Source: a virus
Virus record (IMG/VR): IMGVR_UViG_3300001450_000099
Location: 1 to 37,792 of that record
DNA: 37,792 nt
Direction: 5' to 3' (one strand)
The notes beneath the pieces are model-generated. The model did not search any database. It had not been told where the DNA came from and worked only from the letters and a program-made list of their open reading frames with translations. The number at the start of each line of letters is the position of its first letter. Within the stretch, counting starts at the first letter, position 1. Position numbers and translations under genes: made by a program. Positions 1 through 37,792 of this stretch are shown one piece after another.

Positions 1-337
1 GTTGTTGTTGTTGTTGAGGTATTTGAGGCAATCCTTGCTCTTGTCCTTGTGGACCTTCCTGCCCCTGTCCTTGTCCTTGTCCCTGTTGAGCATAAGGATT
101 TAATTCTGGAATTTGTTCTGCTATAATTGGAACTGGATCTTGTCCTAAACTTTGCAATTCTCCTATAGAATTAGTTAATTGCTCGGCTGCTTGTTGTGCC
201 ATTTCCGCTCTTTCAGCTTCTTGTAAATCTCTTAAAGCCCCTAGTTCACTATTCATTGTGTTTCTAGTAGCTTCATCTCCATCACTACGAAGGCTGTATT
301 TATCTATAATTTTTTGAGCTTTTTTTGCGTAAGACAT
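1..337 (-). CDS. Q/G-rich virion-associated protein, partial (C-terminus beyond left edge)
   Basis: Reverse-strand reading from an ATG at 337 stays open to base 1, giving about 112 residues of an incomplete protein. It starts MSYAKKAQKIIDKYSLRSDG, has a charged helical stretch rich in E, A and Q, then a low-complexity GQGQGQ-type segment, and reaches a CAA-repeat poly-glutamine run at the very edge. It begins 3 bases after the stop of the cargo protein gene, so it is probably the next gene of the late operon. The function is unknown. Position and composition suggest a further internal or virion protein, but only this fragment can be seen. Confidence 0.7.
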   Translation of the reverse strand, partial: MSYAKKAQKIIDKYSLRSDGDEATRNTMNSELGALRDLQEAERAEMAQQAAEQLTNSIGELQSLGQDPVPIIAEQIPELNPYAQQGQGQGQGQEGPQGQEQGLPQIPQQQQQ

Positions 338-340
338 AAT

Positions 341-3300
341 TTATTTTTTTGATTTTTTAGTATTAAGACCTAGTCTATTAGAAAATATATATTCATTCCC
401 TTCAGGATCTTTCCATTTGACTTCTTCTCCTTCTACTTCAATTTTATTTTGATTTACTTTACCTCCATAATCGTAACCCAAAGGAATCCCCCCACCTTCG
501 TGAGTTGGTCCTTTATAAGTAACTGTATTTTCAGTATCTCCTCCCATACCATATTGCGTATATCCTCCATTTTTTTTATTTCTAAATTCCAGTATTTCTT
601 CATCTGTTAGTTCGCCCAAAGCTTTTGCAGATTTTAAATTTTCTTTTTGTTTATTATTTTTCTTTGTTCTTAGTTTATCTAATCCTTTATTTACAGCAAA
701 ATTAGTTAAAAATCCAGGGACACTTCCCATTAATGCTCCGATTCCTATATCTCTTGTTTTTTCTTTTCCAAAATTTCCCTGAGAACTTTCATGAAAATCT
801 AAATACTCATCAAAAGATAATTGCTTATTAGGATCTGCCCAACTACTTCCCATTGCATTTCTATTTGCAATATAACTGTCATATTGTTGTTGGTATTCTG
901 GCATATATTTATTTTGATAATTTAAAGCCACTTTTCCTGCTCCAATGCCTGCTCCTATACCTGTTGTTGCTAATGCTGTCATTCTTTTATCAAAAGAAGT
1001 TCTATCTCCTTTATAAGGTTTTCCTGTATAATACTGATATTGTTCTGATCTATTAAGAGGTTTTACTCCTAATGACATATCAGCACTGCCCATACCTGTT
1101 TTAAACTCTTCTTTAGTAAATGGGGGATCTGTAGGACCGCCATTATCATATCTTCTGTGTCCGCCATGCCCATACATATTAGAAACAGTATCTACAGCAG
1201 CATTTAAATTTGCATAAGGATTTACTATTGTTCTTTCGGGAGTATCATTTTCTATTTCTTTAACTTCATTTGCAGAAACTTTTTCTGGATAATATTCTTC
1301 AATATCAACATCATTCCAAGTAGAATACATATTTCTTAAATCTAATAAACCAGTCTCTTTGTCTTTATGAGTATCAAAAATCTTTTTATACTGCTTATAG
1401 TTTTTTACGGATTTTGGATCTCCACCTCTAAATGAAAAATGATGATGTGGAGCGTATCCTTCTCTATTGGTTTCATCTTTGTAAAAAACATTATTAGCTT
1501 TTGCCCATTTTTTACCAGCATCAGTATCATAAAAATCTACTACAGGATCTCCTATTCTTAAATCTACAGCTCCTGTACTATCTGTTTCAGCTGCCATTAA
1601 ATGGTCAGAATTTGGGTCGCCTTTTACAGCTACGTTACCTTTTTTAGTTCTTTTAGTACTTGTTATTTGGGCATCTTTCTCAGGATCAAAACCAAATTCT
1701 CCTAGTGACTGTAATCCAATAAATGTATTTAAATTTACGTAAGGATTTTCAGCTACATCATCTCCTTTCCAATTTTTAGCTAATTTACTTTTCTTTAATC
1801 CTAGTATAAAATCTCTTTTTTTATCTTCTTCTCCTTCTGGTCCACCATACGCCATGGCCATTCTGCGAGGCCCACCATAAGCCATACCCATACCTCCTAA
1901 GAAATTAGCGCCTCCTTGAAATAATTTTTGCCCAAAACCTGAATTTTGAAAGTTTTGTACTCCAGGATCATTCATAAATTGCTTTAAACCTTCAGGATTA
2001 TTTTGTATGAATTGTTGTATTTGACTTCCCATATCAGTATCCTTTGTAAATGCTCCTAGCTTACTCAAAAATCCTCCTGAATTGTTCGCATCAAAGCCTG
2101 CTTGATTTAAAAAGTTTCCTGTACCATTATTTCCAGTGTTATTTCCAGTGTTACCTTGACCTTGTGAAAATATATCCATAAATCCGTTTCCTTGGCCCCC
2201 ACCTGATTCGATTGGAGTTCCTTGAGACATTCCTCCATCTATACCCGATGTGTCAAAATTACCTAAACCACCACTAGTAGCGCCTCCGAACATATCTCCG
2301 CCTCCTCCCATTCCTCCTAAAAATTCTTGTCCAAAAGCTTTAAAAGCATCTCCACCTGTTGTTGCGGGAACTACTTTTTTACTTCCATCTTCATTAAATA
2401 ATTCAGGATTTTTTGCTTTATTTTGTTCGAAATTTATTACATTATCTGCATCTGAAGCATTTTTATCAAATCCATCGTTGGCTTTACTATCTTCCCCCAT
2501 TAAATTGTCCCCAGGTAAGACACTATTCACAAATGTTCTCATTCCTCCACCTTCACCATCTGAATTTTGTACTCCTTTTATTCCCCCTTTAACTAAATCA
2601 CCTAAAAAATTAAAACCCCCCATGTTAAATTTGTTTGAAGTAGCTACTTCTTCAACGTTTGCTTTGGGTCCGTAAAATGGATTAGGAGAAATATTAAAAT
2701 TATGAGTTCCTTGATTGTAAGTTTGTTGTGTATTACTTCCTATGACTTCTCCTCCTGCATTTCTACTAGGAGTTGTTTTAAATCCTGCAGGATTTTGAAA
2801 AGTATTATTTATAGCAACATTATCTCCCTCACTTCTTAATTCATTATATAGATTATATGGATTATTACTTGTATAATTAGATTTAACACTTGTTCCTATT
2901 TCAGGTTTTGTATTTAAACTATTTAAATAACTTGGATTACCTTGATTTCTTATAAAATCTATTTCTTCAGGCGGAGGCGTAAATCCTCCATGAGCTCTTT
3001 TAAGAGGTTTTAATTCTTTATCAAATCCCATTACATTACTAGAGTCTGGAACAGCTAATCCACTACTAACAGAATCTGTAAATGGGTCAATAAAAGGAGG
3101 CGGAGTTCCAGGAGTTACTACCCTCTCATTTTGCTGTCTATCATCAAGTGTAGATTCATATGTTCCAGTTCGACTATTCCATATCTTACTTCCTCTATCT
3201 ACTGCCTTAGTATTTAATTCTATATCTGTTGTAGGAGACTCTCCGCTAGCTACTGGATTAGTAGGATTTACTATAGGAGGAGCAATGAAATTCATATTAA

Positions 3301-3607
3301 ATGCCTGATGTCTCGGCCCAAAAACTCCATAAGGATTATTACTTTTTCCTCTCATTTCTTTTGGACTTTGTAACTGAGGAAACTTAGCGCCATATTGATT
3401 ATAAACTTTTTCTAGTTCAGATAAAGTATTATAATATTCTGGAGATAATTCAAAAACTTCTTCTTGTGACAGAGTTTTGTTTTGACTTAATAAAGGAGCC
3501 TGTGCTTTTTGAAATCTTGATTGTAAATTTTCTAACTTTACTCTGTCTTTCAAATTAAGGTTTCCTACATTTTTTCCACTTAAACTAAATAAAACTGGGT
3601 CTGGCAT
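341..3607 (-). CDS. Large virion cargo protein with divergent M15-type peptidase motifs
   Basis: 1088 residues, directly downstream of the muzzle gene, where crAss-like phages encode a large cargo protein ejected with the DNA. Residues 1-560 are N-, G- and Q-rich and probably disordered. Around 630-740 lies a set of motifs resembling a zinc D,D- or L,D-peptidase of family M15: SDHL with H669, AVDL with D682, and an HHH-F-S-F cluster at 721-726, the layout expected for two metal-binding histidines and an aspartate. The H-to-D spacing is longer than in the usual HxxGxAxD motif. Later there are glycine-rich hydrophobic stretches (TTGIGAGIGAGKVAL; IGIGALMGSVPGF) that could enter membranes. Y-x-GG-P type motifs recur at 575-590, 820-829 and the C-terminus. 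Inference: a virion peptidoglycan hydrolase acting during genome entry. The peptidase call is by motif only. Confidence 0.75.
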   Translation of the reverse strand: MPDPVLFSLSGKNVGNLNLKDRVKLENLQSRFQKAQAPLLSQNKTLSQEEVFELSPEYYNTLSELEKVYNQYGAKFPQLQSPKEMRGKSNNPYGVFGPRHQAFNMNFIAPPIVNPTNPVASGESPTTDIELNTKAVDRGSKIWNSRTGTYESTLDDRQQNERVVTPGTPPPFIDPFTDSVSSGLAVPDSSNVMGFDKELKPLKRAHGGFTPPPEEIDFIRNQGNPSYLNSLNTKPEIGTSVKSNYTSNNPYNLYNELRSEGDNVAINNTFQNPAGFKTTPSRNAGGEVIGSNTQQTYNQGTHNFNISPNPFYGPKANVEEVATSNKFNMGGFNFLGDLVKGGIKGVQNSDGEGGGMRTFVNSVLPGDNLMGEDSKANDGFDKNASDADNVINFEQNKAKNPELFNEDGSKKVVPATTGGDAFKAFGQEFLGGMGGGGDMFGGATSGGLGNFDTSGIDGGMSQGTPIESGGGQGNGFMDIFSQGQGNTGNNTGNNGTGNFLNQAGFDANNSGGFLSKLGAFTKDTDMGSQIQQFIQNNPEGLKQFMNDPGVQNFQNSGFGQKLFQGGANFLGGMGMAYGGPRRMAMAYGGPEGEEDKKRDFILGLKKSKLAKNWKGDDVAENPYVNLNTFIGLQSLGEFGFDPEKDAQITSTKRTKKGNVAVKGDPNSDHLMAAETDSTGAVDLRIGDPVVDFYDTDAGKKWAKANNVFYKDETNREGYAPHHHFSFRGGDPKSVKNYKQYKKIFDTHKDKETGLLDLRNMYSTWNDVDIEEYYPEKVSANEVKEIENDTPERTIVNPYANLNAAVDTVSNMYGHGGHRRYDNGGPTDPPFTKEEFKTGMGSADMSLGVKPLNRSEQYQYYTGKPYKGDRTSFDKRMTALATTGIGAGIGAGKVALNYQNKYMPEYQQQYDSYIANRNAMGSSWADPNKQLSFDEYLDFHESSQGNFGKEKTRDIGIGALMGSVPGFLTNFAVNKGLDKLRTKKNNKQKENLKSAKALGELTDEEILEFRNKKNGGYTQYGMGGDTENTVTYKGPTHEGGGIPLGYDYGGKVNQNKIEVEGEEVKWKDPEGNEYIFSNRLGLNTKKSKK

Positions 3608-3658
3608 AATTGTAAAAATAATTGTTTATCTAATACATAACAAATAAATTGTCTAACA

Positions 3659-6600
3659 CTACCCATTAGTAGGTGTGGAATGCAGTATTATATCATGTAA
3701 AACTAATCTTTTATCGTTTTGGTTTAACATTTTTAATCTTAAGAATACATAAGCATTTCTAAGACGAGCTCCTTCTTGGTCCCTTGGTAAGGATATTCTC
3801 CATTTTCTCATTCTTCTTTTAATATTATCATTTACTACTAAAGGTATTAATCCAGTACGTTGATAATCATTCCAAAGTTCCATACCAGTTATAGTAGATT
3901 CGAATTGATCTACATCATTAATACTAACTTCAGAATCTATTTCTAGATTATGAAATACTGTAGCATAATCTGCTGTGGGATTTAATATAAGAGTAATTTC
4001 AGAATCAAATGCTTTATCATAAAATTTTCCCCAATCACCTTTGTTATGTTCCCATATTTCAGTAGAAGCATCATAGTTTTCGGATAGTAATCTTCTTCCT
4101 GTATCAAAATAAATTCTTGGTTTGTAGTCTAAAAAGGACTCAAAGCCTTGAATTAATTCATTTATAGAAATAGTTAATCCGTTTTGGAATAAATCTTCTC
4201 CATCTTTTCCTATTAATCGAACCCATCTTGGATCAACATCGGGATTTATAACGGGATCTCCTGTTACAATTATTTCGGATGCTTCATAATGAGGAGGAAA
4301 TGAAGTACCAAAAGTAATTACATCTCCTGGATAGTATTGTGTATTAGGTTGTATTTCTAATATTTTTTTAGAATTTAAAAAAGTCATTAAAACTCTTTGA
4401 TTTCTAATATCATAAGTTCCGTGCACCCCATATGAACCAGGGCTCAGTCTAGTTAAAGTTTTATCTCCTGTATTCATATAACCATCTAGAGTAGGAAAAT
4501 AAGAAGACATTCCTTTAATATCAGAAAAAGCAGACACTCCGCTTGCTCCTCCTAACATGTATATTTTTTTATTTAAATCATCCCAATACATAACAGTACT
4601 TCCCGTATTTACAACACTATGTTGGTGTATTGTTCCTGATATGTTACTTATATACTTGTATTGATTTATAACTTGCCCTGTTCCTAATACTAAATCAGCA
4701 CCTCCAGTTGTTTGTAAAGCTCTTTCATCTATAGGCAAACTTCCACTTGCAGAATCTTGAAAAAATATTACATTACCTTGAAAGTTTATCATTTTATTTA
4801 TAGGACCATGAACTCCTTCTACTTCTGTAGTATTAGCTGGTAAGAAATTTGACCAACTATCAGTTAGCTCGCCATCTACTTTTTTCTCGGATACTTTAAT
4901 TTGATGAGAGTGTTCTTCAGAGTAATTAGCTATAGCGTCTTTTGCGAGATACCAATCTTGAGCATTATTTTCCTGCATAACAAGACTTAATAAATCTAAA
5001 TCTTGATTTAGCATTGTTTGCATTCTTGTCCAATTATCAGTCCATCTATCAGCTGCCCAATGTTTTTTAGCTCTTAATTCATTATTAACAGGAGTTTCGC
5101 ATGGAAAAGTTATTGCTGTTCCAGATGCTCCTGGTTCTTTCCATAAGCCATCGCTAGATGCTCCAATACTTTGTTTAGGAAAAGAAGTATTAGTTTCTTG
5201 AGATTCAGATATTGCAGGAGGTAAATACTCATCATCATAATAATTTACATAGATATCTCCACCAAAGACTTTAAATGTTTTTGTGGTTGTTGATTTTTCT
5301 CCTATAACTTGAAAATTACCTGTAGATTGATATATACTTAATTGTCTATTGGCATAATCTGCTCCTCCATATTGATTAGGTAAAAATCTATCGTAAGATA
5401 CTACTTTAAAATAGTTCCAGTATTCTCCGTATTTTCCACCTAACTTTTTAACTAGTCCTGGAATAAATGGAGAAGGTATATTATTTTTATGTACTTCTGC
5501 TCTTTGTACAGCATCTGTATAAAATCCTGGAGATACGGAAACGGAACGTCCATAATTATACCACTCATACCCAAAATATTTCATCTCTTCTGACCCCCAC
5601 CACCAGTCAGAATTATCAGCTGTTTCATTTAACATTAGAATATGTTTCTTTGCTCCAAAAGTCATTATATCATCCCTAGAATTAATTCCTGATGGCCCAT
5701 AATTAGTGCCTATATTTATAGTTGGCCCAGTATTACCAATCCAATTGCCGCTCGATGGAACATAATTAGGAGAATTAAAATCCCAAGCAGTAGAGCCAAA
5801 AAATTGACCTTGACCATTAGCAGAAGATATTTTTTGAAATTCAACAGAACCTAAAGTTTGTTCTGCTCTTATTCTTAAACATCCTGTTAAAGGGAAAAAT
5901 TTACCAGTAAAGCCAACGTCTTGAAATGAATCCAGGGAAGAATTTAACCAAGGATTAGTTATTCCAATAAAATGTTTACACATATAATAATCAGAGTGCC
6001 TCATAATATTAGCTCCTGTACCTATAGGCCAAGAATTATCATTGGTAGTACCACTTACAATATTTTCACTACAAGAAGGAAGTGCTGCAAAATATCCTAT
6101 AGTTTTTAAATGATCATTTACTCTAAAACTATAATTAGGGTCCATAAGTTTTAGGGGACTATGTAATGTACAAAGAGAACGTTTTCTTCTCTCAGCCCCT
6201 TCTCGCCCAGTTATTGCAATACCAGGAACATCCGCAGGTCTTATCCAACTATTAAAATATGAAGCATCTTGTTGTATAGTATCTCCTTGAAAATTAAAGG
6301 TAGAATTTGATGCTGCTCTTGCTATTCCATATTGTCTTTCCCATCCCGATCTAAGAATTTGGTAATTATCATCTTGGGGACCGACCCCTCCAGGAAAACT
6401 TCGATAATCTTCCCAAAGAGTCATTACTCCTGTACCTAATCTAGTTTTATCAGTTTCTCTTCGTTCTACTCTAACTATTTCAAAACCACTTATTTGACTT
6501 TTAATAGAGCTGATATCTATTGTAAATTCTATTCCTAATTGATTACAATTAACCCAACCATAAGTGGGGCTTGATGTTACTGCTTTAGTTAATTCAAAAC

Positions 6601-8716
6601 CTTCGTCATACCTTTCGGGAAATTTAATATCTCCTATCCAAATAACATAGCTAGGATTTCCTTTTAAATCTCTAAATGTAATTCCAAATCTATATACTTC
6701 TCCTGCTGAATATCCTGTGAATAGTGCTTGCACAAAAGGAGAAGCCATATTTTGCCAATTTTCTCCTATACCTACTGGATATGTTATTGCATTATTATTT
6801 TTATCTTCTTCGCCTAAAGTTACTTCTTGTCCTAAAGTGTAATTAAAGGTTCCTGCAAATGTATTACGCTTGATATCGTTAGTGCCATTATATTTAGTGT
6901 CATTATTAATATCAGCATCTGGAGTAGTATTCATTACGTAAGTTCCTCCTACACCTGCACTACTTCTTACTTCCGAACCATGTACGGTCCATTGATTACC
7001 AAATGCAGTATTACCAACTGTTTCGTGTGTTGTGAATTTATAAGATACATTAGGCCCTGTACCTCCTAAAACATTAGTACCTGGTTGAAATTTATATTGA
7101 TCATCTGTATACCAATTATTATTTAAAGCGGGATCTGTTTGATTATAAGGATTTATTGCATCTGCATTTTCAGGAATTGTATTCCAATTACTTGTATTGT
7201 ATTGTGACTCAAAGCCTGTAGCATCTTCTAAGGTAAAAGCTACTTCATTTTCTTTACTTCTATATGCCCTCGCATCATATTCTATTTCAAATCTTTTTTC
7301 TTTGATATTTCCTGCTAATAGCCTATCAAATTTATAGGTAATTGTTTTAGCATAAAATCCGCCTTTTAATTGATTAAATTCAAATGCAGTTAATAATAAA
7401 GTTTCAAGTTCAGTTCCGTCATAAGTAACTGTAAGACTTCCGCTTGTAGGCACAAATTGTTCTTTGAATTTTATTATAGTAGGAACATTTAAAGTTCCCC
7501 AATAAACTACAATATGTTCTATTACTTCAAATCCAGGATCTATATTATTTACTTCCCAAGTTATTGACCTAGCAGCTGTTGAATTTCCCGATGTATCGCC
7601 TCTAAACACGTCAGCGATAGGAACTCCTGAAAAACCATCTAAAGAAGCATTATAAGCACCTGCTGTTGCGTTTTGCGAATTTACTTGTGTAAGCACTACA
7701 GGCCTAGATAACGGAGACATTACAGTCTCATTTCCTGTTGTTCCATTTAATAGCCTATAACCATATTGTACAACACTTCCAACTTTAACAGTGCCTACGC
7801 CTATAGATTGTGTTATAGGTTGATTTAATTTCGTATTAGGTATTAAGTTTAATAATCCAGGATCTGTGGTAAATAGATTAGGGTCTGCTATATTAATTTT
7901 ACTTATTTCATTGTAATAATCTGTAAAATAAACTCTTTGTAAAGTATCGCTTTCGTATCTACCTATAGGATTATCCATTCTGTGGGCAGTAGATAAATTA
8001 AATTTATTATTATAGATAAGATGTTTAGAAGGAATTAATTCATTAGTAGACGAATTTATATCTATTACTTTATCTGTATATTCATCATACTTGATAATCC
8101 AAACTTGACTAGCAGATCCTGTAGGAGTTTCCGAAGTTTCATTAGTAGTAAACAATATAATCTTATCTCGTATATGAGTTGCACCATTGAGTTTTAAATT
8201 TTCTTGTTCTGCGACTACTTCTTCTATTATTAAATCTGTTCCAGTAATATTAACTGTTAAACTGCTATCTAATCCAACTATGTATACCCACTCAGAACCA
8301 TCAGATAAATAAATATTAAAATACCCTAATGCTATTTGACTTTGTATAGTACTTTGGTCTATTAAAAAATCATAGATATTTAAATTTGTTAGCGGAGCGT
8401 TTGGCCACGACACGGAAGGGTAAGGTAGAGTTATTGTGGTTGTTCCTGTTGGTATTCCCCAAGTAATAGTTATACTATTTTGAGAAGTTGCGGGATCAAT
8501 TGTTAAGTCTTTTCTACTTATTCTATAAATGTTTTGAGTAGTTGGGAATTTAAAAGAAAGTATAGTTCCTTTCTCCGTTTCTACTGCTGTAGTAGATTCT
8601 CCTCCTTGAGTAACTACTTTTATATTTTTAGCATTGTTATACTTATTATTAGGCAGTTTATTATTAGATATGTCTTTGTCCATACCTCCTATATATGTAT
8701 TCTTGCTGGCGCTCAT
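3659..8716 (-). CDS. Tail muzzle / stabilization protein (crAss-like, P22 gp10-like role)
   Basis: 1685 residues. The N-terminus, with GMDKDISNNKLPNN near residue 11 followed by YNNAKNIKVVTQGG, is the typical start of the very large tail stabilization (muzzle) proteins of crAss-like phages. These cap the tail tube and fill the role of P22 gp10. The body is beta-rich, poor in charged helices and has no membrane segment or signal peptide. The start ATG overlaps the previous stop by one base (TAATG), indicating coupling to the ring protein gene. The neighbours, ring protein upstream and cargo protein downstream, match the order in this phage group. No enzymatic motif was recognised. Family assignment is firm by context and N-terminal pattern, but the exact structural role is inferred from relatives. 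Confidence 0.85.
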   Translation of the reverse strand: MSASKNTYIGGMDKDISNNKLPNNKYNNAKNIKVVTQGGESTTAVETEKGTILSFKFPTTQNIYRISRKDLTIDPATSQNSITITWGIPTGTTTITLPYPSVSWPNAPLTNLNIYDFLIDQSTIQSQIALGYFNIYLSDGSEWVYIVGLDSSLTVNITGTDLIIEEVVAEQENLKLNGATHIRDKIILFTTNETSETPTGSASQVWIIKYDEYTDKVIDINSSTNELIPSKHLIYNNKFNLSTAHRMDNPIGRYESDTLQRVYFTDYYNEISKINIADPNLFTTDPGLLNLIPNTKLNQPITQSIGVGTVKVGSVVQYGYRLLNGTTGNETVMSPLSRPVVLTQVNSQNATAGAYNASLDGFSGVPIADVFRGDTSGNSTAARSITWEVNNIDPGFEVIEHIVVYWGTLNVPTIIKFKEQFVPTSGSLTVTYDGTELETLLLTAFEFNQLKGGFYAKTITYKFDRLLAGNIKEKRFEIEYDARAYRSKENEVAFTLEDATGFESQYNTSNWNTIPENADAINPYNQTDPALNNNWYTDDQYKFQPGTNVLGGTGPNVSYKFTTHETVGNTAFGNQWTVHGSEVRSSAGVGGTYVMNTTPDADINNDTKYNGTNDIKRNTFAGTFNYTLGQEVTLGEEDKNNNAITYPVGIGENWQNMASPFVQALFTGYSAGEVYRFGITFRDLKGNPSYVIWIGDIKFPERYDEGFELTKAVTSSPTYGWVNCNQLGIEFTIDISSIKSQISGFEIVRVERRETDKTRLGTGVMTLWEDYRSFPGGVGPQDDNYQILRSGWERQYGIARAASNSTFNFQGDTIQQDASYFNSWIRPADVPGIAITGREGAERRKRSLCTLHSPLKLMDPNYSFRVNDHLKTIGYFAALPSCSENIVSGTTNDNSWPIGTGANIMRHSDYYMCKHFIGITNPWLNSSLDSFQDVGFTGKFFPLTGCLRIRAEQTLGSVEFQKISSANGQGQFFGSTAWDFNSPNYVPSSGNWIGNTGPTINIGTNYGPSGINSRDDIMTFGAKKHILMLNETADNSDWWWGSEEMKYFGYEWYNYGRSVSVSPGFYTDAVQRAEVHKNNIPSPFIPGLVKKLGGKYGEYWNYFKVVSYDRFLPNQYGGADYANRQLSIYQSTGNFQVIGEKSTTTKTFKVFGGDIYVNYYDDEYLPPAISESQETNTSFPKQSIGASSDGLWKEPGASGTAITFPCETPVNNELRAKKHWAADRWTDNWTRMQTMLNQDLDLLSLVMQENNAQDWYLAKDAIANYSEEHSHQIKVSEKKVDGELTDSWSNFLPANTTEVEGVHGPINKMINFQGNVIFFQDSASGSLPIDERALQTTGGADLVLGTGQVINQYKYISNISGTIHQHSVVNTGSTVMYWDDLNKKIYMLGGASGVSAFSDIKGMSSYFPTLDGYMNTGDKTLTRLSPGSYGVHGTYDIRNQRVLMTFLNSKKILEIQPNTQYYPGDVITFGTSFPPHYEASEIIVTGDPVINPDVDPRWVRLIGKDGEDLFQNGLTISINELIQGFESFLDYKPRIYFDTGRRLLSENYDASTEIWEHNKGDWGKFYDKAFDSEITLILNPTADYATVFHNLEIDSEVSINDVDQFESTITGMELWNDYQRTGLIPLVVNDNIKRRMRKWRISLPRDQEGARLRNAYVFLRLKMLNQNDKRLVLHDIILHSTPTNG

Positions 8717-9621
8717 TATCTAGAATTACTATTATATCTACGCTCCTGTATATTTAAATACCTGAAGGCAGTATCATGTTCATTTATATTCGGAATTAGT
8801 TTTACCCACTGATTTTTTAATGATTCCATTTGATCAATTGAAGGCATTCTAGATTTATTAGCTGCTGATTGACAATAGAATAGCCAATTTTGTTCTAACT
8901 TATCAGCTATAGCTGGCTGAAACTTTCCTTGTATTGCTAATTTAAAAGATAATCTATGGGCGATATAGTCTCTTACTGCATTTTGAAATCTTGTTTCTTG
9001 CGGAATCATTGGAAATCCTTTTTCATCTACTGGATATGCAGTGTACGCCATTTCAACTTGTCCTGATTTAAATGAAGTAAATATTTTATCTCCCGAAACA
9101 GTATATGTATATAAGTCATCTACCATCCCACCTCCTACGGTAGGTAAGTTAGCTGCAAAAGGAGTATTAGCAGTTGCGTTTGGATTAGAATTAAAAAATG
9201 GATTACAATTTTGATTATCGTCTAGAGTCGTAGAGGGTACAACATCTACAGTATTGTTATCGCAATTGTTCGTAACACAATCTACAGTAGTACCATTAGA
9301 TCCGCCTGTCCCCGTATGAAAGGAATTAGTTGCATATGTCATTGGCATATTAGTACAAAACTCTCGAACTTGAACAATTTGATGTAAATTACAAGGCAAA
9401 TCCCCTCTATGATTTGTTATATTAATTGGATCAGGATGTCCCATTAGATCTTGGCCATCTGTAATTAAATTAGTATAAACTCTTGGAGCACCTATTAAAT
9501 CCAGCGCTTCTGCTGCCCATTCTATAGCATCATTCCAATCAAGATCTGTTTCAAATCCATAATCCCTATATACTTTTTCTAGTATAGTATCTAATTTTAT
9601 ATGTTTTCCACTTAATGCCAT
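8716..9621 (-). CDS. Tail ring / tubular protein (second ring-type)
   Basis: 301 residues. The start reads LDTILEKVYRDYGFETDLDWNDAIEWAAEAL in pieces: an N-terminal helical region with the D-W-x-x-A-I-E-W-A-A-E-A-L pattern common to ring or tubular tail proteins of crAss-like phages. A low-complexity, N/T/C-containing insert lies at about 120-150 (GGSNGTTVDCVTNNCDNN). A conserved-looking block follows (VEMAYTAYPVDEKGFPMIP, then AVRDYIAHRLSFKLA), typical of connector proteins that assemble as dodecamers below the portal. It sits between the IHF-like gene and the muzzle gene, the usual place for a ring protein. Function is inferred from the family pattern and synteny. Confidence 0.78.
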   Translation of the reverse strand: MALSGKHIKLDTILEKVYRDYGFETDLDWNDAIEWAAEALDLIGAPRVYTNLITDGQDLMGHPDPINITNHRGDLPCNLHQIVQVREFCTNMPMTYATNSFHTGTGGSNGTTVDCVTNNCDNNTVDVVPSTTLDDNQNCNPFFNSNPNATANTPFAANLPTVGGGMVDDLYTYTVSGDKIFTSFKSGQVEMAYTAYPVDEKGFPMIPQETRFQNAVRDYIAHRLSFKLAIQGKFQPAIADKLEQNWLFYCQSAANKSRMPSIDQMESLKNQWVKLIPNINEHDTAFRYLNIQERRYNSNSR

Positions 9622-9632
9622 AATTTTTAATT

Positions 9633-10130
9633 TTATTCAAAATAATCTACTTCTAATTCATCATTTTTTAATACAAAAGCTAATGTTCTTTTATTATTCC
9701 TAGAAGGAATAAAACTATAAGCAGAGTTATTTTTTACGTTAGAAGTTAATTTTTCCCAAAACCATCTATGCTGAAAACCATCAGTATGGTTATTTAAATG
9801 AAATACTAATTTTTTTTCTTCTTTGGCTTTAGGATCTTTTGCCCATAGTTTTTTAGTAGCATACCAATCAGGCCTCAATCTACTCTTATCTAAAGTACCG
9901 TCCTTTTGTATATAAGTTTTGGGCTTATATTTTCTAATTCTTATTCTTCCTAATCTAAACGGAAGTAGAAAAGAAAAGTTTTCATATATAACTAAGTTGC
10001 TTACTCTTTTATTAAAGTCTTTACAGATAGTTGAAAATTCTGAAGAATTTATATTTTCATCTGCAGCATGCTTTTTTTTATAAAATTTAAAAGCATCTCT
10101 TATTCCGTAATCAGTTAAATTCTTTTTCAT
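9633..10130 (-). CDS. IHF-like phage protein
   Basis: 165 residues, basic and without membrane segments. Its start (MKKNLTDYGIRDAFKFYKKK) and the central FRLGRIRIRKYKPK segment resemble the integration-host-factor-like subunits encoded in the tail module of crAss-like phages, where one or two copies lie between ring proteins. A G-R-I-R-I-R-K strand followed by a K/R-rich arm suits DNA or RNA binding. The C-terminal half has an aromatic patch (HRWFWEKL). Only one copy is visible here. Whether it binds DNA in the virion or is an assembly factor cannot be told from sequence. Confidence 0.7.
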   Translation of the reverse strand: MKKNLTDYGIRDAFKFYKKKHAADENINSSEFSTICKDFNKRVSNLVIYENFSFLLPFRLGRIRIRKYKPKTYIQKDGTLDKSRLRPDWYATKKLWAKDPKAKEEKKLVFHLNNHTDGFQHRWFWEKLTSNVKNNSAYSFIPSRNNKRTLAFVLKNDELEVDYFE

Positions 10131-10132
10131 TT

Positions 10133-10840
10133 TTATTTAGTTGTTACTGGCGGTGTTATTAATCCTTGCGAATCATTGACAGTATCTCCGACAGCTTGTT
10201 GTTCAATAATTAAACTTGATTTAACTATAGCATCTTTCATATAATCAATCATCCACCTATTAACGGGGTACTTTGTGTTATCTGTGTAGCACGGAGCTCC
10301 TGTAGGATCTATAAAGTTTGCAATATCAGTGGGGGTTTCAAAAACTCCTCTTATATTTAAATACTCTAAATATTTTGCATCTCTATTTAATGGAGATATT
10401 TTTAAGTAAATTCTATTATTTAAAAGAAAAGCAAATATTTGCTGTTTGTTAAATCTACCATTTCCTGAAAACATTGCTCGATTATACTCCACTATACTAT
10501 ATCCAGGCATTGTTTTATCTACAGGACCTACTCTAGTAAGAGCAGTTTTATTGTGCAATTCTATAGTATTAGGAATTTCTTTTTTAGTTCTTAGGATATG
10601 ACAGTCTATAGGTAAGTTTGCGCAAGATGATCGGTCTGCTACTTCAAGTTCTACGCATCCTAAATCTTGGATAATATTATCGTCTATAGTTCTATAACGA
10701 TTTAATTCATTACGTAACCATAGTGCTCTTTGATTATGTATCCAATATTTTACTTGTCGAAGATCAATTGCTTCATCATCAGATATGTTAGGACGAACAA
10801 GTTCTAAAAGATCATATGCTAATTCATTTAAAGTTACCAT
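10133..10840 (-). CDS. Tail ring / tubular protein (first ring-type, P22 gp4-like role)
   Basis: 235 residues. The N-terminus (VTLNELAYDLLELVRPNISDDEAID followed by VKYWIHNQRALWLRNEL) is a helical pair typical of crAss-like ring proteins that bind the portal. The middle contains C-x-x-LPIDCHILRTKKEIP and a strand-rich segment ending YLEYLNIRGVFE, a pattern shared by this family. It is followed after 2 bases by the IHF-like gene. The role, joining portal and tail barrel, is inferred from relatives. No catalytic motif. Confidence 0.75.
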   Translation of the reverse strand: MVTLNELAYDLLELVRPNISDDEAIDLRQVKYWIHNQRALWLRNELNRYRTIDDNIIQDLGCVELEVADRSSCANLPIDCHILRTKKEIPNTIELHNKTALTRVGPVDKTMPGYSIVEYNRAMFSGNGRFNKQQIFAFLLNNRIYLKISPLNRDAKYLEYLNIRGVFETPTDIANFIDPTGAPCYTDNTKYPVNRWMIDYMKDAIVKSSLIIEQQAVGDTVNDSQGLITPPVTTK

Positions 10841-10845
10841 TTTTT

Positions 10846-11442
10846 TTATTTAAAAGGGTTAGGTATTTTATACGCAAAACTTATATTATGAGTATTATTT
10901 ATTAAGTCATAATTATAAGAATATAGTAAATCTTTTTTACTAAGGACAGATATTTTAGGACCAAAATTAAATTGTTCCTTACTACCCCCAATCTCTAATC
11001 CTGCAAAAATTTTTAATTTGTTTGTTAAGATAGTGGTTTCTTCTCTTATTTTAATAGTATCTGTTCTTAAAATATATTGAGGAAACTTTGGTGTATAGCT
11101 TAAAGTTTGATCTATAATTTTACAAGAATCATTAATTTCAGTTATAATAGTTCCTGAAATTAAAGAATCTTCTACTGGGTTTGTGTAAACTTTTGAAACA
11201 CTTCCAGTAGAAGAATCTATTCTTTCTAGATATACATATTCTTTTACTTTTACTTCGTAAGGAATAGAATCAGGATAAAATAAAGTATCCGTTTTTCCTG
11301 GAAAAAAGACACTATCTATTGTGTGCTCTATTATTATCTCTACCTCTGCAGGCTTTATAGTTCTATCGCAAAATTGAAGAAATAAGATTAATAAGAATAA
11401 AGCTAAGATAATGATCTTATATAGCCAGTCTTTTTTGAACAA
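10846..11442 (-). CDS. Spanin-like envelope protein with N-terminal TM and beta-rich C-terminus
   Basis: 198 residues. Residues about 8-25 (YKIIILALFLLILFLQF) form one transmembrane segment, followed by a periplasm-type domain. The last 50 residues (FAGLEIGG, then FNFGPKISV, then LLYSYNYDLI, then HNISFAYKI) alternate polar and apolar residues like amphipathic beta strands of an outer-membrane protein. The gene follows endolysin and holin genes, so it probably works in the final lysis step. That layout suggests a protein anchored in the inner membrane and reaching the outer membrane, analogous to a one-component spanin, but no lipobox was found. The function is inferred from topology and position. 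Confidence 0.6.
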   Translation of the reverse strand: MFKKDWLYKIIILALFLLILFLQFCDRTIKPAEVEIIIEHTIDSVFFPGKTDTLFYPDSIPYEVKVKEYVYLERIDSSTGSVSKVYTNPVEDSLISGTIITEINDSCKIIDQTLSYTPKFPQYILRTDTIKIREETTILTNKLKIFAGLEIGGSKEQFNFGPKISVLSKKDLLYSYNYDLINNTHNISFAYKIPNPFK

Positions 11443-11446
11443 TGTA

Positions 11447-11644
11447 TTACTTACCTTTTTTTAATGCTTTTCCTACATGTTCTACACTATTACCTATTGC
11501 ATAAGAACCAAATACCCAAATTATAAAATTTGACCATCCAGCAAAGTCACATTTATTTAAAAATAAAAATACTGTTACTGCTATAAATAATAACAATGCA
11601 AAAGTCGTCTTACGACCTCCGCAAAAATCAAATAATTTTCCCAT
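11447..11644 (-). CDS. Two-TM holin-like protein
   Basis: 65 residues. The start has a short cationic segment with GGRK, then TM1 (TTFALLLFIAVTVFLFL), a short turn with NKCDFAGW, TM2 (SNFIIWVFGSYAIGNSV) and a basic tail KALKKGK. Size, two-helix hairpin and a lysine-rich end are typical of class II holins. It lies between the endolysin gene (TAATG overlap upstream) and the spanin-like gene, which strongly supports a role in membrane permeabilisation at lysis. Holin families cannot be named more closely from sequence alone. Confidence 0.75.
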   Translation of the reverse strand: MGKLFDFCGGRKTTFALLLFIAVTVFLFLNKCDFAGWSNFIIWVFGSYAIGNSVEHVGKALKKGK

Positions 11645-12246
11645 TATAATAAATCTTTTTCGTTAATTAGTGTGTAGGTGAAACTATTTCCCCACAACTC
11701 TGCAGCTTTTTTTACAATATCCATGTGAACTTCGTATTCATCTGGATCTTGTATTACTTGACAGCCTGCAGAATACTTATCTACTGTCTCAAGTTCGTAA
11801 TCAGCATGTGCTCTATGTATATTGATGCCGAACATACCTGTATTTTCTGTGCCAGAAATTTCATCATATTCTCTATCTCGATTATTATCACGATATACGG
11901 TAACGGGCTCTAATCTTTGGCATAAGGCATCGTACTTAGAGTTATGCTTATCTACAGAATATGTAGACTTATATTGTCCTTCTTTTAAAATAGCACAACC
12001 TAGAGGATTAGAAGGATTAGCCAACCAATAAACTCCAGGTAATGTTGTGCACTGCATTTTGTAAATATTCCAATTTCCTTCGTATTTCCAAAAAATACAG
12101 ATTAAATCATTAAATTCATTTACTATAGGATTTGTGGCTCTAATTCCTACTATGTTTAAATTATAAGGCGTTTTATCGCTTTTATAAACAGCGTGCCCTA
12201 ATCTATTCATAGCACTAATAATATCTAATCTAGCTACATCCCGCAT
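11644..12246 (-). CDS. Endolysin-like protein with H...SxGC cysteine motif
   Basis: 200 residues without signal peptide, between a TM coiled-coil gene and the holin gene. The C-terminal half has GINIHRAH with H144 and YSAGCQVI with S159, G161 and C162. This H...SxGC pattern is the one seen in L,D-transpeptidase-like (YkuD-type) catalytic sites and in a phage endolysin family. D167 and D169 and an aromatic C-terminal strand (SFTYTLI) follow. The likely role is cutting or remodelling host peptidoglycan at lysis, reaching the wall through the holin. Both ends overlap neighbours by one base (TAATG), which suggests translational coupling. Cleavage specificity cannot be predicted. Confidence 0.68.
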   Translation of the reverse strand: MRDVARLDIISAMNRLGHAVYKSDKTPYNLNIVGIRATNPIVNEFNDLICIFWKYEGNWNIYKMQCTTLPGVYWLANPSNPLGCAILKEGQYKSTYSVDKHNSKYDALCQRLEPVTVYRDNNRDREYDEISGTENTGMFGINIHRAHADYELETVDKYSAGCQVIQDPDEYEVHMDIVKKAAELWGNSFTYTLINEKDLL

Positions 12247-12617
12247 TATTTTTTATTTAATAAGGTACTTATCATACCTTTGATTTCTGCCGTATCTGTT
12301 TTAACAGCAGTTAAGCTTGTGCTCAAATTTTGTATTTCAGTATTTAAACTATCTTTAGTTTCTTTGTTTTCAACTCTTACTTTTTCTATTTTATCGTCAT
12401 AATCTTTACGCATAGAACTTCGACTATGTTTAGCGTTCATAAAAGCTACATCACAATCTTTTTTATAACCTTCAGCCATTTCCTTAAGGTGTTTAATTTG
12501 ATCTGTTTGTTTATCATTATCGTGCTTTAATTTAAACCACGCTGTTAATAAAGTTACAACAAAACCCACAAAATAAACAACATCTTTTATATTTATATGT
12601 ATTTCATCTGGCGTCAT
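12246..12617 (-). CDS. Membrane-anchored coiled-coil protein of lysis cassette
   Basis: 123 residues. A single TM segment at about 12-28 (VVYFVGFVVTLLTAWF) is followed by KLKHDNDK and a long charged helix to the C-terminus with heptad-like spacing of I/L/V residues (about 40-115). This is the topology of small phage membrane coiled-coil proteins next to endolysin genes; it could be an inner-membrane spanin-like partner or a holin regulator. The start ATG overlaps a TGA (ATGA) in the purine-rich gap upstream, and its stop overlaps the endolysin start. Confidence 0.6.
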   Translation of the reverse strand: MTPDEIHINIKDVVYFVGFVVTLLTAWFKLKHDNDKQTDQIKHLKEMAEGYKKDCDVAFMNAKHSRSSMRKDYDDKIEKVRVENKETKDSLNTEIQNLSTSLTAVKTDTAEIKGMISTLLNKK

Positions 12618-12679
12618 CCCTTCTTTTCTCTTTTTTTACGCATTCTTCTAATTCTTTTTCTTCTTTTAACCCTTAAAGT
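12614..12679 (-). other. Purine-rich gap carrying an in-frame basic extension after a TGA stop
   Basis: After the TGA that ends the upstream 94-residue gene, the same frame stays open for 20 codons, TLRVKRRKRIRRMRKKREKK then G, and ends in a TGA overlapping the next ATG. Thirteen of its 20 codons or more specify K or R. A five-codon ORF (MNFKG) also starts at ATGA on the upstream stop, and a nine-residue basic ORF begins at the ATG inside the segment. The simplest explanation is a purine-rich ribosome-loading region; stop readthrough or a tiny basic peptide cannot be excluded. Confidence 0.4.
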
Positions 12680-12964
12680 TCATTTAACACTTTTTAAAAT
12701 TATTATTGGTTCTTCTGGTGTTGGTTCACTCCAAGCACTTGTTTGCATTAATTCAACACACTCTGAATGTGTTAAAATCTGCTCTGGTATGACTTCACCA
12801 CTTGCTATAAAGGAAGGTTCAAAATTGTATTTAATTACAAATAAACTTTCATTTAAACTTTTAGTTAATGTTTGTGCTGATTTTTCAAATACTTCATTAA
12901 AATCTATTAGAGGTAAATCTTCAATTTTAATTATACTATATGTCTGTGCAAATGCTTTTATCAT
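12680..12964 (-). CDS. Conserved-looking small phage protein, function unknown
   Basis: 94 residues, not recognised as a named family. The middle has FNEVFEKSAQTLTKSLNESLFVIKYN, followed by PSFIASGEV and LTHSECVELMQT, then a short acidic, proline-containing tail (WSEPTPEEP). The composition suggests a small globular mixed alpha/beta protein; it has no TM segment or signal peptide. It lies between the LamG-like fibre gene and the lysis cassette, 11 bases after the former, so it could be a small tail or fibre-associated protein. It ends in TGA within an ATGA tetranucleotide. Confidence 0.65.
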   Translation of the reverse strand: MIKAFAQTYSIIKIEDLPLIDFNEVFEKSAQTLTKSLNESLFVIKYNFEPSFIASGEVIPEQILTHSECVELMQTSAWSEPTPEEPIIILKSVK

Positions 12965-12975
12965 TTTATTAATTT

Positions 12976-13812
12976 TTATGGTACATCTGTTTCAATATCT
13001 GCAGCAATCATATTTGTCATCGTGACATCGTTTGAAGCACTACCATCATCTGTAATAGTTGGGAAACTTGATTGACCGTTAGGGTCGCCCATTCGCCACC
13101 AAGAAACAGGACTTAAACTTGTTAAATCGGTTGGATTACCTAAATTATAAATTGCAGTTACTTGTTCTTGAGTTAAAGCGGTAGAACTCCATATTGCCAA
13201 TTCGTCAATGTTTCCATTATAGAAATAATCTCCGCCATATCTAGGTGCAGTTCCTATTTTAAAATCTACTGTTGGGTCATTTGGTGAATTACCCGAAAGA
13301 GTATCTGAAAGTGTTTGAGTTGATGTATCTTCAATTGCATCTACATAAAACTTAACCCCTGTAGCACTTTCTGAGCCATCATAAGTAACTACCACGTTAT
13401 GCCATAATCCATCTGTAAAAGATAAAGTTAATGCCTTTTTAATGAGAGACCCAATAACAGAACCCCCCGAGTCCACTCCCACTATCCTAAATTGTAAACG
13501 GTTTGTTTGAGCGCCTGATGTTATAAAACCAATATCCCAACCTCTCATTGCATATTTTGGAGCGTTTCTTATTCTTTTCTTTCCTGCTATAGTAGCAACT
13601 CTTGTGTGTGGTGCTGGAGTTGAAATATTTACCCAAGCTGATAATGTCATCGGAGTTTGTCCATCATTATGTAGAACATCTCCACCTTCTAAGTAGTCAT
13701 CAACACCATCGAAGGCACAGGAATAGGTGTTGTCGAAAGAAGCTCCTCCCCTAGTAGCAGCACTTTTACTACTGCTTATAAAATCTGATATTCCGTATCC
13801 GTAACCAGGCAT
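12976..13812 (-). CDS. LamG / concanavalin A-like adhesin
   Basis: 278 residues. After a short leader, NTYSCAFDGVDDYLEGGDV begins a LamG-type lectin fold (about 28-230). Its hallmark strands are TLSAWVNI, GLWHNVVVTYDG, GVKFYVDAIED, YNGNIDELAIW and LTQEQVTAIYN, in the usual order. The C-terminal VSWWRMGDPNG segment is also common in such phage and bacterial proteins. The likely role is carbohydrate binding at the virion surface as part of the fibre module. There is no signal peptide, consistent with a phage structural protein rather than a secreted enzyme. Confidence 0.82.
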   Translation of the reverse strand: MPGYGYGISDFISSSKSAATRGGASFDNTYSCAFDGVDDYLEGGDVLHNDGQTPMTLSAWVNISTPAPHTRVATIAGKKRIRNAPKYAMRGWDIGFITSGAQTNRLQFRIVGVDSGGSVIGSLIKKALTLSFTDGLWHNVVVTYDGSESATGVKFYVDAIEDTSTQTLSDTLSGNSPNDPTVDFKIGTAPRYGGDYFYNGNIDELAIWSSTALTQEQVTAIYNLGNPTDLTSLSPVSWWRMGDPNGQSSFPTITDDGSASNDVTMTNMIAADIETDVP

Positions 13813-13815
13813 CTT

Positions 13816-14109
13816 TTATTTTAAAACAAGAGTTACACTTCCGCTAGCTAGTTGAATAGAAGATCCATAACCTAATTTGGTTCCTATAGATATAATTGTT
13901 CCTGCTTTTACAGCAGTTGCAGGTACTTTAATATAATTTGATACTACATTAGTTGATCCTCCATTTAAAAATATACTAGTTACTACTGTATCTTCTCCTA
14001 CATAAATACCTGTAAAATCTTTAGCGTTAACTAAAGCATCATTTACAGTAAAAGTACCGTTTGCAGCACTTATTTTCATTAGGCTTAATTGGTCGATTGT
14101 TGTGTTCAT
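13816..14109 (-). CDS. Small beta-rich virion protein candidate
   Basis: 97 residues, not recognised. It is composed almost entirely of predicted strands with T, V, I, G and S (for example VNAKDFTGIYVGEDTVVTSI and GTIISIGTKLGYGSSI). It has no cysteine and very few charges. This composition matches small decoration or fibre-associated proteins. It lies 3 bases upstream of the LamG-like gene and 4 bases after the preceding small helical gene, inside the fibre module. Function is inferred from context only. Confidence 0.65.
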   Translation of the reverse strand: MNTTIDQLSLMKISAANGTFTVNDALVNAKDFTGIYVGEDTVVTSIFLNGGSTNVVSNYIKVPATAVKAGTIISIGTKLGYGSSIQLASGSVTLVLK

Positions 14110-14113
14110 TTTT

Positions 14114-14338
14114 TTAAATTTTTTCTAAGTTTTTTTCTTTTTTTTGTTCTTTAATAACAGGATCTAGAATTGATTCTTTTTTATCAGTAATCAATTTTAA
14201 TTTTTCTAGTATTTCTGCTTTTATATTAATCATAGCTAGCATTTCATTTTCTGCACTAGGATTTGCGTTTGCGACATAACTTCTTGCATAACTAAATACA
14301 ATTTCTATGTTATTTCTTAATTGTTCATTTTCCGTCAT
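14114..14338 (-). CDS. Small helical protein, function unknown
   Basis: 74 residues, mainly helical: MTENEQLRNNIEIVFSYARS, then ANPSAENEMLAMINIKAEI, then a lysine-rich C-terminal tail (KEQKKEKNLEKI). No TM segment or known motif. Small helical proteins of this size in fibre modules can be fibre chaperones, but nothing specific shows this here. It is preceded by a 28-base A+T-rich gap after the cysteine-cluster gene. Confidence 0.6.
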   Translation of the reverse strand: MTENEQLRNNIEIVFSYARSYVANANPSAENEMLAMINIKAEILEKLKLITDKKESILDPVIKEQKKEKNLEKI

Positions 14339-14366
14339 TTTTTTAAATTTAATAATTATTCATTTT

Positions 14367-14708
14367 TTACTCTGTTAATTCTCTTATTTTTTCACACCTA
14401 TTACTTGTATATTCTTTGCACACTTTTGGCCTATCTTCATAAATAGTACACCTCATTGTTGTTCTATCTAATAACAAACATTGACCATCTAAACCTTTTT
14501 TTAATATAGCAAAATTATCTTTATACATTCCATTAAATACTTTTTCTTGCTCTTTGTATTTAGGTTCTTTTTTTAAAAATATATCTGTTCTTGTTTCAAA
14601 ATAATCTTTTAATCCTAATTCTTTAAACTTTTCATATTCATCTACATCAACTTCTACATCTAACTTACAACAAGCACTATTAATACATTTTAAACAGTCT
14701 ACAGTCAT
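14367..14708 (-). CDS. YkgJ-type cysteine-cluster protein
   Basis: 113 residues with the cysteine pattern of the YkgJ (zinc/iron-chelating) family: C5-x2-C8-x4-C13-C14 at the N-terminus and C77, C87, Y90, R93-P94, C97 toward the C-terminus, plus C105. The C-x2-Y-x2-RP-x2-C segment is the strongest sign. Family members bind a metal ion or Fe-S cluster; their reaction is mostly unknown. It begins one base after the long fibre gene stop (gap at 14709) and so belongs to the fibre module, where a metal-binding modification or assembly factor would fit. The role is not shown by sequence. Confidence 0.72.
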   Translation of the reverse strand: MTVDCLKCINSACCKLDVEVDVDEYEKFKELGLKDYFETRTDIFLKKEPKYKEQEKVFNGMYKDNFAILKKGLDGQCLLLDRTTMRCTIYEDRPKVCKEYTSNRCEKIRELTE

Positions 14709-14709
14709 A

Positions 14710-16506
14710 CTATGTATTCCAACTTTGCATTAATAATCTCCCATGAATAATTGTATTTATTGCAACCTCATCATTATTCACATAAATTGCAATCACATCA
14801 GTAGCTACTAAACCATCCATAGCATAAGTTAATTGCACACTTTGATTTTCGCTTTTCTTTGCAAAGTCCATAGTTTCACTATAAGTTTCTTTTACTCCAT
14901 TTTTAAAAACCATTAATGACATTGGCTTCATATCTGAATTATTAATGTCTACACTAATCATTGCATATACAACATAGTCTCCATTTTTTGATGCGGGGAT
15001 AGTAAAAGTTAAACCAGGGACTGCTTCGTCTGAATCACTTGCAGAAACAGAACCGCTTGTTATCAGTGTAACGTTTTTATAATAAGTTGCTTTATTGTTA
15101 AATGTTGTCCAATCTGTACTTCTTAAATAACCGTCTGTACTACCATTAGCTTGCGCCATTGATATAGCAGGAGTTGTTCCTCCTGAAGAAACAACTGGGG
15201 CAGATCCTGTTACTGTTGTGACAGTTCCTGGTTGTGCGCCTGTAGCTATACCATCTAATTTTGTTTTATCTTCATCTGTCATGGCTCCCCATGCAGAAGT
15301 AGTAACTGCAGGAATACTAGCATTAGTTCCTGTAGAAGACGTTACTGTTAAAGATGTTCCATTAGCAGTAGTAGCTAAGTTTGTTGCGCTTGAACTTGCG
15401 GCAGCCCAAGTAGCATTTCCTGAACCATCTTTAGTTAATATGTGCCCTATAGTTGCTCCGCTTACTGCTGTTAATGCATCAATTGCTGTTTGTGCGCTTG
15501 AAGCTCCAGTACCTCCGTTTGCTATCGCTAAGTCAGCTCCTGACCAATCTCCATTATTAATAGCAAGAGTTCCTGCTAAAGTAAGATTTCCTGTAGAAGT
15601 AATAGTTCCTGTTAACGTTAATCCATTTACAGTACCCGTACCTCCGACAGAAGTTACTGTACCTACACTTACACTGCTACCTAAACTAATAGCACTACCA
15701 TTTATTGTTATAGATGAATTTGTTAAAGCACTGTTTGCTATATTTGCTAAAGTACCGCCTAGTGTAACGGTTCCAGTAGTAGTTATAATGCCTCCTGTTA
15801 AGGTTAGTCCATTAACTGTTCCTGCAGTTGCTATTGAAGTTACTGTGCCTGGTTTAGCTCCAGCAGTTATTCCACTTAATTTTGTAAAATCAGCGGCACT
15901 CATTGTGCCTCTTGCTAATGCAGTCGCATTTCCAATTCCTATAGCTGGAGTAGCGCCGCCAGTCGAAGTGATAGGAGCAGTTCCAGTCACCGATGTAACT
16001 GTTCCTGTAGTAGGTGTTTGCCAAGATACATAACCATCTGCGTCAGTAGTGGCTACTTTACCAGCGGCAGTTCCTGCTAGTTTATATTTTATAGTGCTTT
16101 CTACTGTAAGTTCACTACCATCAAAATTATTACCAATTTTTACCTTACCACTTGAGGAAGGTTTTATATTAACATTATTTGCATTTATAGTATGATCGCC
16201 AGTATTAGTGTGAGTCGTAGTTGTAGCATTAACTATAAATTGATTTAAACCATTTATAGCAAAACCAAACCCTCCACCATTTAATATTCTATTACCTGTT
16301 AAGGCACCATCATTTTCATATATACAACAATCAGCAGAAAGGCCTGTAATTAAAGCAGATATTTCAGGAGACTGAATCCATTCTTTAGCTGTTATAAAAT
16401 TTGCAGTATTTAAACCTCCAGCAAAAGAATCTTGTAGAAAGAAAAAAGAAGAACTAGAAGCTACTTTAATCTCTCTTTCTCTTATTTTATACCATTCTCT
16501 TCCCAT
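14710..16506 (-). CDS. Repeat-rich tail fibre with jelly-roll-like C-terminal domain
   Basis: 598 residues. An N-terminal anchor-like region contains LNTANFITAKEWIQSPEISAL and a paired cysteine (SADCCIYEND). From about 140 to 470 a shaft is built of related strand repeats: GTVTSVTGTAPITSTGGATP, GTVTSIATAGTVNGLTLTGG, GTVTSVGGTGTVNGLTLTG and GTVTTVTGSAPVVSSGGTTP, with F-TKLSGITAGAKPG and DKTKLDGIATGAQPG as matching spacer units. The last 125 residues (from VTLITSGSVSASDSD to RLLMQSWNT) look like a compact beta-sandwich head domain. Serine, threonine, glycine and alanine dominate. The likely role is a trimeric receptor-binding fibre. Confidence 0.82.
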   Translation of the reverse strand: MGREWYKIREREIKVASSSSFFFLQDSFAGGLNTANFITAKEWIQSPEISALITGLSADCCIYENDGALTGNRILNGGGFGFAINGLNQFIVNATTTTHTNTGDHTINANNVNIKPSSSGKVKIGNNFDGSELTVESTIKYKLAGTAAGKVATTDADGYVSWQTPTTGTVTSVTGTAPITSTGGATPAIGIGNATALARGTMSAADFTKLSGITAGAKPGTVTSIATAGTVNGLTLTGGIITTTGTVTLGGTLANIANSALTNSSITINGSAISLGSSVSVGTVTSVGGTGTVNGLTLTGTITSTGNLTLAGTLAINNGDWSGADLAIANGGTGASSAQTAIDALTAVSGATIGHILTKDGSGNATWAAASSSATNLATTANGTSLTVTSSTGTNASIPAVTTSAWGAMTDEDKTKLDGIATGAQPGTVTTVTGSAPVVSSGGTTPAISMAQANGSTDGYLRSTDWTTFNNKATYYKNVTLITSGSVSASDSDEAVPGLTFTIPASKNGDYVVYAMISVDINNSDMKPMSLMVFKNGVKETYSETMDFAKKSENQSVQLTYAMDGLVATDVIAIYVNNDEVAINTIIHGRLLMQSWNT

Positions 16507-16509
16507 TTC

Positions 16510-16764
16510 TTAACAACAATTTACATTTAAAATAGAATATGCCATTTGCATTAAATTACATAACTCATCATCAGTTAAGCAATTATCTTCACCCGCTTTA
16601 GCATTATATAGCGCTCTTAATATTGCCGTAATTAACATATTATCTTTTTCTAGACAATCTTTATTAGAAATACCTAAAGTAAGTGCAGTATTTAATTTTA
16701 TCCCAAGATCTTTTTGTAAGCATTGGATAGCATTAATATTATTATTTAAAATTTCTGCAGTCAT
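16510..16764 (-). CDS. Small cysteine-containing fibre-module protein
   Basis: 84 residues, helical. Residues 1-45 contain AIQCLQKDLGIKLNTALTLG and NKDCLEKDNMLITAILRAL, then GEDNCLTDDELCNLMQMAY and a C-terminal NVNCC. Five to six cysteines in so small a protein is unusual for this phage and resembles the helical cysteine-rich C-terminus of the protein encoded at 18685-19275. It is sandwiched between two fibre genes with gaps of 1 and 3 bases. It could be a fibre assembly or joint protein. Function unknown. Confidence 0.6.
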   Translation of the reverse strand: MTAEILNNNINAIQCLQKDLGIKLNTALTLGISNKDCLEKDNMLITAILRALYNAKAGEDNCLTDDELCNLMQMAYSILNVNCC

Positions 16765-16765
16765 T

Positions 16766-17665
16766 TTATATTTCGTAATATATTACTTGCCAATTTAATG
16801 GTGAATTTCCTGCAGTAGGATTTCCTGTTTTAACTGTCATTTTTATAGCTGCTCCTAGTTGAAATTGAGCATTGCCTGCTAATAATGGATTAGCGTCCTT
16901 TGCAGGCATTGCAAAGTTTGGGCTGCTTCCAATAGGATGTGCTAAACAATTAAATTCAAATATAGGATCTCTTGGAGAACTAGTAGCGCCCTCTACCTGC
17001 AAAATAGTGTTAGTTGCGTAAATAGCAGATGCTGCTCCTCCTAATATAGTAATGTTTACATGAAGAGGCACAATAATTTTTCCTCCTACTCCTGCAATTA
17101 ATGTAATCGGCACTGTATTTAATGTTAAAACTTGGCTAGCATTTATACTACCGCTGGCAAATTTAACAACTCCTATACTAGGAGATAAAGCACTTTCAGG
17201 AACACTTCCTGCAGTTAATTTTGTTCCACTTATTCCAGTTGCTATTTTAGCATCAGTTACTGCTAATGGTTTTATATTATTACTATTAACTATATCACTT
17301 TCTGAAAAATCAGCTAAGAATTTTACATCCCAGCTAGTACTTGTTTTATTATAAACTGCCGTTATTTTACATTTTTTATTCTGCAAATCAGCAGGCATTG
17401 TAGTACCCATTATGCTTAAAGTATTACCATTAAAATTCATATTTGCTGAATATTCAAAATTATATGTAGTAGCATCCGCTACTGTTCCTGCCGCAGCAGC
17501 GATAGATAAGTTTGCTAGCATGGTAATAGGACCAGCGGCACTTTCTAAAATAAATAAATTTACAGGATCAGTTATTGATAAAACAGTACTACTTGCGCCT
17601 ACGGTTTTATATACAATTTGACTTGCTTGTAATTCTAAACTTTCACTTATTGGTATTAAAGGCAT
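16766..17665 (-). CDS. Tail fibre / receptor-binding protein with beta head domain
   Basis: 299 residues. The N-terminal half is strand-rich (YKTVGASSTVLSITDPVNLF; TYNFEYSANMNFNGNTLSIM). A central spacer NIKPLAVTDAKIATGISGTK then SVPESALSPSIG is a standard phage fibre linker pattern. The C-terminal 130 residues (from VKFASGSINASQVLTLN to PLNWQVIYYEI) form a jelly-roll-like unit containing TVKTGNPTAGNSPL, a motif seen in many Bacteroidetes phage fibre tips. The gene is part of the receptor-binding module. Assignment is by composition and these motifs. Confidence 0.72.
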   Translation of the reverse strand: MPLIPISESLELQASQIVYKTVGASSTVLSITDPVNLFILESAAGPITMLANLSIAAAAGTVADATTYNFEYSANMNFNGNTLSIMGTTMPADLQNKKCKITAVYNKTSTSWDVKFLADFSESDIVNSNNIKPLAVTDAKIATGISGTKLTAGSVPESALSPSIGVVKFASGSINASQVLTLNTVPITLIAGVGGKIIVPLHVNITILGGAASAIYATNTILQVEGATSSPRDPIFEFNCLAHPIGSSPNFAMPAKDANPLLAGNAQFQLGAAIKMTVKTGNPTAGNSPLNWQVIYYEI

Positions 17666-17669
17666 TTTT

Positions 17670-18683
17670 TTAAGTTTTATGTAGTTCTACTAAAGTTTGA
17701 AGTGCTGTTAATGCATTTGCTCCATCAGAAGTAACAGTAAATCTAATTGGTATAACATTATTTGTACAATTTATTACCCCAACACTTGCGGCATTTTCAG
17801 ACCAGGCTTGACTAAATTTTGCCTGACCTCTTACTTGGACTGATATATATTCACTAGAAATTGCTAATGATGTATTACTTATTCTTTCTATCCACATATC
17901 AACAATTCCTTGAAATTGTCCAGAATCTGCATTTCCTCCTGCATAAAAATAATTTGGAAATGCTGTTGTATAAAAAAGACCATTTACTAATATTTGTAAG
18001 TTGCCTCCTAATTTGTTTAAGTTGCCTCCTACAATAAATTTTACATGTAGTCTATCCCCATTAGCAGCTAAAGTATTTGCAGGCATTGAGTAAGTATCTA
18101 AAGGAGCCGCTACTGCTGCTGTAGATGATGGCTTTGATAATGTATTTCTTAGTACAGTAACTCCATTTGTACCTACACCAGGAGCTCCCGTGGCGCCAGA
18201 TTGAGTAAAAGTAGCTACTACATTATTATTTAAAGCAAACGTACCATTAGTTACTCTGGTAGCTGCATCTAATGTAAATTCTACATTAGTTCCATTATCA
18301 GTAATTCCAATTATTTTAGCAGTAAAAAATACATTACTATCAAATTCTTTAAATACTCTTATATAACTAGAATATACTCCTGAATCATTAGGAAAGCCTA
18401 TTATAGTTTGCATAAATGCATTTAGATTTATACTATTTGCGTCTACATCATTTATATAAACTTTAGTAGCTAAAGTAGGATTAACATTATTAAATCTTAA
18501 TTCAGTAGCATTTGGGCCTGTTCCTGCCGAGGTACTAAATTTCCACATGGCAGAATTTCCACCAAATACTCCGTTAGATCCATTTGTACCATTAGTACCA
18601 TTAGTACCAGCTGCGCCAGGGGCTCCAGCCGCTCCCGTAGGTATGGTTATGGGTGTAGAATCACAGTTACAATTACAAGACAT
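17670..18683 (-). CDS. Collagen-like fibre protein with cysteine-rich N-terminus
   Basis: 337 residues. It opens with MSCNCNCDST and then a short collagen-like run of seven Gly-X-Y triplets (about residues 17-38: GAAGAPGAAGTNGTNGTNG and onward). The rest is beta-rich; the last 150 residues (from NTLAANGDRLHVKFIVGG to LVELHKT) look like a C-terminal head domain. Short collagen triplet runs trimerise phage fibres. The start lies one base after the stop of the upstream gene, which itself ends in DCNCN. Likely a fibre or spike of the receptor-binding complex. Confidence 0.75.
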   Translation of the reverse strand: MSCNCNCDSTPITIPTGAAGAPGAAGTNGTNGTNGSNGVFGGNSAMWKFSTSAGTGPNATELRFNNVNPTLATKVYINDVDANSINLNAFMQTIIGFPNDSGVYSSYIRVFKEFDSNVFFTAKIIGITDNGTNVEFTLDAATRVTNGTFALNNNVVATFTQSGATGAPGVGTNGVTVLRNTLSKPSSTAAVAAPLDTYSMPANTLAANGDRLHVKFIVGGNLNKLGGNLQILVNGLFYTTAFPNYFYAGGNADSGQFQGIVDMWIERISNTSLAISSEYISVQVRGQAKFSQAWSENAASVGVINCTNNVIPIRFTVTSDGANALTALQTLVELHKT

Positions 18684-18684
18684 A

Positions 18685-19275
18685 TCAATTACAATTACAG
18701 TCGTTAAAAGTTGTTATTTTTGTTAATGTTTTTAGTAAGGTATTTGCTGTTGAAGAATCGCCACAACTTATTGCGCTCTTAATAGCTCTTAAATATCCTT
18801 CTGCTATAATAGCTACTTCCATTAACTCGGAGGCATCACAATCAGAGCAGCATAAATTTGTTGCTACTTTTGCCCACATTTTATCAACGGAACATTCAAC
18901 GTTGCATAAAAAATAAGGACATAAAGTGGCTAGGTAAGTTCCAGGATTGGTTGCTCCAGGTGTTGTTACTATTGTATAGACAATAGAATATTTTCCATCA
19001 ACCCAAGCGGCTGAATTAGCTAATGTAAAATTAGTAAAGGGAAAAGTTCCTGTTACGGGATTGGGTATCTGCGTAGTTACTGTTGTAGTTGTAGTAAGTC
19101 CTGCAGGATCTGTTATTGCTATTGTAGCAGTTGCTACTTCACTTGCTAATACTGTAGCGGCATTTTGCCACCCTGTTGGATTACTACTTACATGGTATAC
19201 CCCCGTAGAATCAGTCGCTTTTAATGTTTTGCATTTGTCTGTTAGACACACTGATATTTTGGGCTCGAATGCCAT
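18685..19275 (-). CDS. Fibre-module protein with Ig-like N-terminus and cysteine-rich C-terminus
   Basis: 196 residues. The first 125 are strand-rich with paired cysteines (SVCLTDKCKTLKATDSTGVY; TLCPYFLCNVECSV), suggesting an immunoglobulin-like sandwich. The last 60 are helical and cysteine-rich (NLCCSDCDASELMEVA; IKSAISCGDSS) and end FNDCNCN. No signal peptide, so the cysteines are not for export through the Sec system. The C-terminal helical part resembles the 84-residue protein encoded at 16510-16764. It is the first gene after the 19276-19344 gap with its hairpin, leading the fibre module. Function inferred as virion surface or adaptor protein. Confidence 0.65.
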   Translation of the reverse strand: MAFEPKISVCLTDKCKTLKATDSTGVYHVSSNPTGWQNAATVLASEVATATIAITDPAGLTTTTTVTTQIPNPVTGTFPFTNFTLANSAAWVDGKYSIVYTIVTTPGATNPGTYLATLCPYFLCNVECSVDKMWAKVATNLCCSDCDASELMEVAIIAEGYLRAIKSAISCGDSSTANTLLKTLTKITTFNDCNCN

Positions 19276-19297
19276 GAATAAAACGGTTTAAGGAATT

Positions 19298-19317
19298 GCG
19301 GGAGTATGGGCTCCCGC
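19298..19317. terminator. GC-rich hairpin between virion protein gene and fibre module
   Basis: A perfect 7-bp inverted repeat, GCGGGAG at 19298-19304 and CTCCCGC at 19311-19317, with a 6-base loop, is the most GC-rich element in this A+T-rich gap. On the plus strand it is followed by TTTT; on the minus strand, the direction of transcription here, it is followed by AATTCC, so it lacks a U-run. It could act as a partial terminator or an mRNA 3'-end stabiliser that raises output of the 422-residue virion gene relative to the fibre genes. Confidence 0.5.
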
Positions 19318-19344
19318 TTTTCCAGGTTAACAATTAAAAATTAA

Positions 19345-20613
19345 TTATACAGTTTGTGTAGCAAACCCATTGGCAACTGCCCATGCATTTATTACATCCT
19401 GTGTTGAAGATACTACACCAGTAATTCCAGTACCATATCCTCCCGTTTTATCATAACAAACATAAACTTGGAATGGAGAAGGCTTATTACCTTGTATTGT
19501 TCCACCACCTTGAGTGTCTTCTGCTTCTAAATAAACCATTCCGTATCCAGTGCTTGTAGAAACTGTGTTCTGAGCAATTACTGGAGGTGGAGTTCCTATT
19601 CTTTCGATAAGACCATGTACACCTTGAGAAGAGAACCATTCCATTTCAGCAACTGCTTCATATGTTCCTGTTCCTTCCGATGCGGCTGTAGTAAATGCTA
19701 AACTTGTAGCTCCAAATCCTGAAAGTGTTACTTCAAATCTAGATTTTCCATACTTAAATACACCTCTTTCAAATTTCATTGGTAAACCAGTCATAACAAT
19801 ACCCCAGTTCCCTGCTGCAGCAACTGCATTAGTCATCACAGAAACATTACCATGAGCAACAACAGCTGAAGTTCCTTCAAATGCTCTGTCTAGAGTAATA
19901 GTAGAAGAAGCTGTGTAAGCTGTAATTTTGTATACTTTACCAGTACCACCTGCAACAGCAGTAGCAAATCTAATGTAACCGCCAACTAAACCAGCGTTAG
20001 TAACAGTACCATTAATTGCAACTACTTTAGATCCGTTAGTAGCAGTAAAAGTTGTAGCAGTTCCTGTACGAGCAGATGAAGTAGCGCTGTTAATGATTTC
20101 AAATTTGATAACTTTTTCTGGCTCACTAACAAAGTTAGCTACTAAAGAAGTTGTTAATCCTTCACAAACTGCTTGTTGAGTCGCAGCTGCGCTAGAAGTA
20201 AATGCTCCAAACTTTAACATTTGTTTGTTAGCAAATACTGATTGATTATCATAACGAATTACTCTCATTAAATAATCATTGCTATTAAGTGCTGTAATAG
20301 CTGTAGCGGCAGTAACGCCATCATAACCAACATTGGTTAATTGTTCAACAGCAGCTACAGGAGCAGTACCTATATACCTTTTTAAATTACTAGGATTTAT
20401 AGTGGGACTCCAAAGTAATCCTTTTGGGTCTCTACCTACTATTTTAATATTAGTACCAGGAAGTGTAGATGCAGTAGTCATTACAACTCCCGCTTCGTTA
20501 GTTACGATAGTATCTCCTACTTTTAAACTGTCAAGATCAGTAACAGGAGCGGTTCTTGCAGCATTTTTAGTGATGATAACGTGCTGTGCGTTATTTGTAG
20601 TCATATATGACAT
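19345..20613 (-). CDS. Abundant-type virion protein (capsid decoration or head/tail surface candidate)
   Basis: 422 residues rich in T, A, V, G and S, with few cysteines and no TM segment. N-terminal VIITKNAARTAPVTDLDSLK followed by VGDTIVTNEAGVV is a beta-type start; a central repeat-like stretch (TATTFTATNGSKVVAINGTV; KVYKITAYTASSTITLDRAF) resembles an Ig-like inserted domain; the C-terminal part has EAVAEMEWFSSQGVHGLIER and AEDTQGGGTIQGNKP. The gene is well separated on both sides and ends before a stable hairpin, as expected for a strongly expressed structural gene. The family is not certain: auxiliary capsid protein or main surface protein of neck or tail are both possible. Confidence 0.65.
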   Translation of the reverse strand: MSYMTTNNAQHVIITKNAARTAPVTDLDSLKVGDTIVTNEAGVVMTTASTLPGTNIKIVGRDPKGLLWSPTINPSNLKRYIGTAPVAAVEQLTNVGYDGVTAATAITALNSNDYLMRVIRYDNQSVFANKQMLKFGAFTSSAAATQQAVCEGLTTSLVANFVSEPEKVIKFEIINSATSSARTGTATTFTATNGSKVVAINGTVTNAGLVGGYIRFATAVAGGTGKVYKITAYTASSTITLDRAFEGTSAVVAHGNVSVMTNAVAAAGNWGIVMTGLPMKFERGVFKYGKSRFEVTLSGFGATSLAFTTAASEGTGTYEAVAEMEWFSSQGVHGLIERIGTPPPVIAQNTVSTSTGYGMVYLEAEDTQGGGTIQGNKPSPFQVYVCYDKTGGYGTGITGVVSSTQDVINAWAVANGFATQTV

Positions 20614-20641
20614 GTCTTTAGGTTTTTGTTATTAAAAATAA

Positions 20642-21370
20642 TTAGTCAATTTCCAAGTTTTCTAATTTCTTAGATTGGAACCTGGGGTCCATAATATTTT
20701 CTAAAGCAAATTCTACTGCTTTTCCTACAATATCTCTATGTAGACTTTGGTCTAATTCACAATTTACACCATTTGTAATACTAATTTCTAATGGTTTCTT
20801 CAAATATCGTAAAAAATATTTAGTTATTGTGTATGATCCGTCAGAAATTAACTCATGTCTTTGAGGAATTGTAGGATCTATAGTAACTCTACTATAGTCA
20901 ATTCTCCAAATAAGTTTATCATAAGGTTCTTTCCATGGATTCTCTTTGTTGATATTAAACATATCGTGTGTTATTGGTTTAATATCAATCACTTTATTTA
21001 CTCCATCACATACTATATCAGTTTCTGCTCTTTCTGTTATAGCGTATAAAAAATCTGAAGGCAGATTAAAAAAAGTACCATTCGGTAAATTACCAAATTG
21101 ATTTGCTGAAATAGCAGTGGTTAATGTACCACTACTATCTACAGCATCTCTAATTAATTCAGAAAGATCTTGTCTTCTTTTTTCAGAAGCTTCGAAACCC
21201 TGTCTCAATCTATTTAAACCTCTATAGTTTATCTCAATAATTGATTCCTGACCCCTGTTTAGAAACAAAGATATTTCATTATCTGTATATCCAGGAGCAG
21301 CTAAATTAGTTATACGGTCATAACCAATTAAGAACTCTTGTTTCATATCAGCAGCGGTAAGGAATTTCAT
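20642..21370 (-). CDS. Head-tail connector / ring-type protein
   Basis: 242 residues. The helical N-terminus (KFLTAADMKQEFLIGYDRIT, then GYTDNEISLFLNRGQESII) is followed by FFNLPSDFLYAITERAETDI and, near the C-terminus, ITKYFLRYLKKPLEISI. The LPSDFLY element and the W-R-I-D-Y plus R-Y-L-K-K-P pattern are characteristic of connector-type proteins in crAss-like phages. The stop of the 289-residue upstream gene overlaps this region by one base (TAATG), so the two are probably co-translated. It is distinct from the two other ring-type proteins at 8716-9621 and 10133-10840. Confidence 0.72.
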   Translation of the reverse strand: MKFLTAADMKQEFLIGYDRITNLAAPGYTDNEISLFLNRGQESIIEINYRGLNRLRQGFEASEKRRQDLSELIRDAVDSSGTLTTAISANQFGNLPNGTFFNLPSDFLYAITERAETDIVCDGVNKVIDIKPITHDMFNINKENPWKEPYDKLIWRIDYSRVTIDPTIPQRHELISDGSYTITKYFLRYLKKPLEISITNGVNCELDQSLHRDIVGKAVEFALENIMDPRFQSKKLENLEID

Positions 21371-22239
21371 TAGTTACTTAATTCTACTTGGTTTTTAATT
21401 TTTAAATATACATCTTGATTAACAGTATCTTTTAACCAGTCTATAGTTTCTAAAAGAGTTCCTCCAATTTTATCTCCACCTGGAAGATAATATCGAGTTT
21501 CTTTTTTGCTTATAGCTCCTGATTTAATTGCATCTTCAAGAAATATTTTCATTTCAAAATGTGTATCATTAATAACTTCTAAAAGTTTATTTAATGTAAC
21601 ATCATCCTCAATAAGCTCATCAATTTTAGTATAAAGAACTTTTGATTTTACGCTTTTACCAGGATCAGCCCCATAAACACGTAATACATTTCTCATTTTC
21701 TCTCTACTATTTTCGATTTTACCTAAAAATTTGTAAGCATCTTTCCGTTTATTTGCTTTTGCAACTTTAACTTCAGTTTCAATTTCTTCATCTTGAATAG
21801 CGAACATGTGAGCTCCAGAAGCGTATCTTTGCTCCCAAGTTGGGGCGCATCTAGGATCCACTACTAACACTCGCCATCTTAGATTATCAATTGGATCTGA
21901 TAAATCTAAATCGCAACCGTCTTTATCTAATTTAATTCTAAAAGAATGCCAAAAGTTATCTTCTTTTTTATAAATAGATAAATCTCCAGGATTAAGAAAT
22001 AATTCTTGTTCAAAGAATGCTTGCTCATCTCTAGTTAAAACCTGTACTAGTTGTTTTCTTCTTGAGTCTACTGGTAGACAAGTTTCAAGAAAACATCCTG
22101 AGTACATAAATCTTCCATCATGATCTTCAGGAAGCCAACCTCCATTACGAGGAACGGGAACTACCTTAACTTTTTTATTGATAAGGTAGTTTTTTGTTCC
22201 TGTTTTGGATTCTTTTGTATCTCCGACAATTTTTTCCAT
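21370..22239 (-). CDS. Conserved crAss-like virion protein downstream of MCP
   Basis: 289 residues. Recognisable blocks are PRNGGWLPEDHDGRFMYSG, LTRDEQAFFEQEL, NPGDLSIYKKEDNFWHSFRI and LDLSDPIDNLRWRVL, which I associate with a conserved protein found immediately after the MCP in crAss-like phages. The second half is a charged helical region (from EVKVAKANKRKDAYKFLGKI). It has no TM segment or catalytic motif. It is probably an accessory head component or head-completion protein; the exact role is not known to me. Confidence 0.7.
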   Translation of the reverse strand: MEKIVGDTKESKTGTKNYLINKKVKVVPVPRNGGWLPEDHDGRFMYSGCFLETCLPVDSRRKQLVQVLTRDEQAFFEQELFLNPGDLSIYKKEDNFWHSFRIKLDKDGCDLDLSDPIDNLRWRVLVVDPRCAPTWEQRYASGAHMFAIQDEEIETEVKVAKANKRKDAYKFLGKIENSREKMRNVLRVYGADPGKSVKSKVLYTKIDELIEDDVTLNKLLEVINDTHFEMKIFLEDAIKSGAISKKETRYYLPGGDKIGGTLLETIDWLKDTVNQDVYLKIKNQVELSN

Positions 22240-22268
22240 AGTTACTCTGTTTTCAGTTTTATATTATA

Positions 22269-23753
22269 TTATGCTAAAAGATTAGGAATATATTCAGCCA
22301 TTCTCATTGGGTTCTTAACCATAATACCACCAATGTAAGCTTTATGAACTTCATATCCATCAACAGAACTTGCAGCCATTGAAGGAGCAGTTAAATTGTC
22401 ATATGGAGTATAAGGATCACGAAGACCAGGAATGTATCTAAACATTTCAGTATCACCTTTAAGAGCTACTTTTTTGATATTAGCATCTCCATCAGCAGTA
22501 CCGAAATCCATAATAGTATAACGTCTAGATTCTGCAAGACCACCATCTGGGTGATAAAGCTTGTTACGAATCGGATCATCATACTGAGGTACATGCATAA
22601 GTTCTACTGTAATACCATTAACAGTCTTGTACTCTAAGAACTGACCTCTATATCCTAGTGAGTTTTCACCTTTAAGATAAATTCTATCGTCAGTAAAGTT
22701 TGGAGTAAAGTTAGAAGCTTTAGCTTCTGCTGCTTTGTGGAATTGGAACATACCATATTCACCTGTACCTAATACAAATCTTCTTTTATCTTCAGGTAAT
22801 TTACCAACTGAAAGACCTAAAAGAGTCTCAGTTAAATAATCTAAATCGAAGTTATTGTAATAGAATTGGTTAGAAGGAGCAATTTGCTCTCTTAAACCTG
22901 CTCCAGAACGAATTTCAAATCCAGAATCACCGCTGTTACCATAAGTACCATCACTTTTTCTATTTGAAGATCCGAACATCATTAAACGAGCTACTTCTCT
23001 ACGGCATTGTACCATAAAATCGTAATCAAGTTTTTTGATCCAAGCTGTCTGAGTTTTTCCATTTTGATCTTTCCAAGAAAATGCCAATGGCTTATTTTTT
23101 CCTTTTCTGATCATGTTTCCTGGAACCGTGTATTGTTTACGAATCATACTCATTACATTCTGCATTCTGAATGGAGAAGTATGGTGAGTTAATCCACCTC
23201 TTTTAGAAAGAGTTTGCTCTACTAAAGAATATTCTTTAGACCATCTTGTTCCTGCAACGATATCCGTTAATGGAACAAAAAGATTGTCATCTCCTGTAAC
23301 TAATTCTACAAGACATAACCAATTAGTACCACTAGCAACTGGATCTGTTACAATTCTTAATTTATAAAGATCTGGTTTTTCGCCTACAATTACATCTGTA
23401 GCTTCAAAGTATCTTTCTGGAAACTCAAGTACAAATCTTGTGTGGTTTTTACCAGGCTCTGCTGTAGCTGCTAGTGCGCCTTTATTAAGGTCTGCATAAG
23501 CTGCAATACAAGGAATATTTTTTTCATCCGCACCTTGAAGAAACCATTCGTATGGTCTGTCATCATCAAGATATTCCACTGGAAATTGATTCATAAAGCT
23601 AATTAAATCATCGCCAAGATTTACCTTGTAAATGTTTTCAATTAAGCTAGACACTAGTTGCGGTTCTTGTGCGAACAACGCTCCTAGATGATTTTCTGTA
23701 GTCAAGCCTGTCCAATCTTTAGGCTCGTACTTCTGGAGTTTACTAACTAACAT
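22269..23753 (-). CDS. Major capsid protein (crAss-like, HK97-fold family)
   Basis: 494 residues, the typical length for crAss-like major capsid proteins, which adopt the HK97 fold. The N-terminus has FAQEPQLVSSLIENIYKVN; the central RREVARLMMFGSSNRKSDGTY segment and the C-terminal YTIMDFGTADGDANIKKVAL, then SSVDGYEVHKAYIGGIMVKN and P-MRMAEYIPN, are the group's usual MCP signatures. It follows the scaffold candidate after a 26-base gap and precedes the connector genes. There is no N-terminal prohead-type leader that I can recognise; scaffolding is probably supplied by the separate upstream gene. Confidence 0.93.
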   Translation of the reverse strand: MLVSKLQKYEPKDWTGLTTENHLGALFAQEPQLVSSLIENIYKVNLGDDLISFMNQFPVEYLDDDRPYEWFLQGADEKNIPCIAAYADLNKGALAATAEPGKNHTRFVLEFPERYFEATDVIVGEKPDLYKLRIVTDPVASGTNWLCLVELVTGDDNLFVPLTDIVAGTRWSKEYSLVEQTLSKRGGLTHHTSPFRMQNVMSMIRKQYTVPGNMIRKGKNKPLAFSWKDQNGKTQTAWIKKLDYDFMVQCRREVARLMMFGSSNRKSDGTYGNSGDSGFEIRSGAGLREQIAPSNQFYYNNFDLDYLTETLLGLSVGKLPEDKRRFVLGTGEYGMFQFHKAAEAKASNFTPNFTDDRIYLKGENSLGYRGQFLEYKTVNGITVELMHVPQYDDPIRNKLYHPDGGLAESRRYTIMDFGTADGDANIKKVALKGDTEMFRYIPGLRDPYTPYDNLTAPSMAASSVDGYEVHKAYIGGIMVKNPMRMAEYIPNLLA

Positions 23754-23779
23754 TATATTTGTTTTTTATTGATTTACGT

Positions 23780-24943
23780 TTAAATATTATTTGAAAATTG
23801 TTTCATACTATTTAAGAAACTTTCAGTTTCCTCAGTTCTTGGGATATTAGGATTTTTTCCTGCAAATCCAGAACTAGTACTTTCTAATTGCTTTTTTAGT
23901 TTACTAACTGCGGAGCTTGTTTGAACATTAGTTATTTTACTAAAGTCTCCATCAAAAACTCCAAGATTTGTTAGATAATGTAAAGTTAATTCAAACTTTA
24001 GAGGGTCTTGCGCTCTTTTTGCCATTACTGCATTCATAGGTTGCCCTTCTGGAGAATTATCTACTATATTAGTTAGTGAATCATATAATTTATCCTTAGC
24101 TTTTTTTGATAAAGCAATTCCAGGAATAATTTCATTAGATGTATCTACAGCATTTTTAATATCCTCTAGAGTTTTCTTATTCATATTTTCCTGTAGCTCC
24201 CTGTTTTCCTTAGCTTTTTTCTTTAATTCACTTTGATTATAAGTCTCTAATTGTTTTAAAGCAGTTAAAGCATCGGTAGCTTCGTCTTCTAAAACTTCAG
24301 AATCTTCAAAAACTTTTAACCTTTTAAGTATCTTAGCCTCTGAATGACCTCTATTTTGAAGGTCTTGTTTTATAAGATACTTTTGAAGTTCTACATTTTC
24401 AGATAAAACCTCATCCGTAATTCCTCCATACTCAATTTGCTTTGACTTTGTCTGAATTATTCTATCTAAAGGAACTCCTTCTTGATAATTTTCTATTAAG
24501 TCAATAATTGGCTTAGGTAGGCTTTTTACCCATTTAGTAGTTTTATTATCTATTTCAGAATTTATAAGACTGAATAAATCATCTACCTTACCGCCAAATT
24601 CTTCAGGAAGTTCTGTAATAACTCCCTCCTCAACTAAGGCCTTAGCCAGAGTTACTAAACTAGAAGTTGACGGAGAATCACCATGGTCTTGTTGAGAAGG
24701 GTTATTTGGTTTAATATTTTCATTAGAAGTTTCTATTACTTCTATTAAATCTTCTAGCTCTTTCTCTGATTTTTTCTCTGTTTTATTTAAATTTTCATCA
24801 TTAGTTGATTTATTATCAGCTAAGTCAATAGTATCAGGCTGTTTTATTGATGATTTGCCTTCTGCTTCATTTACGACTATCATGTCATCGCCTAGAGAAT
24901 TACCTAAGTCGACACCTGAAAAATCTATTTCTCCGTTATCCAT
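23780..24943 (-). CDS. Scaffolding protein candidate
   Basis: 387 residues, acidic at the N-terminus (many D, E, N and S up to about residue 95) and highly helical afterwards, with a long charged coiled-coil region (about 190-260, including LKQLETYNQSELKKKAKENR). The C-terminus has TNVQTSSAVSKLKKQLESTS. This composition, and its place directly upstream of the MCP gene, is typical of phage scaffolding proteins, which direct procapsid assembly and then leave. No protease motif was found. Assignment is from composition and position. Confidence 0.75.
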   Translation of the reverse strand: MDNGEIDFSGVDLGNSLGDDMIVVNEAEGKSSIKQPDTIDLADNKSTNDENLNKTEKKSEKELEDLIEVIETSNENIKPNNPSQQDHGDSPSTSSLVTLAKALVEEGVITELPEEFGGKVDDLFSLINSEIDNKTTKWVKSLPKPIIDLIENYQEGVPLDRIIQTKSKQIEYGGITDEVLSENVELQKYLIKQDLQNRGHSEAKILKRLKVFEDSEVLEDEATDALTALKQLETYNQSELKKKAKENRELQENMNKKTLEDIKNAVDTSNEIIPGIALSKKAKDKLYDSLTNIVDNSPEGQPMNAVMAKRAQDPLKFELTLHYLTNLGVFDGDFSKITNVQTSSAVSKLKKQLESTSSGFAGKNPNIPRTEETESFLNSMKQFSNNI

Positions 24944-24983
24944 ATTACAATATTAAGTTTTTATTTTTATTTTTACACTTTTT

Positions 24984-25000
24984 TATTAGACAATCTAATA
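24984..25000. repeat. Inverted repeat in gap between scaffold and giant protein genes
   Basis: TATTAGA at 24984-24990 and TCTAATA at 24994-25000 form a perfect 7-bp inverted repeat around a 3-base loop in the 87-base gap 24944-25030. It includes TTAGACAA, a short sequence that also occurs near 3650 (reverse orientation) and, as TTAGACA, beside the promoter at 37401. The rest of the gap is A+T-rich, and I saw no consensus promoter in it. It could be an operator or a weak RNA hairpin. Confidence 0.35.
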
Positions 25001-25030
25001 CCAAAAATTAGTTCTTTATAGCTTTTTCTG

Positions 25031-28000
25031 TTACCTCATTCCTGCCTTTCTTCTTTCCTTCTGCTCTTCCCTCCTTCTTTTCCACTTTTTGTTTGCCTCT
25101 TTTTTTTCTTCTGGCGTCTTCTTTTCCCAATTTTTTCTATTTGTTTCAATCAGGCGATCTTGCATATTGCCGCTTCTTGACTCTCCAAAAATAATCCCTG
25201 CTGCTATTCCTCCCCCACCAATTCCAAGTACTCCTGCTTTAAATAATACTTCTCTAAATTCTTTCTTTACTCTTTTTTCTGTATAGTGATATTGATTTAA
25301 CAAATCTTTTATTCTTTTTATTTCTTCACTAGATTGAAAATTTGCTGACGATAATTCATGTTCAATATTACGTGTATCGTCCTTCAAATCAGATATATTT
25401 CTATAAAAAGAATCGTATTCTTCTAAATTTAATATAGGACGAATAGCGTTTTTTATACTAGAACTTTCTGCATAAGAAAATAAATCTTTATTTACACTAG
25501 AAAAAGTTCCAGGACCAAGTTTAGTAGGATCAAAGTCTCTTCCTATGTTTGTAGGTTTTAGAATCTTAGTTAATTTTATTCTATCTTTATTTAAAATTAA
25601 TCTTTCCGAAGCTTTAGCTATTTCGCTTTCTCTACCATAAGTATAATCTTTTTGCATTCCGTATCCATCCCAGTAATTTCTTAATATAAAATTTCCTAGT
25701 CCTCTGTTATAATTATACGCTAATCCTTCTGGAGATCCTGCTCTTAAAAAATCGGCTTGATCTTTGTTTTTTATAAATTTATTTACTTCAGAAGATGATT
25801 CAATGTCGAAAGCCTGATTACTACTATTAATATTTACAATTGATTTCTTTGCTTTTTCCCAGTTTTTAAGAGTTTCTACCATTCCTTTCTTTACTCCCGA
25901 AGAAATTGATTTATCTGCTTCTATATTTTTTATAATACTAGCATAATCATTTTTAGGTAATTGACTCTTGGCATAAGGAATTTTTTGTTTCATAAATCCT
26001 AGAGCACTTATACCTGTTAAATTATCTAGTTCGGGAGAATGAATTTCTATACTTCCATACGTACCTTTGTTCCCTGCAAATCTTGATAGTATTGTATCTG
26101 GATTATTTTCCCCTGTAACTTGTCCAAATTGATCTGTCATCCCTGAATTACTTGAGTAATTGCCTGGGCCAAGTTGTCCTCCTCCTATAACATCTTGTAA
26201 TGCTTGTATTTGTTGTTCATCATTCATAGATATAGTTGCATCTCCATGTGTTCCCCTAACACTTCTTTTCCATTCACTTTTATATCTATTAATAAGCTCA
26301 TCATTTGTTAAAGCATTTCTTAAACTTTCTACATTTTCTAGTAATAAAGCCTTTCGTTCTTTTTTGTTAAAGTTTCTTAAGTCTATTATATTTTCTGCTT
26401 GACCTATAAAGCTTTCCCTTTCAGTATTCTTTGTAAATCTTTTTAAGTACCCATTTTTTAATAAAAATCCTGTAAACTCTGGATATTCTTTAGCTGTCTG
26501 TAAATAAGTAGGGTCTATTTCTCCATAAATTTGAGCCTCTGCTTCAGAAATAAGATCTCTAATATCCTCAGTTTCCTTAATTGCATTATTAGTAAATTCT
26601 TTTAGATTATTTTCTAGGTCTATTATTTCTTGCTTATTTTTTTGAACATTCTTATTATTAATTGTTCCTTTAAATGATAGTATGTCTTTTAAAGTAGGTT
26701 CTTTTATTTCAGGTAATTGAGTATTACTTGTAGAAAATAGATTACTTATTTTTGCTCTATTTTTTTCTTGCGTATCATTAGCCCTTTCTATATCTTTTAC
26801 TATAGGATTATTTTTATTTAAATCTTTCCATTCCCCACTAGCATCATCATAAAATTCAAGATCTAAAGACCTTTCGGAATTACCCTTATTTTTATCTTTT
26901 CTAGTTAAAGGATCATTTTTAAATCTAAAAGCAGTTTGTCTTTGATCGTCATATGCATTTTGAGTAAAATCTGAAGTCCAAGATCCTTTTGAATATTTCT
27001 GATACATTTCGTCTAAGGTTTCAGTAGGAAGTTCTAAAAATAAATCTGGATTATTTCCTTCAGCTTCTAGCTCTGCCATATTATTTTTTATCCAATCAGA
27101 TTTAGATAGTATAAATCCGTATTCTTTAAGTTGTTTTATATCATCCGCAGTCTTTAATTCAAAATTATCATAAAGTTCAGTAGCACCACTATAATCAAAA
27201 AATCCAGTAGCGGTAGTATTTGTTTTAGAATTTATTCTATTTATATTAGTCTTATCTCCATCATAATTAAAACCTTTTACTCCATATTTTTTTATTTTAT
27301 TTAAATTATGTGGAATACTTCCTATATTAAAATATTGATATTCAGATTTAGGAGCTTCTATTTTATTATCTATAATATGTTTAAAGATAGATTTTTGTCC
27401 TGCCTTATAATCAAATACAGGTTCTTCTGCGTTTGCATCTGTTGTCCATTTCCCTGGCCGAACAAAAGCTTTTTGTTTAGTATGTGAATTTGTTAATTTT
27501 TCTAACTCCCGCCCTGGTGTTCCTAAAGCCTTATAGTTTAAATTTATATTTCCTCTATATAAATCTACAGGATATCCTAGTTTTCTGAGTTCATCATGTA
27601 TATAAATATTTTCTGCATGATTCACACTTTTATTTATTATATCTTGTTTAAATTCATTTATCTCTAATCCTAACTTTTGCTTCATTTTTAAAAAGTAGTT
27701 TCCGTATGACTGTATATCTTCCTTATTTTCTATTTTTTGATTTAAAAAATCACTCCTAGTTTTTAGATCGTGTGCTTGGGTTAACATTTCTCCTCGCCCC
27801 CCTTTCATAAACCTTTCCCCTTCTCCTATCTCCGCCTCAATTCCTTCTTTTATTTCACTAAGAGATATATCATCTAAACTTTTATTTTTATTGTACTGTT
27901 CTACTAGTTTAATCCCTAAACCCTGTCCACTATAAGTTTTATCATTTATATCACTATATATTCTTTTATCTTTTACCCAATCTTTAGTTTCTTCTAGTAG

Positions 28001-31000
28001 TTTTTTCTTGTTTAAATTATAATCAATACTTTTCTGGATAAACTCTTTATCTCCAGATAAATATGGTTTATCTTTTATTATATCAGATAAAGGCTTAGTA
28101 AAATTATTTTCTATATTATTTAAACTACTATTATATTTAGTAGAAGAGTCAATATAATTAGTTTTTGGTTTCTTAGCTGTACGTTTTCCTTTTTTTCCTC
28201 TTCCTAGTAATCCGAATAAACCTGCTGCGGTAGCTTCTCCATCTCCATCATTTAAATAATCGTAAAGAAAAGCTCCTGTAGAGCCTGCCCCTACTAATGA
28301 GCTTTTTAGATTTCCATAATTAAATTCATTTTTTGTAGTAGCTTTTGATTTTTTTACAGGTTGAGATATTGTTAAGTCTAAATCAAAACCTTTTGTTCCT
28401 TTTCCATAATCACTTTTTACATTATATAATCCTTGATTTCCTAATAAAATTTCATTTTCTAATACATATCTATTATAAGGACTAAGTTGAGGACTATTAT
28501 AATGAAGTATATTTTGCCCTGGCTTAAGTCCTATTTGCATTGTGGTTTCTCCAAATAAACTTTTTCCTTGATCTCCCATTGCTGTTGTTTGTGGAGTTAT
28601 GTCTTCTAATCCTTTTCCTTTACTTGTAGACATAAAAGGTTGATCTGCTCTAAATCTCATCCCTTCTTTTAAATCTGAAGTCCACATTGGTGATGAATTT
28701 ATATCAAAACCTTTTCCTTGTCCTTTTGGAGTGTAAACTGTTCCAGGTTGTAACATATAATCATTAAATCTTCTGCCTACAGACAGAGGTTCGACTAAGC
28801 TTGTTTTTCCAATTGCTCCTGTTAATTTTTGGGCCATCGGGTTAAATATGGCAGGACCTTGATTTAGACTGTATAAAGATCCTAAAACATTATTCATTGG
28901 CTTATTAAATCCATGATTATATAATCCCGCAGCTGTTAATTGTTGTGGAGTATATTCAGTATTTAGTAATCCTTGTTGTTGGTTAAATGCCTTTTCATCT
29001 GCTAATGCCATTTTTCTATAAGGTTCTTCCCTTTTAAAATTTTTCATAGCAATAGTCCGTCCTTTTATTAAAGATTTATTATAAGGATGTGCAAAATATG
29101 CTTCTGGATGTTGCATTTGTAATTGCGAATTAATAAAATGTTCATATGCTATTCCCGATCCGTGTTGATTTTCTAGAGCTTTTTGCGCTTCTTGAAACTC
29201 CGTAAGTGGATATTTTTGCATTAAGTCCCTTGTAGCATTTACAACTACTTCTTCACTTAGTCCTGGAAATTCATAAATTTGATTTTGTAATAATTGATCA
29301 ATTTCCTGGTTACCTGTATTCCAAGATGGCTTAGGCATATAACCATCATAAACTAATGGTTCTTCTTCAAGCGGGACTTTGGTTTTAACTTCTTTATTTT
29401 TTACTTGTTCTGCAACTTTAGGATCTATTTTAATAGGAGAACCTTGAGTAAGATTTGCCATGTAGTTTTTATACCCTATAGATTGTTGTGTTGGGGAGGC
29501 TGCTTGTTCAAATACTTCTTTACTCTGATCTCCGAAAATAGGTTTATAATTGCTTTTGCCTCCTGTGATTTGGCCCATAGCTTCTGGCGTAAAGAATGGA
29601 TTTCCTTCGTTTTGTTTTCTTATGTCAAAGTTTTTTCCTTTGCTTACTATTTCTTGAGTTGCTTTATTGGCATCATAAACTCCCGATCTAGGTCCTAATG
29701 TTAGGCTTCCCTCTCCTATATTAAATTTAGCAGCATTATTTTTAAGTCCAGGTAATAAATTTCCTAAGAAGGTAGGTTCTGAAACTAATTCTTGCCATTT
29801 TAATGTCTTATCTGCTGTAGTAGCATTAGGATTTTGTTCTGCCCACTTTTCAAACATATCCTTTTCTACTCCATATTCTTTTTTAGGAGTAATCCCCTTA
29901 ATTCTGTCTGACCATCTAGACTGCCAGCTAGGATCTACATATTGACTAGGCTTAGAAATTTTACTACTTAAATCATATGTTAAATCTTCTCCACTTTTTA
30001 CTTTTTGATATTGTTTCAGTGCTCTACTTCCTTTTCCAAAAACTCCTTTTGCTCCTAATGCTGTGAATCCAAGGTTAAGGTAATCCATTCCTGTAGGTTT
30101 TTCTATACCCATTGCCCCTCTTAAAGATTCGGAGTCATCTGATAATCCTGTTAATAAGTGCGCACCAGCATTTACTCCTGATGGAAGTATATGGGTCCAC
30201 ATGTCAATTTCAGGCGCTATGGATGCTAGTTTTGGAATTACACTTGTAGAAGATGTTCCTGCAAATGGTATTAAATTCCAAGGATTAAAGGCACGTTGGC
30301 CAGCTTGTCCCGCCTCAAATATTTGTTGATTACTTGCATTTCTTAAACTAGGATCTACTCCAATTCCAGCATAATCAAAAGGATTTACTAAAGCGTCCCA
30401 TCCCATTTTTCTTAAGGTAGCATCGTCTGGCTTTGCTCTATTTTGAATGAATTTTTGATTTTGAGTAACTGCTTTGTCTACATAATTACCCATATATTTT
30501 TGGGCTAATTCTTGCTGTTGATTTTCAGCATCTTGTCGTAAATTATTTACTACATTATCTGGCAAATTTTCGTTTAAATAATTCCAATAATCCTCGGTTC
30601 CTATAGATGTAGCTTTATTAATTTTTTCAGCTACGTTACTAAAATCTTGACTTCCTGCTCCTTCTATATTTTTATATTGATTTGCGTCTAAAGCATTTGT
30701 TGTAACTTTTTCTTGTAATCCAAAATCTACATCAGGAGGAAGTATACGGTCATTTACTTTACTAGCATCGACATAGTTTTCCCATTTTTGAAGATTATCT
30801 TTAGATTTACTTTGTACTAATTTTTTAGCATTTTGTTCTGATAATGAATTAGCATTCTGCATAACATCTTGCACAGCCGTTGTGTATGCATTTTGAAACA
30901 TCTCAGTAATTCGAGGATCATTTTGTATAGACTTTTTAACTTTTTCTAAATATAAGTTTTCTAACTCATCTTGTTGTGTATATTTATTTCTATTAAAAAC

Positions 31001-31390
31001 ATCAAAATCATAATTATAAAAAGGATCATTTACTTCTTGTAGTGCTAAGTTATATGCTTCTTCTTGTATTTTTTTTATTACTGCATTATATTCAGCAAAC
31101 TCAGGACGATTATAAAAATCTTTCTTTTTATTTGGAGGATCTATTAAACCACCATCTTTGAACTTTGGTACATCTCCTGGCATGAATCCAGTGTGGTGTT
31201 TTCTGTCTTGATAAGCTTTTCCTACTATACGTTGGGGTGCTTTTGTTTTTATTAGCCCCCCTTGAGCATATTCTTCTACAGGCTCTACTGGTCCTTCTTT
31301 TTGTAGTTTTCTTAAGAAAGAAGTACGAGACCCTTTGTAACCTTTAGCTTTAAGATCACGAAATATTTCGAGTTTTTCAGAAGGAGTCAT
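25031..31390 (-). CDS. Giant virion-associated protein with ADP-ribosyltransferase-like segment
   Basis: 2119 residues between portal and scaffold. The N-terminal region has YAQGGLIKTKAP (41-52) and FKDGGLIDPP (77-86), motif types shared with the cargo protein. Residues about 865-1005 resemble an ADP-ribosyltransferase exotoxin domain: arginines 873-874, DLKEGMRFRADQPFMSTSKG with S921-T922-S923, and LENEILLGNQGLY with E978-x-E980, at spacings normal for R-S-ExE enzymes. The position where VYRG is usual reads GTVYTPKG, so the catalytic arginine is uncertain. A second segment has VDLYRG (R1279) and GKWTTD (T1316-T1317). Hydrophobic glycine-rich stretches occur near 1000-1050 and at about 2052-2071, followed by a very basic tail. 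It is probably packaged and injected. Catalysis is unproven. Confidence 0.78.
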   Translation of the reverse strand: MTPSEKLEIFRDLKAKGYKGSRTSFLRKLQKEGPVEPVEEYAQGGLIKTKAPQRIVGKAYQDRKHHTGFMPGDVPKFKDGGLIDPPNKKKDFYNRPEFAEYNAVIKKIQEEAYNLALQEVNDPFYNYDFDVFNRNKYTQQDELENLYLEKVKKSIQNDPRITEMFQNAYTTAVQDVMQNANSLSEQNAKKLVQSKSKDNLQKWENYVDASKVNDRILPPDVDFGLQEKVTTNALDANQYKNIEGAGSQDFSNVAEKINKATSIGTEDYWNYLNENLPDNVVNNLRQDAENQQQELAQKYMGNYVDKAVTQNQKFIQNRAKPDDATLRKMGWDALVNPFDYAGIGVDPSLRNASNQQIFEAGQAGQRAFNPWNLIPFAGTSSTSVIPKLASIAPEIDMWTHILPSGVNAGAHLLTGLSDDSESLRGAMGIEKPTGMDYLNLGFTALGAKGVFGKGSRALKQYQKVKSGEDLTYDLSSKISKPSQYVDPSWQSRWSDRIKGITPKKEYGVEKDMFEKWAEQNPNATTADKTLKWQELVSEPTFLGNLLPGLKNNAAKFNIGEGSLTLGPRSGVYDANKATQEIVSKGKNFDIRKQNEGNPFFTPEAMGQITGGKSNYKPIFGDQSKEVFEQAASPTQQSIGYKNYMANLTQGSPIKIDPKVAEQVKNKEVKTKVPLEEEPLVYDGYMPKPSWNTGNQEIDQLLQNQIYEFPGLSEEVVVNATRDLMQKYPLTEFQEAQKALENQHGSGIAYEHFINSQLQMQHPEAYFAHPYNKSLIKGRTIAMKNFKREEPYRKMALADEKAFNQQQGLLNTEYTPQQLTAAGLYNHGFNKPMNNVLGSLYSLNQGPAIFNPMAQKLTGAIGKTSLVEPLSVGRRFNDYMLQPGTVYTPKGQGKGFDINSSPMWTSDLKEGMRFRADQPFMSTSKGKGLEDITPQTTAMGDQGKSLFGETTMQIGLKPGQNILHYNSPQLSPYNRYVLENEILLGNQGLYNVKSDYGKGTKGFDLDLTISQPVKKSKATTKNEFNYGNLKSSLVGAGSTGAFLYDYLNDGDGEATAAGLFGLLGRGKKGKRTAKKPKTNYIDSSTKYNSSLNNIENNFTKPLSDIIKDKPYLSGDKEFIQKSIDYNLNKKKLLEETKDWVKDKRIYSDINDKTYSGQGLGIKLVEQYNKNKSLDDISLSEIKEGIEAEIGEGERFMKGGRGEMLTQAHDLKTRSDFLNQKIENKEDIQSYGNYFLKMKQKLGLEINEFKQDIINKSVNHAENIYIHDELRKLGYPVDLYRGNINLNYKALGTPGRELEKLTNSHTKQKAFVRPGKWTTDANAEEPVFDYKAGQKSIFKHIIDNKIEAPKSEYQYFNIGSIPHNLNKIKKYGVKGFNYDGDKTNINRINSKTNTTATGFFDYSGATELYDNFELKTADDIKQLKEYGFILSKSDWIKNNMAELEAEGNNPDLFLELPTETLDEMYQKYSKGSWTSDFTQNAYDDQRQTAFRFKNDPLTRKDKNKGNSERSLDLEFYDDASGEWKDLNKNNPIVKDIERANDTQEKNRAKISNLFSTSNTQLPEIKEPTLKDILSFKGTINNKNVQKNKQEIIDLENNLKEFTNNAIKETEDIRDLISEAEAQIYGEIDPTYLQTAKEYPEFTGFLLKNGYLKRFTKNTERESFIGQAENIIDLRNFNKKERKALLLENVESLRNALTNDELINRYKSEWKRSVRGTHGDATISMNDEQQIQALQDVIGGGQLGPGNYSSNSGMTDQFGQVTGENNPDTILSRFAGNKGTYGSIEIHSPELDNLTGISALGFMKQKIPYAKSQLPKNDYASIIKNIEADKSISSGVKKGMVETLKNWEKAKKSIVNINSSNQAFDIESSSEVNKFIKNKDQADFLRAGSPEGLAYNYNRGLGNFILRNYWDGYGMQKDYTYGRESEIAKASERLILNKDRIKLTKILKPTNIGRDFDPTKLGPGTFSSVNKDLFSYAESSSIKNAIRPILNLEEYDSFYRNISDLKDDTRNIEHELSSANFQSSEEIKRIKDLLNQYHYTEKRVKKEFREVLFKAGVLGIGGGGIAAGIIFGESRSGNMQDRLIETNRKNWEKKTPEEKKEANKKWKRRREEQKERRKAGMR

Positions 31391-31391
31391 T

Positions 31392-33836
31392 TTATTTACC
31401 TATAGGTTTTCTATTTAATGTTTCTCTTTTAATTTCAGTATCATCAGCCGCTTTCTTTTCTTGAATACCTAGTTGCTTTTCTTTTATACCTTGCTCTCTT
31501 TGCTTCAATTCGTAATCTTGATTTAGTTTTTGAGCCTGTTGTTGTAATTTCTGCATATCTATGTCATCTCGAATACCATTGTTATTAGCATCACGGTCCA
31601 TAGCTTTGCTTTCTGCATTAATCAAAGCAACTTCTATTTTAGTATCATTATCAAGAATTGTTTTTTCTATTTCATGCGCCTGTTTGTCTTCTCTATCCTG
31701 AGTCGCAGCTTCAATCTGTTGTTGTTGTGCTTGTTGCTGCGCTTGTTGTTGTTGTTGCTGCATTTCTTGAGCTTGTTGTTGTTCTTTTTGTCTTTGTTGT
31801 TCTTTTTCAAGTTCTGCAGACTCAATTTTTCTTCTTATGCTTGAGATAGAATCTGAAGTATAAATATCCATTAATTGGCTGAAAGAAATTTTATCGTTTT
31901 GTATCCCTGCGTGAGCAAGTTGTTTAAGTGATGATAATAATTCGTGATCTCCTCTTGTATTTGATACAAATAATCCATACTGATCTGAGGCAAATTCTTC
32001 ACCATCAACTTCAAACATTACAGTGCTTAAATCGTCTGTTATATATTGTAAAACTTTTTTCTCTTTTCTCCAAGCATGCTTTGCGGTATCAAGAAGCATA
32101 GTAAGTGCTCTTAGTTTTACATTATCGTGAATAGAAAACCATCTTTCTGTAATATGCGCAGATTGTGTTACTGCTCTTTCTACATTCCCAACTAATTCTC
32201 TATTTTCTACCTGACCTTGTCTTTGTCTGGATACGCCCGCTATTTCCCCTACTTGAGTTTCAAGATATTGTAGCATCATAATGTGTTGTTGGATATATCC
32301 TCCCATTTCTAAATCGAGAACTCTTCCTGTGGTATTAAAATTACCTGCAATTTTACCTGTGGCTGCTCCTTTTTTCCCTTCTTTGAAGTTATCAATCGGT
32401 GCCCATCCCATTACTTCTGCATAATACATCCACTTATCTAAATCCCAATCATCTGGCACTTTAGATAAATCTAATTCTGCAATTTTACCTTTAGATTTAG
32501 CAAATGCTAATTCTGTTCTATACATAAATGTATTGTACAGATATTGATAAGGTTTCATCCTATCCATTAATGATTTTGCTTTAGAATCATTAGTGGCATA
32601 GAAAGTTCCTACATAGCCTGGTCCACATTTGGACAGATTTGTCATGTTTCTAAACTGAATAGGCCTAGGTCCCATTTTTACATATATACTATCTCCGATT
32701 TTAGTACCTTCCCACCATTCATTAATCCATATCCACTCTATTTCTTCTCCTTTAGACTTATCAGCCTTGTGCTTTTCATCAACTAGCTTTGTTTGTGGGT
32801 CTCCATCTTGGTCATAATATTTTAATTCTCCTACTTTACGTCTTGATCGCCAAACAACCCTGGTTACTTTAATATTTCCTTCAGGATCATAAGCTCCTCC
32901 AAAGAATCGAGCTCCTTTAGAATTTACTTCTAATATTTGTCCGTTTTGTTCTCTAACAAAGTCAGCTACATCAAATACAGGGTTAAATCCTTCATTATTC
33001 ATAATGCCTCCTGTGCTATTAATGGCATATCCTTCTTCTATATCTGTTATTTGTTTTGGAGTTAATTCATTATAGTAATTATCTATTACTTCTCCAATAG
33101 GATCATAAGAATACTCGATAATTAAATCAGAATCTTCTATATGATGACTATCTCCACTCCTTATATTGAAAATATTTAAAGGATTACACCTACGTAATAT
33201 AGGTTCTCCTGATACGATATCTGCACAATAGATTTCTTCCGCTGCTAATAGCGCATCCATAAAGCCTGCATTAAATTTTAACTGTAAATCTTGTTCTTTA
33301 TACAGATAAGTTAAAATTCTTGTAGCATTTTCTTCTTTTAGGTCTTGATATTCGTAACTAAAATATTTATTTAATTCTTTTAATTCTTTCTGTACTGCTT
33401 CGTCATTTACCTGATCATTTTGCAAGTTATTAATAAGAGTCTGCATTATTTTATCTCTCTTTTCTGCAGATTTTTTACTTATTGCATCACTATTAACTGA
33501 CCGTACTCGCCAATCAAACCTCCTTTTAAATTCTTCACCTACTAATAAGTCTATTTTAGGATTTACTATAGGATAGTTTTGCATTTTTGCAGGAAAGCTG
33601 GCATTTCTTATGTTATATGGATTTGTAATCCTTTCGATATCCCGCTGGTCGAGTATATCATTATATAAGTCATAATTAACTTTTTTATTATACTGAGATT
33701 GCCTGATTCTGTGGTCCCTTATATTTGTAAACTCGTCAGCTGCGTCTACACAGTCCTGCATCCACTTTTTATTCTTTTGAGAAGTAGATTTTTTTTGTGC
33801 GGGAAAAAAGGTTAGATTATTTGTTGCCATATACAA
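31392..33836 (-). CDS. Portal protein
   Basis: 814 residues, directly after TerL. It has the crAss-like portal layout: N-terminal KKWMQDCVDAADEFTNIRDH; a domain with YPIVNPKIDLLVGEEFKRRF; and a stem/clip region with GRVLDLEMGGYIQQHIMMLQ followed by QVGEIAGVSRQRQGQVENRE. The last 140 residues are a Q-rich coiled coil (poly-Q about 675-708) and a charged tail. D749-x-N-x-N-G754-x-x-D757-x-x-D760 in that tail looks like a dockerin/thrombospondin-3-type calcium loop. The start could be the ATG at 33836 or the second one two codons later. The portal forms the DNA channel vertex of the capsid. Confidence 0.9.
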   Translation of the reverse strand: MYMATNNLTFFPAQKKSTSQKNKKWMQDCVDAADEFTNIRDHRIRQSQYNKKVNYDLYNDILDQRDIERITNPYNIRNASFPAKMQNYPIVNPKIDLLVGEEFKRRFDWRVRSVNSDAISKKSAEKRDKIMQTLINNLQNDQVNDEAVQKELKELNKYFSYEYQDLKEENATRILTYLYKEQDLQLKFNAGFMDALLAAEEIYCADIVSGEPILRRCNPLNIFNIRSGDSHHIEDSDLIIEYSYDPIGEVIDNYYNELTPKQITDIEEGYAINSTGGIMNNEGFNPVFDVADFVREQNGQILEVNSKGARFFGGAYDPEGNIKVTRVVWRSRRKVGELKYYDQDGDPQTKLVDEKHKADKSKGEEIEWIWINEWWEGTKIGDSIYVKMGPRPIQFRNMTNLSKCGPGYVGTFYATNDSKAKSLMDRMKPYQYLYNTFMYRTELAFAKSKGKIAELDLSKVPDDWDLDKWMYYAEVMGWAPIDNFKEGKKGAATGKIAGNFNTTGRVLDLEMGGYIQQHIMMLQYLETQVGEIAGVSRQRQGQVENRELVGNVERAVTQSAHITERWFSIHDNVKLRALTMLLDTAKHAWRKEKKVLQYITDDLSTVMFEVDGEEFASDQYGLFVSNTRGDHELLSSLKQLAHAGIQNDKISFSQLMDIYTSDSISSIRRKIESAELEKEQQRQKEQQQAQEMQQQQQQAQQQAQQQQIEAATQDREDKQAHEIEKTILDNDTKIEVALINAESKAMDRDANNNGIRDDIDMQKLQQQAQKLNQDYELKQREQGIKEKQLGIQEKKAADDTEIKRETLNRKPIGK

Positions 33837-33849
33837 TAATATTAAATTT

Positions 33850-35895
33850 TTAGAACATTTTGCGGTTTAACATATGTCCTTTATAGCTATTTTTAAAGGG
33901 GCGATCCCAAAATTTATCTTCCGATAATGTTTTTACTTTCTTTTCTTTGTCAACTATTATCTTAATTCTTTCTTGCTTTAGAATCATGAGCATACCTAGC
34001 GCAGAAACTCTATCAAAGTTACCATCTTTATTCCAATACATCAACTCTTTTACTAAAGCAATTGACCTTATCTTGTGTAAGTTTAATAAATTAGGGTCTG
34101 ACGGTGTTGGAGATATTAACCAACCCTTGATTAATTCTCTTCCCCATTTATTTATTTGTAATGTTCCTGGAGTTCCTTTTTTTCTGTTAGTCATACTAGC
34201 ACTCATAACTTCCTTATCTACCAATACTTCTGGAGTATCTGATAATAAATGGGTGTCGTTCATATTTTTAAAATAAGTAAACATTCCTTTTAGGTTATTC
34301 TCATAATTACAAACAGCCCTATAATATTTAAGTAATCTTCTTACATTTTCATAATATTGTTCAGCTGTTTTAGGTCTTCCTGTATACTCTGCTACAATTC
34401 TTTCATTAAGTACATTCATTATAAATGTAGAGCCTAGTGAATCGGTTCCTGACTCATCATGATCGTATGGATCCGTTCCTGCAATATACATTCCGTATGG
34501 GATTTGCCCATCTGCATCTCTATATGGCATTTCATAAATAACAATTGCTCCTTCTACTTGTTTATTATCTCTTAATGGAAAGGTAGTAATTGCATTTACT
34601 GTTGCATCTATTTTCCAATCAATAACTCCAGTGTCGGAGTCTATGCCCAGCTTCCCTACCCAAGCAGAGTCTATTAATTTGCTTTTATTAGATTCTAATT
34701 CTCCTAAATGGTTTCTTAAATCTTGTGTTGGGAATATAGTTCCCGTGGATCTCATTACAGCCTCTTGCGGATTAAAAGGATTCTCTGCAACATATTGCGT
34801 ATAAGCCGCAGTATTACTACTCTGTTCTTTTATTATTTTTCTTTCCTGTAATTCCCATTCTTTTGCTCTTTCGTGGTCAGAATTTCCATTATTATCGTAA
34901 CATCCTTCATAATTTGCCGTTACAGGTATAAAAAATCCACAAGTAGTTCCCTCTCTTCCCTTATCCCAAATATTAGGCGCATCTAATATATTATATGCTT
35001 TAGGATAATAAAATAATTCTTCCAAAGCTTCGAAAGAAGCGTCTTCTTCTCCTCCTGTTCCGAAAGCGATCATCATACCAAAGGTTACTTTACCTTGTTC
35101 CATAGATGGCCTTGCAATTTGCCAAGCTTTCAATAAGTGGGGGAAAGAACCTGATTCTTCCCACAAGATTAACTTCCCCCTTTTCCCCCTGGCTTTGTCT
35201 GGGTTGTCCTTAAGTGATACTCCAATAATTTCTGATTTATATCCCATCTCAATCTTAACCCCCTGCGCAGTTTTTTCATAAGATGCTTTTTTATGCATTA
35301 ATGTATTTTTAAATTGTCTTCTTTTGGCCCATGGAGTATTTGTATCTACAAAATCCATTATATCCCAAGCTTTAGTTAGAAGTCCATCATTAATCAAGTA
35401 TTCTTTTTCTCCCGCCATAGCATAAGATTTAGATCCAGGAATTAAAAAATAGTTTCTGGTCAACATGCTCCCACCCTTAAAAGAATATCCCCGTCCTCTA
35501 GTTTTAAGGACAGAAGCATGTTTTCCTGAATCTTCAGCCTCTTGTAAATACTGATAATAATAATAATCACTATCCCAAAATTTAGGAAAGTCTTTAAATC
35601 GTTTACCTCGAACTCTATTTCCATCTAGGATATCTGACTCTGACTCTACAATAAATATTGGTGAATAATTTAAATACCAATAAAAATATCCTGGAATATA
35701 ATCCCATCCAGTATGATAACCTTCTTTACATCTTCTCGCTTCTTCCATCCAAAACTTCATGTACTGAGAATTAGGATGACTATTAGGCGTATGGTTAGTA
35801 TACTTTTTAAACTCTTTAAAATGAAGTGCAGATTCTCTGAAAGTATCTATTCTTCCAAAAGTTCTATCTTGATCATATAATTTTAAATCTTTCAA
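33850..35895 (-). CDS. terL: Terminase large subunit
   Basis: 681 residues. It packages DNA into the procapsid with an N-terminal ATPase and a C-terminal RNase H-like nuclease. ATPase motifs: a variant Walker A, KTRGRGYSFKGG (131-142), and Walker B LILWEESG (242-249). Nuclease acidic residues: D475 in GTDPYD (473-478), E532 in NYENN, and D628 in NFDRVSALGM. The likely start is TTG at 35895: no ATG occurs in frame until residue 46, and AAAGGA sits about 7 bases upstream. The TTG overlaps the TGA of the preceding small gene (TTGA), which fits translational coupling. A non-ATG start for this protein is odd but well supported. Confidence 0.94.
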   Translation of the reverse strand: MKDLKLYDQDRTFGRIDTFRESALHFKEFKKYTNHTPNSHPNSQYMKFWMEEARRCKEGYHTGWDYIPGYFYWYLNYSPIFIVESESDILDGNRVRGKRFKDFPKFWDSDYYYYQYLQEAEDSGKHASVLKTRGRGYSFKGGSMLTRNYFLIPGSKSYAMAGEKEYLINDGLLTKAWDIMDFVDTNTPWAKRRQFKNTLMHKKASYEKTAQGVKIEMGYKSEIIGVSLKDNPDKARGKRGKLILWEESGSFPHLLKAWQIARPSMEQGKVTFGMMIAFGTGGEEDASFEALEELFYYPKAYNILDAPNIWDKGREGTTCGFFIPVTANYEGCYDNNGNSDHERAKEWELQERKIIKEQSSNTAAYTQYVAENPFNPQEAVMRSTGTIFPTQDLRNHLGELESNKSKLIDSAWVGKLGIDSDTGVIDWKIDATVNAITTFPLRDNKQVEGAIVIYEMPYRDADGQIPYGMYIAGTDPYDHDESGTDSLGSTFIMNVLNERIVAEYTGRPKTAEQYYENVRRLLKYYRAVCNYENNLKGMFTYFKNMNDTHLLSDTPEVLVDKEVMSASMTNRKKGTPGTLQINKWGRELIKGWLISPTPSDPNLLNLHKIRSIALVKELMYWNKDGNFDRVSALGMLMILKQERIKIIVDKEKKVKTLSEDKFWDRPFKNSYKGHMLNRKMF

Positions 35896-36044
35896 ATTAA
35901 TATTCCTTTATGAATTTCAATAAATTCTAATTTGTTTATAGCAATTATAAATAACACTTCAGCTAAAGATGCTGCTACTATTTCAGTTTCTGAATAACAT
36001 GGTATTCCTTCCTTATATTCTAAAACTAAATAATATTTTGACAT
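35892..36044 (-). CDS. Small protein upstream of TerL
   Basis: 50 residues starting with ATG at 36044 (MSKYYLVLEYKEGIPC). A longer reading in this frame up to 36368 is antifunctional-looking (very arginine-rich) and overlaps the small-terminase candidate in another frame, so only the C-terminal 50 codons are taken as a gene. The sequence is an alpha/beta mini-domain: a strand at each end and a central helix, TEIVAASLAEVLFIIAINKL. It starts 2 bases after the upstream stop and ends on the TTGA overlap with TerL. Function unknown; it may be a terminase accessory. Confidence 0.62.
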   Translation of the reverse strand: MSKYYLVLEYKEGIPCYSETEIVAASLAEVLFIIAINKLEFIEIHKGILI

Positions 36045-36046
36045 TT

Positions 36047-36598
36047 CTATTCTGGGTCTTCGAAAGCTCCCGCTTGTCCTCCCCCTTTTATTTTTAATTC
36101 GTACATCTGCTCTTTTGCTATTTCGTCTTCTAATTCTTTCATTCCTCTTACTACTTGTCCAACTTGTTTTATATTCATAATAAGATCTTTTGCACTGTAT
36201 ATTGGCTTTCCTGATTTTTCGTCTCTCTCCGAAAGGTCTACATCCCTGAAGTATTTTCTTAGTTTTGAAATTGCACCTTTTGCATCTTTTAACAATAATA
36301 TTGAATCTGTTGTAGTTAGCTCTTCGTATTTTTTGCAAGCTTCTATAACTAAAACATCTTTTTCCCATTTCTTTCCTTCAAATAAATCTAATAAAATCTT
36401 TTCTTCTTTTTCTTTTTTATCAATGTAAAGCCTATAGGGAGACTGCCAATCTGTGAAGTAATAAACAAAAGCCAATTCCGAAAGCGCTGTTTCTTTACTC
36501 TTCTTTTTATCCCTACTCCAAAGAACTTTAAATTCTTTTATTTGAAGTCCTTCAGGTGTTATCTCAATATTATCTCCGTTTATATTAAGTAATTTCAT
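36047..36598 (-). CDS. Small terminase subunit candidate
   Basis: 183 residues, acidic-basic mixed and helical. It has LSELAFVYYFTDWQSPYRLY near 40-60, then a charged helical core (EKILLDLFEGKKWEKDVLVI; CKKYEELTTTDSILLLKDAK) and a C-terminal glycine tail (KGGGQAGAF). The FxxDWxSPY pattern is familiar to me from a protein located just before TerL in Bacteroidetes phages. Its position (two genes before TerL) and size fit the DNA-recognition terminase subunit, but no clear helix-turn-helix was seen. Its ATG overlaps the preceding TGA (ATGA). Confidence 0.6.
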   Translation of the reverse strand: MKLLNINGDNIEITPEGLQIKEFKVLWSRDKKKSKETALSELAFVYYFTDWQSPYRLYIDKKEKEEKILLDLFEGKKWEKDVLVIEACKKYEELTTTDSILLLKDAKGAISKLRKYFRDVDLSERDEKSGKPIYSAKDLIMNIKQVGQVVRGMKELEDEIAKEQMYELKIKGGGQAGAFEDPE

Positions 36599-36828
36599 TC
36601 CTCTTTACTTTTAAAATAATTAAGCCTTCCTTTCTTTACTGCAAATAATCCTAAGTTAATAATCCTTACATTCTTAAAGGTTTCTTCATCATTCTTAGTT
36701 GCTTCTTTTACAGTATCACATAACATTTCATATGGACTAAACACTATTTTTCTCATCTCTTCTTCTGACACGCCATACTCTAGTGCCATTTCCTTAATAA
36801 TCTCCTGTATCTTTTTTTGTATAATCAC
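36595..36828 (-). CDS. Small HU/IHF-like or regulatory phage protein
   Basis: 77 residues from GTG at 36828; a downstream ATG at 36789 (64 residues, with GGAG-like sequence before it) is an alternative start. The sequence has a helical N-terminus (IQKKIQEIIKEMALEYGVSE), then IVFSPYEMLCDTVKEA, and a C-terminal strand pair VRIINLGLFAVKKGRLNYF. The I-x-x-L-G-x-F-x-V-K-x-x-R ending is common in small Bacteroidetes phage proteins and looks like the DNA-binding arm of HU-type proteins, though it is shorter. Co-transcribed with the terminase genes. Possible DNA-binding packaging or regulatory factor. Confidence 0.6.
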   Translation of the reverse strand: MIIQKKIQEIIKEMALEYGVSEEEMRKIVFSPYEMLCDTVKEATKNDEETFKNVRIINLGLFAVKKGRLNYFKSKEE

Positions 36829-36919
36829 TTCCTTTTAATTCTATAGTATGCCTCTCTCTACCAATAGTGATAATAAAATCATATTCATAGTTAGGATTGT
36901 TTTGGCTCCATAACCTCAT
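36794..36919 (-). CDS. Small hypothetical protein overlapping its neighbours
   Basis: 41 residues from ATG at 36919 (MRLWSQNNPNYEYDFIITIG), with GAAGG just upstream. The sequence reads as a two-strand beta hairpin: NYEYDFIITIG, then ERHTIELKG. It overlaps the end of the helix-turn-helix gene by 29 bases and the start of the next gene by up to 35 bases, depending on that gene's start. Without it the 62-base gap 36829-36890 would be empty. A longer reading to 37000 lies in the wrong frame inside the preceding gene and is not taken. Function unknown. Confidence 0.45.
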   Translation of the reverse strand: MRLWSQNNPNYEYDFIITIGRERHTIELKGSDYTKKDTGDY

Positions 36920-37361
36920 TACCTTCAATAACTTCTGATGAGTCTGTAGAAGATCCTCTAGGCAATCCGTTTTGTGCATTATTAGCCTTTCCTTTTCCAT
37001 CTTTAGCTTTAAAATTAAAAGTTAGATTGTATTGATTATCTTCCATATAAACTTGGTAACCTACAGGTATCTTATTATCAACTACAATTTTTTTCTTTCT
37101 AAGCTCACTTAAATTATTATTTAAAACATCCATAGATATTTTTAAATCTTTTGCAATTTTAGCTTTAGTCTCGTAATCAAAAACGATCTTAAATCTAATT
37201 TCTTCTTTTAACTGACGATACTCATTATTATATAAAAGCAATTGAGCCCATACATCTAACTCCCTTTTTCTGAGTTTAACTATAGGATTCAGTAGCTCTA
37301 CATAATATCTATAAAAATTAATTTTATTACAAGGTATCGTGACAATTCTCCTATTTGCCAT
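36891..37361 (-). CDS. Helix-turn-helix-like protein, first gene of the late operon
   Basis: 156 residues from ATG at 37361. The frame also offers a TTG at 37385, but that codon overlaps the -7 promoter element, so it cannot be transcribed. The core (LRKRELDVWAQLLLYNNEYR; YETKAKIAKDLKISMDVLNN; then NLSELRKKKIVVDN) has the shape of a winged helix-turn-helix: helix, recognition helix, beta wing. The C-terminus is a low-complexity, G/N/S/E-rich tail. It is the first gene after the only clear late-type promoter, so a regulator or a DNA-recognition packaging factor is plausible. Confidence 0.65.
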   Translation of the reverse strand: MANRRIVTIPCNKINFYRYYVELLNPIVKLRKRELDVWAQLLLYNNEYRQLKEEIRFKIVFDYETKAKIAKDLKISMDVLNNNLSELRKKKIVVDNKIPVGYQVYMEDNQYNLTFNFKAKDGKGKANNAQNGLPRGSSTDSSEVIEGNEVMEPKQS

Positions 37362-37382
37362 AAGACTGATTTTTGATTTTAA

Positions 37383-37413
37383 CAAATATAATACAATTTG
37401 TTAGACATTCAAA
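37383..37413 (-). promoter_or_regulatory. Bacteroidetes-type promoter for the minus-strand late operon
   Basis: On the minus strand TTTG (37413-37410) is followed by exactly 19 bases and TATATTTG (37390-37383), a perfect match to the Bacteroidetes sigma-ABfr consensus TTTG-N19-TAnnTTTG. Transcription would begin around 37377, leaving a leader of about 15 bases before the ATG at 37361. The leader is A+T-rich without a strong Shine-Dalgarno, usual in this phylum. It is the only promoter of this quality I found upstream of the 37 kb block. Confidence 0.8.
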
Positions 37414-37469
37414 TAGATTTAAATAGCTTCTCTATAAAAAAAATTATATAAAAAATTTTATTGATCTAC

Positions 37470-37524
37470 GATTTAAGTGTGAGGACCATCTTAATCAAAG
37501 ACCCCTGCTTTGTTATGCAGTGGG
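37470..37524 (+). ncRNA. Structured leader of the plus-strand locus (two hairpins)
   Basis: Two potential hairpins precede and cover the plus-strand ORF start. GATTTAAG (37470-37477) pairs with CTTAATC (37490-37496) with one bulged T. CCC-CTGC (37502-37508) pairs with GCAG-T-GGG (37517-37524), with an 8-base loop that contains the TTG candidate start at 37510. This suggests a structured 5' leader or a small RNA rather than a simple ORF start. Whether it is regulatory is inferred only from pairing. Confidence 0.4.
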
Positions 37525-37746
37525 AAAGCCCTACCTGCATTTTCACCTTTTAATTCCTTTAAAGTGTCTGTCGAAACTATAAAAGAAATAAAAGTCTCAC
37601 CTAAGAATCCTGATTGGACTCTTATCGTCTGTGAACCCAGACGTGACGCTAATGACGTTATCTTCCTTCCTTCGGAATGGTACGAAACCTCATTGCTCAA
37701 AGACTTTAAGATGAAACCTGGAGACAGGATTAATCTCAAAGACTAG
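37510..37746 (+). CDS. Small plus-strand protein candidate of the divergent early region
   Basis: 78 residues from TTG at 37510, or 60 from GTG at 37564; no ATG start is available. The core FKVSVETIKEIKVSPKNPDW, then TLIVCEPRRDANDVIFLPSE and LKDFKMKPGDRINLKD reads as a small beta-rich domain. Codons ending in C (GTC, ATC, TTC, GAC, CTC) are far more frequent than in the late genes, suggesting a different origin or expression class. The TAG stop lies within a hairpin, and a terminator follows. An 82-codon frame on the opposite strand competes with it, but the plus-strand terminator favours this one. Family not recognised. Confidence 0.5.
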   Translation: MLCSGKALPAFSPFNSFKVSVETIKEIKVSPKNPDWTLIVCEPRRDANDVIFLPSEWYETSLLKDFKMKPGDRINLKD

Positions 37747-37758
37747 CGTGAGACGCTA
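37744..37758 (+). other. Hairpin containing the stop codon of the plus-strand gene
   Basis: TAGCGT (37744-37749), loop GAG, ACGCTA (37753-37758) is a perfect 6-bp hairpin. Its first three bases are the TAG stop of the plus-strand ORF. It lies 2 bases before the terminator hairpin, so the 3' end would carry two tandem stems. It may protect the 3' end or be part of an RNA with a defined fold. Confidence 0.5.
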
Positions 37759-37760
37759 AA

Positions 37761-37792
37761 AGAGCACTGCAAGGCAGTGACTCTTTTTTTTT
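37761..37792 (+). terminator. Intrinsic terminator of the plus-strand locus
   Basis: AGAG-CACTGC (37761-37770), loop AAG, GCAGTG (37774-37779), bulged A, then CTCT (37781-37784) makes a 10-bp stem with one bulge, followed by at least nine T to the edge of the window. This is a classical rho-independent terminator on the plus strand. It gives the plus-strand transcript a defined 3' end and supports reading that locus as a transcribed unit. Confidence 0.85.

Follow-up and report, generated by a model that had tools for sequence, protein, structure and literature searches.

The putative cargo gene and its muzzle neighbor

The window, by which we mean the whole 37.8-kb virus record that was analyzed, carries a crassvirus-type structural module on the minus strand. 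The following features of this module surround the domain under study:

341 to 3607, minus strand: putative C1-type cargo protein P0001, 1,088 amino acids; open reading frame next after the muzzle gene, with a C-terminal crAss_CARG1 match (E 0.0057) below the cut-off
3659 to 8716, minus strand: muzzle protein gene, 1,685 amino acids (PF25731, E 1.4e-124; PF25729, E 8e-11)
356 to 547, minus strand: crAss_CARG1-like region, residues 1021 to 1084 (PF25725 as the best match, E 0.0057)
692 to 979, minus strand: two hydrophobic glycine-rich segments, residues 877 to 895 and 954 to 972 (hydropathy 1.15 and 1.47)

Based on the crAss_CARG1 signature at its C terminus and the position of its gene directly after the muzzle gene, as in phicrAss001 (muzzle gp44, C1 gp45), we take the 341-to-3607 protein to be the C1 cargo protein, the counterpart of gp45. 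When its last 99 residues are scanned alone, PF25725 is the top match, at 17.2 bits against a cut-off of 27 (E 0.0057), and the equivalent region of the C1 protein from locus L011 matches the same family at E 0.0086. The L011 protein aligns with the window protein over both the N- and the C-terminal parts (phmmer E 1.6e-27), and a C-terminal motif is common to the window protein, L011, L012, L014, and L017. A Pfam scan places CARG1 of gp45 at residues 424 to 555, which coincides with the segment of residues 425 to 552 that is bound to the portal of phicrAss001 (PMC10172136). In that phage, mass spectrometry found C1 and C2 in the virions, gp45 was resolved in both capsid and tail, and gp45 was proposed to be the first protein ejected (PMC10172136). 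The original prediction had put the gene right after the muzzle gene, in the usual slot for cargo. The first point is borne out by the identity of 3659 to 8716 as a crassvirus muzzle, and the cargo slot is well supported by this neighbor together with the C-terminal signature. The window protein resembles gp45 in gene position, in its portal-bound-type region, and in its glycine-rich hydrophobic segments, which are possibly membrane-inserting parts. It differs from gp45 in that its CARG1 match is weak (E 0.006) and in that gp45 has no recognizable peptidoglycan hydrolase by Pfam scan, nor is one named in PMC10172136.

The M15-like domain and its homolog

Residues 600 to 780 of C1 are flanked by MAYGGPRRMAMAYGG and MYGHGGHRRYDNGG and contain 25% G, N, Q, S, and P, compared with 45% in the stretch before them, a difference in composition that sets off a candidate domain with the following features, all on the minus strand:

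1355 to 1810: folded island, residues 600 to 751, with an M15-like core at about residues 620 to 730; homologous to a C1 domain of L012 (phmmer E 7e-11)
1838 to 1888: left linker GMAYGGPRRMAMAYGGP bounding the domain; an equivalent AYGG linker lies at the L012/L017 swap boundary
1136 to 1177: right linker MYGHGGHRRYDNGG bounding the domain
1649 to 1651: R653 of ITSTKR, which lines up with ITSxxR, a conserved motif of M15_3 endolysins
1601 to 1603: H669 (in SDH), proposed first metal ligand; in alignments it matches the leading His of the L012 motif SKHNVGKAFD and of the endolysin motif SQHxxGxAxD
1562 to 1582: alternative Asp ligands D676 (1582 to 1580) and D682 (1564 to 1562), from MAFFT versus the Pfam M15_3 alignment
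1472 to 1477: D711-E712 of VFYKDET (VKYLDET in L012), candidate catalytic acid from the alignment
1439 to 1447: H721-H722-H723 of APHHHFSF, where the last metal ligand is expected; APHHHF is identical in L012

All of the residues named in the original prediction (H669, D682, and H721-H722-H723) are present, and its interval of 1388 to 1720 corresponds to residues 630 to 740 of the 341-to-3607 protein.

Family searches point to M15 at scores below the family thresholds. Peptidase_M15_3 is the best Pfam match of a 181-residue fragment (E 0.13) and the second match of a shorter one (E 0.09); its alignment falls on the first metal motif and scores 12.8 to 13.4 bits against a cut-off of 23.2. When M15_3 is searched over the six frames of the window, this domain is the sole match (E 0.002). 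The single Pfam match of the L012 domain is M15_4, with 13.6 bits against a cut-off of 25 (E 0.1, or E 0.0016 when only the L012 genome is searched). M15 models come first or second in Pfam for both real domains, versus no Pfam match at E ≤ 1 for ten shuffles of both. The endolysin family phrog_894 aligns weakly with the window domain (E 0.09), and hhalign against the M15 endolysins of crassvirus relatives gives E 0.0045 at a probability of 8% on the right motif, versus E 0.2 for a GH24 control. Searches of Pfam, NCBIfam, phages, and PDB sequences returned no match above the cut-off for the window domain, and its weak PDB sequence matches are unrelated proteins. A profile of the relatives' M15 endolysins did not single out the C1 domain; because endolysin profiles fail to recover it, we rejected the idea that the domain was recently copied from the M15 endolysin of the same phage.

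Among 78 loci of relatives collected for comparison by muzzle alignment, homologs of the domain were confined to two contigs, L012 and L013, whose C1 proteins give the same match. The L012 domain reads SKHNVGKAFD ... TDQGKKW ... VKYLDET ... GTAPHHHFEF, which is the classical SxHxxGxAxD followed by the His motif PHHHF. The window domain is 40% identical to it and keeps SxH, TDAGKKW, YKDET, and APHHHF, which demonstrates homology to a domain with the classical motif. A chance motif is ruled out by the alignment score (167, versus a mean of 34 and a maximum of 63 for shuffled sequences; z 22.7), by the occurrence of the classical motif with a His motif C-terminal to it in 14 of 4,425 open reading frames of relatives, as against zero across 20 shuffled sets, and by the failure of shuffled domains to match Pfam. 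Pattern scans for the domain in viral and bacterial genomes found nothing beyond the L012/L013 pair, and a motif scan of bacterial genomes found two M15-like proteins, neither of which was matched by the domain profile.

AlphaFold models of the window domain and of the L012 domain, each built on a two-sequence alignment, have pLDDT values of 42 to 43. An alignment enlarged with endolysins was left out of the folding because its C-terminal half was mis-aligned. With these low-confidence models, Foldseek retrieved no structure of the M15 (hedgehog/DD-peptidase) fold and no other PDB match; APHHHF is a strand in both of them, and the conservation of APHHHF in both homologs is as expected for the His motif in the C-terminal strand of M15. 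We consider it quite improbable that the domain has another metal-binding fold in which H, D, and HHH are merely M15-like. Such a fold would be consistent with the low pLDDT values and with the lack of matches above the cut-off in Pfam, NCBIfam, and PDB sequences, but it would leave unexplained the full SxHxxGxAxD in the homolog, the independent matches of two homologs to M15 models at the metal motif, and the replacement of the domain by a lysozyme in the same slot (described below).

For the divergent M15 peptidase that we favor, the choice of Asp ligand depends on how the first metal motif is aligned. This motif reads SDHLMAAETDSTGAVD in the window domain, and, compared with the classical SxHxxGxAxD, it offers an Asp at +7 without the G or A or an Asp at +13 in a GAVD context. 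The Pfam M15_3 alignment, which fits 38 residues to 32 profile positions by means of a 6-residue insert, favors D682, whereas MAFFT places D676 at the Asp position. Since these aligners disagree, the ligand may be D676 rather than D682. The original description of the first motif as longer than the classical one consequently holds if D682 is the ligand and fails if D676 is, because D676 (H669-LMAAET-D676) has the classical +7 spacing. An insert at this position is possible, since the virus of L012 encodes a stand-alone M15_3 endolysin (L012:6480-6962), a confident member of the family (E 2.6e-16), whose first metal motif SQHMANNGAAMD (HMANNGAAMD) has a 2-residue insert.

Phage M15_C enzymes have a catalytic Asp at position −3 relative to the last His (PMC10487532). 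The window domain has no acid there (the −3 residues for H721, H722, and H723 are Y718, A719, and P720, respectively), and neither does the L012 domain. The M15_3 endolysins of relatives likewise have no conserved acid at −3 and keep an invariant Glu upstream; D711-E712, which is conserved in L012, is a candidate substitute for the catalytic acid. The missing acid and the lengthened or degenerate first motif are what would be seen in an M15-derived pseudoenzyme, no longer catalytic in this phage but still able to fold or to bind peptidoglycan. The fact that the window motif deviates from HxxGxAxD and the L012 motif does not is in keeping with such a loss, as is the C1 protein of L011, the nearest relative by muzzle, in which C1 searches found no recognizable enzyme and because of which the domain is taken to be dispensable in some lineages. 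However, the −3 acid is missing in L012 too, where the rest of the motif is retained, and the genuine L012 endolysin also has an insert. Furthermore, the candidate ligands, DET, TSxxR, and PHHHF are all retained at 40% overall identity, as would occur under selection. We therefore regard loss of catalysis as unlikely.

Predicted enzyme modules in the cargo genes of relatives

Over their first 825 bases, the C1 genes of L012 and L017 share 86.5% DNA identity. The value is 88.6% from 1545 to 1623 and 77.3% from 2271 onward, and the gap between 1632 and 2270 shows no DNA similarity. This gap holds the M15 domain in L012 and a GH24 lysozyme in L017, L014, and L016 (PF00959; L014, E 6.5e-5, above the cut-off; L016, E 2.9e-3; L017, E 3.3e-4), and the boundaries of the swap are AYGG linkers. 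This demonstrates an exchange of domains within C1. That two different enzymes, both predicted to act on peptidoglycan, take turns in a single slot is the best, though indirect, functional evidence available, and the M15-type identity originally proposed for the domain gains support from this M15-to-GH24 exchange at the same position and from the classical-motif homolog in L012. The C1 protein of bajarodcaudo virus 1 carries a tail lysozyme (PF18013, E 7e-7). Overall, 42 C1 candidates yielded 23 CARG1 matches and few enzyme matches, and an enzyme is not present in every C1 protein.

The original prediction also set the domain apart from an endolysin at 11644 to 12246 on the minus strand. The distinction holds because 11644 to 12246 is a gene of its own, has endolysin-like PHROG matches (phrog_33083, E 9e-16; phrog_3000, E 2e-29), and lacks an M15 motif. 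Its product carries an H...SAGC resembling the L,D-transpeptidase (YkuD) motif; it had no Pfam match and no match to phicrAss001 gp30. Alternatively, the C1 domain could act late, as a second endolysin or a lysis-stage modifier of peptidoglycan whose fusion to C1 is incidental. M15 enzymes are common among phage endolysins, and relatives have stand-alone M15 endolysins. Nevertheless, the domain is embedded in C1 beside the muzzle gene and outside any lysis cassette, a distinct endolysin-like gene is present, and relatives that have a stand-alone M15 endolysin keep M15 or GH24 in C1 as well, all of which makes a late role highly unlikely.

Other genes near the muzzle gene carry further enzyme-like motifs. 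In seven relatives (L056, L069, L083, L128, L129, L130, and L142), the gene after C1 encodes a C-terminal M15/VanY-like domain with FHxxGQAxD, with EWWH motifs in the three that were aligned and a PF02557 match in L083 (E 3.7e-4); this domain of a second cargo gene belongs to a family separate from that of the window domain. The CARG1-bearing C1 protein of phi14:2 (gp81; L002:23639-25417), annotated as structural by tandem mass spectrometry (MS/MS), has two HExxH motifs, THEFTH and AHEFIH, whose surrounding regions are possibly metalloprotease domains carried in the virion. Giant open reading frames of 1,787 to 3,016 amino acids follow the muzzle gene in L043, L050, L063, L075, L084, and L088 and contain at least one HExxH (e.g., LPHEYYHAWQ and VHELTHK); the HExxH regions of those in L043 and L050 had no Pfam match. 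The L012 C1 protein also has a segment, IKPENRGKFT...ATRKQANFARNASKW (query residues about 260 to 337), that is 41 to 61% identical to C1-like and other gut crassvirus proteins outside CARG1 and is possibly another packaging or DNA-binding module.

Proposed role at entry and relation to known systems

The M15 type of the domain and its cargo slot are well supported, and a function at entry is plausible but unproven. A peptidoglycan hydrolase used at entry would best explain the combination, and the simplest reading is that C1 is a modular carrier of such enzymes. We think it likely that C1 carries a divergent M15-type metallopeptidase that is ejected and cuts peptidoglycan at entry, and that this domain is an exchangeable module. 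By analogy with phicrAss001 C1 (PMC10172136) and with the MS/MS annotation of phi14:2 gp81, the 341-to-3607 protein is probably present in the virion. We infer the following mechanism, including where C1 lies in the virion of this phage, when it acts, how it binds metal, its catalysis, and its substrate. C1 would be packaged at the portal and the tail and would be expected to come out first, exiting the tail in a partly unfolded state and then refolding in the periplasm, as for T7 gp16. Metal would be bound via H669, D676 or D682, and one of H721 to H723. The module, situated between flexible xYGG linkers in a slot occupied by a GH24 lysozyme in relatives, would cleave peptide bonds of peptidoglycan, allowing the DNA and polymerase conduit to cross the cell wall; the wall would thus be cut ahead of the DNA and the virion RNA polymerase.

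Ejected peptidoglycan hydrolases are already known. The N-terminal lytic transglycosylase of T7 gp16 is presumed to breach the wall; this module can move between ejection proteins (PMC8954989). The window C1, if it is ejected, would resemble gp16 as an ejected internal protein that bears a peptidoglycan hydrolase module; the enzyme class and the carrier are different, and muramidase and peptidase modules alternate in crassvirus C1. The C1 protein of bajarodcaudo virus 1 likewise has a peptidoglycan hydrolase module within a CARG1-bearing C1, but the module is a lysozyme rather than a peptidase and is located just before CARG1. With phage M15 endolysins (Ply500, EndoT5, and EndoRB49; PF08291, PF13539, MEROPS M15), the window domain shares the order SxH ... 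D ... His, an upstream ITSxxR, and then helix-strand-strand (in low-confidence models), and its L012 homolog has SxHxxGxAxD. It differs from them in its altered first motif, in lacking an Asp at −3 relative to the last His, in its location inside a large presumed virion protein, and in scoring below the family cut-off. What is new is the placement of an M15-like peptidase inside the cargo protein of a crassvirus. In the literature searched, we found no report of M15 in such a protein and no paper joining Crassvirales, cargo protein, and peptidoglycan; the cryo-electron microscopy atlas (PMC10172136) and a 2023 Crassvirales review cover cargo ejection and do not mention peptidoglycan.

The domain and its lysozyme alternative suggest how these abundant phages may pass peptidoglycan. 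If our reading is correct, C1 equips at least some crassvirus lineages with a wall-cutting enzyme, which would help to account for a highly variable C1 beside a conserved muzzle, and the natural swap of peptidase and lysozyme offers a direct test of a wall-cutting role for C1. A broader proposal, on which we are evenly divided, is that the cargo proteins of crassviruses serve generally as a modular delivery chassis, in which CARG1 portal docking and xYGG linkers would be combined with interchangeable enzymes (M15 peptidase, GH24 lysozyme, tail lysozyme, and HExxH metalloprotease-like domains) that are delivered first through the tail and open the periplasm according to host lineage.

A separate observation concerns the 2,119-amino-acid open reading frame at 25031 to 31390. 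Its residues 874 to 983 (28442 to 28771, minus strand) had no Pfam match and, as a reading of motifs only, contain RF..., FMSTSK, and ENEIL, arranged as in an R-S-E ADP-ribosyltransferase. The same protein has xGG linkers near its N terminus (31145 to 31267).
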